Positions 1-64,000 of a stretch of DNA of 64,000 nucleotides are shown piece by piece. Source of the DNA: Streptococcus anginosus subsp. whileyi MAS624. GTDB lineage: Bacteria > Bacillota > Bacilli > Lactobacillales > Streptococcaceae. The translations under genes were made by a program, and so were the position numbers. Below the pieces are notes generated by a model, which had not been told where the DNA came from, did no database searches, and saw only the letters and a program-made list of their open reading frames with translations. The first letter of the stretch is position 1; every line of letters begins with the position of its first letter. The stretch spans positions 1,342,501 to 1,406,500 of the forward strand of contig NZ_AP013072.1 of assembly GCF_000478925.1 (NCBI RefSeq), written 5' to 3'.

Positions 1-86
1 ACCACTTTTACAGTTGTAAATCAAAAACATTTAAAAACGACCCAAGCCGTTTTTTTAGTACTTAACAACTCAATTGGCAGAAAATT

Positions 87-869
87 CTATGATAGAATTT
101 CTTCTAAATTTGCAATAATTTCCCTTAATTGTTTTTCAAGAATTTCAGGGCTAGCAGTAGTGCTCATTAGTAAAGTATTTAAAGATTGCTCAAATTGATT
201 AGGAAGAAGGCTCGCATGCGCTGCTGCATATGACATCATTCTCTTCTCACCGGGGTGAGTCAATTCATTAACTGCGAAAATGATGTCAAAATAGGATTCT
301 AAACAGGCTGCTACACGATGATTGACACTGACAAAGTCTTTTCGTTTTGCTGCTTTTAAAATCTGCGTATCGTAGGACGGCAAATGTCCGGTTAACAAAC
401 TAAAATTTCGTGAAATAATGTTGTCTTTTAATTTTGGAGGAAAAGGAACGTCAAACCGTTTTTTCAGTTTTCCGAACTCTCCGTTAGCATCATAAAGAAT
501 CTTACAGGTTTTTAAATTGTGCCAAAAGCAGGTGGTGTAGCCATTTCCTGCTTGATGTTTTTCGACAACATTTTCAATATCTTGCGCAAAATCACGAATG
601 TCCCGATAAAGAATATCAATATCAATGCCATTATTTAAGGTACAGTCGTCTTCCAATTCCCAAAATTGATTGCTTATTTCCATATAAGAACAATATTGGG
701 TCAAAATCAACTTCCGACTGTCTTCATCTGGAATGCTCGTGCAGTAAATATATAAATCATAGTCCGAGGTCTCATCATAAGTTTCTCCGCTACGAGATCC
801 GCCTAAGGCAATCGCTGTCACTTCTGGTAAATTGGAAAATGCTTTCCAAAGTTGTGTAAAAACTGTCAT
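87..869 (-). CDS. Nucleotidyltransferase-domain protein (DUF4037-like)
   Basis: A 260-residue soluble protein. The N-terminus has the polymerase-beta-type nucleotidyltransferase signature: GGS at residues 23-25, paired acids D36 and D38, and a further acidic pair D83/D85 in GIDIDIL. The C-terminal half is helical and resembles the DUF4037-type partner domain. Such proteins transfer a nucleotide to a small molecule or protein, but the substrate here is unknown. It is monocistronic, sitting downstream of pheT on the same strand. It could be an aminoglycoside-nucleotidyltransferase relative, but nothing in the sequence shows antibiotic specificity. Confidence 0.7.
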   Translation of the reverse strand: MTVFTQLWKAFSNLPEVTAIALGGSRSGETYDETSDYDLYIYCTSIPDEDSRKLILTQYCSYMEISNQFWELEDDCTLNNGIDIDILYRDIRDFAQDIENVVEKHQAGNGYTTCFWHNLKTCKILYDANGEFGKLKKRFDVPFPPKLKDNIISRNFSLLTGHLPSYDTQILKAAKRKDFVSVNHRVAACLESYFDIIFAVNELTHPGEKRMMSYAAAHASLLPNQFEQSLNTLLMSTTASPEILEKQLREIIANLEEILS

Positions 870-959
870 TTTCTCCTCCGATATAAAACTTTTCCTTATT
901 ATACATTATATTACTACAAGAAAAGACTCCTAAACTTCAATTTAGGAGCTTTTCATGTC

Positions 960-3365
960 TTACCGCACTTCTGCACCAATCGTTTCTTCAAGAGACTTTT
1001 GGATTTTTTCCATATAACGAGCTACTTCCTCATCTTCTAGCGTATCCTCTGGATTTTGGAAAGTTAAGGTGTAAGCCATTGATTTCATGCCGAGTCCCAG
1101 TTTTTCACCTGAGAAGACGTCAAATAATTTGATATCTGTCAAGCGTTTCACACCAGCAGCCTCAATAGCTTCAACGACTTCTTTGTGACTGATTTCTGCT
1201 TTCAGAAGCAGTGCTATATCACGTGTTACAGCTGGGAATTTGGTAATTTCTACAAATGGTTTTGCTGGTTGAATCGCTTTTTCAATAGCTGTTAGGTTGA
1301 TTTCTGCTACATACGTTTCTGGGATATTATAATCCTTAGCAGTTACTGGATGAACTTGACCGACAAAACCAATGACTTGTCCGTCTAGTGAAATAGTCGC
1401 TGTACGACCTGGATGCATACTAGTTAATGCTTGCGTCGTTGTGTACTCTACTTTTAGACCCAGACGGTCAAAAAGTGCTTCCAGAATTCCTTTTGCATAA
1501 AAGAAATCAACTGGTATAGCAGATGTTTGAAAATCCTTTTCAGTAACCAAACCTGTCAAAGCAAAGGCAAAGCTGTTAATTTCAGTCGGCAATTCTTCCT
1601 GTGGATTCCCCTTTTGCTCGAAGACTTTTCCGATTTCATACAGAGCCAAGTCCTTATTTTTACGTGCTACATTATAGGCAACGGTATCCACAATGCCAGC
1701 TACCATATTTTGACGAAGGACACTGCGATCTACTGTCATAGGCCACATTAACTCTGTCAAGTTACTTGGGTTGGTGCTGAATTGCACAGCTTTTTCAGGA
1801 GTGGTCAAAGCATAGGTGATAACTTCTGTCAGACCAGCACCTTCTGCTACTGTACGAACCTTGCGGCGGAGTTTTTGGGTTTCTGTCAATTCACCAGCTG
1901 TTCCGTCATCTTTAGGCAAGGTTGCTGGTAATTTATCATAACCATAGATACGCGCAATCTCCTCATAAAGGTCTGCTTCAATATGAATGTCCCAACGACG
2001 GCGTGGTACGCTGACTGTGAATTCCTCTGCATTGCCAGTAAGACCAAAACCAAGACGGCGGAAAACATCTTCAATATCTGTATAAGTTAATTCCGTTCCA
2101 AGTACACGATTGACATCTGCCAATGTTGAAACAACTTCAACATCTGATGTGTCCACTTGACCCGCTGAGACGATACCGGCTTGTACCGTTGCACCTGCAA
2201 GATCTGCAATCATACTAGCTGCAGCATCTAGAGCTTCTGTTACTGTCGCTAGGTTAATTCCTTTTTCAAAGCGAGAGGATGATTCTGAACGAAGATTGAG
2301 ACGTCCGCTCGTCTTACGAATGGAAGTTCCGTCAAAAACTGCTGCTTCAAGCACTACACGGCTTGATTGAGAAGAAATTTCCGTTGCAGCTCCACCCATG
2401 ACACCAGCAAGAGCGACTGGCTTATCTGCTACCGCAATCACAAGATCGCTCGTTTCTAATTCGCGCTCTTCGTCATCAAGAGTTACTAATTTTTCGCCCG
2501 TACACGCTTCACGCACCACAATTTGATTGCCCTCAAAAGTATCTAAATCAAAGGCGTGCATTGGTTGTCCAAAGTAAAGTAGAATATAATTTGTCACATC
2601 TACCACATTGTTGATAGGACGAATCCCTGCATTCATAAGCAGATTTTGAAGCCATTGCGGACTTGGAGCAATGGTTACATTTTCCAAAATACGTGCTGCA
2701 TAAAAAGGCGCCTTGTCCGTTTCAATCGCAACAGAGAGCTGTTCTCCAGCTTGATCTTGTGTTTCCAACAACGGAAAATCTTTAAAATGAACTGACTTGT
2801 CGTAGATAGCTGCTACCTCATACGCTACTCCACGCATTGAAAGCGCATCTGCACGGTTCGGTGTGATAGAAAGCTCAATAATTTCATCATCTAAGTCAAG
2901 GTAAGGAAAAACGGAATCCCCTGGCACAGCTTCTTTTGGTAGGATTTGAATGCCGTCGGAAAATTCTTTTGGAACAACCGAGTCCGAAATGCCTAATTCT
3001 CCAAGGGAACAAATCATTCCAAGGGATTCTAACCCACGAATTTTTCCTTTTTTAATCTTGTAATTATCTGCAATACGAGCTCCTGGAAGAGCTACCATAA
3101 CCTTGATTCCCGTTCGTACATTTGGAGCGCCGCAAACGATTTGTCGAAGCGCTTCTTCGCCAACATTCACTTGACAGACATGTAAGTGCGTCTCAGGTAC
3201 ATCTTCACAGCTAATCACTTCACCAACTACAATTTTTGACAATCCCTCAGCAGGAGAACTGACCCCTTCTACTTCAATCCCTGTCGTTGACATTTTTTCA
3301 GCTAATTCTTCACTCAGAACAGTTACGTCAACTAGTTCTTTTAACCATTTATAACTTACTAGCAT
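960..3365 (-). CDS. pheT: Phenylalanine--tRNA ligase beta subunit
   Basis: 801 residues, full length for bacterial PheT. It makes the beta half of the cytoplasmic alpha2-beta2 enzyme that charges tRNA-Phe. The N-terminal tRNA-binding OB domain (about 40-150), the B3/B4 editing region (about 200-400), the B5 domain and the C-terminal anticodon-binding FDX domain (last 95 residues, [12 protein letters not shown]) are all recognisable. The start codon has only a weak ribosome site. It lies 123 bases downstream of the GNAT gene and probably shares the pheS transcript and its T-box control. The pheS-acetyltransferase-pheT order is standard in streptococci. Confidence 0.97.
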
Positions 3366-3488
3366 AATTCATCTATATGAGTGCATAGAAATCTTTGAGA
3401 ACTACTGTTTCTGCTCAAAAATTTTGCCTCATATTATTTCCTTTCTTTTTGAGGCTGGGACAAGTTCCCAAGCCAAGTGCTTTTTCGC

Positions 3489-4016
3489 TTAATTTAATTC
3501 TTTCCGAATGAGCCAGTCAATATCAACCGTTTCACCAGTCGCATATTCATGCTCACTAAAACGCTTAAAACTATATTTAAAGTAAAAGTTTTGTGCCTTA
3601 AAATTCTTTTCCCAAACACCTAACCAAACCCACGAAAACTTTCGTTTAGTAGCTTCTTGCATGGCAAAATCAAACATTTCCTTGCCAAAACCCTGTCCTT
3701 GATGAGATTTCAAAACATAAATCCGATGAACCTCAAAAGCATTCTCCATTGAGTGTTCTACCTCTACGGGCTCAGTCTGTGCTTGCCCCCAGTTAAATTT
3801 GAGAAAACCAACTATCTTTTCTTTCTCATCCAGTGCAAAATAGGTCTCCGACTCTGCTTGCGCCAAATCCTTCTGAATCTGCTCAAGGGAGAGTTCATGG
3901 GTAAAATAATCTTGCATATCTTCCGCTTTGATATAAGGGCCGAAAGTTTCTTGATAAGTTTGCACTTCCAGTTCTCGTAGAACTTCAGCCTGTTCTTCTT
4001 TTACTTTTACTAACAT
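3489..4016 (-). CDS. GNAT-family N-acetyltransferase
   Basis: 175 residues. The central and C-terminal part carries the GNAT acetyl-CoA binding motif A, visible as VLKSHQGQGFGKEMFDFA (about residues 101-118), followed by the WLGVWEKN-AQNFYFKYSF segment typical of motif B. It should acetylate an amine on a small molecule or protein; the substrate is unknown. It lies between pheS and pheT, 5 bases after pheS, so it is cotranscribed with the synthetase genes. That position is conserved in streptococci. Confidence 0.88.
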   Translation of the reverse strand: MLVKVKEEQAEVLRELEVQTYQETFGPYIKAEDMQDYFTHELSLEQIQKDLAQAESETYFALDEKEKIVGFLKFNWGQAQTEPVEVEHSMENAFEVHRIYVLKSHQGQGFGKEMFDFAMQEATKRKFSWVWLGVWEKNFKAQNFYFKYSFKRFSEHEYATGETVDIDWLIRKELN

Positions 4017-4021
4017 AGCAT

Positions 4022-5068
4022 TTATTTAAATTGTTCTGAAAAACGAACATCACCTTGATAGAAGCCACGAATGTCATTGATACCGTAGCGCAGCATAGCC
4101 ACCCGTTCTTGACCCAGCCCAAAAGCAAAACCAGAATAAACATCCGGATCAATGCCACTCATTTCAAGGACGCGTGGGTGTACCATTCCAGCTCCCATAA
4201 TTTCAATCCAGCCAGTCTTTTTGCAAACATTGCATCCTTGCCCACCGCATTTAAAGCAAGAAACATCCACCTCAACAGACGGCTCTGTAAATGGGAAATA
4301 AGACGGACGCAGACGAATACTGCGGTCTTCTCCAAACATTTTTTGCACAATGAGCTGCAATGTTCCTTGAAGGTCTGCCATAGAAATATTTTTCCCGACA
4401 ACCAAACCTTCAATTTGATGAAATTGATGAGAATGCGTCGCATCGTCCGTATCCCGTCGGAACACACGCCCTGGCGAGATCATTTTCAGAGGACCTTTAG
4501 AAAAATCATGAGCGTCCATAGCACGAGCTTGAACTGGGCTGGTGTGAGTACGCAGCAAAATTTCTTCTGTAATGTAAAAAGTATCCTGCATGTCACGCGC
4601 TGGGTGGTCTTTTGGTAAATTCATCCGCTCAAAGTTGTAATAGTCTGTTTCGACTTCAAAACCATCTACAACTTGATAACCCATCCCAATAAAAATATCT
4701 TCAATTTCTTCACTTGTCTGGCTAAGAACATGACGATTCCCAGCAAGAATTTTCCGACCCGGAAGCGTTACATCTATTGACTCCTTAGCCAACTGATTGG
4801 CAACTTTTTGTTCTTCTAGTAGCTTTGCAGATTCTTCAAAAGCAGCGGTCAAAATATCCCGTGCTTCATTGACATGCTTCCCAATAATCGGACGCATATC
4901 GGCAGAGACGTCTTTCATTCCTTTTAAAATCTCTGTTAAAGAGCCTTTCTTTCCAAGGACAGAAACACGCAGATTCTGCATTTCTTTTTCATTTTCAGTT
5001 GAAATTTTTTTCAGCGACGCCAGAGTTTCTTCTCTAAGCTTATTTAATTGTTCCTCAATGGTTGACAT
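4022..5068 (-). CDS. pheS: Phenylalanine--tRNA ligase alpha subunit
   Basis: 348 residues, normal length. The N-terminal coiled-coil arm (about 1-90) is followed by the class II catalytic core: motif 2 [19 protein letters not shown] and motif 3 near the C-terminus ([15 protein letters not shown]). A CxxCGGxGCxxC cluster (around residues 270-282) forms the usual zinc-like loop of Firmicute PheS. The subunit binds ATP and Phe in the alpha2-beta2 enzyme. Start is ATG preceded by GGAGG. A T-box leader directly upstream shows control by uncharged tRNA-Phe. Confidence 0.97.
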
Positions 5069-5083
5069 AATTCCTCCAAATAT

Positions 5084-5285
5084 AAAAACCGCATGCCAAA
5101 CTCCATAAGCGGAGCGTTGACACGCGGTACCATCCGTTTTTATCTGGTTTCCCAGACCTTAATTCTCAATCCTATTGCAAGTGAATTCACCTAGTTTTCA
5201 TCTAAAGAGCTCTCAGTCTCTAGCTCTTCTCCCTGTCAAACTTCCCCTAAGCTACTAGTCTTGCGGATTCTTATTTAATTAGTTG
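5084..5285 (-). promoter_or_regulatory. T-box riboswitch leader of pheS
   Basis: On the minus strand the leader carries the conserved T-box sequence TGGTACCGCG (complement at 5123-5132). It is followed by a terminator hairpin (GCTCCGCTTATGGAGT inside an outer stem ending CGCATGCGG reversed) and a run of T just before the pheS ribosome site. A candidate Phe specifier TTC lies in GTGAATTCAC (5181-5190). Uncharged tRNA-Phe would stabilise the antiterminator and allow pheS-GNAT-pheT transcription. Confidence 0.9.
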
Positions 5286-5287
5286 AT

Positions 5288-5316
5288 ATTATACCAAATT
5301 TTATAGGACTTGTAAA
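5288..5316 (-). promoter_or_regulatory. Sigma-A promoter of the pheS operon
   Basis: TTTACA (complement of 5311-5316), 17-base spacer, TATAAT (complement of 5288-5293), just upstream of the T-box leader. Confidence 0.8.
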
Positions 5317-5373
5317 TAGACCTTGTTTAAAAATGCAATCACACTCGACACACATTACATGCAGTAGTCAAGT

Positions 5374-7239
5374 CTATACTAACTCGCTCAAGTATTCATA
5401 GCGCTCATATTTCTCCAAAAGTAAATCGTTTTTGCCATCCAACTCTTTTTGGAGTTCAGCGAGCCGACCGAAGTCCGAAGCATATTCCTGCATTTCCCGC
5501 TCAATAGCTGCAATGTCCTCCTCAAGCTTCTCTATATCTCCCTCAATAGACTCCCACTCCTGTTTTTCAAAGTAGCTTAAGCGCTTCTTTTCCTCTCGCA
5601 CTTTAGCTACTTTTTCCTTTTCAAGTTGTTGGGAAATGGCAGAGCTCTCTAGCTCAAACGCCTTTTCATCCAGATAATCAGTATAATTACCGAAATATTC
5701 TCTGATAGTTCCCTCTTCAAAAGCTAAAATCTTATCTGCTACTTTATCAAGGAAATACCGATCGTGACTAACAGTCATAACTGGGCCGGCAAAGCTTTGC
5801 AAAAAATTTTCCAGCACCGTTAATGTCGCGATATCTAAGTCATTAGTTGGCTCATCCAACAGCAAAACATTCGGCTTTTCCAACAATAACTTGAGAAGAT
5901 AGAGCCGCTTTTTCTCTCCTCCGGATAATTTTTCAATCAAAGTTCCATGAGTGGAACGAGGAAAGAGAAATTGTTCCAAGAGTTCGGCAATTGATGTCGT
6001 CCCCGCAGATGTCTTAACTTCTTCTGCGACTTCCTGCAAGAAATTGATAACGCGTTTGGACTCATCCAACCCTTCAATTTGCTGTGAGAAATAAGCCACA
6101 CGAACCGTCTCACCAATGATCAGTTGACCAGATTGAGGTGCTAATTTCCCAGCAATCAGATTGAGCAAGGTGGATTTCCCAACTCCATTATCCCCCACAA
6201 TCCCAATCCGATCTTTATTTTGAACTAACAAATTGAAATGAGAAAGAATCTTCTTGTCACCATAAGCAAAGCCCATATCTTTAAATTCAATCACTTTCTT
6301 CCCAATCCGACTGGTCTCGAAATTCATTTCTAAGTCTTTCTGAGTCGCTTGATCAGACAAATCCTTTTTCAAATCTTGAAAACGATTGATTCGAGCTTGC
6401 TGCTTGGTTGCTCTAGCCTGTGGCTGGCGACGCATCCAGGACAATTCCTGCTTATAAAGCTGTTGTTTTTTATGGAGAAAGGCAGCATCTCGCTCGTCTT
6501 GTTCTGCTTTCAAACGGACGTAATCTTGATAATTTCCTTGATATTCAAGCAAATCTCCGCTGTCCAATTCAAAAATCCGTGTCGAAACATGATCTAGAAA
6601 ATAGCGGTCATGGGTAATAAAGAGAACCGTTTTTTTGGAATTCTTCAAAAAATTTGTCAGCCATTCGATGCTATCAATATCCAAATGGTTGGTCGGCTCA
6701 TCAAGGAGCAATAAGTCATCGTCTCCTAACAAGACTTGTGCCAATTGCACGCGGCGTCGCAAACCACCTGACAGGTCGCCGACCTTAGCAGATAAGTCGT
6801 TCAAACCTAGCTTCGACAAAACAGTCTTAACTTGACTTTCAATTTCCCATGCTTGAAGAGCATCCATTTCAGCCATAATCTTCTCTAAACGAGATTGATT
6901 GCTTTCATCATAGTTAGACAGCAATAACTCATACTCACGAATAAGCTGCATTTCTCGCAGATTGCTTGATAAAACCGTATCTAGTACCGTTTTGTCGTCA
7001 TCAAAGTGCGGTTCTTGGGTTAAGTAGCCAATCTTATAGCCCGATTTAGCTGAAAAAGGATTAATGTCCCCATCAAATCCAGATTTTCCAGACAGAACAT
7101 TCAAAAGGGTCGTTTTTCCAGTTCCATTAACCCCAATCAAGCCAATCCGATCCAAACTATGAATAATAAAGGAAATATTTTTAAAAACAGTCTTATCTCC
7201 CACCGTTTTAGTCAACTTTTCAACAATAAAGTCACTCAT
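5374..7239 (-). CDS. ABC-F family ATPase (Uup-like)
   Basis: 621 residues with two ABC domains in one chain and no membrane segments. Domain 1 has Walker [10 protein letters not shown], signature LSGGLRRRV and Walker [13 protein letters not shown]. Domain 2 has [18 protein letters not shown] and [13 protein letters not shown] basic linker lies between them, and a charged coiled coil fills the last 90 residues, as in Uup. ABC-F proteins act on the ribosome rather than as transporters. The start overlaps the cca stop by 4 bases (ATGA), so translation is coupled. Housekeeping is more likely than antibiotic resistance. Confidence 0.9.
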
Positions 7240-8435
7240 CTTCTCTCCTCTACAAAAGCTAAAATAGCTTCAAGGCAGTTGTCCAAGGTACCATTCACAA
7301 TAGCTGTCTCAATCTCAGTCAAGAGATGTCCTAAAGCAGGACTCGGCTTAAAGCCAAATTCTTTGATTAACAGACCACCATTGACGACAATTTCATGTTT
7401 ATCATGAATCGTTAGTGAATCATAAGTAGAATGAATCTTTTCAAAATTAACAGCTAATCCCTGTGCTTGACGAATTTCTTCTGCTTGTATCATCAGGTCC
7501 AATTCAAAACGATAGCATTCTTCTTTATCCAGAAAATGCGTTTGGCGAATATTATAAATCGTGACAATTTGCTCTACGCGCTTCTGAAATTCATTTGAAG
7601 TTTTCCAATGCTTGAGGAATTTTTTAACATTTTTTACTTGAAGAGCCATTAAAAGAGCAGCCCAAGCTTGTTCTGAACTCGTAAATTGAAAATCTGCTTT
7701 AATATCAAACATCGTTTTCAATTGTGATTGGCTGCTGCGCATGTCAGGTAAATAGTCCGTTGCACCACTGGCAAGCAGACTTTTCAATCCTTTACGCCAA
7801 TAAGACGCTGTCAGTAGTTTGTCAAATTCAATGAAAGTTCGCTCCACAGAAATTTTTTTTAATAGTGGCGCACACATTTTCATAGCCTGAAATGTGTCTG
7901 TATCTAATGAAAAGCCTAAGGATGCCTGAAAACGAAATCCTCGCATAATGCGCAAGGCGTCTTCGTTGAAGCGTTCCGAAGGTGTTCCTACAGCACGTAA
8001 GATCTGCTGTTTCAGATCATCCAACCCTTCAAATAAATCAATCACATTCCCTGCTTCATCCAAAGCCAAAGCATTGATCGTGAAATCGCGCCGTTTTAAA
8101 TCTTCTTTTAGAGAACGAACAAACGTGACATGGCTAGGTCTGCGATAGTCTACATAGATATCCTCTGTCCGAAAAGTCGTCACTTCATATTCATGATTGT
8201 CTTCTAAGACTAAAACCGTCCCATGCTCAATTCCGACATCAATCGTTCGCTCAAAAATACGTTTGGTTTCTTCTGGATAACTGGAACTTGCAATATCCAC
8301 ATCATGAATCGGTCGATTCAATAAAGCATCGCGAACTGAACCGCCAACAAAATACGCCTCAAAACCGGCATTCTTAATCTTCTTTAATACTGGTAAAGCC
8401 TCCTGAAATTCAGAAGGCAGATTTTCTAATCTCAT
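7236..8435 (-). CDS. cca: CCA tRNA nucleotidyltransferase
   Basis: 399 residues, class II CCA-adding enzyme that builds or repairs the 3' CCA of tRNA. The N-terminal nucleotidyltransferase head shows [10 protein letters not shown] (31-40) and the metal acids D45 and D47 in HDVDI. The neck follows with RRDFTINAL and [13 protein letters not shown]. The body and tail domains fill the rest. It overlaps dapB and the ABC-F gene by 4 bases on each side, forming a tight dapB-cca-abcF operon as in other streptococci. Confidence 0.95.
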
Positions 8436-9199
8436 AATAAATATTCCAATCCGTAGACAAGCTCTTTTTTCTTGACCACTTCCTTAATACCTAAATTCAC
8501 CCCCGTCATGAAAGACTTACGGTCGTACGAATCATGACGAAGTGTCAGTCCCTCACCTTGACCACCAAAGATGACTTCTTGGTGAGCCACCAAGCCTGGT
8601 AAACGAACCGAATGAATGCGCATGCCGTCCATTTCTGCGCCACGTGCTCCTTTTAATAACTCTTTTTCGTCCATTGCCCCCTGATGTTTTTGGGGGCGAA
8701 CCTTGCTAATCAATTCAGCTGTTTTAATCGCTGTGCCGCTCGGCGCATCCTTTTTCTGATCATGATGTAATTCAATGATTTCCACATCTGGAAAATATTT
8801 AGCTGCTTGCGTTGCAAATTGCATCAAAAGAACCGCTCCCACAGCAAAATTAGGAGCAATCAAGCCTCCTAGCTCTTTTTGCCGAGAAAACTCAACTAAC
8901 CCTTTGATTTCATCCGATGTAAATCCAGTCGTTCCGACCACAGGCGCAAAGCCCTGCTCTAATGCAAAACGAGTATTTTCATACGCCACTTTAGGAGTTG
9001 TAAAATCAACCCACACATCCGCTTCTACACCACTCAAATCTTCTTTCTGATTAAAAACGGGAACACCAGCTACTTCTTTTTCTGGAGTAAGTGGGTCAAG
9101 CAATCCAACGAGCTCTAATGCAGGATCTTCTGTCACCATGTTATAAGCAGCTTGTCCCATTTTTCCTTTGAAACCAGCAATAATGACCTTTATACTCAT
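8432..9199 (-). CDS. dapB: 4-hydroxy-tetrahydrodipicolinate reductase
   Basis: 255 residues. It catalyses the NAD(P)H-dependent reduction step of lysine/diaminopimelate synthesis, which feeds the Lys in streptococcal peptidoglycan. The N-terminal Rossmann motif is GFKGKMG (9-15). The substrate/catalytic signature [15 protein letters not shown] lies at about 143-157. It is the first gene of a set with cca and the ABC-F gene. The degV-like gene ends 10 bases upstream. Confidence 0.96.
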
Positions 9200-9209
9200 G
9201 GAATTCTCC

Positions 9210-10058
9210 TTAAATAATCGGAATATAGGCTAAGGCAATACTTCCAGCACCCAAATGAGTTCCAATCACACTACCAAATGTCGCAATCGAAATCTCTCCG
9301 GAAACACCATCTTCTAACAATAATTGATGTAAATGTTCTGCTTTTTCCAGTGCATTTCCATGAATAATCATCACTTGGTAATTTCCTTGTGCAGTTTGCT
9401 CTTTGACAATCTCAATCAGGCGTTTCGTAGCTTTTTTCTCGGTACGAATCTTTTCATAAACCTCAATAACTCCCTCGTCGTTAAAGTAAAGAATTGGTTT
9501 GATACTGAGCAAGTTTCCAAGAATTGCAGCACCGTTAGACAAACGACCACCCTTCACCAAGTGATTTAAGTCATCTACCATGATGAAAGCACCAATTCCC
9601 TTAATTTGAACTTCAAGATTGTTTAAAATTTGTTCAAACAATAATCCCTGTTTAGTCCAGTTCAAAATATGCTCCACCATCATTCCAAGTGGCGCACTTG
9701 TGATTTTTGAATCCGGAAAAGCAATTTCTAAACTTGGAAATTCATCTTTCAAATACTGGATATTTTGATAAAAACCAGAAATTCCACTCGATAAAAACAA
9801 ACCAATGACATGAGTATAACCTTGTCCTTCTACTAAAGAAAGGATATTTACTAAGCTAGCAATACTCGGTTGGCTCGTCTTTGGCAATTCACTAGAAGCT
9901 GCCATTTTTTGATAAAATTCACTAGCAGAAAAATTTTTTCCTTCAATATACTCAACCCCGTCTATACTAACGGGAATATCTAGGACAAATAAATGCTCAT
10001 TTTCGACTACTTTATTATCTAAATATGCAGACGAATCAGTAATTACGGCTAATTTCAT
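9210..10058 (-). CDS. DegV family fatty-acid-binding protein
   Basis: 282 residues with the DegV fold. The N-terminal motif is ITDSSAYL (6-13); the lipid-contact motif TSQPS is at about 61-65. The C-terminal domain carries GGRLSNGAA and ends [11 protein letters not shown]. The family (FakB) presents an acyl chain to fatty acid kinase FakA for incorporation of exogenous fatty acids. The ligand here is inferred from the family. It sits between DUF1149 and dapB with gaps of 3 and 10 bases, probably one operon. Confidence 0.9.
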
Positions 10059-10061
10059 GCA

Positions 10062-10436
10062 TTAAAACTCCAAATTGATACCTGGCAAATCTAAGGCGAT
10101 TTCTGTTACTTCATAGGTCAAACGATTTAATACAGCCAAACTTGGCTGAGCTAATTGCTCCACCTCATCCTGCTCAAATTCACTCGGTTCGTTCACAATT
10201 CGCCCAAGAATATGATTGACTTGCGAGATTGTTCCACTAATGACAAAAGAATCAAAGACAATCATAAAGCTCACAATTACAACAATAGAGGTCACTTGCC
10301 CTTCCTGATCTTGATTTAACAATTGAAAATTGACGTCCACTTTTGTTTCTGGAGTTCCATTTTCTTTTTCCCATTCTAAATTACGAGCATCATAATGATA
10401 TTGACTAACAAATTCTTTTTCACGTTGTAATTCCAT
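10062..10436 (-). CDS. DUF1149 family protein
   Basis: 124 residues from the ATG at 10436, which is preceded by GAGGAGAAACGA; an earlier in-frame TTG would add five residues but contains the ribosome site. The sequence is soluble and beta-rich with the conserved ending LTYEVTEIALDLPGIN. This matches DUF1149, a small family found in streptococci next to degV and thought to have a SecB-like fold. No function is established. Confidence 0.8.
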   Translation of the reverse strand: MELQREKEFVSQYHYDARNLEWEKENGTPETKVDVNFQLLNQDQEGQVTSIVVIVSFMIVFDSFVISGTISQVNHILGRIVNEPSEFEQDEVEQLAQPSLAVLNRLTYEVTEIALDLPGINLEF

Positions 10437-10597
10437 TTCGTTTCTCCTCAAAATATGCGTTAGTAAAATTATATCATATTTTCCAGCACCTGACTATTTT
10501 AATCAGTATGAAAATCATCTTCTGCCAATGTTTCTTTTAGGATTAAAAAGGAGTCAGAGAATTTTTTCTCCAACTCCTAGAATGATGAAACTCATCA

Positions 10598-12547
10598 TTA
10601 TTTATTCAATGGTTTACGAAGTGCTCCGAATAGCACACCACTTACAATTGCGCCAATCAAGATAAAGATGATATAGAGAAGAGCATTTGAAGTAAGTGCA
10701 ATAACAAAGATACCTCCGTGCGGTGCGATTAGTTTAATACCAGCCATGCCGACAAGGGCACCTGCTAAGGCAGAGCCAACCATAAAGCTTGGAATAGCGC
10801 GAGCAGGGTCAGCAGCACCAAATGGAATGGCACCTTCAGTGATGAATGATAGCCCCATAACAATGTTTGTCAAACCTGAATTACGTTCTTCTTCGGTGAA
10901 TTTGTCTTTGAATAAAAGCGTTGCAACAAAGACTGCTAGAGGAGGAACCATACCACCAGCCATAACTGCTGCCATCACAACTGAACCACCTGTTGAAACA
11001 GTTGCTGCAAGAGTTCCTGTACCAAAGATATAGGCCGCCTTATTGAAAGGACCACCCATATCAATAGCCATCATACCACCTACAACGAGTCCAAGAAGGA
11101 CAGCTGAACTACCAGATAAACCTTCTAGGAAACTATTCAATCCAGTATTGATAGCTGCCATTGGAATATTCACCAATAACATCAAGAAGCCAGTTAGCAA
11201 GATTCCCAACAGCGGGTAAAGTAGAATAGACTTGATGCCCTCTAGTGATTTTGGAAGACCACTCAAGGCTTTTTTAAGAAAGTTTACAACGTAACCTGCA
11301 AGGAAACCACCCACTAGGGCTCCAAGGAAACCAGAAGGGACGCCAGCAAGAGCAAGGGTTGCTTTCCCGCCTGCTGCAAATGGAATTTTTCCAAAAGCAA
11401 GACCTGCCGAAGCCATGCTACCTGCTACAAACCCTGGTGCCAAACCTGGCTTTTCAGCAATAGAATAAGCGATATAACCAGCAAGAACAGGAAGCATAAA
11501 GCCAAAAGCCAAACCACCAATATTCTTAAACATAGCTGCAAGATCATGGTAAGTTCCAAGATTTGCCAATTGATCTTTTGGAACTCCCATCGCTTGGTCA
11601 ATCAAGAAGGCAATAGCAATCATAATACCACCACCAATAACAAATGGAAGCATTTGGCTAACACCACTCATTAAGTGTTTGTAGAAACCGCCTGCTGCAT
11701 TCGCTGAAGAGGACGCAGCTGCTTTATTGGCTGCATGATATACTTCTGCTTTTCCTGACAATGCCAAGTTAATCAATTCTTCTGTTTTACGAATACCATC
11801 AGCAACCGGACGATTAATCAGTGGTTTCCCATCAAATCGATCCATTTCTACAGCTTTATCAGCTGCAATAATAACTGCTTTTGCTTTTTGAATATCTTCT
11901 GCTGTCAGTTTGTTTCCGATACCACTAGCACCGTTGGTTTCAACCTTGATACCAACTCCCATTTCAGCTGCTACCTTTTGAAGAGCTTCTTGCGCCATAT
12001 AAGTATGTGCAATTCCCGTTGTACATGCTGTTACCGCAACAAGGAAATCACCATCTTTGGTTGCCGGTACTACCGTTGTAGGTTCTGCTGCTTTTTCAGA
12101 TGCTTGGTCAAATAATGCAATCACTTCATCTGGTGAAGTTACTTGACGAAGTTTGTCTGCAAATCCATCTTTCATCAGGTACTGTGACAATTCTGCAAGT
12201 GCAGCCAAGTGAGTATCGTTCGCTCCTTCTGGTGCAGCAATCATGAAGAACAAATCTGTCGGTTGCCCGTCTAAACTTTCATAATCCACACCTTTGTTTG
12301 ATTTTGCAAAAAGAACGGTTGCTTCTTTGACTGCCGCATTTTTACTGTGTGGCATGGCAATCCCGTCGCCCAAGCCTGTTGACGTTAAAGCTTCACGAGC
12401 CAAGATTCCTTCTTTGAATGTTTCAAAATCTGTCACATAACCGTGGTCAACTAAACTGCGAATCATTTCATCAATAGCAGCTGTTTTTTCAGTTGCTTGT
12501 AAATCAAGCAACATCACATCTTTTCTCAGCAAATCCTGAATTTTCAT
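10598..12547 (-). CDS. fruA: PTS fructose transporter subunit EIIABC
   Basis: 649 residues with EIIA, EIIB and EIIC domains fused in that order. EIIA has the phospho-His H67 in GIAMPHSKN. EIIB has the phospho-Cys C175 in VTACTTGIAHTYMA. EIIC, from about residue 300, has about nine membrane segments rich in GGG/AGG turns and GAIPFGAADP. It imports fructose and releases fructose-1-phosphate, the substrate of the adjacent 1-phosphofructokinase. It is the last gene of fruR-fruK-fruA, overlapping fruK by 4 bases. Confidence 0.97.
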   Translation of the reverse strand: MKIQDLLRKDVMLLDLQATEKTAAIDEMIRSLVDHGYVTDFETFKEGILAREALTSTGLGDGIAMPHSKNAAVKEATVLFAKSNKGVDYESLDGQPTDLFFMIAAPEGANDTHLAALAELSQYLMKDGFADKLRQVTSPDEVIALFDQASEKAAEPTTVVPATKDGDFLVAVTACTTGIAHTYMAQEALQKVAAEMGVGIKVETNGASGIGNKLTAEDIQKAKAVIIAADKAVEMDRFDGKPLINRPVADGIRKTEELINLALSGKAEVYHAANKAAASSSANAAGGFYKHLMSGVSQMLPFVIGGGIMIAIAFLIDQAMGVPKDQLANLGTYHDLAAMFKNIGGLAFGFMLPVLAGYIAYSIAEKPGLAPGFVAGSMASAGLAFGKIPFAAGGKATLALAGVPSGFLGALVGGFLAGYVVNFLKKALSGLPKSLEGIKSILLYPLLGILLTGFLMLLVNIPMAAINTGLNSFLEGLSGSSAVLLGLVVGGMMAIDMGGPFNKAAYIFGTGTLAATVSTGGSVVMAAVMAGGMVPPLAVFVATLLFKDKFTEEERNSGLTNIVMGLSFITEGAIPFGAADPARAIPSFMVGSALAGALVGMAGIKLIAPHGGIFVIALTSNALLYIIFILIGAIVSGVLFGALRKPLNK

Positions 12548-13455
12548 ATTTTTTCTACCTCTACTTTTTCATACATTTCGTTAATAAAAGCGGCTGTTGC
12601 CAAGTCATCAGAGAAAGTTGTTGCCGTCCCGCAAGCTACTCCCCATTTGAAGGCTTCAACAGCATTTCCTGAACGAACAAATTCCCCAGTAAAGCCTGCA
12701 ACCATTGAGTCACCAGCTCCGACAGAATTTTTTACGATTCCCTTGATTGGTTTTGCAAAATAAGCTCCGTCCTTTGTTACCAAAAGTGCACCGTCTCCTG
12801 CCATAGAAATAATGACATGTTGCGCACCTTTAGCTAGAATTTCACGAGCGTATTTTTCAATCTCATCCAATTTTTCCAGCTTCACTCCAAAAATATCACC
12901 TAACTCGTGATTGTTGGGTTTTACCAATAATGGCTGAAACTCTAGTGAATCAATAAGTGTTTGTCCCTCGAAATCACAAACGACTTGTGCTCCAGTTTGC
13001 CTCGTCAGACTAATTAACTCTTTATAGACGACATTGCCTAGATTTTTATTGCTTGACCCTGCAAAGACAACTGTATCTTTCTCTGAAAGCCCTGAAAGAA
13101 TATCTTTTAAGGCTGCCAATTGCTCTGGTGAGACAGTCGGACCCGTTCCATTGATTTCTGTCTCAGCGTCTGCTTTAATCTTAACGTTGATACGCGTATC
13201 CTCTGACACTTGGACAAATTTAGTCGCAATCGCTTCATTTTCCAAGGTATCAGTAATAAATTTTCCAGTAAAGCCACCGATAAAGCCAGTCGCTGTATTG
13301 TCAATTCCCAAACGTTTGAGCACACGACTGACGTTGATGCCTTTTCCACCAGCAAATTTATCATCGCTCTCCATACGATTCACGCTTCCAACATTGACCT
13401 TGTCCAAACGGACAATATAGTCAATAGAAGGGTTAAGCGTAACAGTATAAATCAT
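12544..13455 (-). CDS. fruK: 1-phosphofructokinase
   Basis: 303 residues, a PfkB/ribokinase-family sugar kinase. It phosphorylates fructose-1-phosphate to fructose-1,6-bisphosphate. Visible are NPSIDY at the N-terminus, the sugar-binding GGKGINVSRVL (about 37-47) and the C-terminal ATP/anion-hole motif GAGDSMVAGF with catalytic Asp. It overlaps fruR by 4 bases and fruA by 4 bases, so the three are translationally coupled. Confidence 0.96.
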   Translation of the reverse strand: MIYTVTLNPSIDYIVRLDKVNVGSVNRMESDDKFAGGKGINVSRVLKRLGIDNTATGFIGGFTGKFITDTLENEAIATKFVQVSEDTRINVKIKADAETEINGTGPTVSPEQLAALKDILSGLSEKDTVVFAGSSNKNLGNVVYKELISLTRQTGAQVVCDFEGQTLIDSLEFQPLLVKPNNHELGDIFGVKLEKLDEIEKYAREILAKGAQHVIISMAGDGALLVTKDGAYFAKPIKGIVKNSVGAGDSMVAGFTGEFVRSGNAVEAFKWGVACGTATTFSDDLATAAFINEMYEKVEVEKI

Positions 13456-14195
13456 ACTTCAATAACCTCCGTTTTTTCTTTTATCTTCTCCAATTGCTCA
13501 TTGGTACAAGCACTAGTAATAATGCTTGCGCGTTTGATAGGTGCGACTTTCACGAAAGAGGTCTGACCGATTTTTGAGGCGTCAGCTAAGACATAAGTCT
13601 GCTTGGCGTTTTCAAGAATCGCTCGCTTGACTGCTCCTTCTTCCATATCAGGCGTTGTATAGAAATTTTCATCAATTCCATTCATACCAATAAAGGCTTT
13701 GTTGAAATTCAACTGACCAATTTGATTCAAAGCAACACCACCAATACTAGCATCTGTTGAGCTTTTGACAACTCCTCCGATAATAACCGTTGGAATGTTT
13801 TTCTCAACTAACTTTGTAGCATGGTGAATGGAGTTGGTTACAACCGTCATATGTTTGCTTGAAAGCTCATTGATTAACAATTCATTTGTCGTTCCAGCAT
13901 CAATAAAAATAACATCCTGTTCTTGCATCAATTCCGCCGCTTTTTGAGCAATTCGTAATTTATCTTGAACGTTTTTGATAGATTTTTCTTGATTGCTTTC
14001 TTCCTCTTGAAGGAAATGAATGCTTTCTGCTCCACCGTGAATCCGGCGCAGTTTTCTTTCATCTTCCAATTCGTCTAAATCTCTACGAACTGTTGATTCA
14101 GACGTATTTAACAAACGAACTAAGCTATCCAGAGAAACAACTTGATGATGATTGATTTCCTCTAAAATTACCTGTTTTCGCTCTGATTTTAAGAT
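13452..14195 (-). CDS. fruR: DeoR-family fructose operon repressor
   Basis: About 247 residues if read from a non-standard ATC (or ATT) codon at 14195-14193, which follows a strong GGAAGGGGTGG ribosome site. The next usable start (TTG, 14114) would remove most of the DNA-binding helix-turn-helix. The frame upstream reads LKSERKQVILEEIN, the normal FruR N-terminus, so the longer form is preferred. The HTH is at about 6-55 (STVRRDLDELE), followed by a DeoR effector domain with VFIDAGTTNELLI and ADASKIG. Fructose-1-phosphate is the expected inducer. It is the first gene of the fru operon. Confidence 0.85.
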   Translation of the reverse strand: MLKSERKQVILEEINHHQVVSLDSLVRLLNTSESTVRRDLDELEDERKLRRIHGGAESIHFLQEEESNQEKSIKNVQDKLRIAQKAAELMQEQDVIFIDAGTTNELLINELSSKHMTVVTNSIHHATKLVEKNIPTVIIGGVVKSSTDASIGGVALNQIGQLNFNKAFIGMNGIDENFYTTPDMEEGAVKRAILENAKQTYVLADASKIGQTSFVKVAPIKRASIITSACTNEQLEKIKEKTEVIEV

Positions 14196-14210
14196 AATTC
14201 CACCCCTTCC

Positions 14211-14224
14211 TGCAATCGTTTACA
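14211..14224. promoter_or_regulatory. Candidate cre (CcpA) site in the fru leader
   Basis: TGCAATCGTTTACA resembles the catabolite-responsive element consensus, lying between the fru -10 box and the fruR start. It suggests glucose repression by CcpA. Confidence 0.55.
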
Positions 14225-14229
14225 GACTT

Positions 14230-14257
14230 ATTATACACCATTCCATTTCAAAGTCAA
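14230..14257 (-). promoter_or_regulatory. Promoter of fruR-fruK-fruA
   Basis: TTGACT (complement of 14252-14257), 16-base spacer, TATAAT (complement of 14230-14235). Confidence 0.8.
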
Positions 14258-14307
14258 GCATTTTCTTTCAAAAACTATCACTTTTTTAATAAAACAGCAA
14301 AATGCAA

Positions 14308-14343
14308 TAAGAAAAGGCTGAAATTTTCATTCAACCTTTTCTC
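14308..14343 (-). terminator. Rho-independent terminator after pepN
   Basis: AAAAGGCTGAA / TTCAACCTTTT stem with a short AT loop immediately after the pepN stop; A and T tracts on both sides make it potentially bidirectional. Confidence 0.65.
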
Positions 14344-14353
14344 TTCTATAGTG

Positions 14354-16897
14354 TTATACTGCTGCTTTGATTGCTGCTTCAACAGCTGCTTTTTCTTTGT
14401 CAATCAAATCAATACGAGCGGAAATTTCTTTGATTCCCATGCTGATGTTACGGCTGATAGCCAAGTCAGACAATTGTGGTTCAAAAAAGGCTTTGTATTC
14501 TGCCAAGCGTTCACGCGTCTTGAAAGTACTTGCTGGATAAATGACAAATTTATCAAAACTCATATCTCCACCAAGAGCTGCTTCAATCCAATCCCAATTG
14601 TCACGTGCCCAAGTCCAGACAGTTCCTTGTGTAAAATCATGTTGTAAGAAAGTAAAATACCAACTCATTGCTAAATCCTGTGGTTTCACAACATCTTTAT
14701 TTTTCCATTCTTCTAAAAGATGCGCTAGAGTTGCTTCGTTCTTCGTATAAGATAGAGCAGAAGCCAATTGACGTTGGAAGTTGCCATCAACCGTTGCAAT
14801 GTAGGTTGCTAGATATTGATCAGTCAATTCTTTTGTCTCATGGTGTTTGATTTGGTTAATCAAAATTTGCAAACGAGTAGCTGCTGGAAGTTTTTCCAAG
14901 TTTTCTTTGTATGCTTCAAAGATTTGGCTCGCTTTTTGGCTCGCTTGTTCATCATCAGCCGCAATCATATTTGCCACAACAATTTGACGTACCAATTCAT
15001 CTTCATCTGTTTCACCGTCTTTCGCTTCAAAGCCAAGTCGGTCAAAGTTATCTTCATTCAGCTTAACGAGTAATTTTTTAAAGGCTGCCTCTGTTTCTGT
15101 CCCTTCGTCCACAAAAGTCTTCAAACCATTTAGAACAGCCTTCACAGCAGATACTACAAGATAAGATGTTTCATTGGTTAACTTTTCAACCACTGGAATC
15201 AAATCTGCAAATGAAACAAAACCAGCTTCCGCCAACAAACGACGTTCTTGCACCACTTGCAACTTACTTGTATTATCCAAGTCCGTAATAGTTGCTAAAA
15301 TATTATCCAACAATTCCCCTTGATAATCAGTAATGTAATGCGCCGTATTTTCTGTATTGAAACGAAGTGCTCCTTCATTTTGCGCTGCCAGAGCTGCATA
15401 ATTTGGAATTTCAAGCGTTTCGGTTTCTAAAGTATCTGGAATACCAGTCCAATTACTATTCAATGGTACAACCCATAGACGACCTTTTTCTTCTTTTTCA
15501 CCAATAAAGAATTGTTTTTGAGAAATTTTGAGAGTGTCATTTTCCACAATCGCTGTCAAAACAGGATAGCCTGGTTGTTCTAGCCACGAATCCATAAAGG
15601 CTGCTACGTCACGTCCTGAAGCCGCACCAAGAGCATTCCATAAGTCACGACCAATCGTATTACTGTATTGGTGTTTAGCAAAATAAGCATTCAAACCTTT
15701 TGCAAAGGCTTTATCTCCTAACCAACGACGAAGCATGTGCATGAGACGACTTCCTTTAGCGTAAACAATCGCAGGATCAAATAAGGTATTGATTTCGTCT
15801 GGATGTTTTACTTCCACATGGACAGATTGAACACCGTCAGTCGCATCCCGTTTTAGAGCCAGAGGAACGCCACTTGTTTGGAAGTCCTCAAAAATGTTCC
15901 AAGTCGGCTCAATAGCGTTCACACAGACATATTCCATCATATTGGCAAAACTTTCATTGAGCCAAAGGTCATCCCACCATTTCATTGTAACCAAATTACC
16001 AAACCATTGGTGAGCCAATTCGTGAGCAATCACAAGAGCTACTTGCTGACGGCTTGTAACAGTTGAATTTTCATCTACTAAAAGATAAACTTCACGATAA
16101 GTGACCAAGCCCCAATTTTCCATAGCTCCTGCAGAAAAGTCTGGCAAAGCTACATGCAGAGATTGAGGAATCGGATATTTTACTCCGTAGTATTCTTCAT
16201 AAAAATCAATAGAGCGAACTGCAATATCTAAAGCAAATTCCAAATTTGAAACAGGGTGAGCTTTGGTAGAGTACACGCCGACCAAGGTACCATTCTTCGT
16301 TTTTGCTGTAACACCCTGTAAATCACCAGCCGCGAACGCCAAAAGATAAGACGACATGCGAGGAGTCGTTGCAAACTTCCAGATGCCAGTTGCTTTTCGA
16401 TTTTCTACATCAACTTCTGGCATGTTTGAAAGTGCGATTTCTCCTGCTTCTTGGTCAAATTTCAAAGAAAGGTCAAATGTAGCTTTTGCTTCTGGCTCAT
16501 CTACACTTGGAAAGGCTTCACGTGCAAAATGACTTTCAAATTGAGTAGAAAGAACTTCTTTTTTGACTCCATCAACAGTATAGTAAGAAGGATAAATCCC
16601 CGTCATATTATCTGTAATTTTACCTGTATAAGTCAGCGTTACTTCAACAACCCCTGCTTGACCAAGCTCAACGTAAACTGCTTCATTTTCATTATCTACA
16701 GAGAAAGGACGAGCTTCGCCAGCTACCTCAACGGACTGGATTGTCAAATCCTTCTGATGAAGAGAAATTTTTTCACCTTTTGCTTCTCCGCTAATGCTGA
16801 CCTTACCTGTGAACGTTTTTTGCTCCCGATTCAAATCTAAAAAAATATCATAATGTTCTGGAACAAATGTTTCAATAAAATGTGCAACTGCTTGCAT
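14354..16897 (-). CDS. pepN: Aminopeptidase N (M1 metallopeptidase)
   Basis: 847 residues from the ATG at 16897, preceded by AAGGAGACATAC; upstream in-frame codons lack a ribosome site. It is cytoplasmic and trims N-terminal residues from peptides. M1 hallmarks are the substrate motif GAMENWG, the zinc site HELAHQWFG followed 18 residues on by the third ligand Glu in NESFAN, and an ERAP1-like C-terminal helical domain. Length equals that of lactococcal and streptococcal PepN. It is monocistronic and divergent from the reductase gene. Confidence 0.97.
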   Translation of the reverse strand: MQAVAHFIETFVPEHYDIFLDLNREQKTFTGKVSISGEAKGEKISLHQKDLTIQSVEVAGEARPFSVDNENEAVYVELGQAGVVEVTLTYTGKITDNMTGIYPSYYTVDGVKKEVLSTQFESHFAREAFPSVDEPEAKATFDLSLKFDQEAGEIALSNMPEVDVENRKATGIWKFATTPRMSSYLLAFAAGDLQGVTAKTKNGTLVGVYSTKAHPVSNLEFALDIAVRSIDFYEEYYGVKYPIPQSLHVALPDFSAGAMENWGLVTYREVYLLVDENSTVTSRQQVALVIAHELAHQWFGNLVTMKWWDDLWLNESFANMMEYVCVNAIEPTWNIFEDFQTSGVPLALKRDATDGVQSVHVEVKHPDEINTLFDPAIVYAKGSRLMHMLRRWLGDKAFAKGLNAYFAKHQYSNTIGRDLWNALGAASGRDVAAFMDSWLEQPGYPVLTAIVENDTLKISQKQFFIGEKEEKGRLWVVPLNSNWTGIPDTLETETLEIPNYAALAAQNEGALRFNTENTAHYITDYQGELLDNILATITDLDNTSKLQVVQERRLLAEAGFVSFADLIPVVEKLTNETSYLVVSAVKAVLNGLKTFVDEGTETEAAFKKLLVKLNEDNFDRLGFEAKDGETDEDELVRQIVVANMIAADDEQASQKASQIFEAYKENLEKLPAATRLQILINQIKHHETKELTDQYLATYIATVDGNFQRQLASALSYTKNEATLAHLLEEWKNKDVVKPQDLAMSWYFTFLQHDFTQGTVWTWARDNWDWIEAALGGDMSFDKFVIYPASTFKTRERLAEYKAFFEPQLSDLAISRNISMGIKEISARIDLIDKEKAAVEAAIKAAV

Positions 16898-17023
16898 GTA
16901 TGTCTCCTTAATAATATAATCTGTAACTATTGTAACATAATTCACGTGTCCTAACACAATTTCTCTATCGTTTTCCTCATTTTGTGATAAAATAGAAATA
17001 CGTTACTATTTTAAGGAGAAATC

Positions 17024-17992
17024 ATGTCTGAAATTTTTGATATTACGATTGTTGGCGGGGGGCCTGTGGGTCTTTTTGCTGCTTTTTATGCTCACATGCG
17101 TCAAGCAAAAGTGAATTTGATTGATTCGCTACCTCAGCTCGGTGGACAGCCAGCTATTCTCTATCCTGAAAAGAAAATTCTGGATGTTCCTGGTTTTACT
17201 AATCTAACAGGTGAGGAATTGATTGAGCGTTTGATTGATCAAGTAAAAACATTTGAAACAAGCATACATCTCAATGAGACTGTATTAGATATTGAAAAAA
17301 ATGATGAATTATTTACCTTAACAACTAGCAATGGGAAGCACATTTCAAGAGCCATTTTGATTGCTATGGGAGGTGGTGCTTTTAAACCACGCCCGCTGGA
17401 GCTAGAAAATGTAGACCAATTTGAAAACATTCACTATCACGTGTCAAATATCAATCAATACGCTGGACAAAACATTGTGGTTCTAGGAGGTGGTGATTCT
17501 GCAGTGGATTGGGCACTTGCTTTTGATAAAATCGCTCCGACACATATCATCCATCGTCGAGACACCTTCCGTGCTTTAGAACACAGTGTCAATGAACTAA
17601 AAGCTTCTACTGTCACGATTAAAACACCATTTATCCCAAGTCAACTTATAGGTGAAGGAAACAAACTCACTCATCTTGAGATTACTAAAGTGAAAAGCAA
17701 TGAAACAGAGCTCTTGCCGCTTGATCAGCTTTTTGTCAATTATGGCTTCAAATCATCTGTTGGAAACTTAAAAAAATGGGGAATAGAACTCAATCGCCAC
17801 AAGATTATCGTCAATAGCAAACAAGAAACTTCTGTCGCAGGTATCTATGCTGCTGGCGATTGCTGTAGCTATGACGGAAAGATTGATTTGATAGCCACAG
17901 GACTAGGCGAAGCTCCTACAGCTATCAACAACGCCATGAATTATATCTATCCCGACCAAAAAATACAGCCAAAACATTCGACCAGTCTTTAA
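17024..17992 (+). CDS. Ferredoxin--NADP reductase, thioredoxin-reductase type
   Basis: 322 residues, a homodimeric flavoprotein. The FAD site is GGGPVGLFAAFYA (11-23) and the NADP site VLGGGDSAVDWAL. The C-terminal FAD contact is AAGDCC..GKIDLIATGLGEA. The thioredoxin-reductase CxxC redox pair is absent, placing it in the ferredoxin/flavodoxin-NADP reductase type 2 group. It moves electrons between NADPH and a small redox protein. The ATG is preceded by AAGGAG. It is one of the few plus-strand genes here. Confidence 0.92.
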   Translation: MSEIFDITIVGGGPVGLFAAFYAHMRQAKVNLIDSLPQLGGQPAILYPEKKILDVPGFTNLTGEELIERLIDQVKTFETSIHLNETVLDIEKNDELFTLTTSNGKHISRAILIAMGGGAFKPRPLELENVDQFENIHYHVSNINQYAGQNIVVLGGGDSAVDWALAFDKIAPTHIIHRRDTFRALEHSVNELKASTVTIKTPFIPSQLIGEGNKLTHLEITKVKSNETELLPLDQLFVNYGFKSSVGNLKKWGIELNRHKIIVNSKQETSVAGIYAAGDCCSYDGKIDLIATGLGEAPTAINNAMNYIYPDQKIQPKHSTSL

Positions 17993-18000
17993 AAAGCAAA

Positions 18001-18165
18001 AAGAAGCTGGGACAAAAGTCCGACCTCAAATATAAAAAGCGAACAAAACTAGTTTTCTGGTAATCAGAATTCTGCTTTGTTCGCTTTTCGCATTTAATTA
18101 TAGATTTGAAGGGCTTAATAATTAAGATTTTTAAAAATTGAAATCTTTTTGTCCCAAACTCTTTT
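18001..18165. repeat. Nested inverted repeat, likely bidirectional terminator
   Basis: Outer imperfect arms GCTGGGACAAAA (from 18005) and TTTTTGTCCCAAAC (to 18159) enclose a perfect inner hairpin with arms AAAAGCGAACAAA (18035-18047) and TTTGTTCGCTTTT (18076-18088). It fills the gap between two convergent genes (reductase and phosphoglucomutase). The GGCTGGGACAA end recurs at about 3453, so it looks like a dispersed streptococcal intergenic repeat that also terminates both transcripts. Confidence 0.7.
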
Positions 18166-18173
18166 ATATGTGC

Positions 18174-19865
18174 TTATTTCACACTATCCATTTTTTCTCG
18201 GCAAGCCTTTTCGATGAGGTCAAGTTTTTCAACACTTTCCTTTTCATCTTTACCAATTGAATAGATGTATAGTTTGATTTTAGGTTCGGTCCCTGACGGT
18301 CTGAGTGCATACCATGAACCATCTTTAAAGTAATATTTCAAACAGTTTTGTTTTGGAAAATCAAGGTAGCCATCTTTAAAGTCAATCACTTTTTCAAGTT
18401 CCATTGCTCCAATTGTTGTCAAAGGATGTTCTCTAAATTCTTCCATCATGCGACCAATTCGCTCCTGACCTTCTACACCTTCTAGCTCAAGCGAAACTTG
18501 TCTTTCATTATAGAAGCCAAACTCTGCATAAATATCATTTAAAACATCTAACAAAGTCTTACCCTGTTTCTTAAAGTAAGCAGCCATCTCCACGATCATC
18601 ATAGAAGCACTGACAGCATCTTTATCTCTAACAAATGTTCCATAACAGAAACCGATACTTTCTTCGTAACCGAACACATACGTTTTTTCTTTAGTACGAT
18701 CATATTCGTTGGCTTTGCCACAAATATTTTTAAATCCAGTCAGGGTTTCTACTGTTTCAATACCATATTTCTTCGCAATCGCTCTAGATAAATCACCTGT
18801 AACAATAGATTTCACCATGACAGGATTTTCAGGTAAATTATTGAGAGCAGAACGTTGTGAGAAAATATAATAAGAAAGCAAAGCACCGATCTTATTTCCG
18901 TTTAAAAAGACATAATCACCGTTTGCATTTCTTACTTCCAGCGCAACACGATCGCAGTCTGGGTCATTAGCAATCAAAATATCACAATCATTTTCTTTTC
19001 CAAGTTTTTCAGAATAGGCAAATGCTTTTGGAAATTCTGGATTGGGATAACCAACTGTTGTAAAATCTGGATCAGGAAATTCTTGTTCCTTTACGACATA
19101 GATATTTTCAAATCCTCTTCTTTTCAGAATTTCTCTGACAGGAATATTTCCTGTACCATTCAAAGGCGTATAGCCAACTTTGATAGATTTATCAACATCT
19201 TCATTGATTGTTAAATTGAGAACTTCTTGGTAGTAATCTTCTTCAACAGATGCATCAATATAATTTGCAAGACCGCTTTCCAAGGCTTCTTCAAAAGGAA
19301 TGGACTTAATGTCTTCAAAATTCACAATTTCATCCATATGACCTGCAATTTGTCCTGCAATATCATCTAAAATCTGTGAACCTTCTTCCCAATACGCTTT
19401 ATAGCCATTGTATTCTTGTGGATTATGGCTAGCCGTTACCATAACTCCTGCTTTACAGTGCAATTTTCTAATTGCATACGAGCACATTGGCGTAGGATGA
19501 ATCCCATTGTAAATATAGGTTTTGATGCCGTGAGCAGCCATGATAGAGCAGGTCAACTCAGCAAATTCTTTTGATTTATATCTGACATCATAGCTGATTG
19601 CAACGCCTCTTTTAATCGCTTCTTCACCATGGTCTTTCAAGGTTTCAGCCAATGCTTGGGCTGCTTTTCCCACCATGTATTTATTCATACGGTTGGTACC
19701 AGCACCCAATTTCCCACGAAGACCAGCGGTCCCAAACTCAAGACCCTTGTAGAATCGATCTTCGATTTCAGCTTCATCATCCTGAATAGACAGCAAATCA
19801 GCTTTTGTTTCTTCATCGAAGAAATCATTGTTTAGCCATTGTTCATAAACTTCTTTGTAGTTCAT
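18174..19865 (-). CDS. Phospho-sugar mutase (phosphoglucomutase type)
   Basis: 563 residues of the alpha-D-phosphohexomutase superfamily. It interconverts glucose-1- and glucose-6-phosphate or a similar pair. Motifs in order: TAGLRG near residue 48, catalytic phospho-Ser in MVTASHNPQEYNGYK, the metal loop NDPDCDR, sugar loop GYEESIG and phosphate loop RPSGTEPKIK. It differs substantially from my recollection of the usual streptococcal Pgm and looks closer to clostridial-type enzymes, so it may be a second mutase or an acquired copy. It is monocistronic. Confidence 0.88.
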   Translation of the reverse strand: MNYKEVYEQWLNNDFFDEETKADLLSIQDDEAEIEDRFYKGLEFGTAGLRGKLGAGTNRMNKYMVGKAAQALAETLKDHGEEAIKRGVAISYDVRYKSKEFAELTCSIMAAHGIKTYIYNGIHPTPMCSYAIRKLHCKAGVMVTASHNPQEYNGYKAYWEEGSQILDDIAGQIAGHMDEIVNFEDIKSIPFEEALESGLANYIDASVEEDYYQEVLNLTINEDVDKSIKVGYTPLNGTGNIPVREILKRRGFENIYVVKEQEFPDPDFTTVGYPNPEFPKAFAYSEKLGKENDCDILIANDPDCDRVALEVRNANGDYVFLNGNKIGALLSYYIFSQRSALNNLPENPVMVKSIVTGDLSRAIAKKYGIETVETLTGFKNICGKANEYDRTKEKTYVFGYEESIGFCYGTFVRDKDAVSASMMIVEMAAYFKKQGKTLLDVLNDIYAEFGFYNERQVSLELEGVEGQERIGRMMEEFREHPLTTIGAMELEKVIDFKDGYLDFPKQNCLKYYFKDGSWYALRPSGTEPKIKLYIYSIGKDEKESVEKLDLIEKACREKMDSVK

Positions 19866-19952
19866 ATAACGACTCCTTTTAATATATTATTTCTCAATAA
19901 TTCCATTCTATACTACCTTTTCGTTTTTATCAATCCTTTTCCCAATTTTTCT

Positions 19953-19966
19953 TTAAAACGCTTGCA
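19953..19966. promoter_or_regulatory. Possible cre site upstream of the phosphoglucomutase
   Basis: TTAAAACGCTTGCA resembles the cre consensus (reverse TGCAAGCGTTTTAA), about 90 bases upstream of the start. The match is imperfect at one end. Confidence 0.3.
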
Positions 19967-20046
19967 GTTTTTTGTTTAAAACAGTTATTTATATGTAAAC
20001 CTCACAGATTTTATCTCTCTGTGGGTGATTGTTGATTAGGTAAATT

Positions 20047-20202
20047 TTAATCAATAAATTGAATATCATTCTCATCTAATGCAAGAATATCCTGATAAGC
20101 AACATCTAGCTTAGATAATAGATCAACAGACTTAACGTAATGCGCATGTAAAAACAAGACTGCAGGATGAACTTTCTCGAATTCATAGTCTGGTTCCTGC
20201 TA
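20047..20202 (-). pseudogene. 3' remnant of an unidentified gene
   Basis: An open frame of about 50 codons without a start reads EFEKVHPAVLFLHAHYVKS and later DVAYQDILALDENDIQFID before TAA. Amino-acid composition is protein-like, but there is no ribosome site and the frame is closed upstream. I do not recognise the family. It lies at the left edge of the accessory island and looks like a truncated end left by a rearrangement. Confidence 0.35.
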
Positions 20203-20262
20203 AAACTTGATATCATGGTAGCAATTTATTCTAGATAGCCTTTTTTATACCCTTTCTCCTAA

Positions 20263-20325
20263 CTATTTTATATCTTCCTTGACTAGCAGAGCAACACACT
20301 CAACGTGTGCTGACGTTATCTTCCT
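20263..20325 (-). pseudogene. 3' remnant of rlmD/rumA-type 23S rRNA uracil methyltransferase
   Basis: A short frame ending in TAG reads SAHVECVALLVKEDIK. This matches the C-terminal end of RlmD/RumA methyltransferases, where the HVE(C/T)V.LL block is the last conserved motif. No other part of the gene is present here. Integrative elements using serine recombinases are known to insert near the 3' end of this gene in streptococci and carry a replacement end, so this may mark an old element boundary. Confidence 0.5.
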
Positions 20326-20372
20326 ATACTATAAAACGAAATAACTGCACTCAGTACTTCCCAGATATACTT

Positions 20373-21509
20373 TTAAACGTTATTATGAAACCTAAAATCT
20401 CTTAATTTCTCATTCAAAAGCTCAGCCACTTGAATATCGTGAGTATTAATAATTTTAGTACGATTCGCAGTATCTCCACTCAATATAGGTTTACGAAAAA
20501 TATCCAAATTTTCGTATATTAGGTTTTTAATTATGAGTTTATCAAACTCTTCTTTCTCTTGCACTGATTCAAAAACAAGTATCAACTCAAGAAACCTTCT
20601 TTGAGCCGAACATGCCTCCTTGTTGTTTTCGTCAAGAAGAAATTTGTGAATTAGCCATTCTGGACTTCCATCTATAAAATAATTGTAAGAAACATCAATA
20701 TCTAAGTCCTTGTTGATAGGAAGAATTTCCCATCTAGGCGTTGAAGTCGTATATATGCCTGTGTCCATTACAATTAACTCATCTTCATAAAGAATTGTCT
20801 GATGGTATTTGAATTGATACGACATGAAATAGTGCTTACTGTTCATCATATTATGAGCGTAGTACACATCTCTACTTCTATCTTCAGAATCTTTATCCTC
20901 TACAAAAACAAATTCTGGAAATTGCTTATAATATCTACCAACAGAATTACTCTCCCATCCATCCTTGTCTTCTATATAATGGAGTAACCTATCAAACGGT
21001 GATAAATCAATCCCAAAACGCTTCCTCCATAGATATTCAACTTCTTGTTGACTCGCAACGCTATCAATTGGGGTATTAGTATCCTGCCTTCGTGTATATA
21101 TTGTCCCGGCTGGAATACATGTTTTACCATCTTTATACTTCTTTTCTAAATAGAAAGGTGTATTGTCGGAATGCTTTATGATTAAAACATCAATTTCTTT
21201 TGAATTAAGAGTTAGGGTTTCAATTGTTATAAACGGTACATTTCCACCAGCAAAACTAGCGTTCCTAAGCATATCTACAATCATGGCTTGAGTTTTTCTG
21301 CCTTCATCATTGCTGACTCCCTTTATTTCCCCATGATCTGATACTCCAAAAATTAAATAGGAACCATTCCTAGAAGGTATGTTAGAAAGGCATAGAATAT
21401 CATGGATAAATTTAGCCTTATTTTGATGGTATTTTTCTTTGAAATCCCAATACTCGCCTTCTCTTTTTAGACTAATCAGGTCCATAATAGCAGTCTTGGA
21501 AAAACTCAT
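20373..21509 (-). CDS. AlbA_2 (Schlafen-like) putative nucleic-acid/ATP-binding protein
   Basis: 378 residues. The N-terminal 150 residues match the AlbA_2/AAA_4 (Schlafen-core-like) domain: EYWDFKEKYH at 17-26, DILCLSNI, GSYLIFGVSDHGEIKGV, then VLIIKHSDNTPFYL and AGTIYTRRQDTNTPI. The C-terminal half (about 160-378) is acidic and not recognised. Proteins of this type occur as regulators or as nucleic-acid-acting parts of phage-defence systems; the role here is unknown. It lies in the AT-rich accessory island, downstream of the other minus-strand genes, with no partner that clearly identifies a known system. Confidence 0.7.
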   Translation of the reverse strand: MSFSKTAIMDLISLKREGEYWDFKEKYHQNKAKFIHDILCLSNIPSRNGSYLIFGVSDHGEIKGVSNDEGRKTQAMIVDMLRNASFAGGNVPFITIETLTLNSKEIDVLIIKHSDNTPFYLEKKYKDGKTCIPAGTIYTRRQDTNTPIDSVASQQEVEYLWRKRFGIDLSPFDRLLHYIEDKDGWESNSVGRYYKQFPEFVFVEDKDSEDRSRDVYYAHNMMNSKHYFMSYQFKYHQTILYEDELIVMDTGIYTTSTPRWEILPINKDLDIDVSYNYFIDGSPEWLIHKFLLDENNKEACSAQRRFLELILVFESVQEKEEFDKLIIKNLIYENLDIFRKPILSGDTANRTKIINTHDIQVAELLNEKLRDFRFHNNV

Positions 21510-21576
21510 GACTAATTGCTCCTTAGTTTTCTATAAAAGATATGTACATACACAATTTACAAGCTTACAAAATCAA

Positions 21577-21789
21577 CTACTCAGAAGGATTATTTGTCTC
21601 AAATCTCATTGACCCTCTGGTTTTTCTACCAGTATAGTAATTACCTTCCAGTCGATTGGGATTATCAATAATTACCGTGCCATAATCTATAGGACATTGT
21701 AATTCAGCGCTTGGATTATTTAAATAGGTATAAATTAACTTTGTCAATATTTCTACCCTTCCAAGCCATAAATTTATCAAAATCTTCAT
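21577..21789 (-). CDS. Small hypothetical protein, possibly a fragment
   Basis: 70 codons from ATG to TGA-type stop with no clear ribosome site. The C-terminal part (NPNRLEGNYYTGRKTRGSM) looks protein-like. The overlapping upstream frame reads LIPKFSNEDFDKFMAWKGRN before its own stop, also protein-like, so a frameshift may have split one short gene. The product is unknown; it lies between the AlbA_2 gene and the zinc-site gene. Confidence 0.3.
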   Translation of the reverse strand: MKILINLWLGRVEILTKLIYTYLNNPSAELQCPIDYGTVIIDNPNRLEGNYYTGRKTRGSMRFETNNPSE

Positions 21790-21810
21790 TTGAGAATTTT
21801 GGTATCAAAT

Positions 21811-22947
21811 CTAGTTTTTATTTATTAATTTGAAAGTTTGCAGTAATGTGTAAGAGTAGTTTCTAAATGATTCACTTGGTATAAGAAAAATGTTTAGTCT
21901 CGCAAATGCTAAAGACATATACACTTTAAGTAGCTTCTGATACTCATTGTTTTTTTGTAATTTTTTGTAAAGAGATTCAGTCATTATAATATTTTGAGAT
22001 GCATCTAACAAAAAAAATTCAATGATTTTTAAAAAGTCACTCTTATCGCTCTTACTATATTCTGCTTCTATATTCTCAATTACAATTTTCATTGAATCCT
22101 TTGACTCGTTTGGAATTAAAATACAGAAATATGCTGTCTTTAAACTCTTTTCAGGAATTATTGCATAGATAGACTGAAGGGGATTCTCACTCCTAGTAGG
22201 ATTGGCTGAGAAAAACATAGTTCCACTTGCAAAAAAGTTAGGAAGGAACCCTAAATCATAATACTTCAATTCAAAATATTGGCAAAAATCAGTATAATTT
22301 GGTGATTTCTTTTCAAGAAATATATTATCAAATCTATTTTTTAAAACATCAGAATTATGAAAACTTGCATTTTCGCTTATAATCTTGGACGAGAGTTCCT
22401 GTTCAAATAAATACCGACTTTCGTCTTCTTTTGATATTTTTTTAGAGTAATCTCTTTCAATATTTATTTTTCTATTGACGCTTGGATTGTGAACTTCAGA
22501 TTCCAATTGATAGTCATATATATAAGAACGATAGAGAAACAAACAAAGATAAGTCTCAAGGTCTGTGTTAAAACCTTTTACTTCGATTGCTTTAAATAGG
22601 TCAACATCATGTTTTTTACAGAATAAAGGTTGAACACCAGAATGTTTAATATAAGTATCCATTACCAAATCTGAGACACCTTTATCATAGATATTACCTA
22701 CAATATGTTTTATATTAGTTGCAAAGACCTTATTTCGATCGGCGATTCTTCTCAAAAAAGATTTTGGATAAGTATGAGATTCTATAGCTTTCTCACAACA
22801 ACCTGGATAATGACATAACGTTCCAGATTTATTTTCTTCATAGTAATCAGTTTCGTTAAGCTTTAGAAATATATTGCTTTTCTGCTTATCTTTGTTCTGA
22901 ATAAAATCATTCATAAACTTATCGACTGTTCTAAACTCAAAATTCAA
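21811..22947 (-). CDS. Unrecognised protein with Cys/His metal-binding motif
   Basis: 378 residues from the TTG at 22947, which has GGAGG eight bases upstream. A longer in-frame start at 22989 would run through the end of a decayed recombinase and is unlikely. Near residues 43-64 it reads LCHYPGCCEKAIESHTYPKS, and about 60 residues later LFCKKHD. C-x4-C...SH...CxxHD looks like a treble-clef or HNH-like zinc site. The rest is helical with no signal peptide. Similar Cys/His proteins occur among bacterial accessory genes without known function. An HNH-type nuclease is possible, but the catalytic residues cannot be assigned. Confidence 0.5.
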   Translation of the reverse strand: MNFEFRTVDKFMNDFIQNKDKQKSNIFLKLNETDYYEENKSGTLCHYPGCCEKAIESHTYPKSFLRRIADRNKVFATNIKHIVGNIYDKGVSDLVMDTYIKHSGVQPLFCKKHDVDLFKAIEVKGFNTDLETYLCLFLYRSYIYDYQLESEVHNPSVNRKINIERDYSKKISKEDESRYLFEQELSSKIISENASFHNSDVLKNRFDNIFLEKKSPNYTDFCQYFELKYYDLGFLPNFFASGTMFFSANPTRSENPLQSIYAIIPEKSLKTAYFCILIPNESKDSMKIVIENIEAEYSKSDKSDFLKIIEFFLLDASQNIIMTESLYKKLQKNNEYQKLLKVYMSLAFARLNIFLIPSESFRNYSYTLLQTFKLINKN

Positions 22948-22961
22948 AATGATACCTCCAT

Positions 22962-23366
22962 TTAAAATCCATTCATAAAGTTTACCCACTTTTCTAGCTT
23001 TCCCTTGTTTTCACGAAGAATCTCTACAGCTCTGAGGAAAGCTTACTGAAGCGTTTCCTTATCAATATGTCGATTAGCACAGCCTTGAACACTTTTCACC
23101 TTATACCGGTTGACACACTGCCAGACTAGCCGTCTCCCTCTGCTTGTGGTCCAGTTCTTTCAGCCAAACAGACCTCCACATTATTTACAAAAAACTTCAC
23201 AGGTGAATGGAGTATGTTCGCATTGGATAATGTAAAAATTGATGTGATTGTCCTGCCGAAACTGATTTCTCCATTCTATCTCAAGCTGAGCTAACTCACA
23301 CGATTCCTTTTCAATGATGGCTTCATTGTGGCCTTCGATGTAATATTGATTGATCCATTTCGGATT
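22962..23366 (-). pseudogene. Decayed large serine recombinase (C-terminal part)
   Basis: One reading frame with three in-frame stops gives a continuous match to the zinc-ribbon and C-terminal region of large serine recombinases. It reads NPKWINQYYIEGHNEAII, then CEHTPFTCEVFCK, stop, CGGLFG, stop, KNWTTSRGRR.VWQC, then GCANRHIDKETLQ, stop, AFLRAVEIL. The catalytic resolvase N-terminus is gone. It is probably the integrase of a vanished conjugative or mobilisable element, consistent with the rlmD 3' remnant nearby. Confidence 0.75.
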
Positions 23367-23403
23367 CTATTTTAAGCTTGAGGTTTCATTTTTTCTAGGA
23401 AAC

Positions 23404-23718
23404 TCATACACTCAATACGTTCCGACAATATACAGTTATATTATGCCATGGCGTTTTAAAAATCCTAAACTTTCCTATCGTATCATTAATAGTTTTTTGA
23501 ACATAATCAGAAATCTTATTAAAACATTTCATAGCTAATGGATAACGTTCCAAAACTTACTCGAAAATACCTAAAACACCGTCATCAAAGTAGCTATTTG
23601 TAACTACTCGTTGAATGAAAAATTCTGGATGTATTAAAATCGAGAACAGCTCAGGGACGTGGTAACCATCAGTTATATTGACAACACAATCTATAATTTG
23701 CTTTCCATGTCTTGAATT
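23404..23718 (-). pseudogene. Broken reading frame of unknown origin
   Basis: A protein-like frame reads GKQIIDCVVNITDGYHVPEL and LFSILIHPEFFIQRVV, meets an in-frame TAA, then continues as LERYPLAMKCFNKISDYV to a TGA. It overlaps the 3' end of the DUF349 gene in another frame. I do not recognise the family. The internal stop and lack of a start mark it as a decayed gene. Confidence 0.35.
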
Positions 23719-25071
23719 GCTATTTCAAGTTCTCGAATCTTGGTTTTTTTTCATCTATCCACTGGTACATATTATTGATGTACTCTTGATTTCTCATGCT
23801 ACTCATTTTATATTGAAGATCACTGATTTGCCGTTCAAGATTTGAAATCTGTTCTCTTTTGCGGTTGATAGCATCAAACAATTTTCTTCGCCATTCCTGT
23901 TGGTTTCGCTCATTATACGAGCGTTTGCCGGACCAAAAGCTATCTTTAGCACTTTGGAATAAATTCCAAAGCTGGTGCTCATTTATCTTTCCAGCGGAGC
24001 CTATGTTTCTCCATTCACGATCAAGTTCTTTCATGCGCTCCGTAGTCTGCACAGAATAGTCACTTCTGCTGGCAATATTAGCAGCCTCTTGTACAATCTG
24101 GCCTTTTCGGCTAGCATTTTCTTGGAAGAGTCTGTCCCGTTCCTCATAATAAATACGTCTACGATTAAAGAAATCCTGTCGAATTCCATTAAATTCATTC
24201 CAAAGACTATCATTATATTCCTTGTCAACACTTCCAACCTCTTTCCACCTATCCATTAATTCATGGAGTTTATCCCCAGTTCGTTTCCAATCTGTTGAAA
24301 ACTGAGAAACGCTCCTTGCTTCTGAAATCAGTGCTTGTTTCATTTGTCTGTTTTTGACACGTTGTTTATTTAAATCACTGAAGTATTTTGAACGACGATC
24401 ATAAAATGTTTGTTGAGCAGAATTAAACTCGATCCATAGAATTTCATCATCTTTTCCAGCAGAACCTATGCCTTTCCATCTATCAAAAAGTTTCTTAAAC
24501 CGTTGACCAGTGGATTTCCAATCGGTTGATGCTGATAAAATTTGAGCTTCCGAAATTATACTCTGCTTGATAACTTTGTTTTTTGAACGATTATTCTCTC
24601 GTCGTTCATAGAACCTTTTTTAGCGGCCTGAAAATCTTCCCATAGTTGTTTTTCTTTTGGCGTTCCCCAATTGTAAACCTTTTTCCATTCATTAGATAAC
24701 TGCTTAAATTTAGGTGCAGCAGTTTTCCATTCACTTGACAATGATAAACTCTTAGCCTGCGAACAGATTTTTTCTTTTGCTATTATATCAGATTCCAAAT
24801 CAGAGAGGGCATTGCTTCTTCGACCACGACCATATTCTTGCTGACCACCTTCATGAATAGGATGTCTCCATGATAACATCTGGTATATTCCATCTATTTC
24901 TATTGCAAGCCAATGACCGTGTCCATCAGAATTACTTTCTGGAGACGTGGGTCTTCCCCTGTTGTCACGAGCACCGTATAAAACTTCTATTAGTTTTGCA
25001 CCAGATGAATGAGTTCTTTCTCTAACTTTGGCATATTTATCTCCAAAATTCGGAATACTAGTCCACCCCAT
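23691..25071 (-). pseudogene. DUF349-repeat coiled-coil protein, disrupted by two frameshifts
   Basis: Read as one gene from ATG 25071 (preceded by AAGGAG), it would give about 460 residues. The N-terminal 95 residues (MGWTSIPNFGDKYAKVRERT...) are unrecognised. At least four DUF349-like repeats of about 75 residues follow, each with W-x-x-G/D...L...W...G...LW..F..A...F..R. A terminal coiled coil ends KIRELEIAIQDMESKL. The frame breaks at two homopolymers, 24616-24621 (A6) and 23744-23751 (A8); adding one A at each restores the whole protein. It may be a true pseudogene, a slippage-controlled gene, or a sequencing error. Confidence 0.65.
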
Positions 25072-25298
25072 AATATCACTCCTTAAATTTATCAAAATAC
25101 AGTGATTCCAGCCCCTGTTTACCCCTTTGAGCCGTTGCTCTAAAAAAAACATTCTAGTATCGGCATAATAATCCTCTTTCTACCTAAACATTATCTAATT
25201 ACTTAATCTCTGTAAGGAATACTTAAAATCTATTTTAGTTGTGACAAACCTTATTAAATCAAGGTTTATAAGCTATTGATTTGGATAAAACTGTCAGA

Positions 25299-25317
25299 GG
25301 TTGCCAAAAAGGTTGCC
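25299..25317. repeat. Direct GGTTGCC repeats beside the integrase gene
   Basis: GGTTGCC occurs at 25299-25305 and 25311-25317, twelve bases apart, just past the integrase stop. The position fits integrase arm sites or the left attachment region. No matching copy was found at the other end, so the exact att core is undefined. Confidence 0.35.
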
Positions 25318-25324
25318 ATGAATT

Positions 25325-26590
25325 TCATGAGGTTAGCTCCGCAATTTTATTTAAATAAATATCTACCGCTTGTGTTTGATTTTTAGGGGCAAGCTCGGCA
25401 TATATGTCCATAGTAGTCTTGATAGACTTATGTCCCATACGAACCTGTAACTCTTTCCAATTCATACCAGCATTTAACATCATAGAAGCGTGTGTATGAC
25501 GGAATAAGTGAAAACCATAGTCAGGTAGACCAACTTCCTGTAATCGTCTTTTGAGTGTCGCACGTTCATTCCTATCGCACATATAGTTTCCGTAAATAGT
25601 TGGGAAAATCAACTTACTTTTTGAAAGACCGTTCTTCTTGAAATAAAGATTCATTTCATCATGGAAGTTTTGAAGTTGCTCAATAATTTGGTACGGAACA
25701 GCTATTTTTCTATTGCCCGAATCAGATTTAGGAGTATTTTTACAAACAACCTTTCCTTTTAATCCTAACTTAGGTTTCGCATTTTTCCAAACAAGAGTTT
25801 TAGTGACTAATATTTCAGAACTTTCAAAATCAAGGTCATAGATAGTCAAAGCTAATAGCTCATTGATTCTCATTCCTGAAGCAAGTAGACTGTCGCAGAT
25901 AACTTTAAATCGCCGATTAGCCCTAGTATTAGGTAAAGTATCAACGAAATTTAGCCAGATAGTTAAATCTTCATCATGAAGAACCATAATGCGTTTTTGA
26001 TTGCTTTTAGGTTTTGGGGGAATTTTGATAGATTGAGCAGGATTATGCTTTAATTCAAAGTGTGTTATTCCAAAATCAAAAATATCACTTAATTTATGGG
26101 CAATAGCTCCAAAATCTTTAGCACAGCCTTTTTCAGCTCTTTTTATTCCAGAATCTACAGATTCTTTTGATTTTGTTGCAAGCTCATTAACCCAGTTTTG
26201 AATATCAGACGAAGTAACTTTATCAGGCTGATATTGCCCAAATTGGGGGAGGATATAGGTATCTAGATAGTTCCTCACTCGGTTTAGAGTGTTATCTGAG
26301 CTGACCCAAGTCTCGTAGTTGGAGAACCACAGTTCAGCTAAATCTGACAAGGTAGCAATGCTAAAAGTTTCTTTCCTTGTTGAACCACTTTCTTCAAAAT
26401 CAATTTTAGCTTGAATAATTTTACGGTCTAAGGAGCGTAGGGTTTTAGCTGTTACGGTTGTTTTTACAGGTTTTCCAGTCTTTATATCTAAGCCTAGATA
26501 GATGCTCTTTGCTGAATAACTAATCTCGCCATTGTCCTTTACTTTCTTGAGGACGGTTTTTCCTTTATGGATAATTTTTTCTATATTCAT
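25325..26590 (-). CDS. int: Tyrosine recombinase (integrase)
   Basis: 421 residues from ATG 26590 (a TTG five codons earlier is also possible). The N-terminal AP2-like arm-binding domain (YSAKSIYLGLDIKTGKP) is followed by a core-binding SAM-like domain (LAELWFSNYE, about 75-165). The catalytic domain shows Arg in ASGMRINELL, HLFRHTHASMML (HxxR) and the nucleophile Tyr in TTMDIYAEL. It is full length and of the Tn916/phage type used by streptococcal ICEs and IMEs. It lies at the left end of the mobilisable element with xis directly upstream. Confidence 0.93.
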   Translation of the reverse strand: MNIEKIIHKGKTVLKKVKDNGEISYSAKSIYLGLDIKTGKPVKTTVTAKTLRSLDRKIIQAKIDFEESGSTRKETFSIATLSDLAELWFSNYETWVSSDNTLNRVRNYLDTYILPQFGQYQPDKVTSSDIQNWVNELATKSKESVDSGIKRAEKGCAKDFGAIAHKLSDIFDFGITHFELKHNPAQSIKIPPKPKSNQKRIMVLHDEDLTIWLNFVDTLPNTRANRRFKVICDSLLASGMRINELLALTIYDLDFESSEILVTKTLVWKNAKPKLGLKGKVVCKNTPKSDSGNRKIAVPYQIIEQLQNFHDEMNLYFKKNGLSKSKLIFPTIYGNYMCDRNERATLKRRLQEVGLPDYGFHLFRHTHASMMLNAGMNWKELQVRMGHKSIKTTMDIYAELAPKNQTQAVDIYLNKIAELTS

Positions 26591-26686
26591 TGCTGCTCTC
26601 TTCAATCAATCGAAGAATTGAAAAAAGCTAAAATAGATAGTATCTCACTTTCTTTTTTGATACTCCTATTTTAGCACATTTCACTT

Positions 26687-26950
26687 CTAGTTGTGGCTTA
26701 AAAACTCTAAAACAGTATCAATATGATAGTAAACGGTTCTAGTACCCTCAATAGGTGGTTCTAAACGTTTAAGACCTCTATTTTCCCATGACTTCAATGT
26801 ATTTGGAGATATACTCAGTAAATCTAATAACTCTTTTTGAGTATAAATAATACCAGTTCTATTCTTTTCACTATTTAAATGTTTTAGTAGGTCAATAACA
26901 GTAAGAAGCATGAGTTCAATTTGCTTTAAATCAAAATTATTGCTAGACAT
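26687..26950 (-). CDS. xis: Excisionase-like MerR/HTH DNA-binding protein
   Basis: 87 residues. The C-terminal two thirds form a winged-helix MerR-like domain: YTQKELLDLLSISPNTLKSW followed by ENRGLKRLEPP and a recognition-like wing. This is typical of excisionases and element-encoded directionality factors. It lies between the Rep/relaxase gene and the integrase, the usual place for xis in MOBT elements. Confidence 0.75.
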   Translation of the reverse strand: MSSNNFDLKQIELMLLTVIDLLKHLNSEKNRTGIIYTQKELLDLLSISPNTLKSWENRGLKRLEPPIEGTRTVYYHIDTVLEFLSHN

Positions 26951-27028
26951 ACTATTCTCACTTTCTTTGGTAAATATAATTGAAATATGAGATAATAGCA
27001 GTAGGGGTAAGCTACTGCTTATCTCTCG

Positions 27029-28278
27029 CTAATCCGCAACATCACTTTTAGGCTTCTTGGCGGAATCTTTAGGAGTGATGTTGTTTTTTTGGTAAAAAAT
27101 TTGAAAGGCATCTTCAAGAAAATCTTCAAAATTAAATTTCTCAAGTTCCCTACTAAATTTATTTAACCATAACCCTACGTCTGGGTTGGGGGTGTAGTTG
27201 GTCTCATACTCTTGAATGAGCCTGATGATGAAGTGATTGCGGGCTTGAGTGCCCCAGACTTTTTCAATTTTCGTTAGAAGAGGAAAGAGTCCACTACCCT
27301 TCATTAAATATGAAATGGTTGATAAAAGGTCATTGTTACGAGAGTTTAAAGATTCAAGATCTGGGAAGATGCCAGCCCCTTTAAGTAAATCACTAGTGAA
27401 TTGCAACGGTTGACCAGTCTCTGCATCATGGAAACAATATTTATCAATCATTTTGTTGACAATGAGTTTACTCAAATCTTGAGGGTTATCAATATCAAGA
27501 AGTAAGGTTAGTATTTGATTGCTATAAGTTCCTTTGTAAGAAGCTTCCATACGTACCCAAGAATTGCAATACTTAGTTAAGTGCATATAGCGACCTTGAT
27601 TGTCTAATTGTTCCTGATACTTGTTATAGATACGCAGCAGAGCATTTACATTCTTTTTTTGCTACCGATATACATCGTTTGCGCTTGACCATTTACTTCT
27701 TGAGCGCTGATGTTAGAAATATTTTTACGTCCCTTATGATTAGTAATGATATATCGCTTGTTTTTCAGCCCTTGATACAGGTCATTGACAGACATTGAAT
27801 AATTAAAGTAATCAACAGCAAGGTCAATACGAGAAAGGCGCAAATCATAATAGTCAGTATATAGCAATTGTGCTATATTGTGGATGTCAACTGCTTCACT
27901 ATAATAGTCTTGATAGGAGGCTTTATAGTGAGACAAAGCCGATGCAGAAAATTTCAGGATAATGCCCATCGTGAAATCCATCTCATGCCATGCAATGGCA
28001 AAATAATAGGGCAAATGTTGAAAGGTAAAGCCATTTGTATAGCCTGCTGGCGGGGTTTCCAGTGGAACATAATTTCCAAAGAGAACTGGGAGGGATAGCT
28101 TTTCTGCTACTGTTTCAGACAGCGATAAAGCAAATTGATACCAATTATCTGGGTATTCTCCCACAGTATCTTCTGTCGGTTTGATGACAAATGTAGCTTC
28201 ATCGACACTGGTCATAATGACTGGGTTACGGTCGTTATCTTTTTGAAGATATTTTTCAATTTCATTTCTACAAATCAT
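27029..28278 (-). pseudogene. Rep_trans/MOBT replication initiator-relaxase, frameshifted
   Basis: Two frames that join as one protein of about 404 residues. The first (27646-28278) covers the Rep_trans core with DYYDLRLSRIDLAVDYFNYS and ends at TMYIGSKK. The second continues NVNALLRIYNKYQEQLDNQ, then the WVRMEASYKG segment. The break is at an A7 run (27654-27660); one more A restores the frame. The family (Tn916 Orf20, ICEBs1 NicK) nicks oriT and starts rolling-circle replication. Position downstream of the coupling protein with oriT between them fits. If the shift is real, the element cannot mobilise itself. Confidence 0.8.
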
Positions 28279-28518
28279 TTTATCTTCTTTCTATCCGCCT
28301 AAAGAGTGAAAGTTAACTGGGCGGTAAATATTGTTTTGGTTAACTATTTATTGTAATGTAGCAAAATTCCTATGCTTTTATTATTCCACAGTTTTAGGAG
28401 GTAGTCACCCTAAATAAAATGTTGTAGAATAACGTTGATATAACAACTCTTTAAGGCAATAGAGTATAGTTTCCCTAAAGTGGAATTTGCAAAGCTTTAA
28501 AAAACAAGGTCAAATGGA

Positions 28519-28543
28519 ACGGGGGTCTTTACATGTCCCCCGT
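28519..28543. other. Candidate oriT of the first mobile module
   Basis: ACGGGGG (28519-28525) and CCCCCGT (28537-28543) are perfect inverted arms around an 11-base loop, between the FtsK-like gene and the relaxase gene. MOBT origins of Tn916 and ICEBs1 have a G/C-run hairpin of the same design in the same place. A second small hairpin (CCAGC/GCTGG) follows at 28551-28564. Confidence 0.6.
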
Positions 28544-28596
28544 ATAACAGCCAGCTAAAGCTGGCGAGACAGTAAGCCAGCGTTTCCGCCGCAAGG

Positions 28597-29343
28597 CTAC
28601 CCCTCGGCAACTGTCTCATCAGAATAGAAATAGCGGTCTGAACGATTAACAGCTTCTCGAATCAGGTTTTCTAAAGGAAGCATGTTATAACTTGGTACAA
28701 TGATGTGACGACTATCTTGCCCATCTACCTTCATGTATCCTACACCTCGAGGGTTGTTTCTCACAATATTTTCTTTTTCATCTGAGAAGAGCATTGAGAC
28801 AGTTTCCTTCGAGAGTTTGCCTAGTGCAATCACTGTACCTATCGAATCCCTTGATAGACCAAGTGAACTTTTATGAGCATCTTGCTGCGAAATAATTACA
28901 TAGATTCTAAAGGAACGTCCTAGCTGAATTAAGCGAGTATAGTCTTTAATTGCCTGCTCACGCTCCTTTTTGTCAAGGCTATTTTGCCACGCATTAAACT
29001 CATCAAAACAGATAACAACAAATTCTCGTGATTTATCAATTCCTTTTTGACGATTTTCTAAAATGTTCAAGCCAATTTTTAATATGTCTGATACAGAATC
29101 AAAACGCTTAAAAGTTTTGCAGTCATTTAAAAAGGCAAAGTCAGAATCAGCCTTATAGTCCGCAATAAGGAATGGGGATTTTGGGTAACTATGAGCAAAA
29201 CGAGCTAAGAAAATTTTTGTCGCATAAGTTTTTCCAGAACCACTGGAACCTACCAATAGAGCATGGGGCACACGCTCCACGGGTATATCCCAAAAGAATG
29301 GAGCCCCGTAGTCATATAGGCTTGCATCAAGAAAACATTTCAT
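28597..29343 (-). CDS. FtsK/TcpA-like coupling ATPase
   Basis: 248 residues from ATG 29343 (ribosome site AGAAAGG); the open frame continues upstream but without a start signal. It has Walker A GSSGSGKT (32-39), Walker B VVICFDEFNAW and sensor-like VIISQQDAHKS. There are no membrane segments in the chain. It matches the short FtsK/HerA-type coupling proteins of streptococcal MOBT mobilisable elements, which deliver the nicked strand to a conjugation channel. A membrane anchor may be supplied by the next gene upstream, 13 bases away. Confidence 0.82.
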   Translation of the reverse strand: MKCFLDASLYDYGAPFFWDIPVERVPHALLVGSSGSGKTYATKIFLARFAHSYPKSPFLIADYKADSDFAFLNDCKTFKRFDSVSDILKIGLNILENRQKGIDKSREFVVICFDEFNAWQNSLDKKEREQAIKDYTRLIQLGRSFRIYVIISQQDAHKSSLGLSRDSIGTVIALGKLSKETVSMLFSDEKENIVRNNPRGVGYMKVDGQDSRHIIVPSYNMLPLENLIREAVNRSDRYFYSDETVAEG

Positions 29344-29356
29344 GTATAGTGCCTTT

Positions 29357-29824
29357 CTAAATGTAGGAAAAAGACATTTGGAGATTAAGGTAATATTGAT
29401 TGTTATACCGTAAAATTTTTCCAAATTGAGTGTCAAATTGCAGTCTGTGTCCTTTGTCGGACCAGCTTTCATAGGTTGTAGATTCAGCTAGGTATTTGCT
29501 AAACTGTGTTAAAAAGACTTGTTGGATATAGCTTTCTTCTTCTTCATCAACAGGCTTCTTAGATAGCATAATAGGAAAACTAACAAGGTAAGAACGATTG
29601 TCATTGCTACTTTGCAAAAATCGAATGTAGCGACTATCAAAAAGAAGTTTTTGACCTGAAACAGTGGCGCTTTCTTCAATTACCTGCTCAATATCTGCTG
29701 TGATTGCTGGGAGGTTTAACTGAAGCATCTGAGCCTGTCTCTGCTTTTCGATAGTTTCACTAATCCTAAGAGCTAAATAAAGAAATCCAGTAAATAAGAT
29801 AATTAGCCATGATATAAACGACAT
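29357..29824 (-). CDS. Single-pass membrane protein of the mobilisable element
   Basis: 155 residues from the ATG at 29824, preceded by GAAAGGAAT. An N-terminal hydrophobic helix (FISWLIILFTGFLYLAL, about 3-19) is followed by a soluble domain of about 135 residues. There is no recognised domain. It lies between the small OB-like protein gene and the coupling ATPase gene with short gaps, so it may anchor or assist the coupling protein. Confidence 0.6.
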   Translation of the reverse strand: MSFISWLIILFTGFLYLALRISETIEKQRQAQMLQLNLPAITADIEQVIEESATVSGQKLLFDSRYIRFLQSSNDNRSYLVSFPIMLSKKPVDEEEESYIQQVFLTQFSKYLAESTTYESWSDKGHRLQFDTQFGKILRYNNQYYLNLQMSFSYI

Positions 29825-29871
29825 ATAACAATTCCTTTCTATGGATAAGGGGAAATACTCCCCACTATCCA

Positions 29872-30168
29872 TTAAACAAGTTCAATAAAAGCAGACTTAG
29901 CTTTTACTGAGAGTGCAGCACGATTCCCATTGGTATATGCAGTGATAGAAACATTCTCTAGAACAATTTCGACTTTTTCATCAAACAAAGTTGCAAAGTC
30001 AGATACATTAACCATATCAGCCTTGATATTTGTTTGATTGAACCGACCGTCTGGAGTTCGTACACCGATAGTTAATTGGGTTTGACCAGTGCTGAGACCA
30101 GAAGTAAAATCTTTTACTTCCGATGCGCCGATAAGACGACCTTGTATTGTTGTTTGTGTAGCTTCCAC
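29872..30168 (-). CDS. Small beta-rich element protein, possibly OB-fold
   Basis: 98 residues, beta-strand-like alternation (TQTTIQGRLIGASEVKDF, VEIVLENVSITAYTNG). It has the length and pattern of small single-strand-binding-like or Tn916-type accessory proteins carried upstream of ftsK in streptococcal elements. No catalytic motif is seen. It is the first gene of the module; an IS30 copy begins 37 bases upstream of its start and may have separated it from its promoter. Confidence 0.55.
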   Translation of the reverse strand: MEATQTTIQGRLIGASEVKDFTSGLSTGQTQLTIGVRTPDGRFNQTNIKADMVNVSDFATLFDEKVEIVLENVSITAYTNGNRAALSVKAKSAFIELV

Positions 30169-30204
30169 AGGCTACCTCTTTTCTAACCGTTTTATTAAAT
30201 ACAT

Positions 30205-31262
30205 GATAAATTGCAAGAATAAGTGCAACATTTACTCGTACTCATCCACTAGAGCTTCACAAGCAGTTCTGTAAGCTAAACATTTTCGTGGTCGGTGATT
30301 GATATCATATAAGGCCTTGTTCAAAGCCTCATCAGAGATAGCGGCTAAATCTGTTTTCTTTGGAAAATATTCTCTTAGTAAGCCATTGGCGTTTTCATTG
30401 CTTCCTCTCTGCCAGGATGAATAGGCGTCCGCAAAGAAAAAGGAAATTCCTAAATTCTCTACCAGAGGATAGCAGGCAAACTCTTTTCCCCTATCTGAAG
30501 TGAAGGTTTTAAGAGCCTCTTTTGGAAATAGCTTATAAAGTTGTTCGATGGCTGAAAACATGGATTTGGCTGTTCTGTCTGGTATCTTGAAAGCTAAGTA
30601 AAAGCGCGTTTTTCGCTCCAGAAAGGTCGCTAAACAGCCCTTGCTTTTGCCTCTGGAAGACACCACAGTATCGAGCTCCCAGTGACCAAAGGTCTCACGA
30701 TTCCTGACCTCTTTAGGACGTTTGGCAATCGATGTGCCAATCCTAAATCTTCCACGTGTTTCTTTAGGTTGTCGAGTTTTTCCTTTACGACGAAGGACAC
30801 TCAAATCCAGAGCAATCAAACCAGCATAGAGCCAGTTATAGATTGTTTTAAAAGCTACCATCGGCCTTTGTTCAAGCTGATAGCGGCCACAAATCTGTTC
30901 AGGCGACCAGGAGGATTTTAAACCGTCCTCAATTTCCTTTTTCAACGTTGGTGTCAAACGAGACTTCCGACCTTTTTGCTTAGCCCTGTGGTCATACTGT
31001 TCCTGTGCTAGGGCTGCGGAGTAACCATTTTGGCATCGTCTTAACTCTCTTGAAATGGTAGACTTATGGACGCCAAGTTTACTTGCAATTTGGCAAGGTT
31101 TCAAACCTAATTCCAAGTAGGTTTCTATCTTTATTCGGTCGGTTATGGTAAGATGGAAGTAGCTCATAGTTTTTCCTCGGGATTCTGTTTGTGTGGTTAC
31201 TTACAGTTTACACCAATGAAACGCTATGAGTTTTTTTGTTGCACTATATTTTACAATTTATC
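30205..31262 (-). mobile_element. IS30-family insertion sequence
   Basis: About 1,058 bases bounded by imperfect inverted repeats: left GATAAATTGCAAGAATAAGT (from 30205) and right, reversed, GATAAATTGTAAAATATAGT (to 31262), both continuing GCAAC. It contains one complete transposase gene. No clear target duplication is visible. It lies between the two MOBT modules. Confidence 0.88.
30232..31167 (-). CDS. IS30-family transposase
   Basis: 311 residues, intact. The N-terminal HTH (MSYFHLTITDRIKIETYLE, KLGVHKSTISRELRR) is followed by the DDE domain: first Asp in GHWELDTVV, second Asp in FTSDRGKEF, and Glu in NENANGLLREYFPK. The spacing suits IS30 enzymes such as streptococcal IS1239-type. It is probably still active, as no stop or frameshift is present. 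Confidence 0.94.
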   Translation of the reverse strand: MSYFHLTITDRIKIETYLELGLKPCQIASKLGVHKSTISRELRRCQNGYSAALAQEQYDHRAKQKGRKSRLTPTLKKEIEDGLKSSWSPEQICGRYQLEQRPMVAFKTIYNWLYAGLIALDLSVLRRKGKTRQPKETRGRFRIGTSIAKRPKEVRNRETFGHWELDTVVSSRGKSKGCLATFLERKTRFYLAFKIPDRTAKSMFSAIEQLYKLFPKEALKTFTSDRGKEFACYPLVENLGISFFFADAYSSWQRGSNENANGLLREYFPKKTDLAAISDEALNKALYDINHRPRKCLAYRTACEALVDEYE

Positions 31263-31267
31263 AATAA

Positions 31268-31295
31268 AAAAAGAGAGGCTTTCACCTCTCAAGTT
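31268..31295 (-). terminator. Terminator downstream of the 96-residue gene
   Basis: GAGAGG / CCTCTC stem with a six-base loop followed on the minus strand by seven T residues; directly after the stop at 31301. Confidence 0.8.
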
Positions 31296-31300
31296 TTTAA

Positions 31301-31591
31301 CTAATTTGCCAACTCAGACAATGCTTTTCCACATCCACGAAGAATGCCTTGGAAATGTCGCATTTCTTTATTAGCCCACCAATATTTTTTCAGTTCGCTT
31401 TGAATATCTTCAAGTCCTGATTCTTTTATCTGTTTACCAGTCAATTCCTCAAACTGTTCATTTTTCAAAAGATTATTTAATCGTTGGGAAGCGTCAAATG
31501 CTTCCTCGAATTTATTTGTCTGTAAAAGTTCGCCCAATTCAGAAGAAGTGCCTTTTACTTGTTTAATAAACGTTTTTGTTGTTTCAGCCAT
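31301..31591 (-). CDS. Hypothetical protein of the second module
   Basis: 96 residues, acidic and helical (MAETTKTFIKQVKGTSSELG, ending RGCGKALSELAN). It is preceded by a good AAAGGAG ribosome site and followed by a strong terminator, so it is a real last gene of a transcript. No family is recognised. It lies downstream of the second Rep gene. Confidence 0.6.
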   Translation of the reverse strand: MAETTKTFIKQVKGTSSELGELLQTNKFEEAFDASQRLNNLLKNEQFEELTGKQIKESGLEDIQSELKKYWWANKEMRHFQGILRGCGKALSELAN

Positions 31592-31686
31592 TTTTGTTTC
31601 TCCTTTTTATTATATTATTTATAGCTTTACTTTTATAACTAACCTACTTCTTTGTAGGTGAACGAATCATCCTCATCTTTTTAACT

Positions 31687-32076
31687 CTACTTTCTAAAAG
31701 ATTCCCTTCGTGCTAACAAACGCTTATACAAACGATGTTCCGCACAAAGTTTTAATATAACTTCCCTTTGTTTCTTTTCAGATTGCATTAAAATTCCAAA
31801 AATCAATAACCTTCTTTTCAAAGTAACTAACTGTCTTAAATCCCGTTCATAATCTTGTTGTAAAACAAATAAACCTGCAAAAGTATCTTTATCACAAGAA
31901 GAACGAGCTTGACGAACCAATTCTTGAATATCCATTTGATAAGTATTCATTGTCCCTTGTTCTATTTCAGGATGATAAAACACTCTATCTGGAATCATCA
32001 AAACACAACTTTTTACAATTGGTTCTAAGTCCTCTCTGCTTTCCAAAAATAACTTCAACTGCTTTTCTGCATACAT
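31687..32076 (-). CDS. Hypothetical protein of the second module
   Basis: 129 residues, helical and basic at the C-terminus (RRLLIFGILMQSEKKQREVI, RLYKRLLARRESFRK). Its start has an AAGGAG ribosome site inside the end of the Rep gene and overlaps it by 22 bases, so the two are coupled. No recognised domain; a plasmid-type copy-control or accessory role is possible but unsupported. Confidence 0.6.
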   Translation of the reverse strand: MYAEKQLKLFLESREDLEPIVKSCVLMIPDRVFYHPEIEQGTMNTYQMDIQELVRQARSSCDKDTFAGLFVLQQDYERDLRQLVTLKRRLLIFGILMQSEKKQREVILKLCAEHRLYKRLLARRESFRK

Positions 32077-33296
32077 GAAAGACTGCTCCTTACTGAATTT
32101 AAAATTTTCTCACCTCGATCGTTTAGTTCTCCTGAATTGATAATCATTCGCAAATTTTCTTCACAAACTAATTTGTCATATTCTTCTACCAAAGCAAGTG
32201 AATCAGATACCTGGTGCATTAACCAGCGGATAGTGCGTTCAATGTTATATGCTTCAGGCTGAGTTGATAATTTCAACGGTTCAACTCCGCCAAATAACAA
32301 TTGCCATTTTTTATCCATAAGATAAGCACCATAATCATTCAAGCCGTCATAAACATTGATTTTACTATTGATTAAAGCTCGTGCAATTTCTGCTAGGTCT
32401 ACACCTAACAAGTATTCTTCCACCACTCCTTGAGCCTTTCCATGAGATAAACGAATTTCATACCGATTCCAAATTCCAAATACTTCCAAGGACTCTTCTA
32501 TACTTAGATTTTCTTGTTTCGCTAACTCATATCGTTTTTCATAAAAGTTAAAATACATTTCAGATTGACGACTGCCAAAATAAAGAGAAATACCTTGACG
32601 ATTTTCCTCAATTTCCTGTTCATCTTCAAAATTTAAAGAACCACCACCAATGTAATTCCATGTCCGCATACTATTGAAATCCAATTCTTTATGATAATAC
32701 TTTGTAATCATATCTGATAACAAAAATTGTTCTGTTTCCTTTTCATATCCTTGATACAATTCATCAATTGCCAAATCTAAGCGAGTAACACGCATATCTT
32801 CTCCGTAAGCTATCTTTAATTCTCGAAAAAAATCAAGCCAAGTAATTCCCTCATTTTCAAAAATGAGTTCCATTTGGCGACAACCTTTCCCAGACAGCTG
32901 CATTGTGATTTGATAATTACCTGCTTCAAATTTATCAAAATAATCAAAAATCCAAATATCACCCCGTTTCCACAAGTGGTTATAATTCATCAGCTTAGAT
33001 TCATACGACTGAAAGTCTTTAAAAGCAACATGCAAAAATTTTTTACAAAAAAATTCTAAGTCTCGTATGCTCATTAACGTAATTCTCACATAGTCCACCA
33101 TCACACGTAATCGAGACGGATCATGCTCTAAACAACCAAACTTAGACTTTATTTCACGAAACTTATCTAGTGTCAATTCACGACGACCTGTTTCATAGAA
33201 TTTTAAACTCTGCAAACTAATTCCTGCAGATAAAGCAAATTCTTTTTGAGTTAATTTTCGTTTCTTTCTAAAATCCTTTAAGTACATTGGATTCAT
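32055..33296 (-). CDS. HTH plus Rep_trans (MOBT) replication initiator-relaxase
   Basis: 413 residues from ATG 33296 with AAGGAG nine bases upstream. Residues 1-60 are a Cro/CI-type HTH (FRKKRKLTQKEFALSAGISL). The rest is the Rep_trans domain: ITMQLSGKGCRQMELIF, then MRVTRLDLAIDELYQGYEK and SLYFGSRQSEMYFNFYEKRY with the nicking Tyr region. The frame is intact, unlike the first module's copy. It would nick the nearby candidate oriT. The HTH suggests self-regulation through the repeats just upstream. Confidence 0.85.
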   Translation of the reverse strand: MNPMYLKDFRKKRKLTQKEFALSAGISLQSLKFYETGRRELTLDKFREIKSKFGCLEHDPSRLRVMVDYVRITLMSIRDLEFFCKKFLHVAFKDFQSYESKLMNYNHLWKRGDIWIFDYFDKFEAGNYQITMQLSGKGCRQMELIFENEGITWLDFFRELKIAYGEDMRVTRLDLAIDELYQGYEKETEQFLLSDMITKYYHKELDFNSMRTWNYIGGGSLNFEDEQEIEENRQGISLYFGSRQSEMYFNFYEKRYELAKQENLSIEESLEVFGIWNRYEIRLSHGKAQGVVEEYLLGVDLAEIARALINSKINVYDGLNDYGAYLMDKKWQLLFGGVEPLKLSTQPEAYNIERTIRWLMHQVSDSLALVEEYDKLVCEENLRMIINSGELNDRGEKILNSVRSSLSCMQKSS

Positions 33297-33320
33297 GCAA
33301 ATTTTCTCCTTTTTCTTCAT

Positions 33321-33380
33321 AAAGTTTACAGTTTTCCGCCCAAAAGTTTACAGTATCAAAAACTCGTAAACCCTTGATAC
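33321..33380. promoter_or_regulatory. Repeated boxes upstream of the second Rep gene
   Basis: AAAGTTTACAG occurs at 33321-33331 and 33343-33353, exactly 22 bases (two helical turns) apart. It is followed by inverted arms GTATCAA (33353-33359) and TTGATAC (33374-33380). The pattern suits an operator for the HTH domain of the Rep protein. Confidence 0.5.
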
Positions 33381-33423
33381 ACTTGGGATAAGGCGGGTTG
33401 TAATTTGTATTTTTTCAAATATT

Positions 33424-33445
33424 ACCCCCCTATTAGAAATCAGGG
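33424..33445. other. Candidate oriT of the second mobile module
   Basis: ACCCCCCTATTAGAAATCAG followed by GGGT forms a C-run/G-run hairpin between the FtsK gene and the Rep gene. Position and design match MOBT origins of the Tn916/ICEBs1 kind and the candidate at 28519. Confidence 0.5.
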
Positions 33446-33465
33446 GTTGAAAATTGAAAATCCCT

Positions 33466-33553
33466 CTGATGAGAGATAGGATAACCGGTGTATCGGGATA
33501 AACGGCTGCCCTACGGTCAGACCTATCCCTACACCTATCCTATCTCTCATCAG
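33466..33553. repeat. Long nested inverted repeat, possible single-strand origin
   Basis: Perfect 18-base arms CTGATGAGAGATAGGATA (33466-33483) and the complement (33536-33553) enclose a second pair, GGTGTATCGGGATA (33487-33500) and TATCCCTACACC (33524-33535). The 88-base structure would fold into a long hairpin with a 23-base tip. Placed next to the candidate oriT and Rep gene, it fits a lagging-strand (single-strand) origin or a structured DNA signal; it lacks a T-tract typical of a terminator. Confidence 0.7.
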
Positions 33554-33578
33554 AAGGAGCTCAATAGCCCTTCTTCTA

Positions 33579-35252
33579 CTATTCTCCCGTAAAATACTGA
33601 GATAATAGCTGTTTCCACGTGCCTGTATAATTCTCTTTCTTTTCAAAAAGACGACTTACCAACTGCAATTCATCATCTGAAAAAATAATATTTCCTTCCT
33701 CACGTGTAAACTGATGATAGTCTTCCTCTTCCAGGAGAGCTACCAATTTTGTAACTTGACTAAAAGTTTTTTTCGCTTCTTTAGCCACGTCCATTACACT
33801 AAACAATACTACATCTTCCAATGGCATTTCCTCCATTTCTTCTACATCAAATGGCTCTAATTTCTCTTGAACAATAGATTGACCTTCCGTCGCCTTCTTC
33901 GCAAACTCTAACAAATCATCACTCATCAGCAAATCTGCTTGTAATTGTGTATTCTCCATTGGATCAAATTGATTTTCATGACGTTCAATTTTCACAAACT
34001 CATCATAAAATGAAAAACCTTTTGTCAACAATGGTGAATAAAATTCTCGTGCTACTTCTCCAAAAACAGCTGCATAGCCTCGCCCATAGACACGACGACC
34101 AGAAACGTATTTCACATACTTAAATTCCTTATTACGATTTTCAGCACCAAATAAAGAATCATAACCATACTCATCCAATCGACCTACAGAAATCCGAAAG
34201 TTAATATTTGCTTGTAATTTTGAACCTAAATCATCACGAGATGGCTTTTGCATAGCTATAATCCCAAAACATCCAGCTTGGCGTCCTAACAACAGAAATT
34301 GACCAATTGCATCATCTACTAAATTCCTTTGTTTAAAATCCAGCATAGACATTAAAGCATTGTACTCATCACAAACAAAAAAGTATGGCTCTAACCCATA
34401 CTCATAATATTTCTTCAAATCCTTATGTCCCAAACGTTGCATTTCACTACGCATAAAATCGTATCTAGCCATCATTATAACAACAGCATTTTGAAAACGC
34501 TGAACAATATCCTGAATTTCAAAAACAACACGACCTTGAAAAGCAGGCATATCCGCCATCGTGACAAAATCTGCACGTTTTGGATCACAAATATCTACTA
34601 CACCAATCTTTGCCAAGCAATCAATCAACAAACGTAGTAAAACAGTCTTACCTCCACCAGCACCACCTGCAACAAGTAAATGAGGATCATCAATAAAATC
34701 CCAATAAAGATTTTTCATTAAGCGAACCCCTTTTTCCTTATCCCAAATAACTTCTGGTATTGAAATCCGATTCAAATAAGCAGAATAAGCCAATTTATAA
34801 GTTTTAAACTTTGGTTCATCTAACGTTTCCATGAAATCCATAAAAAACGTATCTTCTAGTTCTCCACCCATTTTTTTAAATTTTTCCTGAAACTTATTTC
34901 CAGCCATTTTAAATGAGATAGATAAGTCATATTTACCTTGTTGCATATAAACAGGCGGAAATTTAATAGACTTCTGCTTACTCCCCTGCTTTGTCTTTTC
35001 ATAAACATAACCATGTTCAAATGAATAAAAAGACAATTTACCCAATCGTTCCATTTTCTTAAAAAATGGTGTGACTTCTTGCAAAAACCAAGTTAAATAA
35101 ATTGAGAAAAAAACAGATAATAAAAAGAAACCTACTGTTAAACCAATTTGAACATAATCAAGAGCTTGATAATCTTTTATATGTAAATACATATAAAATA
35201 ATACAACCACAAAAAAAGGAGAAAAAAAGAAACCAAATAAAATATAATTCAT
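33579..35252 (-). CDS. FtsK/SpoIIIE-family coupling protein of the second module
   Basis: 557 residues from ATG 35252, the natural start. Two N-terminal membrane helices (about 3-23 and 36-57) precede the ATPase domain: Walker A GGAGGGKT (196-203), CDPKRADF, Walker B PYFFVCDEYNALM and LLGRQAGCFGIIAMQKPSRDD. The C-terminal 130 residues are acidic. It is a conjugation/mobilisation coupling protein. The IS982 element abuts the start codon, so the native ribosome site and promoter are lost; a TTG in the IS end could give a seven-codon extension. Confidence 0.88.
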   Translation of the reverse strand: MNYILFGFFFSPFFVVVLFYMYLHIKDYQALDYVQIGLTVGFFLLSVFFSIYLTWFLQEVTPFFKKMERLGKLSFYSFEHGYVYEKTKQGSKQKSIKFPPVYMQQGKYDLSISFKMAGNKFQEKFKKMGGELEDTFFMDFMETLDEPKFKTYKLAYSAYLNRISIPEVIWDKEKGVRLMKNLYWDFIDDPHLLVAGGAGGGKTVLLRLLIDCLAKIGVVDICDPKRADFVTMADMPAFQGRVVFEIQDIVQRFQNAVVIMMARYDFMRSEMQRLGHKDLKKYYEYGLEPYFFVCDEYNALMSMLDFKQRNLVDDAIGQFLLLGRQAGCFGIIAMQKPSRDDLGSKLQANINFRISVGRLDEYGYDSLFGAENRNKEFKYVKYVSGRRVYGRGYAAVFGEVAREFYSPLLTKGFSFYDEFVKIERHENQFDPMENTQLQADLLMSDDLLEFAKKATEGQSIVQEKLEPFDVEEMEEMPLEDVVLFSVMDVAKEAKKTFSQVTKLVALLEEEDYHQFTREEGNIIFSDDELQLVSRLFEKKENYTGTWKQLLSQYFTGE

Positions 35253-36214
35253 ACCCGTGGTGCTAGTTAAGTTCAAAATAGCTCAAATTATAAGTCAATA
35301 GGATTTGTTCAATCCTCAGTTGTAGTCCAGCTACTCCTCTGGCAAAGGTGTGTTCCATATCAAAGAGAGCACATAACTCAGAAAAGCGCGTTTCAATGGT
35401 TCTCCTCATAACTAGTAATCTCCAGTTGTTATGCTGGCTCGCGCTTCCCATATTCTGACGTAAGGGCGTCCATAAATGATACCCTCTCTGTTTCAACCGA
35501 TCTTTAAGAGCCTGACTGAGATACCCTAAATCTGCTAAAATCACAGATTGTTGGCAGCCTTCCAATAAATCCTCCACCACTTTGATATCATGAACAGAAG
35601 CTGACGTGACAATATAGTTCAGAATATAACCAGATAAGGTAACGAGCATGTGAACTTTAAAACTATAGAACCATAAGTGTTTTGACGCATTGTAGCCAAT
35701 GTCTACCAATCCTTCGAAAATACTTGCTCTATGGTTACGAACAGACTGACAAAGTGGTAGGGGAAAACTGTCTACGATGGCAATCGTATTGGGGGAGATT
35801 TGGTCATTCATCGCCTGACGAATGAGTTGTAGCAACCAAATCAACTGCCTTGAACGACGATTGAAGCGACTTCTTTCCAGCAGTCGGCCACAGGGAAATA
35901 GTTGGCAGATTCGGTGAAAATGACGTTGGGATTTGATTCCTAGTTCAGCTTGCAAGAGCAGTAAGACTAATAGAGATTCATCCGAAACTTTTGACAGGCT
36001 GACATTATGACGATGTTTCAATGAATCAGGGCAATAATCCCGATAAAGCTGATGACAAATTTTTGATAATTGCTTCATATTCCATTGTAAATGATGGGAT
36101 TTAGCGGTATACTGTAAGTGGCTCATTTGGACTAACCTCCTGTATGTTTCGTCACTTACAGTATAGTCCTTTTGGGCTTTTTATGGTGTTTTGAGGTTAA
36201 CTAGCACCACGGGT
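35253..36214 (-). mobile_element. IS982-family insertion sequence
   Basis: 962 bases bounded by inverted repeats ACCCGTGGTGCTAGTTAA at 35253 and its complement ending at 36214. It contains one complete transposase. Flanking bases (ATAATTCAT on the left, TAGTTCTAT on the right) do not match, so no target duplication is visible; a later deletion or recombination is likely. Confidence 0.9.
35263..36126 (-). CDS. IS982-family transposase
   Basis: 287 residues, intact. DDE residues are visible as IVDSFPLPLC, VILADLGYLSQ and RTIETRFSEL. The N-terminal YRDYCPDSLKHR and VSDESLLVLLLL segments are typical of IS982. The stop codon lies inside the terminal repeat, only 11 bases from the end of the element. 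Confidence 0.92.
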   Translation of the reverse strand: MSHLQYTAKSHHLQWNMKQLSKICHQLYRDYCPDSLKHRHNVSLSKVSDESLLVLLLLQAELGIKSQRHFHRICQLFPCGRLLERSRFNRRSRQLIWLLQLIRQAMNDQISPNTIAIVDSFPLPLCQSVRNHRASIFEGLVDIGYNASKHLWFYSFKVHMLVTLSGYILNYIVTSASVHDIKVVEDLLEGCQQSVILADLGYLSQALKDRLKQRGYHLWTPLRQNMGSASQHNNWRLLVMRRTIETRFSELCALFDMEHTFARGVAGLQLRIEQILLTYNLSYFELN

Positions 36215-36307
36215 TAGTTCTATTTTATCATAATCTAGCCTTCTCTGTGATTTGTTAGCGGATACAATTATTTTTATAGGAGAATTTTTGTTAAATGAAT
36301 TCCAGAT

Positions 36308-36338
36308 AAAAAGGAGAAGAACGATGTCGTTCTCTCCT
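36308..36338 (-). terminator. Terminator after the glucosaminidase gene
   Basis: GGAGAGAACGA / TCGTTCTTCTCC stem followed by TTTTT on the minus strand, 25 bases past the stop. Confidence 0.85.
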
Positions 36339-36362
36339 ACTAAATTTCTTTCAAATAAAATA

Positions 36363-37070
36363 TTATTGATGACGATTTGCCCAAGCAACATCCAAATCTA
36401 ACACTTCTTGTGTTGTGTATTGTTGACGATAAGGATTGTAGACTTTGTTAGTTGTTGCAACATTGGTTGCTTGCACATTTGGTACATCGTATTGTGTCAA
36501 ATTATACTGTTGAATCAAATTATTCAACTTAACATTATAGCTTGTATCCGTTGCATAGACACCTGTTAAAGCAGCAGTCGCATTCATATAGCTGGTCGTA
36601 TTACTCTTCCAAGCAGAAGTGTAGCGGCTATGTTTTAAAATCGCCACATAGTCTTGTAAAGATTCAACATAACTTGGATAGGATCTAAATTCTGCATTGA
36701 CATTATAAGTATTTCCTTGCCCATCATCTTCTAGTGTAGCCATTGTTGCTGATTGCCCAGCATACTGTCCTTTGATGCCAAATAAATTATGATGAGGAGC
36801 GGCTGATAAAGCAGAACGTCCAGAATTGCTTTCCAGAATGGCTTGTGCAATCATAACCGAAGCATACAAATCATTCTCTTGTCCTAATTGACGAGCCGTT
36901 TCACCAATTTGTGAAATGAACACCTCTGTTTGAGTTAACGGACGTTGGTAAGTCTCATCATTGGCACTAGCTGGGTGAACTTGCTTGGACAAAACTGCAC
37001 TAACCAATAAAGCGGCGACCGCCAAAGCTAGAACTGTTAAAATTCTTTTTTTCAATTTTTTCTTTCTCAT
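36363..37070 (-). CDS. Secreted/membrane-anchored endo-beta-N-acetylglucosaminidase
   Basis: 235 residues. An N-terminal basic stretch and hydrophobic helix (ILTVLALAVAALLVSAVL, about 10-27) form a signal anchor or signal peptide. The glucosaminidase (Flg/LytG-like) domain spans about 50-190, with the catalytic Glu in AQAILESNSGRS and the conserved PHHNLFGIKG. A Thr/Asn-rich tail follows without cell-wall repeats. It should cut peptidoglycan glycan strands. It is monocistronic with its own terminator and probably marks the start of core DNA right of the island. Confidence 0.87.
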   Translation of the reverse strand: MRKKKLKKRILTVLALAVAALLVSAVLSKQVHPASANDETYQRPLTQTEVFISQIGETARQLGQENDLYASVMIAQAILESNSGRSALSAAPHHNLFGIKGQYAGQSATMATLEDDGQGNTYNVNAEFRSYPSYVESLQDYVAILKHSRYTSAWKSNTTSYMNATAALTGVYATDTSYNVKLNNLIQQYNLTQYDVPNVQATNVATTNKVYNPYRQQYTTQEVLDLDVAWANRHQ

Positions 37071-37149
37071 AGCTTATTCTCCAGTATAATATATTTTGAT
37101 TATAACATAAAATTCCCAGCCCTTAGTTACAATTTGGTGACAGATTCAT

Positions 37150-37182
37150 TATAAAAAACCGAGAAAATGATTCTCAGTCTTT
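37150..37182 (-). terminator. Terminator after engB
   Basis: ACTGAGAATCATTTTCTCGG stem-loop followed by TTTTTT on the minus strand. Confidence 0.75.
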
Positions 37183-37190
37183 CTTCAACT

Positions 37191-37778
37191 CTAAATTTTT
37201 TCCAAAATCGCATCCCAAGCTGCTTCTAAACCATCTTTATTGACAGATGAAAAAACAATAAAATCATCATCTTTATCAAAATCTAACTTTTTCTTAATGA
37301 CTGATTCGTGCTTGTTCCATTTGCCGCGTGGAATTTTATCAGCTTTCGTGGCTACGACAATGACTGGTATTTCATAATATTTGAGAAATTCGTACATTTG
37401 TACATCGTCTGCACTTGGCTCATGCCGAAAATCCACTAGACTGACAACTGCTCTGAGATTTTCCCTGCTCGTAAGATATTCCTCGATCATCTTGCCCCAC
37501 TTCGCTCGTTCTGTCTTAGAAACTTTAGCATAGCCATATCCTGGGACATCCACAAAACGAAGTTTGTCATCAATATTGAAGAAATTCAGCAATTGCGTTT
37601 TTCCTGGCTTGCCAGAAGTTCGAGCTAGATTTTTTCGATTTAACAATGTATTGATAAAGGAAGATTTACCAACATTTGATCGTCCAGCAAGGGCAATTTC
37701 AGGAATCTCATCTTGCGGATAATGAGATTTATTTGCTGCACTTAGCAAAATTTCTGCATTGTGTGTGTTAATTTCCAT
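37191..37778 (-). CDS. engB: Ribosome biogenesis GTPase YsxC/EngB
   Basis: 195 residues, TRAFAC GTPase acting in 50S subunit assembly. Motifs: G1 [10 protein letters not shown] (about 32-41), G2 around TSGKPGKT, G3 DVPGYG, G4 TKADK, and VFSSVNKDG (G5). It lies 11 bases downstream of clpX, the standard clpX-engB pair. Confidence 0.97.
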
Positions 37779-37789
37779 TGCACACCTCT

Positions 37790-39022
37790 TTATGCTGTTT
37801 CTAAAATCGGCTTATCCGTTCCGTCAACTGCTTCCTTGGTAATCCGCACTAACTTCACATTTTCTTGACTTGGAACTTCAAACATGACATCCATCATAGT
37901 TTCCTCGATAATCGACCGCAATCCACGCGCACCTGTCTTGCGTTCAATGGCCTTGTTAGCAATTTCCTGAAGAGCATCATCATCAAACTCTAGTTTAACA
38001 TCATCATAAGAAAGGAGAGTCTGATATTGCTTCACTAAAGCATTCTTTGGTTCGCGCAGGATTCGCACCAAATCATCAACTGTCAAAGGCTCAAGCGCTG
38101 CAAACACAGGCAAACGACCAATCAATTCCGGAATCAAGCCAAATTTTTGAATATCTTCAGAGATGATTTCTTGCATATAAGAACCAGTTTCATCAATGGC
38201 TTTATTATTTTGACCAAAACCGATAATTTTTTCGCCTAGACGTTGTTTAACAATTTCTTCGATACCGTCGAAAGCTCCTCCAACGATAAAGAGGATATTT
38301 TTCGTATCTACTTGAATCATTTCTTGTTGAGGGTGCTTGCGGCCGCCTTGCGGAGGTACGCTGGCAACAGTTCCTTCAATGATTTTTAGAAGCGCTTGCT
38401 GAACGCCTTCACCAGACACATCGCGAGTAATAGAGACATTTTCGCTTTTCTTCGCAATTTTGTCAATCTCATCTACATAGATGATACCACGTTCTGCACG
38501 CTCAATATTGAAATCTGCTGCTTGCAAGAGTTTCAAGAGAATATTTTCAACATCTTCTCCGACATACCCAGCTTCTGTCAAAGCTGTCGCGTCTGCAATC
38601 GCAAAAGGAACATTCAGACTTTTCGCCAAGGTTTGAGCGAGAAAGGTCTTGCCAGAACCAGTTGGTCCAATCATGAGGATATTGGATTTCTGCAATTCGA
38701 CATCTTCCTCATCTTCACGATTATCATGAAAATTGATGCGTTTATAGTGATTGTAAACAGCAACGGCCAATGCTCGCTTAGCACGGTCTTGTCCAATCAC
38801 ATAATGATTCAAAATATTGAGTAGTTCTTGCGGTTTTGGTACTTCTGACAAGTCTGCCAGCACTTCTTCTGCTAATTCTTCTCTAATAATTTCTTGTGCT
38901 AATTCCACACATTCATTACAAATAAAGGCATTATTTCCTGCGATAATTTTTTGAACTTCTTCTTGGCTTTTACCACAAAAAGAACAATAAACCATCATTT
39001 CGTTCGTACGATTTGTAGGCAT
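37790..39022 (-). CDS. clpX: ClpXP ATPase subunit ClpX
   Basis: 410 residues. The N-terminal zinc-binding domain shows CSFCGKSQ and CNECVEL. The AAA+ core has Walker A GPTGSGKT, Walker [10 protein letters not shown] and sensor R in RGLRSIIEE. The IGF-type ClpP-docking loop is seen as IIGFGQNN. It unfolds substrates for ClpP. It is cotranscribed with the upstream small ORF and dfrA. Confidence 0.97.
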
Positions 39023-39059
39023 TTTTCACTCCAATTCTATTCGTTGTTTATTCTTTTTC

Positions 39060-39233
39060 TTATTTAAATAAGGTCATATAAAAAGCATGAATACTATTCA
39101 CCAAATTTGTAAAAGCATTCAGCCAAAAGAGCACTGACAATCCATACCGTTTTTTACGAAAAGCTTGCGTTGCCGCCATAACACAAACGGCACACAAAAG
39201 AGCCGTAAAAAATCCGAAAATACTACGTTCCAT
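39060..39233 (-). CDS. Small membrane protein between dfrA and clpX
   Basis: 57 residues beginning [16 protein letters not shown] with one or two hydrophobic helices (about 6-20 and 32-50). Its ATG overlaps the dfrA stop (TAATG). A small hypothetical gene at this exact place is conserved in streptococci such as S. pneumoniae. No function is known. Confidence 0.75.
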   Translation of the reverse strand: MERSIFGFFTALLCAVCVMAATQAFRKKRYGLSVLFWLNAFTNLVNSIHAFYMTLFK

Positions 39234-39745
39234 TACGACTCCCTTCTCTGAAAGGTTGTGACAGTAAAGTCATACTCATTCTTTTCATCTTTGGCATGAA
39301 ACTGATGAGACAGCTCCTGAAATTTCGTCATATCAAATTCTTTTGGGAAATAAGTATCACCTTGTAAACGAGCATGAATACGGGTAATAACTAATTCATC
39401 TATTAAGGGTTCGAATGCAGAAAAGATCTGACCGCCACCGATAATATAAAGAGTTCTTTCTTGATTCTTATACCATTTCATGACAGAATCAACATCATAA
39501 AACACCAGAACTTGCTCATTCTCTGCTTGATATGATTTGTCTCTCGTCAAAATAATTGTCGTGCGATTGGGCAATACTCTGCGGTTCATCCCATCAAATG
39601 TCACTCGCCCCATTAAAATAGCCTGCCCAGTTGTCATTTCTTTAAAATGCTTGAGGTCAGCTGGTAAATGCCAAGGCAATGTGTTGTTTCGCCCAATCAA
39701 GCCATTCTCATCTTGCGCCCAAATAGCTACAATTTTCTTTGTCAT
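39233..39745 (-). CDS. dfrA: Dihydrofolate reductase
   Basis: 170 residues. It reduces dihydrofolate to tetrahydrofolate, consuming the product of thymidylate synthase encoded upstream. N-terminal [20 protein letters not shown] includes the conserved LPWHLPADL with the substrate acid nearby. It also has [13 protein letters not shown]-contact ILTRDKS and IIGGGQIF. It is the chromosomal housekeeping type by context. Confidence 0.96.
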
Positions 39746-39931
39746 TTCCTCATCCTTTGAATTGATATTTCTATTTTATCAAATTTCACAAAAAAAGGCT
39801 GACTTTAACTATCAAATCAAAGCGCCAATTTATATTGCACAAGAAATCCGTTCTTTTATGATGTCTTGTGAAAATAGTTAGATACAGCCCTTTATTTTTT
39901 AGATTTTGAAAATCTGAAAACCACTTCATTC

Positions 39932-40771
39932 TCAAATGGCTAAATCAAATTTCAACTGTGGCTTAACAGGGATATAATCAACTAATTCAAAATTTTCTGC
40001 TTTAATGTCAAAAAAGTTGGTTCCGTCTGGGACATTCAATACTAATCGTGGCAGGCAATCCGTCGGTTCACGTCGAAGTAATTCTTCAGCTTGTTCAAAT
40101 TGATTATCATAAATATGCAAGTTGTTGACAAAATAAAAGAATTTACCAACTTTCCAGCCAAAATGCTTGGCAATCATCATTTGCAATGCTACATACTGCA
40201 TGGCATTGATGTGATGAGCTACCAGCATATCATTTGAGCGTTGTGTCAGAGTTGCATCCAGATAAATGTCACCGTCTACACGGCGTACGTCAAACATGGT
40301 CTGAAAAGCACAAGGCAATAGACCTTCTGTTTCCTCAAATGCTTCGTAATCCCAAAGCGAGATAATATTTCGTCGATTCCAAGGATTGATTTCTAGCTGT
40401 TTCAAGATTTTATTGATAATATCATGTTTCTTAACAACAGCGCCATAGCGTAAGCCAATCGTGCGAGTATCTCCCACTTCCCAATCATTCCAATAATGAA
40501 CATTGTACTTTTCTTCTAAAATATCTAAGCTATTGGATTGGTCTTGGTAAATCCAGAGCACCTCTTTGATTGCTGACTTGATAGCAATTGGGCGAAGCGT
40601 TGTAATAGGAAATTCTCCCTTGCTCAAGTCGTATTCAGTAAAAGAACCGGTGATATACTTAGAGTTAGCCACTTTACCGTTTTTATAACGAGGGCGAGCA
40701 TTTTCAGAAAAAACACCTTCAGTCAAGATTTTTCGAATATTTTCTTTAAAAATAGTATCTGCTTTTGTCAT
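39932..40771 (-). CDS. thyA: Thymidylate synthase
   Basis: 279 residues. It methylates dUMP to dTMP using methylene-tetrahydrofolate. Catalytic Cys is in [12 protein letters not shown]; dUMP-binding [14 protein letters not shown] and the closing NLHIYDNQ segment are present. It lies 186 bases upstream of dfrA on the same strand, linking the two folate-cycle enzymes. Confidence 0.96.
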
Positions 40772-40814
40772 GATTTCCCTTTTCTAATATTGCTTTTTCT
40801 AGTATAACACAAAA

Positions 40815-40853
40815 CAAAAATCTCCTACAAGTCAAAACTTTGCAGGAGAACAT
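40815..40853 (-). terminator. Terminator after the CLC gene
   Basis: CTCCTGCAAAG / CTTGTAGGAG stem followed by a T-rich tract on the minus strand. Confidence 0.8.
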
Positions 40854-40856
40854 TCT

Positions 40857-42074
40857 TCAATATCGAATTTTCTGAGCTCCATAAATCGAATGCTGACGAT
40901 GTAGAGAAAACGCCACCGCACACACTATGAAAAAATAGGGGAAATTAGTAAAACCAAACACCTCACAACCAATCAGAATCGGTCCCAAGAAAGTAGAGGT
41001 CGCACTTCCGAAAACTGCAGCATAGCCTAGCGCCGCAACCAAGCTAACTGGAAGACCAAATAAACCTGCCAGTAGAACGCCTAGACTTGCCCCAATTGCA
41101 AAAAGCGGTGTTACTTCTCCACCTTGAAAACCTGCTGATAAAGTCAAAACTGTTAGAAGTAATTTGAAGAACCAATCATATAAATAAATAGATTGTCCAG
41201 CAAAACTAGCCGTAATTAAATTTGTTCCAAGCCCTGAGTATCGACCTTTATCCAACAATAAAAAGACAATACTTAAGACAATTCCCATCACCACGATTCG
41301 TTTGTAGGGATTTGGAAAAATAATTGCTGCTTTCTTTTTGCTCCATGAGAGAGCATAAGCAAATACATTGCCGCAAAGTCCAAATAGAACTCCAAGAAAC
41401 ACTAATTTAATAAGGAGCGTTGCTGACAATGCCAGATGAACAGAAATTGGCTGTACAAACTTCTCAAGCCCTAACGCATGCGATGTCCAAGCAGCAACGA
41501 GAGAGGCTATCATGGCAGGATACAAAGCAGTCAGCTGCAAGTTTCCTACAACCAAGACTTCCATCGCAAACAAAACTGCAGCCAGTGGCGTTTGAAATAG
41601 CCCAGCAAAACCAGCAGCCATTCCTGTAACTAAAAATACTTTTGAAGTATTAGGAATAGAAAAGTTCTTGCAAAACCAGTGTGAGACTGTGGCACCCAAT
41701 TGTACTGCTACTCCTTCTCGACCGGCCGATCCACCAAAAAGATGCGTCAACCAAGTCGTCACTATAACAAGAGGGATTAAGCGCTTGGGAATGTGATTTT
41801 CTACACCATGCCCAACTTCAAAAATCAAGGTCATTCCTTTGCTACTTTTCCCACCATATTTCTGATAGAGAAATACATTCACTAATCCTGCAAAAGCTAA
41901 AAAAGAAATCAAATAAAGGGAATGCAAAGTGCGGACTTCACTTAAAAATATAAGCGTTCGCCCAAATATCGTATCAATAGTTCCAATTACTAGCCCCATA
42001 AGAATGGACAATACCGTAATAGCTATCACTTGATTTCCGATATTGACCCACTTTAACCTATGAATTTTTTTCAT
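40857..42074 (-). CDS. CLC-family anion channel/transporter (possibly fluoride-type)
   Basis: 405 residues with about ten membrane segments. CLC motifs are GGSAGREGVAVQLG (GREGV at 118-122, carrying the gating Glu), GFAGLFQTPLAAVLFAMEV and FQGGEVTPLFAIGASLG. The first anion motif (GSGIP in chloride CLCs) is not recognisable near residues 88-100, and GREGP reads GREGV. Both features point to the fluoride-exporting CLC-F branch or a divergent chloride carrier. It is 15 bases downstream of chorismate mutase, the same pairing seen beside the S. mutans fluoride-resistance permeases. Confidence 0.85.
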   Translation of the reverse strand: MKKIHRLKWVNIGNQVIAITVLSILMGLVIGTIDTIFGRTLIFLSEVRTLHSLYLISFLAFAGLVNVFLYQKYGGKSSKGMTLIFEVGHGVENHIPKRLIPLVIVTTWLTHLFGGSAGREGVAVQLGATVSHWFCKNFSIPNTSKVFLVTGMAAGFAGLFQTPLAAVLFAMEVLVVGNLQLTALYPAMIASLVAAWTSHALGLEKFVQPISVHLALSATLLIKLVFLGVLFGLCGNVFAYALSWSKKKAAIIFPNPYKRIVVMGIVLSIVFLLLDKGRYSGLGTNLITASFAGQSIYLYDWFFKLLLTVLTLSAGFQGGEVTPLFAIGASLGVLLAGLFGLPVSLVAALGYAAVFGSATSTFLGPILIGCEVFGFTNFPYFFIVCAVAFSLHRQHSIYGAQKIRY

Positions 42075-42089
42075 TTTATCATTCCTATA

Positions 42090-42353
42090 TTAGATATGCC
42101 GCTCTTGATAAGCACGTGAATGTTTTAAAAGATCTGAAAAAGTCTGCACAAGGGTGTCTTCATACTGTTTTTCCTGCACACTATTTGCAACTTTCTCTAA
42201 AATAATATGCTCACGCTGAGTATCCAATACTGCTTTCCCGGTCTGACGTTTGTAGAGAGCTACCTGGCTCACTAACGCCATTCTTTTTTCTAACAAGGTA
42301 ATCAAGTCTACATCTATTTGATCAATTTCTTTTCTAATTTCTGCTAAATCCAT
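42090..42353 (-). CDS. Chorismate mutase (AroQ class)
   Basis: 87 residues, all-helical monofunctional AroQ-type mutase converting chorismate to prephenate for Phe/Tyr synthesis. Helix 1 reads LAEIRKEIDQIDVDLITLLE with the catalytic Arg. The conserved R-A-LV-QVA-YK and later RE...I.KV segments are present. It is first of a two-gene transcript with the CLC gene. Confidence 0.9.
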   Translation of the reverse strand: MDLAEIRKEIDQIDVDLITLLEKRMALVSQVALYKRQTGKAVLDTQREHIILEKVANSVQEKQYEDTLVQTFSDLLKHSRAYQERHI

Positions 42354-42391
42354 AGCTGCCTCCTAATTACTTTCTATCTTATCAAAATCTT

Positions 42392-43234
42392 TTACAATAT
42401 GCTAGTGGTCATCCTATCTCTACCATCTAGCTCAAGCACTTTTTCATATACCTTATCATTCCATTTTACCAGTCCATCGTTTTGATAATCTAAATAATGA
42501 ATCCTGTTTTTTAAATAATTTGGAATAATACCTTCAAATTCCTTTTTATTTTGACTTGCAATAATGCAGACACAAAGACTGAGATCTAACAATACCTCAT
42601 CTTTCACTTTTGCTGCATGATAACCATCAAATACATAGCCCTTTTGATTCACAATAGTTTCATACCGGAAATGAAAACTAACACCAGGTATGAAAGCTTC
42701 TTCCAGATCGACTTCCGTGGGATTTCTTTCTAGCAATCGTTCCATTGCTAACCTATAACCAGATGTCGTATTAGACCACTCAAACATGACATAGTCAAAA
42801 TAATCCGCTGGATCACCTGCTGCATTTCGTTTATCGTTCACAAGCTGTTTGCCAGCCAAACCAAAAGCCTTCGTGGTAGACAATAATTTCCCACTTTTCA
42901 AAATCTCCTTAGCAGTTTCCACAGTGCAAGTATGACTGAGATAATCTGACATCACACATTCACCATATACATTAAAGGTTCTAGCTTCTTTTCTGTCACG
43001 CGGGGTAAACGGATATATTACTTTACTATTATCCAGATACTGACAGACTAGGCTTTGTAGAACAGGATTTTCACACTCTATTTGAGTCTTCCTATTGTAC
43101 TTTTTTTCATACGCCACGAACTTGGCAATTTTTTCCAATTCCCAGCTGTTAATCTCAGGATAATCTACTAAGGCAAAATTGTAAGTGCCATTCCATTGAA
43201 GACTAAAATCATTTTTACAAATTTTTACTTTCAT
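42392..43234 (-). CDS. Uncharacterised protein, possible ADP-ribosyltransferase-like fold
   Basis: 280 residues from ATG 43234; the longer start at 43303 has no ribosome site. No signal or membrane segment. A central block reads SHTCTVETAKEILKSGKLLS, then RNAAGDPADYFDYVMFEWSN, and PGVSFHFRYETI. The H-T...I-SG-LLS pattern faintly resembles the first motif of ART/DarT-like enzymes, but the Tyr and Glu positions cannot be assigned. Similar proteins occur in Firmicutes without assigned function. It is monocistronic. Confidence 0.55.
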   Translation of the reverse strand: MKVKICKNDFSLQWNGTYNFALVDYPEINSWELEKIAKFVAYEKKYNRKTQIECENPVLQSLVCQYLDNSKVIYPFTPRDRKEARTFNVYGECVMSDYLSHTCTVETAKEILKSGKLLSTTKAFGLAGKQLVNDKRNAAGDPADYFDYVMFEWSNTTSGYRLAMERLLERNPTEVDLEEAFIPGVSFHFRYETIVNQKGYVFDGYHAAKVKDEVLLDLSLCVCIIASQNKKEFEGIIPNYLKNRIHYLDYQNDGLVKWNDKVYEKVLELDGRDRMTTSIL

Positions 43235-43431
43235 ACATATAATACCTTTTTCATCATTTTTCAGATTTATGCTTATTCTATTAATTATACACCTATCAGT
43301 CATAAATGGTTCTATAATTATAGATAATGATAGAAGTTTTGACTAGCTTCAAACAATTTTATTTTTCAACAAAAAAGCCTGAAGAAAATAACTAAAAAGT
43401 GTTTCTTCAGACACAATCTGCTTTTTGTGTA

Positions 43432-44067
43432 TTAGGATAATGATTTTCTACGTGAGAAAACAGACATAAATCCAAAAAGCAAAAAGCTCGCCAATAGATA
43501 GCCGATAAAGATTTTAAGTGACCACTGTAAAACATAAGGCCAACCATATTTTGGAATATTTAAAAAAAAGTAAGCAAAAGGACTGTCCTTAGCACCTGGA
43601 ATAGGCCACTTGATAAGCAAGCCATTAAACAGAGCAAAAACCATGTAAAGTAAGGGAACACTCGTCCAAGCAATAGGGTCATACCATCGATATTGTAAAC
43701 GTTTATCAAAAAGCAAGGTATCTGCTAAAAACCACAATGGGACAATGTAATGGCATAGAAAATTTTCCAAGCGATAAAAATCAGTTGCTAAAGGAGCAAG
43801 CATAAAATGATAAATGACACAAGTAATCATGATACACATGGTCACACCACCCTTTATCCGAAAGAGTGATTGCGTTTGCCAATGATTTTCAGAACGCGCC
43901 ATTAAGTATAATAAATATGCTGTGAAAGCTGTTACGATAATGTTAGACAAAACAGTATAATACATGAGCATGCCAAAACCACCATGCTTTGTAATTTCAA
44001 GATAAACTCCCACAAACCCTAAGAGAAAGAGCACCATACGGCTATAAAAAATTACATTTCGCTTCAT
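43432..44067 (-). CDS. Pr6Pr family membrane protein
   Basis: 211 residues from ATG 44067. Six or so membrane helices: VIFYSRMVLFLLGFVGVYLE, LMYYTVLSNIIVTAFTAYLL, later FLCHYIVPLWFLADTLLF and YGWPYVLQWSLKIFIGYLLA. The pattern Y-T-LSN, H-Y-VP...D and a P-YGW loop matches the Pr6Pr/FAR-17a-like family. Function is unknown. It begins 7 bases after phnA. Confidence 0.75.
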   Translation of the reverse strand: MKRNVIFYSRMVLFLLGFVGVYLEITKHGGFGMLMYYTVLSNIIVTAFTAYLLYLMARSENHWQTQSLFRIKGGVTMCIMITCVIYHFMLAPLATDFYRLENFLCHYIVPLWFLADTLLFDKRLQYRWYDPIAWTSVPLLYMVFALFNGLLIKWPIPGAKDSPFAYFFLNIPKYGWPYVLQWSLKIFIGYLLASFLLFGFMSVFSRRKSLS

Positions 44068-44074
44068 TTTGACC

Positions 44075-44416
44075 TCAGATTTTCTTAACAAATTCTGACT
44101 TAAGTTTCATCGCACCAAAACCATCAATCTTGCAATCAATATTATGGTCACCTTCTACAATCCGAATATTTTTAACACGCGTCCCTTGTTTTAAATCTTT
44201 TGGAGCACCCTTTACTTTTAAATCCTTAATTAGAGTAACAGTATCGCCATCCACAAGTTGATTGCCATTTGCATCAATCGCTTTGATACCATCATCATCT
44301 TCTTCATTGACTTCAGCCGGATTCCACTCATAAGCACACTCAGGGCAAACGAATAGTAACCCATCTTCGTAAACATATTCTGACTGGCATTTTGGACAAT
44401 TTGGTAATTGATTCAT
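44075..44416 (-). CDS. phnA: PhnA/YjdM zinc-ribbon protein
   Basis: 113 residues. The N-terminal zinc ribbon is [21 protein letters not shown] (C8, C11, C26, C29 region). The C-terminal beta-barrel carries [20 protein letters not shown] and ends SEFVKKI. It is named for alkylphosphonate utilisation, but the family's real activity in streptococci is uncertain. Followed closely by the Pr6Pr gene. Confidence 0.92.
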
Positions 44417-44500
44417 CTTCTCTCCTTGCTAATACTTAGAATTTATGACGCCTTCCCATTTTACTATAAAATAAAAAATTTGACAAATGAGAGAAATTGA

Positions 44501-45469
44501 CTAATTTTTAAAAGAAATATGATGGTTTAAATAATCTATCATTACTTTTTCTTTTGTAAATTTTACCTTTTGATACTTCATTAAGGCACTATTCTTTTGA
44601 TTTTCTACCAAGTAAAATAAATGAATCTCTAAAAAACGTTGCAAAGCAAAACGATAACAAAGCTCTGGATTAATATCCCTAATATAATTTGAAAAAAATA
44701 AGTTAGCCAATTCAGGAAATGATGAAACATCAGTTTTCAAAGATAATCCCCATAAAAATGTTCCAATATCTTCCTCTGGAAGGGAATAACGTGCATCACC
44801 AAAGTCTAGAATAGTTAATTTACCCTTGTGAAAAAGAATATTGTCAGCGTGCAAATCGTTATGAATAAAAAGGGCAGGCTGTGCTTGTTTCGCTTTCTCC
44901 AAAATACTTGTGTTTATTTGAAACAATTCCCAATAATTTTTATAATTTGAAATATCCTTTTCTAATTCCTTTTCGTAAGAGAATAACCTGATATGCAAAC
45001 TAGAAACCAAATCATCATAGACTGGAATTCTCTGATATTCTATACAACTTTCCTTTGAGAAATCATGAAAATGGACGATCTTTTGGGCTATCTGAGGAAT
45101 TATATTCTTCTCAAAGGAAATGGTTTTTCCTTTTAAATAGACAGATTGCATCACATATAGAATACCTTTATTAACATTTAATGAGAAGATCCACTCTCCG
45201 TCCTGAAAAGGAAGGTAAGCAAAATCATTTAGTTCTTCCTCATACAACGCATTTACAAATTGAATTTCTCTTTTCAAATAAGATTTTGCCTCATAAAAAA
45301 GTGGGGAAGTCTGGGGAAGATAAAGAATACGCACGACAACTCGTTCATTCATTACATAATTTAAATTTTCAGTCCCGCCTGATAATGGACGTAATGATAT
45401 ATCTTCACCATATAAATCTCGAAGTAAGTTTTTAATTAATATTTCATTTTGAAATGGTTGAAAAAACAT
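44501..45469 (-). CDS. Aminoglycoside phosphotransferase/choline kinase-family protein
   Basis: 322 residues from ATG 45469 with GGAGG eight bases upstream. The kinase fold has an N-lobe LSGGTENLNYVM nucleotide loop, catalytic FIHNDLHADNILF (Brenner motif) and metal motif LTILDFGDARY. The substrate is unknown: choline, homoserine, sugars or antibiotics are all possible for this family. No membrane segments. Monocistronic in an AT-rich stretch. Confidence 0.8.
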   Translation of the reverse strand: MFFQPFQNEILIKNLLRDLYGEDISLRPLSGGTENLNYVMNERVVVRILYLPQTSPLFYEAKSYLKREIQFVNALYEEELNDFAYLPFQDGEWIFSLNVNKGILYVMQSVYLKGKTISFEKNIIPQIAQKIVHFHDFSKESCIEYQRIPVYDDLVSSLHIRLFSYEKELEKDISNYKNYWELFQINTSILEKAKQAQPALFIHNDLHADNILFHKGKLTILDFGDARYSLPEEDIGTFLWGLSLKTDVSSFPELANLFFSNYIRDINPELCYRFALQRFLEIHLFYLVENQKNSALMKYQKVKFTKEKVMIDYLNHHISFKN

Positions 45470-45513
45470 TTCCCACTCCTCCAAACTTTCACACTAAAGT
45501 ATACCACAAAGTT

Positions 45514-45855
45514 CTATGGTTCAGTTTCCTCGAGTTCCTGAGTACGCTTATAAAACACAGCAACGGCTTTGATAATTTTGCCTCTGAAAACATCCGCTTC
45601 ATGGCTAGCCACCTCTACCATCTCAAACGAATCTGATATAACCTTTTCTATTAAATTCAAGCCCTTTGCATCTAGATAATGAATAGGATTTGCCGTATAA
45701 AAACTATCAACATCAATCAATAGAACCAACAACTCTACCTGCACCATGAATGCAATCTGCGTGCTCAATGTATCATCATTATTACTAACTTTTAACTCAA
45801 CAAGAAAAACCATATCATTTTCATTGATGAGGGGAACATCTCTCCGATTGAACAA
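45514..45855 (-). CDS. Hypothetical protein, possibly truncated
   Basis: 113 codons with an unusual TTG-type start and no good ribosome site. The sequence (NDMVFLVELKVSNNDDTLST, then VELLVLLIDVDSFYTANPIH) is protein-like with an acidic end. No family is recognised. It may be the remaining 3' part of a longer gene. Confidence 0.4.
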   Translation of the reverse strand: MFNRRDVPLINENDMVFLVELKVSNNDDTLSTQIAFMVQVELLVLLIDVDSFYTANPIHYLDAKGLNLIEKVISDSFEMVEVASHEADVFRGKIIKAVAVFYKRTQELEETEP

Positions 45856-45971
45856 GATAAAGATTAATTACTTGGGTATGCATTTTTATAGCGTCACTTA
45901 TCCATAAAATCATTTTTATTCTCTACCAAGCCTGATATACTGCGTTATTACACCAAAATTTTAAGCAAAAT

Positions 45972-46012
45972 AAAAAGAAATGAAATACGATTCCTTTATG
46001 TTTCACTTCTTT
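45972..46012 (-). terminator. Terminator after rluD
   Basis: AGAAGTGAAACAT / GTATTTCATTTCT stem overlapping the rluD stop region and followed by TTTTATTTTG on the minus strand. Confidence 0.6.
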
Positions 46013-46899
46013 CCTTTTCGCAATTGTTCTAGCGTTTCTTGGAAAACGATCGGCACTTCTGCTGTAAATTCCATGACTTCTCCTGTCTTAGGATGAGTAA
46101 ATCCAAGCGTTCTGGCATGTAAAAATTGACCGTGCCCTTTTAGCGTTTTACGTGGTCCATATACTTCATCACCTGCCACTGGGTGACCAATATAAGCCAT
46201 GTGCACACGAATTTGATGTGTACGACCTGTTTCCAGTTGCAACTCCACCAGCGTATAATTGCCAAAACGTTCTAAAACATGGAAACGTGTAACAGCTGGC
46301 TTTCCTTTTGCCGTTACAGCTTGTTTTTTTCTATCTTTTTCACTGCGTCCAATCGGTGCTTCAATAACGCCTCTGTCATTCGGTAGATTACCATGCACAA
46401 TAGCCCAATACTTCCGCAGGGATTTTTTATCTTTTAATTCCTCAGCAAGCTTGATATGCGCATCATCGTTCTTGGCAATCATCAACAATCCTGATGTATC
46501 TTTGTCAATCCGATGGACAATTCCGGGGCGCAAAACACCATTGATACCGGACAAATCCTTGATGTGGTACATCAGCGCATTGACCAGTGTTCCACTCGTA
46601 TGCCCCGCACTTGGATGCACCACCATACCTTGAGCCTTGTTCACCACTGCGACATCTTCATCCTGATAAACAATATCTAGTGGCAGATTTTCTGCAACAT
46701 ACTCCAGCGCTTCTGGTTCGGACAATTCATAAGTAATCACATCACCTGCCTTGACAGCATACTTTGCTTTCTTGACTTGCCCGTTGACTAAGATTTGCCC
46801 ATTTTTGATTTGTTCATTGGCATGGCTGCGGGATAATGGTGTCAAATCAGCAACCGCCTTGTCCAACCGTACACCACCAATCTCTACTTTAACTTGCAT
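46003..46899 (-). CDS. rluD: RluD-type ribosomal large-subunit pseudouridine synthase
   Basis: 298 residues. The N-terminal S4 RNA-binding domain ([20 protein letters not shown] region, 10-75) is followed by the RluA-family catalytic domain with Asp in [26 protein letters not shown] is also conserved. It isomerises uridines in 23S rRNA helix 69 by family inference. It overlaps lspA by 11 bases, as in other streptococci. Confidence 0.94.
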
Positions 46900-47350
46900 T
46901 GCCCTCTTCCTTTAACATCATCACTATCAGTACAAGCACACCAATCGTCAGATAACTATCCGCAACATTAAAAATTGCAAAATTGATAAAATCAAGCTGA
47001 AACATATCCACAACAAAACCTTGGCGCATGCGGTCAATAAAATTTCCAATTCCACCTGCAATAATCAAGCTCAAAGCAGATAGCAGCCAGACAGAACCTT
47101 TGATGTGCTTGCTCAAATACCAAATAGCAGCTCCAATCACCACTAAAGTAATCACCGCAAACAACCATTGCTGGTTCTCCAGAATTGAAAATGCCGCTCC
47201 TGTATTTCGCAAATAAGTCAAACTCAAAATCTTTGGAATGAAAGGCTTCACTCCGCCTAATTGAATGTTTTTGACAATTTCAAACTTGACCCATTGATCC
47301 AGCGCAATCAAAGCCACAATCACAATCGGCACGATCACTTTTCGTTTCAT
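46889..47350 (-). CDS. lspA: Signal peptidase II (lipoprotein)
   Basis: 153 residues, four membrane helices. Catalytic Asp pair lies in [15 protein letters not shown] and [11 protein letters not shown]. It cleaves prolipoprotein signal peptides at the membrane. It overlaps both neighbours (lysR by 4 bases, rluD by 11), so the three are coupled. Confidence 0.96.
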
Positions 47351-48255
47351 TTTTTACCTCTTTTTGCAAAATATTCTTCCATAACAGCAACAAAAGCTGC
47401 ACCGACTGGTGAAAGCTCTACTTCTTCGCGTTTGACATAAACCATACGGTTTTCCAAATTGTCTTTTAACCGAATTACCGTAATGCCGTTTACACTATTG
47501 CTATCCAAAAATCCAGAGCCTGTCGCATAAGCATCTGTCCGCTCTAAAATACCATTTAAAGTGGCACGGTCCGTCACATTAAACATCTGCGAACTAGCAC
47601 TAGTGTCCACGAAATTCTCTGAATAATAGAGATATTCGTCCTTTTCCTGTGTAAAACGAACCGTCGGCAAATCTGCCAAATCGTCCATAACCAGCTCATC
47701 TTTTTCAGCTAAAGGGTGATCTGCTCGCAGATAGATATGTGTCTGAAAAGGAATCAAATCTACCACTTCCAGCCCCAATTTATCCATCCGCTGCATCATT
47801 CCCTTGGTATTTTGGTTATTCAGATAGATAATGCCAATCTCGCTGTGTCCTTGTGCGACTTCGTTTAAAATCTGCACCGTTGTAGATTCAAAAATTCGGA
47901 AATTCTTATTTTTTGGATAGCGTTTGGCAAATTCCGTTATCAGAGGCGGCAAGAAATCATAGTGCTGGCTGGCAATGGAAAATTCTGCTTTTTCTTCCTC
48001 TGGATTGGCATACTGATTTTGAAAGACATCAAATCCTTTAACCAATTCTTGAGCTTTTTCGTAAAATTCCATCCCTCGACGTGTCAGAAATGTACCGCTA
48101 CTCGTTCTGCGAAATACTTTAAAACCCAGTTCTTTTTCTAATTCTCGAACCGCAATGGACAAACTAGGCTGGCTGACATACATTTTCTCAGCGGCTTCAC
48201 GAAAGGTGCCACTATTGGCAATGGCTACAACATAGCGCAGTTGTTGAATATTCAT
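47347..48255 (-). CDS. LysR-family transcriptional regulator
   Basis: 302 residues from ATG 48255; 18 extra codons upstream lack a ribosome site. The N-terminal winged HTH is [20 protein letters not shown] with [20 protein letters not shown]. The C-terminal periplasmic-binding-type effector domain covers about 90-300. The inducer is unknown; similarity to the CysB/CpsY-like group suggests metabolic control, but this is not shown. It is the first gene before lspA-rluD. Confidence 0.9.
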
Positions 48256-48415
48256 CCTTTTATCCTTTTTATCCTCTTTCAAGTGTTTTATCATTATACC
48301 ATAAATCAAGGCATAACTAAACCGTCATACACCCATGAAATCCAGTCGTCGCTTCTTTCATATCTTCCTAATAAAGCAGATAAAACAAGTTGTTTTTGGC
48401 TGCTGCAAGTGACAT

Positions 48416-48856
48416 TCAACTTCTTTCACTCATGTAGCGGCTTATCTCATCAGCTGTCAATTTTCGCACTTCTGTATTTGGATACTCTTTGTATTCATGA
48501 ACGGTAAAAACAGGTGCCAGCAATGGGCATGTTTTATCCTTATTCTTTTTTAAAAATACTTGTAAATCTTCTTTTGCTACAAATATTTTATAAGACAGCC
48601 TTCCCTTGCTATTTTTTATTTCATAAATACCGCATGGCTTTTTCATCGTATAATCAGCGGTTCGCAAGTATAGCTTTGCGATTTCTAATGATTTAAACGG
48701 AAAATGCCACCTTTGCAATCCTCTCTTTGGGTCTTTTTCAATGCAGATACACCGCCCACATGTTCCGCAAATATACTGCCTGTGGTGTTGCAAACAATCC
48801 AAAGGATTCAGTAAAGTCGTTCTTCTACTTTCCCTAGAATAACATTCTTGACACAT
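48416..48856 (-). CDS. Cys-rich small protein, zinc-ribbon-like
   Basis: 146 residues. The N-terminus carries MCQECYSRES and YICGTCGRCICIEKDPKRGL, giving CxxC pairs that suggest a zinc ribbon. The middle (RWHFPFKSLEIAKLYLRTAD) and a lysine-rich segment follow. No known family is assigned. It is monocistronic, with a CCTCC-complement ribosome site before the ATG. Confidence 0.65.
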   Translation of the reverse strand: MCQECYSRESRRTTLLNPLDCLQHHRQYICGTCGRCICIEKDPKRGLQRWHFPFKSLEIAKLYLRTADYTMKKPCGIYEIKNSKGRLSYKIFVAKEDLQVFLKKNKDKTCPLLAPVFTVHEYKEYPNTEVRKLTADEISRYMSERS

Positions 48857-48974
48857 GTTTCCCTCCTGTTACTGACCGACATAGACGGCTTCTGTCATGG
48901 TGAACATCCAAGTTTGACACAAACCATTCACATCATACCTCCCTCATTATATCATAAAGAAAGAGCGAGAACTT

Positions 48975-49003
48975 TGACAAAGAGGTCTATTCAAGATATA
49001 ATG
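48975..49003 (+). promoter_or_regulatory. Promoter of the cstR-like gene
   Basis: TTGACA (48975-48980), 17-base spacer, TATAAT (48998-49003). Confidence 0.88.
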
Positions 49004-49029
49004 TAAAAAAATAAACAGAGGACAAGGAC

Positions 49030-49287
49030 ATGGCAAATTCAAAGCTTATTACGCGGCTGAAACGCTCTGAAGGACAATTGCGTGGCATTCAAAAAATGAT
49101 AGAAGAAGAGCGCGACTGTGCGGACATTATCACTCAATTAACCGCTGTGCGCTCTAGTGTCGAGCGGGTCATTGAGTTGATGATTACCGAAAATCTCACT
49201 GAATGTCTCAACCATCCTTTAGACGATCCCGAAGCTCAAAAAGAGCGACTAGAAAAAGCCGTCCAATACCTTATCAAGCGAAAATAA
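49030..49287 (+). CDS. cstR: CsoR/RcnR-family regulator, CstR-like persulfide sensor
   Basis: 85 residues, the all-helical DUF156 fold (SEGQLRGIQKMIEEERDCAD). Two cysteines, C30 and C59, occupy the CstR positions. The copper ligands of CsoR (C-H-C) are not complete, as no His follows at the CsoR place. CstR proteins form disulfide/tetrasulfide bridges with persulfides and release sulfur-detoxification operons. The rhodanese and CoA-disulfide reductase genes lie 1.3 kb away on the other strand, and a matching operator precedes them. A CsoR-type copper sensor is the alternative. Confidence 0.8.
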   Translation: MANSKLITRLKRSEGQLRGIQKMIEEERDCADIITQLTAVRSSVERVIELMITENLTECLNHPLDDPEAQKERLEKAVQYLIKRK

Positions 49288-49288
49288 C

Positions 49289-49325
49289 CTCAGCAGGCGA
49301 CGAAAACTGCTGAGGTTTGTTTATT
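49289..49325 (+). terminator. Terminator after cstR
   Basis: CCTCAGCAG / CTGCTGAGG stem with TTTGTTTATTT tail, directly after the stop. Confidence 0.88.
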
Positions 49326-49397
49326 TACGGTACACAATATAAGGGATGATTCCAACTATCACTTTTTTAGAAAAATAGAACTGTACAATGGGCAAAA

Positions 49398-49985
49398 GTA
49401 GTTCTTAAAGGAGTGTGTCCGCCCGGCGGACGAAATGAACTACTTTCAGGGCAAGCCGTCAGCCCGGCGGACAGAGCAAACTTGTTTCTAGGCAAGCCGT
49501 CCGCTCGGCGGATGAAGTGAACTTGTTTCTGGGCAAGCCGTCAGTCCGGCGGACAGAGCAAACTTGTTTCTAGGCTAGCTGTCAGCCCGACGGATGAAGT
49601 GAACTGCTTTTAGGACAGACTAGTGACCCGATCGACGGAGTGAACTGCTTTTAGGACAGATTATCGACCCGGTCGACGAGGTGAACTGCTTTTAGGACAG
49701 ATTATCGACCCGGTCGACGAGGTGAACTGCTTTTAGGACAGACTAGCGACCCGGTCGACGGAGTGGACTGCTTTTGGGACAGACTAGCGACCCAGTCGAC
49801 GGAGTGAACTGCTTTTGGGACAGACTAGCGACCCAGTCGACGGAGTGAACTGCTTTTGGGACAGACTAGCGACCCAGTCGACGGAGTGAACTACTTTTAG
49901 GACAAGCGGTCGAACCCGGTCAACGAGGTGAACTGCTTTTAGGACAGACTAGTGACCCGATCGACGGAATGGACTGCTTTTGGGG
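49398..49985. repeat. 41-bp tandem repeat array (14 units)
   Basis: Fourteen tandem units between cstR and the ybaK-like gene. The AAC (or GAC) landmark repeats at 49438, 49479, 49520, 49561, 49602, 49643, 49684, 49725, 49766, 49807, 49848, 49889, 49931 and 49972: spacing is 41 bases except one of 42. Each unit holds a dyad core: GTCCGCCCGGCGGAC type in the first four units, CGACCCGGTCG type in the last ten. The GC content is well above the surroundings. 41 is not a multiple of three, so it is not a coding repeat. Confidence 0.95.
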
Positions 49986-50068
49986 GCAGGTTGCCAACCA
50001 TTGAAAGAAAAGTCCTCCTCAATATGGTATAATAAGAGTAATAAAACAAATCAAAGGAGGCAAGTAAA

Positions 50069-50557
50069 ATGGACTTATACGCAAAAGTAGAAGAAACCTT
50101 GAACAAGTTAAACATTCCATTTGAAATCGTGGAACACGAACCGGCACTTACGACCGAGCAGGCAGACAGCTTTATCGAAGGCATTGAAGGCGTCCGCACC
50201 AAAACGATGTTTCTCACTAACAAGAAGAAAACCGCCTACTACTTGCTCATCATGGACGACAAAAAGCGCTTGGACATGGACTTATTTAAAGAACTGGTAA
50301 AAGCTAATAGAATTCGCATGGCATCCGCTGACAGTTTATTTGAAAAAATGATGTTGCCAGCAGGTGTTGTTTCTCCATTTGGATTGTTAAACAATGCCGA
50401 TAAAGACATTCAAGTTTATTTTGACAAAGAAATCATGTCGGAAAAACGAATGAGTTTTCACCCCAATACCAATGAAAAAACACTCTTTTTAGACACAACG
50501 GACTTACTCAAATTCCTAGAAGCCATTGGCTACGAAGCTCATATTGTTGAATTGTAA
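50069..50557 (+). CDS. YbaK/ProX-type aminoacyl-tRNA deacylase (PrdX-like)
   Basis: 162 residues. Free-standing editing domain that hydrolyses mischarged tRNA-Pro (Ala- or Cys-tRNA-Pro). The family's conserved Lys lies in GVRTKTMFLTNKK, with LLIMDDKKRLDM and the G-VSPFGLLN block. Length and the EHEPALTTEQA start favour the PrdX (ProXp-ala) subgroup over YbaK. Start ATG has AAAGGAGG. It has its own terminator. Confidence 0.88.
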   Translation: MDLYAKVEETLNKLNIPFEIVEHEPALTTEQADSFIEGIEGVRTKTMFLTNKKKTAYYLLIMDDKKRLDMDLFKELVKANRIRMASADSLFEKMMLPAGVVSPFGLLNNADKDIQVYFDKEIMSEKRMSFHPNTNEKTLFLDTTDLLKFLEAIGYEAHIVEL

Positions 50558-50566
50558 TACGAATAA

Positions 50567-50602
50567 ACCCGATTAAGACAGCACTTAATCGGATTTTCTT
50601 TT
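50567..50602. terminator. Bidirectional terminator between ybaK-like and rhodanese genes
   Basis: CCGATTAAG / CTTAATCGG stem with T-tract on the plus side and A-rich flank on the other, between convergent genes. Confidence 0.85.
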
Positions 50603-50605
50603 ATT

Positions 50606-50902
50606 TTACTCCACCTCTCCGGGCCAGATATTCATGCCCCCAGCCACATTGGTTACATCAAATCCTTGCGCACTTAAAAACTGACACGCAGCCGCAGAAC
50701 GTGCGCCAGATTGGCAGATGACATAGTATTTCTCCTGCTGGCTGAGTAGTTTGTAGCCTGCCTCCAAACTACTCAAAGGCAGGTTTTGTGCCGTCGGAAC
50801 GTGCCCTGACACGAACTCATAAACTTCTCGCACATCAATAATGGACAGCTTTTCTGCTTGGTATTTCTTATAAAATTCAGACATAGTGATATTAGTTTCC
50901 AT
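50606..50902 (-). CDS. Single-domain rhodanese
   Basis: 98 residues, one rhodanese domain. Active-site Cys lies in VICQSGARSAAA; the N-terminal SIIDVREVYEFVSGHVPTAQ is the usual CH2A-like motif. It carries sulfane sulfur as a Cys persulfide. It overlaps the CoA-disulfide reductase gene by 11 bases and is coupled to it, consistent with joint persulfide handling. Confidence 0.93.
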   Translation of the reverse strand: METNITMSEFYKKYQAEKLSIIDVREVYEFVSGHVPTAQNLPLSSLEAGYKLLSQQEKYYVICQSGARSAAACQFLSAQGFDVTNVAGGMNIWPGEVE

Positions 50903-52547
50903 ATTCTACCCCCTCTGGTTTTACCATTTTGTACAAGGCAAAGGCGCCGTCTAGATTTTGAACAGAAAATCCTGCTTGTTTGAGAATGCGCTCGGCAATA
51001 TAGCTACGAAGTCCACTATGACAGCTCACGATATAATCCTGCGACTTGTCTAACTCTCCTAAACGCTCACGCAATTCATTTAAAGGAATGTGAACCGTAT
51101 CCACTTTCAAACGACCTTGTTGAAGCTCACTGGCCGTCCGCACATCTAGGAACTTCTTACCAGCAGCTAGTTCATCTTCCAATTCATACCACTGGATATT
51201 GTCGCTCAAACCTTCTACTAAGTTTAAGGCTGCATATCCCAGCATATTGACCGGATCTTTAGCAGAGCCAAACGGTGGCGCATAGGTAAATTCCAACTCT
51301 GGCAAGTCAAAAATGGTTAGATTACCTTTGATAGCCGTTGCCAAAATATCAATCCGCTTATCAACGCCTTTTTTCCCAACACCTTGTGCACCATAAATTT
51401 TGCCACTTGTTGGCTCAAAGAGGAGTTTCAAGGTCACATCAGTCGCACCCGGATAGTAGCCAGCATGATCCTTACCACTGACATGAATAACTTGATAAGG
51501 CAGGCCATTCATACGAAGAATGCGCTCGCTCAACCCTGTCGAAGCTGCCGTCATGTCAAATGCCCGAACGATAGCTGTACCAATGCTACCTTTATTCTTG
51601 CGAGCTACCCCAGCAATCACGTCCGCCACTTGGCGACCTTGACGATTGGCAGGCGAAGCCAATGAAATCAGCGCGTCTTCTCCTGTAATCTCTTGCTTAA
51701 CCACAATCGCATCACCGACTGCATAAATATCAGGTTGACTGGTTTCATAACGCTCATTGACTAAGATACCGCCACGCATTCCCAGTTCAATACCTGCCGC
51801 CTGTGCCAAAGCATTCTCCGGTTGCACCCCGACAGATAAAATGGTCACATCAGAAACAATTTTTTGCCCATTCTCCAGTACAATGACCTTTCCCTTGTCC
51901 TCAAACCGCGTAGCAGACTGAGAAGTCATTACTTGAATACCGTTTTTCAACAATTCAGCTTGAACAAAAGCAGCCATTTCTTTATCCAGCGGCGGCAAAA
52001 CATGCGGTGCTTTCTCAACAATCGTCACCTTCAAACCGCGCTTCCGAAGATTTTCTGCCATTTCAAGCCCAATGAATCCAGCCCCAATCACCACAGCTTC
52101 TTTTGGCTCTTTCTCCAAAGCCAACATAATCTCATCTAGGTCAGGAACATTACGTAAAGTATAGGTATTTTCAGCTGTTTCCAAACCGTCAATCGGAGGC
52201 ACAAAAGGCTTTGCTCCCGGAGACAAAATCAGCCTGTCGTAACTCTCTGTAAACTCTTTTCCGTCATGCCGAACCGTCACTGTATGTTGATCTGGCGAGA
52301 TAGCCGTCACTTCATGAAAAGGACGAACATCTAGATGAAAGCGTGCCTTTAAACTCTCAGGCGTTTGCACTAACAAATCTTCCCGATTAGCAATTTCTCC
52401 AGAAACATAGTAAGGCAGACCACAGTTCGCAAAGGAAACGAATGGTCCCTTTTCAAAAATAATAATCTCAGCGTCTTCCATTAGCCTTCTTAAACGCGTC
52501 GCTGCAGACATTCCACCTGCAACTCCACCAACAATGATAATTTTCAT
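50892..52547 (-). CDS. CoA-disulfide reductase fused to rhodanese (persulfide reductase)
   Basis: 551 residues. FAD domain GGVAGGMSAATRLRRL (7-22), catalytic Cys in SFANCGLPYYVSGE (about 43), NAD-binding VVIGAGFIGLEMAENL, and a dimerisation domain to about 445. The C-terminal rhodanese domain (460-551) has active Cys in YIVSCHSGLRSY. The fusion reduces CoA persulfide or polysulfide with NAD(P)H and handles sulfane sulfur. Controlled, by inference, by the CstR-like operator upstream. Full length for the family. Confidence 0.93.
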   Translation of the reverse strand: MKIIIVGGVAGGMSAATRLRRLMEDAEIIIFEKGPFVSFANCGLPYYVSGEIANREDLLVQTPESLKARFHLDVRPFHEVTAISPDQHTVTVRHDGKEFTESYDRLILSPGAKPFVPPIDGLETAENTYTLRNVPDLDEIMLALEKEPKEAVVIGAGFIGLEMAENLRKRGLKVTIVEKAPHVLPPLDKEMAAFVQAELLKNGIQVMTSQSATRFEDKGKVIVLENGQKIVSDVTILSVGVQPENALAQAAGIELGMRGGILVNERYETSQPDIYAVGDAIVVKQEITGEDALISLASPANRQGRQVADVIAGVARKNKGSIGTAIVRAFDMTAASTGLSERILRMNGLPYQVIHVSGKDHAGYYPGATDVTLKLLFEPTSGKIYGAQGVGKKGVDKRIDILATAIKGNLTIFDLPELEFTYAPPFGSAKDPVNMLGYAALNLVEGLSDNIQWYELEDELAAGKKFLDVRTASELQQGRLKVDTVHIPLNELRERLGELDKSQDYIVSCHSGLRSYIAERILKQAGFSVQNLDGAFALYKMVKPEGVEYGN

Positions 52548-52569
52548 TCAACTTCCTCCTTTATAGCTT

Positions 52570-52841
52570 TTAAACAATTTTTCCAGTCCAAGCACTCATA
52601 CCGCCTTGAATATGGACAACATCGTAGCCTTTTTTCTTTAACTTTTTTGCTGCCGCTTTGAGTGACAAATGACATATATTGTCTCATTTGTTTTCTATAC
52701 ACACCTCGTGATTTCATTGTGCAGAGCATTCTTTTCGTTCTTTATATGACCATTCCAATCTTCAAAGGGCATTCGTACATCTACTAATTGAATCTTCTCT
52801 TTTTATTTTTTATCTAATTCTCTTGTAAATAAGTGAAACAT
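52570..52841 (-). pseudogene. Decayed rhodanese gene
   Basis: After a perfect GGAGG and ATG (52841), the frame reads MFHLFTRELDKK then TAA. Continuing across the stop gives KEKIQLVDVRMPFEDWNGHI, and after frame changes a CHS active-site-like segment and KKGYDVVHIQGGMSAWTGKI to TAA at 52570. Together these cover a rhodanese domain of about 90 residues. At least one stop and two frameshifts make it non-functional. It was the first gene of the persulfide operon. Confidence 0.75.
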
Positions 52842-52854
52842 AAGCACCTCCATT

Positions 52855-52873
52855 TATACCCTTGTGGGGTATA
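52855..52873. promoter_or_regulatory. CstR-type operator
   Basis: ATACCC (52856-52861) and GGGTAT (52867-52872) form a dyad around TTGTG, overlapping the expected transcription start. CsoR/CstR-family operators are G/C-run palindromes of this type. Confidence 0.65.
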
Positions 52874-52883
52874 TTAAACCATG

Positions 52884-52912
52884 AAGCTTTATTTTTGTCA
52901 AGAATGTTGTTT
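52884..52912 (-). promoter_or_regulatory. Promoter of the rhodanese/CoA-disulfide reductase operon
   Basis: Minus-strand TTGACA, 17-base spacer, TTTAAT just upstream of the palindromic operator (positions approximate). Confidence 0.6.
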
Positions 52913-52973
52913 CTAGAAAGTTCTGAATTAATTTGTAACAAAAAATCCCTGCCTTTTGGCAAGGAATTCAGTT

Positions 52974-53267
52974 TTATTTCGCAATTGGGTAAACAGAAAC
53001 TTGTTTTTTATCGCGACCTTTGCGTTCAAAGCGTACAACGCCTTCAACTTTTGCAAACAAAGTGTCATCTCCACCGCGTCCAACGTTGACACCTGGATAG
53101 ATGTGAGTACCGCGTTGACGGTAAAGAATAGATCCACCAGTTACAGTTTGTCCGTCAGCTGCTTTAGCTCCAAGACGTTTTGCTTGTGAATCACGTCCGT
53201 TAGATGTAGAACCTCCACCTTTTTTATGAGCAAAAAGTTGCAGGTTCGCAAGATTCATTTTCAACAT
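52974..53267 (-). CDS. rpmA: 50S ribosomal protein L27
   Basis: 97 residues. The N-terminal extension [12 protein letters not shown] precedes [15 protein letters not shown], the mature start. Firmicute L27 is cut after LQLF by the Prp protease, encoded just upstream. The core [20 protein letters not shown] is conserved. Part of rplU-prp-rpmA. Confidence 0.98.
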
Positions 53268-53284
53268 AATGTTTTTCCTCCGTG

Positions 53285-53638
<354 letters not shown>

Positions 53639-53645
53639 TTAAAAA

Positions 53646-53960
53646 TTAAGCGTTGATTGCATTGATGACAACCTTAGTATATGGTTGACGGTGACCTTGT
53701 TTACGATGGCTACCTTTTTTAGGTTTGTACTTGTAAGTAACGACTTTCTTTTGTTTTCCTTGTTTTTCAACAGTTCCAACAACAGTAGCTCCAGAAACAA
53801 GCGGAGTTCCGACAACAGTGTTCTCACCACCAACAAGAACAACTTCGTCAAATGTTACATCTTGACCAGCTTCAACGTCTAATTTTTCAACGTAAATTGC
53901 TTGACCAACTTCAACTTTAACTTGTTTGCCGCCAGTTTTAATGATTGCGTATGTGCTCAT
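53646..53960 (-). CDS. rplU: 50S ribosomal protein L21
   Basis: 104 residues from ATG 53960 with AGGAGG seven bases upstream; an open frame upstream runs through the leader RNA and is not used. Begins [19 protein letters not shown] and ends [18 protein letters not shown]. First gene of rplU-prp-rpmA. Confidence 0.98.
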
Positions 53961-53974
53961 TATGCACCTCCTAT

Positions 53975-54080
53975 GAATTTTACGGGTTTCCCCTAATTTT
54001 GTGAAGACTCGCCTAGCATCGTGGGACGAACCACTTATGACGACGTTCGAGCGGTTGCACAGGCTGTGCATAGTCAACTC
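53975..54080 (-). promoter_or_regulatory. Ribosomal protein L21 leader RNA
   Basis: Structured leader between promoter and rplU with several GC stems (GCACAGCCTGTGC near 54055-54067; CGAACGTCGTC; GACTCGCCTAGC). Position and length match the Firmicute L21 leader used for feedback control. Fold was not computed. Confidence 0.6.
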
Positions 54081-54084
54081 TATA

Positions 54085-54113
54085 AGTATAGCATTTCTGA
54101 TAGCCCTTGGCAA
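54085..54113 (-). promoter_or_regulatory. Promoter of rplU
   Basis: TTGCCA (complement of 54108-54113), 17-base spacer, TATACT (complement of 54085-54090). Confidence 0.75.
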
Positions 54114-54201
54114 GTATTTTTTATCAAAAGACTAACTCAGTAGCTTTTAGTAATTTTTAATAATTTCCCAGAATAACTTCCAATCTCAAAATCCGTTCTT
54201 A

Positions 54202-55416
54202 TTACAACAATCCCTCAATCATTTCATCCACCTCGTCTGTTTCTGCTTCTGGTGTGATTTCAGTCATGATGATACCAGCAACAGCACGTTCCACTAAAGC
54301 ATCCACATCCATACGCGCTTCGTATTGCTCTGCATTTTTTATCTTTGGATTGGTTTTCGGACGGTCTGGGGCAAAAATGGTACAACAGTCTTCAAAGGGC
54401 TGAATTGAGATATTAAAGGTATCAATCTTTTCAGCAATGTCTATGATTTCCAGCTTATCCATGGTCACAACTGGGCGAATAATGGGAGTGTTAGTGACAG
54501 CATTAATCGCTTGCATACTCTCTAGCGTTTGGCTAGCAACTTGACCAAGACTTTCTCCGTTGATGATAACGAGCCCACCGCGTTCTTCACGAATCCGATC
54601 CGTGATCCGCATCATAAAACGACGAGTTAAGGTCATCAGATAAGCTTCTGGTGCTTTCGCTTTGATTTCTTCTTGAATTTCCGTAAATGGCACTTCAATA
54701 AATTGGATATTACCACCAAATTTGGTTAACTTGCGTGTCAAGTTCTGCGCCTTTTTAAGAGCACCTGGACTTGTATAAGGCGGGCTCGCAAAGTGAACCG
54801 CTTCAATATCCACTCCACGTTTAAGGGCTAGATAGCCCGCAACCGGGGAGTCAATTCCGCCTGACAGCATCAACATCCCTTTTCCAGATGTCCCAACAGG
54901 AAGCCCACCTGCTCCACGGATTGTTTCATAAGACAGATAAGCTGCTTCCTCACGTATTTCCACTTGTAGGATAATATCCGGCGCTTTCATCTTGACTTGA
55001 ACATGTGGGATGGCATCAAACACGGCATTTCCAAGAGTTTGATTCAGCTCACGGCTATCCAATTCAAAATTGTGGTCGCTACGTTTGCTGGCAATCTTGA
55101 AAGTCATCCCCTCTTTATAAATTTCTTTCATAATTGTCTGCACCGCTTCAACCAAAGCAGGAACTGATTTTTCAATCTTATAAGACGGAGAGAAATTTTG
55201 AATCCCAAAAATTTGTTTAAGCGATTCTGCAACAGGTTGATAGTCCGTTCCGTGAAGATAGACATGTGCACGATCTCGGTCTGCTTTCACATGCACATCT
55301 GGGTAAACAGAGAGGACTGCTTGCATATTGCGTTTCAATTTGTTAATAAAACGCATGCGATTTTTTCCTTTGGTTGAAAGCTCGCCGTAACGAACCATAA
55401 TTTCTGAATATTGCAT
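54202..55416 (-). CDS. thiI: tRNA 4-thiouridine synthase ThiI
   Basis: 404 residues: NFLD-THUMP RNA-binding region (about 1-165), then PP-loop ATPase with [14 protein letters not shown] (about 183-196). It uses sulfur from a cysteine desulfurase to make s4U in tRNA. There is no rhodanese tail, as usual in Firmicutes. The partner desulfurase gene ends 3 bases upstream. Confidence 0.95.
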
Positions 55417-55419
55417 TGT

Positions 55420-56562
55420 TTACCTTACTTTTCTAGTTTTTTCATAAATGAGTTTAAACGTTGTCAGAAATTGCTCAATCTGACTCATGTCATTATCTGC
55501 ATCCAGACTAATTCGCACAGCCGTTTGAGCTAAGGATTTGTCAACACCCATGGCTATCAAAGTTCCAGCTGGTTTGCCAGCTTTAGAGGAACAAGCACTC
55601 GTAGTAGAGATATAAATGTCATACTCTTCAAAAGCATGAACTACCACTTCACCTCGTACGCCTTTAATTCCGAAAGTCAAAATATGGGGCGCAAACTCTT
55701 CTATTCCTGAAAAAATCGTCACATCAGGATACTTAGCTAGCTCTTCTAGGATAATCTCTTTCATTTTTGCGGTTCGTGTGGTGAAAGTTTTCAGATTTCC
55801 CATAGACAAGCGCAAGGCTTTTGCAGTTGCTGCAATACCCGCCAAATTTTCAGTCGTAGAACGCTTGTCTGATTCTTGACCGCCACCATTCAACAGCGGA
55901 CTGATTTTCTTACCAGACTTGATATAGACAAAACCAACACCCCGTAAGCCATGAAACTTATGGCTGGAAAATGTCGCAAAGTCCACGCGCTCAGTTAAAT
56001 AATCTTCCGTCAGGATCTTAGCTACAGCTTGCACTGCATCTACATGAAAAGAAATAGTAGGCTTGTCCGCTAAGAGTTCTGAAATAGCCTTAATCGGCTG
56101 AACAGAGCCGATTTCATTGTTGACCGCCATGACTGAAATTAAAGTCGTATCCGGTCGGATAAGGGTAGCTAATTTTTCAACATCTACAAAACCTTTGTTA
56201 TCGACAGGTGCAAAATCCACTTCAAAACCTTGCTGCGTCAGCCAGAGAGCGGATTCTTTCACTGCTGGATGTTCAATAGCAGATACAATGATATGCTTGC
56301 CATAGCGCGCTTTTTCAAAAGCCACACCCTTGATAACCCAATTATCGCCTTCCGTCCCTCCAGACGTAAAGAAAATCTCTTGAGAGGATTTACCGAGAAT
56401 CTCCGCAATTTGCCTGCGAGATGCATCTAACAAGCGGGTCGCCTGATTGCCCAAACTGTGGAGACTAGAAGGATTTCCCCAAATTTTAGAAGCAACTTCT
56501 GTATAGGTAGCCAAAGCCTCTGGGTAAGGCTTGGTTGTTGCTGAATTGTCTAAATAAATCAT
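55420..56562 (-). CDS. Cysteine desulfurase (NifS/IscS-like)
   Basis: 380 residues from ATG 56562, preceded by GGAGAGG; the longer open frame has no start signal. PLP enzyme: SFHVDAVQA, Schiff-base Lys in FSSHKFHGLRGVGF, catalytic Cys in STTSACSSKAGKP. It releases sulfur from Cys and hands it to ThiI; the paired arrangement indicates a NifZ-like role in tRNA thiolation. Confidence 0.94.
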   Translation of the reverse strand: MIYLDNSATTKPYPEALATYTEVASKIWGNPSSLHSLGNQATRLLDASRRQIAEILGKSSQEIFFTSGGTEGDNWVIKGVAFEKARYGKHIIVSAIEHPAVKESALWLTQQGFEVDFAPVDNKGFVDVEKLATLIRPDTTLISVMAVNNEIGSVQPIKAISELLADKPTISFHVDAVQAVAKILTEDYLTERVDFATFSSHKFHGLRGVGFVYIKSGKKISPLLNGGGQESDKRSTTENLAGIAATAKALRLSMGNLKTFTTRTAKMKEIILEELAKYPDVTIFSGIEEFAPHILTFGIKGVRGEVVVHAFEEYDIYISTTSACSSKAGKPAGTLIAMGVDKSLAQTAVRISLDADNDMSQIEQFLTTFKLIYEKTRKVR

Positions 56563-56635
56563 CTTAAACCTCTCCATTTCAATACTCCTATTGTAACACG
56601 AAAAAGAAATGGGGACAACAGCAAAACTTGAAATG

Positions 56636-56668
56636 AAAAGGCTCTCCAAGTTTTGGCTTGGAGAGCCG
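56636..56668 (-). terminator. Terminator after fbp
   Basis: GGCTCTCCAAG / CTTGGAGAGCC perfect stem with CCAAAA loop, then TTTTCATTTC on the minus strand. Confidence 0.88.
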
Positions 56669-56674
56669 TAAAGG

Positions 56675-58594
56675 TTAATCATAAAATTCATGCAAGAGAG
56701 CAGATAGTTCCTGTTGTTGTTCGATGAGACTTTGACCGATTGTCGTTGATTTTATCAAAGTTCGCTCACGGACATGCTCAATCACTTTCTTCAAGGATGA
56801 GAGATCCACAGCCTTCTCAATCATTTTTTGCACATTTTGAAAAGGTTGGTGTGTGACAATTTGAAAACCATATGAATTATTGAGCAAGGAATAACCAGCA
56901 ATACCCGTTTTCTTTTGATAGGCTTCACACAACCCACCGTCAATGACAAATAGCATGCCTTCTCCTCGGATTGGAGATTCGCCTTTCAATGTTTTTACAG
57001 GTGTATGCCCATTTACAATCCTAGAATCTTCAGAAAAGAGACCGAATTCTTCCAAAATCAACTTGCAAATCTTAGCAGAATTCCGATAGGAGAAATAGGG
57101 ATTTTCCTTTTCAACGTGCGTTTCCTTGTCCTCAATAAAATAACGCTCTAAGGTGGTCATCTTGTCCTTGCCAAACAAGGGAGATAGTTTTCCATTCCAA
57201 CAGTACCAGATAAGATCCGTTGAGAAATCGTTCTGAATTTCTGGATTTTTAGAACTTTTCCGAATATGGTATTCAAAAAAGTCGAGCAATTCTTTACCAG
57301 CATAGCGGATTTGATTGATTTGCAAAGGTTGAAAGTCTCCTGATGTCTCTAGAGGGATACAGCCATGAAACAGGAGATGGTTGTTATAAATCTTATACAT
57401 GGAACCCTTGTTCATCAAAAAAGAAATCTGGTTCTTGAGCTGAATAGAATGCTGGAATGAATCCAGCAAAGTAGCAACCACTTCTTCTTCTTCATCCGTT
57501 AATTCCTCTGGCTTTTGGGGATTAATCGTTTGAAAACAAGTATTAGCTAAGAAATGCTTCTTCTCTTCTATCATGACACTCTCTTCCCAGTAATCAATCT
57601 TATCCAGAGTAAGGTGTTGAGACATATTAAATTCTGGTCGTCTTTTGATGAGCTGATTTTCCAATTTAAACTGGATAATCGCTAAAGCTTGGTGAATCTT
57701 CTCCAACTGAAGAATTTCCTCAGGAGAATAATCGTCACTTCTTTTTCCTAACTTAGGTTTGAATTTTGCATTTTCCGAATAAGTCTTTTCAGCAAAGAGG
57801 ACGAGTGGTCTTAGATTAAGACCATAAGCTCGCTCAATATCGTAAAGATACCCGTACCTAGCAGCTATTCGTAAGAGAATGAGTAAACATTCTTTTGAGC
57901 CGAAGAAAGCCCCCATCCAGATAATGTCGTGGTTGCCCCACTGAATATCAACAGAATGATAAGCCATGAGTTCATTCATTACTTTATCCGCTGCTGCTCC
58001 GCGATCAAAAATATCACCAACTATGTGAAGATGATCAATGATTAATTGCCGAATGACCGTTGATAATGTCGAAATAAACTGACTTGCTTCACCTAAATCA
58101 ATCAAATAGTTCTGAATCGTTTCAAAATAAATATTGCTATCCGGCAGATTTCTATCAGTGTAAAGCAATTCCTCAATAATGTAAGCATATTGTGGCGGCA
58201 AGGCTTTCCTTACTTTAGAGCGTGTGTATTTGGCTGCTACAAAAGCTAGCAAAGTCAACAGATTTTGAATGATTTCTCCATACCAACTTTTATCTTTCAA
58301 AGGATAAAGGAACCCATCGCTCAAAACTTCCTGAGGATACGCAATTAGTAAGGTCAGCTTGTCTTTTTCCTCTTTTGATAATTTCTCTCCAAAGCAGTCG
58401 TTGATTTTTTCGTTCAGATTCCCCGCACAGGTCCTTAGGATATAGTCAAAAGCCTCAAACTCACCATGAATATCACTAAGGTACAACTCGGTTCCTTTCG
58501 GCAAGTTTAAAATAGCTTCCAGATTGATTAACTCTGTGATGACCTTTTGCTTGGAATCAAACTCTTTTAATAAAATTCGTTTGTATTGCTCCAT
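56675..58594 (-). CDS. fbp: Fructose-1,6-bisphosphatase class III
   Basis: 639 residues. PPP-type metallophosphatase motifs: YLSDIHGEFEAFDYI (about 38-52), GDIFDRGAAADKVM, WGNHDIIWMGA and IVNGHTPVKTLKGESPI. It removes the 1-phosphate from fructose-1,6-bisphosphate, the committed gluconeogenic step. Full length for Firmicute class III enzymes. It lies downstream of the PPDK regulatory gene on the same strand. Well-studied streptococci such as the pneumococcus are not known to depend on this enzyme. Confidence 0.95.
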   Translation of the reverse strand: MEQYKRILLKEFDSKQKVITELINLEAILNLPKGTELYLSDIHGEFEAFDYILRTCAGNLNEKINDCFGEKLSKEEKDKLTLLIAYPQEVLSDGFLYPLKDKSWYGEIIQNLLTLLAFVAAKYTRSKVRKALPPQYAYIIEELLYTDRNLPDSNIYFETIQNYLIDLGEASQFISTLSTVIRQLIIDHLHIVGDIFDRGAAADKVMNELMAYHSVDIQWGNHDIIWMGAFFGSKECLLILLRIAARYGYLYDIERAYGLNLRPLVLFAEKTYSENAKFKPKLGKRSDDYSPEEILQLEKIHQALAIIQFKLENQLIKRRPEFNMSQHLTLDKIDYWEESVMIEEKKHFLANTCFQTINPQKPEELTDEEEEVVATLLDSFQHSIQLKNQISFLMNKGSMYKIYNNHLLFHGCIPLETSGDFQPLQINQIRYAGKELLDFFEYHIRKSSKNPEIQNDFSTDLIWYCWNGKLSPLFGKDKMTTLERYFIEDKETHVEKENPYFSYRNSAKICKLILEEFGLFSEDSRIVNGHTPVKTLKGESPIRGEGMLFVIDGGLCEAYQKKTGIAGYSLLNNSYGFQIVTHQPFQNVQKMIEKAVDLSSLKKVIEHVRERTLIKSTTIGQSLIEQQQELSALLHEFYD

Positions 58595-58636
58595 TCGTTC
58601 ACCTCGTTTAAATACAGCACCTTAGGGCTTTAATTC

Positions 58637-59455
58637 TTATTTTGAAGTCAGAGATTTTAAATGTCCTTCAATGATGCAAGCCGTTTCTTCAATAGATTTA
58701 TCTGTCATATTGATAACATGTGCTTGATATTTTTGAAATACTTTTTTAGAATAGTCCAATTCTTCATAAATTTTTTCAATATCTGTATAGCTTGTAGTTT
58801 GTGTCAAACCAAGCGCATCCAAGCGATTACTTCTCACTTTTGCCAATTTATCTGGGTCACACACCAAGCCAATCATTCTTCTTCTATCTACTTTATCCAA
58901 GATTTGCGGTAGCGGAACCTCTGGAATCAAGGGAAGATTGGACACTTTGTAACCTTTATTGGCTAAATAGATACTGAGCGGAGTCTTGGAAGTTCGAGAA
59001 ACTCCTAGAATCACAAGATCTGACTCCAAAAATCCTTGCGGGTTCTTGCCATCATCATATTTAACAGCAAATTCAATAGCTGAAATTTTATTGAAATATT
59101 CCGTGTCCAAACGGTGCAGAACTCCCGGAACTTCAATCGGTTGCGTGCCTGTTTTTTCTTTGATGATTTCAAAAAATGGATTCATCAAATCCAGATAAGA
59201 CAAATGATTGACTCTGCTAAATTCCCTCGCAGTTGCTGCCAAATGACTGTCTACTAAGGTACTAATCACAACTGCGTCATCTTTGATAGCGTCCTGCAAA
59301 ATATCCAACAATTCAGACTCCTTATTTATAAAAGGAAACCGATAGCTATTATTAAAAATCAAATCTGGGTATTGAGCCATAACGGCTGACAGTAATTTTT
59401 GGGATGTTCCTCCCAAAGAATCAGAAATGGCGTAAATGGTAATCTCTTGTTTCAT
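58637..59455 (-). CDS. PPDK regulatory protein (DUF299 kinase/pyrophosphorylase)
   Basis: 272 residues. DUF299 signature: AISDSLGGTSQ near the N-terminus and P-loop-like GVSRTSKTPLSIYLANKGYK. The bifunctional family uses ADP to phosphorylate, and phosphate to reactivate, a Thr beside the catalytic His of PPDK. The PPDK gene is 800 bases away and carries the expected TSH target. It lies 13 bases after the CcpN-like gene, as yqfL follows ccpN (yqzB) in Bacillus. Confidence 0.93.
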   Translation of the reverse strand: MKQEITIYAISDSLGGTSQKLLSAVMAQYPDLIFNNSYRFPFINKESELLDILQDAIKDDAVVISTLVDSHLAATAREFSRVNHLSYLDLMNPFFEIIKEKTGTQPIEVPGVLHRLDTEYFNKISAIEFAVKYDDGKNPQGFLESDLVILGVSRTSKTPLSIYLANKGYKVSNLPLIPEVPLPQILDKVDRRRMIGLVCDPDKLAKVRSNRLDALGLTQTTSYTDIEKIYEELDYSKKVFQKYQAHVINMTDKSIEETACIIEGHLKSLTSK

Positions 59456-59468
59456 GAAAACTCCTTTT

Positions 59469-60098
59469 TTATCTATTCACTTCTGCATTTCTAGCTTCTT
59501 GGATAATAAAGTCCAACAAGGCTGATTTAGTAATTGTTCCGATAATATGACCTTCATTTTGCTCCTCCACAACAGGCAAGGAATCAATGGCAAAATCCTG
59601 CAAAAGTGCCGCAGCTTCAAGGATATTCAAATCTTTATGGCAGGTTTTTATATGCGGCATTCTGGTCATGCAAACAGCTACCGGTGTCACATCAATATTG
59701 GCATTGAGCGCCGCTCTTAACAAATCCTTTCGCGACAAAATACCTAGTAGCTGCTTTTTTTCATCTATCACATAGAGAACATCTGCATCATACATAAATA
59801 AAGTAATAATGGCATCTTGAATAAACGAATCGTGCGCCACCAATACTGGTGATGTCATGACATCTTCAACTTTCTTCTGAAAAGTATCAAAGAAAAAGAG
59901 CATTTCCAAATCCGAACCAGCATAAGTGTAGCCAACTTTCGGACTTGCTTTTAAAATCCCCACTAAGGTTAGAAAGGATAAATCTGAGCGCAAAGTTGCC
60001 CTAGACACATCTAGCAGTTCTGAGATTTTTTCACCGCTAACCGGTTGATCTTTCTTTACAATTTCAACGATCTCTTTTTGTCGTTTTGTTAATTTCAA
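59469..60098 (-). CDS. ccpN: CcpN-like HTH/CBS repressor
   Basis: 209 residues. N-terminal winged HTH (KLTKRQKEIVEIVKKDQPVS, 3-60) followed by two CBS domains (MTSPVLVAHDSFIQDAIITL and MTRMPHIKTCHKDLNILEAA) that should sense nucleotides. Closely resembles CcpN of B. subtilis, which represses gluconeogenic genes in glucose. Its gene is autoregulated by inference: a TATGTGTCATA box overlaps its -10. Confidence 0.9.
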   Translation of the reverse strand: MKLTKRQKEIVEIVKKDQPVSGEKISELLDVSRATLRSDLSFLTLVGILKASPKVGYTYAGSDLEMLFFFDTFQKKVEDVMTSPVLVAHDSFIQDAIITLFMYDADVLYVIDEKKQLLGILSRKDLLRAALNANIDVTPVAVCMTRMPHIKTCHKDLNILEAAALLQDFAIDSLPVVEEQNEGHIIGTITKSALLDFIIQEARNAEVNR

Positions 60099-60136
60099 AT
60101 TTTACTCCTTTTCCAATATCAATTTCAAATCATTAT

Positions 60137-60150
60137 TATGTGTCATATTA
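60137..60150. promoter_or_regulatory. CcpN-like operator 1
   Basis: TATGTGTCATATTA overlaps the -10 of the ccpN promoter. The same box recurs inverted at 60240-60253. Confidence 0.7.
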
Positions 60151-60174
60151 TAACAAATAAAACTTGTTTGTCAA
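60147..60174 (-). promoter_or_regulatory. Promoter of ccpN
   Basis: TTGACA (complement of 60169-60174), 16-base spacer, TATAAT (complement of 60147-60152). Confidence 0.8.
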
Positions 60175-60197
60175 CGATTTATGATTGGTTTTTTCAG

Positions 60198-60227
60198 TTG
60201 ACAAACATATATGACGTATATTACAAT
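60198..60227 (+). promoter_or_regulatory. Promoter of ppdK
   Basis: TTGACA (60198-60203), 18-base spacer, TACAAT (60222-60227). Confidence 0.75.
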
Positions 60228-60239
60228 GTATTTGTCTTT

Positions 60240-60253
60240 TATTATGACACATA
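60240..60253. promoter_or_regulatory. CcpN-like operator 2
   Basis: TATTATGACACATA (reverse TATGTGTCATAATA) lies just after the expected ppdK transcription start, where a bound repressor would block it. Confidence 0.7.
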
Positions 60254-60274
60254 TTTAATAAATTGGAGGCAAAA

Positions 60275-62884
60275 ATGGATAAATGGATTTATTCTTTTGA
60301 AGAAGGACGCGCTGAAGACAAGGCGCTACTAGGTGGTAAGGGTGCCAATTTGGCAGAAATGACCCATTTGGGACTACCTGTACCTGAGGGATTTACGATT
60401 ACAACTCAAAGTTGTCTGCGTTATTTAGAAACTCCTTCCTTTTTTGAATCTATTTTAAAAGAGGAAATTTTGAAAGCGATTACTAAACTAGAAACCAAAA
60501 CGAATAAATTTTTCATGGGGAATGAACCCTCACTACTACTGGTTTCTGTCCGTAGCGGAGCTAAAATTTCTATGCCTGGTATGATGGACACGATTCTCAA
60601 TCTTGGGCTAAATGACTTGCGTGTTCAAACTTTAGCAGATGCGACAAATGCCAATTTCGCTTACAATTGTTATCGGCGTTTATTGCAGATGTTTGCTGAT
60701 GTCGTTTACAGCATTCCCAAAGAAGAATTCGACCAATGTTTAGAAAAAACCGAAAAACAATTGAATAAGAAGGTCAATGACTTTTCAAAAGAAGAACACC
60801 AATCACTTATTCAACAATATAAAGAAGTCTATCAGGAGCACTATCAAAATTTCCCGCAAAGCCCCAAAGAGCAACTCTACGCTGCTATCAAGGCTGTGTT
60901 CAAATCATGGAACAATCCACGCGCTAAAGTTTACCGCGAATTGAACCAAATTCCCCACGACTTAGGAACGGCTGTCAACGTGCAGAGTATGGTTTTTGGA
61001 AACAGCGATCAGAATAGTGGAACGGGTGTCGTTTTCACAAGAAATCCTGCCACTGGTGAGCATCACTTATTTGGTGAATTTCTGATTAATGCTCAAGGAG
61101 AAGATGTCGTAGCTGGTATTCGGACTCCAGAGCCCATTGACGCTCTTAAACGAATCTTACCGCAAGCCTATGAGGATTTCTGCAACTACGCCAAGATTCT
61201 TGAAAAACACTACAAAGATATGCAGGATATTGAATTTACCATTGAAAAAGAAAAGCTTTATATTCTGCAAACGCGAAACGGAAAACGGACGGCTAAAGCA
61301 AGTTTAAAAATTGCTTTGGATTTAGTAGATGAAAAAATGATTTCAAAGCAAGAAGCTCTCCTACGAGTCAGTCCTTCTACCATTGACCAACTGATTCACC
61401 CTGTTTTTGAAGAAAAAGCTTTAACATCAGCTCATCACTTAACTCAGGGACTTCCTGCTAGTCCAGGTGCCGCAACAGGAGAAATTGTCTTTACTGCCGA
61501 GCGCGCCAAAGAATTTCATGCACTTGGAAAGAAAGTGATTTTGGTTCGCCAAGAAACTTCTCCCGAAGACATTGAAGGAATGGTAGTTAGTCAAGCAATC
61601 GTGACCAGTCACGGTGGCATGACTTCTCATGCAGCTGTTGTAGCTCGTGGCATGGGCACTTGTTGTGTCGCAGGATGCGGAGAATTATCTATCAATGAAG
61701 ACGGAAAAACACTTGTATGCGGTAAGGTAACCTTAAAAGAGGGAGACATCCTTTCTGTAGACGGCACTTCCGGCAAACTCTACATTGGAAGCATTCCAAC
61801 CACTATGATTGATAATAATGACGAATTACAGATGTTCCTTTCTTGGGCAGATGAAATTGCACAGCTAACCGTTCGAGCGAATGCTGAAACCATTCAAGAT
61901 TTGAAAACAGCTGTTCAATTTGGTGCCAAGGGAATTGGTCTGGCTCGTACAGAGCACATGTTCTTTGGTGAGGAACGGATTTTAGAAATGCGCAGATTGA
62001 TTTTATCAACGAATGAAATCGAAACTAAGTCTGCTTTAATGACACTTTTAGCTTTCCAAGAAGAAGATTTCTATCAGATGTATCAAACCATTCAAGATAA
62101 ACCGATGATTGTCCGTTTACTAGATCCGCCTATGCACGAATTTTTGCCAAAAACACAACAGGAAATTGAGCAATTAGCCGGGAAATTGCAAGTACCTCTT
62201 GATACACTAACGCGGAAAATCACTTCTCTACAAGAAACGAATCCAATGCTGGGACATCGTGGTTGCCGCTTGGGAATTACACAGCCTGAAATTTATAAAA
62301 TGCAGGTAGAAGCCGTTTTTAATAGCGCTATAAGACTAGCAAAAGAAGGCATGGTCATTAAACCAGAAATCATGATTCCTTTAATCGCAGAAAAGGCGGA
62401 GTTGGTTTCAATCAAAACATCTCTTTGTCAGCATATTGATAACATTTTCAAAAAACATCACATGCAGCCATTCCCTTATGAAATCGGTACAATGATTGAA
62501 CTGCCACGCGCTTGTTTCATCGCAGATCAATTAGCCGAGGAAGCAGACTTCTTTAGTTTTGGTACCAATGACTTGACACAAATGACCTATGGTTTTTCTC
62601 GTGATGATATTGGAAAATTTATCCAGCATTACAAAGAGGAAGAAATCATGTCATTCGATCCATTCCAAACCATTGACCGAGCTGGAGTGGGCGAGCTCAT
62701 GAAAATAGCTATTTCTAAAGCTCGTCAAGTGAAGCCAGAACTTCCAATCGGCATTTGCGGTGAAGTCGGAGGAGATCCAGCTTCTATTCCTTTCTTCCAA
62801 GAGATTGGCATTACTTATGTTTCTTGCTCACCTTATCGCGTTCCTGCTGCACGATTAGCTGTTGCGCAAGCACATCTTTCCTAG
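60275..62884 (+). CDS. ppdK: Pyruvate, phosphate dikinase
   Basis: 869 residues from ATG 60275 with GGAGG upstream; the in-frame TTG at 60263 is part of the ribosome site region. ATP-grasp N-terminal domain (LGGKGANLAEMTHLGLPVPE), swivelling phospho-His domain TSHGGMTSHAAVVARGMG, and C-terminal PEP-binding TIM barrel with GLARTEHMFF and catalytic ICGEVGGDPAS. It interconverts pyruvate, ATP and phosphate with PEP, AMP and PPi. The Thr before Ser-His is the DUF299 target. Role here: PEP formation for gluconeogenesis, or PPi-linked glycolysis. Confidence 0.97.
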   Translation: MDKWIYSFEEGRAEDKALLGGKGANLAEMTHLGLPVPEGFTITTQSCLRYLETPSFFESILKEEILKAITKLETKTNKFFMGNEPSLLLVSVRSGAKISMPGMMDTILNLGLNDLRVQTLADATNANFAYNCYRRLLQMFADVVYSIPKEEFDQCLEKTEKQLNKKVNDFSKEEHQSLIQQYKEVYQEHYQNFPQSPKEQLYAAIKAVFKSWNNPRAKVYRELNQIPHDLGTAVNVQSMVFGNSDQNSGTGVVFTRNPATGEHHLFGEFLINAQGEDVVAGIRTPEPIDALKRILPQAYEDFCNYAKILEKHYKDMQDIEFTIEKEKLYILQTRNGKRTAKASLKIALDLVDEKMISKQEALLRVSPSTIDQLIHPVFEEKALTSAHHLTQGLPASPGAATGEIVFTAERAKEFHALGKKVILVRQETSPEDIEGMVVSQAIVTSHGGMTSHAAVVARGMGTCCVAGCGELSINEDGKTLVCGKVTLKEGDILSVDGTSGKLYIGSIPTTMIDNNDELQMFLSWADEIAQLTVRANAETIQDLKTAVQFGAKGIGLARTEHMFFGEERILEMRRLILSTNEIETKSALMTLLAFQEEDFYQMYQTIQDKPMIVRLLDPPMHEFLPKTQQEIEQLAGKLQVPLDTLTRKITSLQETNPMLGHRGCRLGITQPEIYKMQVEAVFNSAIRLAKEGMVIKPEIMIPLIAEKAELVSIKTSLCQHIDNIFKKHHMQPFPYEIGTMIELPRACFIADQLAEEADFFSFGTNDLTQMTYGFSRDDIGKFIQHYKEEEIMSFDPFQTIDRAGVGELMKIAISKARQVKPELPIGICGEVGGDPASIPFFQEIGITYVSCSPYRVPAARLAVAQAHLS

Positions 62885-62902
62885 TTCCTTCCTTATAAGT
62901 GA

Positions 62903-62960
62903 ATCAGCTCTTTCTATCTGCTAACAGGACAGACAAGGATGGAGCTGATTTTTTGTAAAA
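62903..62960 (+). terminator. Terminator after ppdK
   Basis: AATCAGCTC / GAGCTGATT stem with a large internally structured loop and TTTTTTG tail. Confidence 0.75.
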
Positions 62961-63083
62961 GGTAATTTTTTTCAATCAATTTTCAATCGCTTTACATTAA
63001 ATTTTCAACATTTTGAATTTTTTTAAGACAATTTTAAATAAAGAGGGTATAATGGAGATGAGAAAGGAGATTAGCAACTCACA

Positions 63084-63512
63084 ATGGAAAATTATTCTCG
63101 AAAAAACAAAACTTCAAATACAAAAGAAGAAAAAACGCCTACTCGTCATCATATCAAAAAAGGACTTTCTGCTTTTCAGAAGACCCTTGCTACGATTGGG
63201 AGTATTCTTGGGATTATCACTGCAACAATTACAATCTTGACTTTCATGAACAATAATAAATCTGATACCAAGACAAAAAGTAGCCAGACGACACAAACAA
63301 CTATTATCAAAGAAATTCAGAAAGAAACAACAACAGACGGGGCTAAGTCTAGCGACACAACAGCTGCAAGTCAAGGCGAGACAGAAACGAGTAGCGCTAG
63401 TTCTGACACCACGCAGTCTAGTAATACATCAAGCGATACTAGCTCTAGTCAGACAAGCAGCACAACGACTGACAACGACACAAATACAACTACTTCAAGC
63501 TCTAGCAATTAA
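63084..63512 (+). CDS. Ser/Thr-rich single-pass membrane protein
   Basis: 142 residues. A basic N-terminus (about 1-30) precedes one membrane helix (TLATIGSILGIITATITILT, about 34-53). An outside tail of about 85 residues follows, dominated by Ser, Thr, Asp and Gln (SSDTTQSSNTSSDTSSSQTS). It resembles the DUF6556-type streptococcal proteins. Such tails are often disordered or glycosylated. A TATAAT lies at about 63048. The only good ribosome-like AAGGAG is 14 bases before the ATG. Function unknown. Confidence 0.75.
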   Translation: MENYSRKNKTSNTKEEKTPTRHHIKKGLSAFQKTLATIGSILGIITATITILTFMNNNKSDTKTKSSQTTQTTIIKEIQKETTTDGAKSSDTTAASQGETETSSASSDTTQSSNTSSDTSSSQTSSTTTDNDTNTTTSSSSN

Positions 63513-63514
63513 AA

Positions 63515-63580
63515 AAGCGGAAGCGAGACAACCAATCAGACCAAGGTCTAGGAGTTGCTCAACTTCCGTTATTTTTTATA
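63515..63580 (+). terminator. Terminator after the Ser/Thr-rich gene
   Basis: GCGGAAG...CTTCCGT outer stem with an inner CAGACC/GGTCTAG stem and a T-rich tail; potentially two-way. Confidence 0.65.
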
Positions 63581-63587
63581 TTTAATT

Positions 63588-63740
63588 TTATACTCTCAAT
63601 GAAAATCAAAAAGTCTGAATAAGATTCACTGCGTGAATCCTGTCCTACAACTCTAACTGGCTTCCAGAAGGTTTTTGATGGAAACCTCAGTTTCTTTATC
63701 CGCAGACTTTAACAGTCCGGTGGCTAACAAGGCTCGAAAC
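63588..63740. repeat. BOX-like intergenic element
   Basis: Begins TATACTCTCAATGAAAATCA, very close to the boxA start of streptococcal BOX elements. It continues with the dyad GATTCACTGCGTGAATC. It lies between convergent genes. A second element or degenerate copy may follow near 63675. Confidence 0.6.
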
Positions 63741-63755
63741 AATTTTCACGGAACA

Positions 63756-64000
63756 TTATTTCCGATACATTTTCACTTGAAGATACAAGTCATTATAAAT
63801 TCCTAGCCACTTAGCACCGAGTTGTTGATAAACTTCTAAGTGCTTCAGAGTTTCCTCATCTGGGTAAAAGGCTTTGTCTTCTTGGATTTCTTTTGGCAGC
63901 ATCGCCTTAGCAGGCATGTTAGGCGTTGAGTAGCCAACATACAAAGCATTTTTATAGGCATTTTCAGGTCTTAACATAAAGTTAATAAATTGATAAGCAG
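63756..64000 (-). CDS. potD: Spermidine/putrescine-binding protein PotD (partial, 3' end)
   Basis: The last 81 residues or so of the gene; the 5' part lies outside the window. Reads AYQFINFMLRPENAYKNALY and VGYSTPN, ending LYLQVKMYRK, as in streptococcal PotD. The protein is the extracellular lipoprotein that binds polyamines for the PotABC importer. Confidence 0.9.
   Translation of the reverse strand, partial: AYQFINFMLRPENAYKNALYVGYSTPNMPAKAMLPKEIQEDKAFYPDEETLKHLEVYQQLGAKWLGIYNDLYLQVKMYRK

Follow-up and report, generated by a model that had tools for sequence, protein, structure and literature searches.

Examination of a 64,000-nucleotide stretch of the 2.12 Mb genome of Streptococcus anginosus subsp. 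whileyi MAS624 (hereafter the window) reveals an array of 14 tandem units between a CsoR/CstR-type repressor gene and a gene for a YbaK/ProRS-editing-type protein (Table 1), in agreement with an earlier note on this DNA that placed it between cstR and a tRNA-editing gene; both family assignments come from NCBIfam matches below the cut-off. The YbaK protein shares 98% identity with its S. anginosus J4206 counterpart, and the corresponding gene is 94.7% identical to ybaK of the S. anginosus-group genome G054. Read in register, 12 of the 13 intervals between units are 41 bp and one is 42 bp, the exception being a 42-bp unit 13 that carries a 1-bp insertion. TRF reports 41-bp arrays at 49450-49594 and 49598-49981 and also reads 49417-49614 with an 82-bp period; together with the in-register reading this confirms that the array is real and regular, although the earlier note, right about the single 42-base interval, had counted 13 intervals of 41. 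Likewise, the two subfamilies it distinguished exist, as two types of dyad core, but their border falls after unit 5 and not after unit 4. The array is indeed GC-rich in AT-rich surroundings (0.546, versus 0.383 for the window and 0.363 for the intergenic flanks). The layout is not that of a CRISPR array, in which unrelated spacers of equal length separate short repeats: the entire 41-bp unit repeats, linkers included. A search of Rfam with 1701 bases returned three matches, every one far under the gathering score.

Table 1. Features of the array in the window and of its immediate surroundings
Feature	Position	Strand	Basis
CsoR/CstR-type repressor gene, upstream neighbour	49030..49287	+	ORF; NCBIfam sub-cut-off matches RicR/RcnR/FrmR
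Terminator-like inverted repeat, between repressor gene and array	49287..49325	.	read by eye; minus-direction terminator score -16.1 kcal/mol
Whole array, 14 x 41 bp (unit 13, 42 bp)	49404..49978	+	TRF; units read out; covariance-model matches
Units 1-5, GTCCGCCCGGCGGAC-like core	49404..49608	+	units read out
Units 6-14, GTCGACCCGGTCGAC-like core	49609..49978	+	units read out
Unit 13 with 1-bp insertion	49896-49937	+	units read out
TATAAT -10 box (putative) of the downstream gene, behind the array	50028..50033	+	read by eye
YbaK/ProRS-editing-type gene, downstream neighbour	50069..50557	+	ORF; NCBIfam TIGR00011, E 2.5e-6, below cut-off

A covariance model of the unit (R1), built on 40 units (alignment A1), yields 88 matches at E<=1 in the host genome (G000), both strands counted. 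Given that single 41-nt units reach E 3.4e-9 against the whole genome and that these matches fall at only ten places, with no solitary unit among them, the array is not a product of chance. The ten-copy dispersal, which emerged from the genome search that the earlier note had proposed, and the gene association described below are invisible from the window alone. The model matches 5 of 284 Streptococcus genomes; the most sensitive search shows eleven places in G054, one of them a single unit, and reading out gave ten array places in G113 and six in G196. The 36 arrays read comprise 229 units, with 188 of 193 intervals exactly 41 bp and the rest 82, 83, 78, 45 and 40 bp (a G054 array at 1506 kb lies outside this set and the comparison of sites). 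Judged from flanking genes, most arrays stand at sites that are orthologous between at least two and up to all four anginosus-group genomes, the shared sites being amylase/histidine kinase, NFACT/acetolactate decarboxylase, cstR/ybaK, histidine-triad/SAP, metG, ABC transporter/DUF218, DUF6261, thioredoxin and DUF6773 (the names metG, cstR and thioredoxin were assigned by eye or from NCBIfam matches). By eye, the edges of the arrays vary from site to site; in BOX elements, boxA and boxC ends frame the boxB modules.

Five of the ten host arrays are flanked by convergent genes and every unit carries a GC-rich hairpin, as might be expected of transcription terminators or insulators between genes. 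We regard such a role as extremely unlikely: separate terminator-like hairpins, recognized by eye, already flank the array at the cst and metG sites, strong terminator-like sites occur beside only 9 of 36 arrays in one direction and 5 of 36 in the other, no T run directly follows the core, and the link to DUF6261 would be left unexplained. The same intergenic distribution recalls the BOX and RUP elements of pneumococcus, to go by the portion of the source available (PMC3049150), and together with some ten dispersed arrays of related units per anginosus-group genome it could indicate repeats similar to BOX or REP, parasitic or domesticated, that owe their dispersal to an enzyme and now persist, the adjoining gene being their carrier or the spreading enzyme itself. 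This is distinctly unlikely in our estimation, as most sites are common to several species and thus give little sign of recent movement, while the arrays of paralogous DUF6261 genes differ in sequence, contrary to what copying would yield, and DUF6261 lacks a transposase domain in Pfam scans.

Comparison of orthologous arrays shows that they evolve by substitution and by gain or loss of whole 41-bp units, other indels being rare. At the site in the window there are 14 units in the host, 4 in G054, 5 in G113 and 5 in G196, so that the copy-number comparison suggested at the outset bears out the term minisatellite as a description. Across 18 orthologous comparisons we counted 592 substitutions in 4387 aligned positions. 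The net difference in length is a multiple of 41 in 16 of the comparisons, the remaining two reflecting the 1-bp insertion of the window's own array (because 41-bp gaps are frequently broken up by the aligner, the criterion for a length event inside an array was its net length modulo 41). Two further pairs, L149/L161 and L163/L172, whose 33 substitutions are not included in the 592, add two 4-bp events. The flanks, those differing at >=35% being excluded, have 131 substitutions in 1865 positions and 14 indels; the ratio of non-41 length events to substitutions is therefore 3 to 592 in arrays versus 14 to 131 in flanks (Fisher p 3e-8, with pairs that are not independent).

The six core pairs display a related constraint. 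Over 40 units 84.6% of cells are paired, two-sided changed cells number 29 versus 10.2 in shuffles, and pairing falls to 9-48% when the partner is slid along; in 160 pairs of orthologous units the inner stem positions changed 3-6 times each versus 22-32 for the loop, and one unit at the amylase site shows T-A in G113 in place of a C-G pair. On the other hand, core pairs with any two-sided change are no more numerous than in shuffles (3 versus 3.7), and single changes break a core pair in 34 cases versus 39 in which they restore one. Taken together, the evidence for pairing and these counter-counts imply that the constraint is modest, or that it is shared with templated correction of palindromes.

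A neutral minisatellite, whose copies are made and kept by slippage and homologous exchange and whose link to DUF6261 is old hitch-hiking, would account for the variation in copy number by whole units and for the greater likeness of units within an array (mean identity 0.67) than between loci (0.53). In the available part of a 2013 report, two S. constellatus isolates from one person differ in the copy number of tandem repeats of 4 to 41 nt, the 41-nt repeat having varied within a year (PMC3897883). Yet a neutral origin seems very improbable in view of the rarity of other indels relative to the flanks, the slower change of stem than of loop positions, and two further observations set out below, namely a 41/42-bp period common to unrelated sequences and the loss of arrays together with DUF6261.

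The host genome encodes two DUF6261 (PF19775) proteins, both outside the window, and one of its arrays lies upstream of a DUF6261 gene. A total of 284 Streptococcus genomes were searched for three GTCN9GAC cores in 41-bp register, with <=1 mismatch. Such arrays were recovered in 12 genomes, and the reversed pattern in one; 8 of the 12 lie outside the four anginosus-group genomes, and their inner cores are different ones (GTCCGATTTTCGGAC, GTCAAAATTTTTGAC and GTCGCTCCGAGCGAC, among others). In all eight (G227, G040, G168, G187, G158, G006, G159 and G058) a GTC array precedes a DUF6261 gene, with placement in G159 and G058 judged from positions and the gene concerned in G058 being a fragment; further G058 arrays and one in G227 have neighbours other than DUF6261. 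Matches to DUF6261 occur in 88 of the 284 genomes, and all 12 genomes with GTC arrays fall within these 88 (Fisher p 4.5e-7, with species that are not independent).

A survey blind to repeats gave a concordant picture. From about 140 DUF6261 matches we took 100 upstream regions, mainly by score, so that short and low-scoring matches were mostly left out, and scanned every period of 20-100 bp with a lag-identity threshold of >=0.571. The best period was 42 in 29 regions, 41 in 19, 83 in 14, 82 in 5 and 84 in 2, that is, in 69 of the 100; another period was best in 6 and none was found in 25 (three regions, of 119, with masked stretches gave a period of 20 and were counted among the other periods). 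None of 100 shuffled upstream regions had such a period, and it was seen in 4 of 227 control chunks of ybaK loci (42 in three, 84 in one), of which the two examined, L070 and L083, prove to be coding, with 14-residue repeats in one gene. This gene, beside ybaK in S. australis-like species (L070, L073, L083 and L086, at about 4100-4400, two of the four having been read), carries EAPVQEAPQFAAAP-like coding repeats of 42 bp. Because many of the 100 regions are near-orthologues, a fairer figure comes from clustering by blastn the regions that had not been selected for arrays: 23 of the 30 clusters have a 41/42-type array, 3 another period and 4 none. Among 46 DUF6261 loci with both flanks the array is upstream in 25 and downstream in none. 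Twelve array-bearing loci were added to this flank analysis and to the dyad analysis only, and stand outside the 100 regions and the 30 clusters. The association extends beyond the genus: G307 belongs to a different family within the order and has seven DUF6261 genes, six of which are accompanied by arrays with a period of 41 or 42. These six arrays all differ, and the seventh gene has none. We consider the linkage of array and DUF6261 to be well supported.

The fact that unrelated sequences settle on 41, 42 and 83 (41+42) indicates that the constraint acts on length. At 10.5 bp per turn, 42 bp correspond to four turns of B-DNA. Self-complementarity is less general: many of the arrays, though not all, have dyads that can be seen; unit consensus sequences form dyads at p<=0.05 in 11 of 69 arrays (loop >=3) and in 11 of 30 representatives, these being hand-picked with more than one from some large clusters, and at least three consecutive strict 15-mer dyads at 41 bp occur in only 2 of the 100 upstream regions.

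Several loci have peculiarities of their own. Twelve DUF6261 matches, some of them fragments, are present in G058 (L213-L216, L290, L313, L316, L318, L332, L339 and L349), along with several arrays that differ in sequence. In S. cristatus DD08 (L208, 3976-4010) the DUF6261 frame behind the array is interrupted near its start codon. At the DUF6261 site of the anginosus group (L146, L164/L173) the units are of type III in the host and type II in G054 and G113; the N-terminal residues of the protein also differ, as would be expected had the array and the beginning of the gene been swapped as a block.

Array and protein are also absent together. In the S. intermedius SK54 genome the profile search that matches DUF6261 in 88 of 284 genomes returned none, an empty result that falls short of proof of absence, and no array unit was found at E<=1 by the search that gives 97 matches in G054. 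Its sister G196, with a ybaK 98.2% identical to that of SK54, has four DUF6261 matches and six array places, so that in this one sister pair, which represents one gene tree and one event, protein and arrays are present or absent together. At the site corresponding to that of the window array SK54 retains a degenerate remnant of about one unit. The CsoR/CstR-type repressor gene upstream of its ybaK is likewise a decayed remnant, beside that of the array (L016, 2520-2790).

The DUF6261 protein has 34 homologues at E<=1e-5, with a conserved NNSRKYYAD motif in the 21 that were aligned. Its structure model is all-helical, and Foldseek found for it no PDB or BFVD match at E<=0.001 and no recognized DNA-binding fold. 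Pfam scans gave PF19775, with Filament and Hemerythrin below the cut-off, no other family above it, and no ParB domain, ToxN/CptN/TenpN-type toxin or transposase domain; tblastn of one member (P0024) against 72,556 plasmid records gave no match. One homologue (P0010), labelled as from Rothia sp. HSID18069, is 64% identical to the streptococcal protein, which suggests a mislabelled or mixed assembly.

In light of these contextual connections, we propose that the array and DUF6261 constitute a two-part system of which the array in the window is one chromosomal site, a proposal whose probability we judge to be evenly balanced. One array adjoins a DUF6261 gene itself, on its upstream side, and in the anginosus group more arrays of related units, including that of the window, stand at shared intergenic sites. 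With four helical turns per unit, every binding site (one to a unit and in many cases a dyad) would face the same side of the double helix. Occupation of these units by DUF6261, alone or within a larger complex, could give rise to an evenly spaced nucleoprotein array that may regulate expression where it adjoins its own gene and, at other sites, may mark or shape the chromosome. That DUF6261 binds, that it binds DNA and not RNA, and what the nucleoprotein does are points that we infer: a DNA platform that DUF6261 or a partner recognizes would agree with a step of four turns, with the dyads, with arrays whose sequences are unrelated between paralogues and with dispersed arrays free of promoter bias. 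Against the proposal count the 31 of 100 upstream regions without such an array at the threshold used, the lack of a recognized DNA-binding fold in the DUF6261 model and dyads that are not universal. The earlier note's interpretation as a whole is thus partly supported. Of the alternatives it listed, the fixed step, self-complementary cores, shared sites and genus-wide linkage to DUF6261 indicate more than a minisatellite and favor a protein-binding array, the binding itself being putative, whereas a hairpin-rich RNA agrees with the folding of one strand and not of the other.

The latter alternative leads to the main rival, which we deem unlikely: a transcribed string of repeats might bind the product of the DUF6261 gene that follows it, each paralogue with private repeats, much as in type III toxin-antitoxin systems. 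In those systems (ToxIN) tandem repeats are followed by a terminator and then by the protein gene. The arrays precede their gene, and at six loci (L338, L325, L303, L299, L292 and L284) a terminator-like hairpin, identified by eye, stands between the two, which resembles the type III order; L284 also has between its 42-bp array and the DUF6261 gene, at about 815-925, an element that from its sequence we take to be BOX-like. The DUF6261-linked arrays of the anginosus group lie between a promoter-like site (score 10-11) and the gene, at about 22-24 bp from its start codon and with no terminator between. Covariation of the core pairs and the folding of the minus strand of the window array, somewhat better than that of shuffles (z -2.32), would also suit a structured transcript; however, the plus strand folds no better than shuffles (z -0.80, 5 of 20 shuffles being equally good). 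Furthermore, dispersed arrays show no promoter bias on either strand (mean scores 8.5 and 8.3), which speaks against dedicated RNA genes, and DUF6261, all-helical and with no further Pfam family above cut-off, is unlike ToxN. A period of 41-42 could also belong to an RNA repeat, but its strictness over unrelated sequences is more easily explained by four helical turns.

DUF6261 and its arrays may represent an undescribed class of chromosomal protein-array systems, in which an all-helical protein reads a private four-turn (41-42 bp) array whose sequence is free to change while its period and often its self-complementarity are kept, in which paralogues within one cell have separate arrays, and of which one member, in the anginosus group, has distributed its arrays over about ten sites in a centromere- or macrodomain-like manner. 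We offer this more general formulation tentatively, as falling somewhat short of an even chance. The open-access literature (supplements aside) on streptococcal 41-/42-bp repeats, anginosus-group repeats and DUF6261 yielded no description of such an array family or of a linkage to DUF6261; in the parts available, the paper on BOX, RUP and SPRITE elements treats other repeats (PMC3049150), and DUF6261 appears in the mutation table of one paper (PMC10376253). The DUF6261 family hence gains a concrete candidate partner, the array before each gene. Should array and protein recognize each other, commensal streptococci would hold many natural pairs of differing sequence, several per cell, which could serve directly both to study the divergence of specificity and to build orthogonal protein-array tags. 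The system, if real, would also explain the variable 41-nt tandem repeat of the S. anginosus group, which in the accessible text of its report figures only as a possible typing marker, and it raises the question of how a cell benefits from having ten helix-phased arrays in its intergenic regions.

Among known systems, the closest layout checked in print is sopC of plasmid F, which, as far as the source texts available go, consists of twelve repeats of 43 bp, each with a 16-bp inverted repeat to which ParB/SopB binds (PMC6238139, PMC9178275). The likeness, which appears to be one of layout only, comprises a tandem array, a near-identical step, an inverted repeat per unit and, on the sopC side, a dedicated protein encoded nearby; the S. 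anginosus group matches it with 41-bp units and 15-bp dyad cores, a dyad that is not universal over DUF6261 arrays. In contrast to sopC, DUF6261 arrays are chromosomal and several per genome, they lie upstream and not downstream of the gene, their sequences are unrelated between paralogues, and the protein has neither a ParB domain nor plasmid-borne relatives by the searches above. With type III toxin-antitoxin systems they share private tandem repeats before a protein gene and, at some loci, a terminator-like site between the two; they differ in the all-helical model and toxin-free Pfam profile of DUF6261, in having dispersed arrays without the gene, and in a period fixed at 41/42.

REP/BIME elements with RAYT likewise combine a gene with adjoining repeats and further palindromic repeats dispersed between genes. 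DUF6261, however, has no transposase domain in Pfam, Y1 included, and its units are tandem at a helix-phased step. BOX elements of S. pneumoniae, S. mitis and S. suis are, from the sections of the source available, dispersed intergenic elements with tandem boxB modules able to form stem-loops and are frequent between convergent genes (PMC3049150), all of which the anginosus-group arrays resemble; by description, the arrays are set apart from BOX by the lack of a solitary unit in the host genome, by the old shared sites and by the protein gene that accompanies the array. Neither the protein nor the array fits any described system tested, while their arrangement has known analogues.
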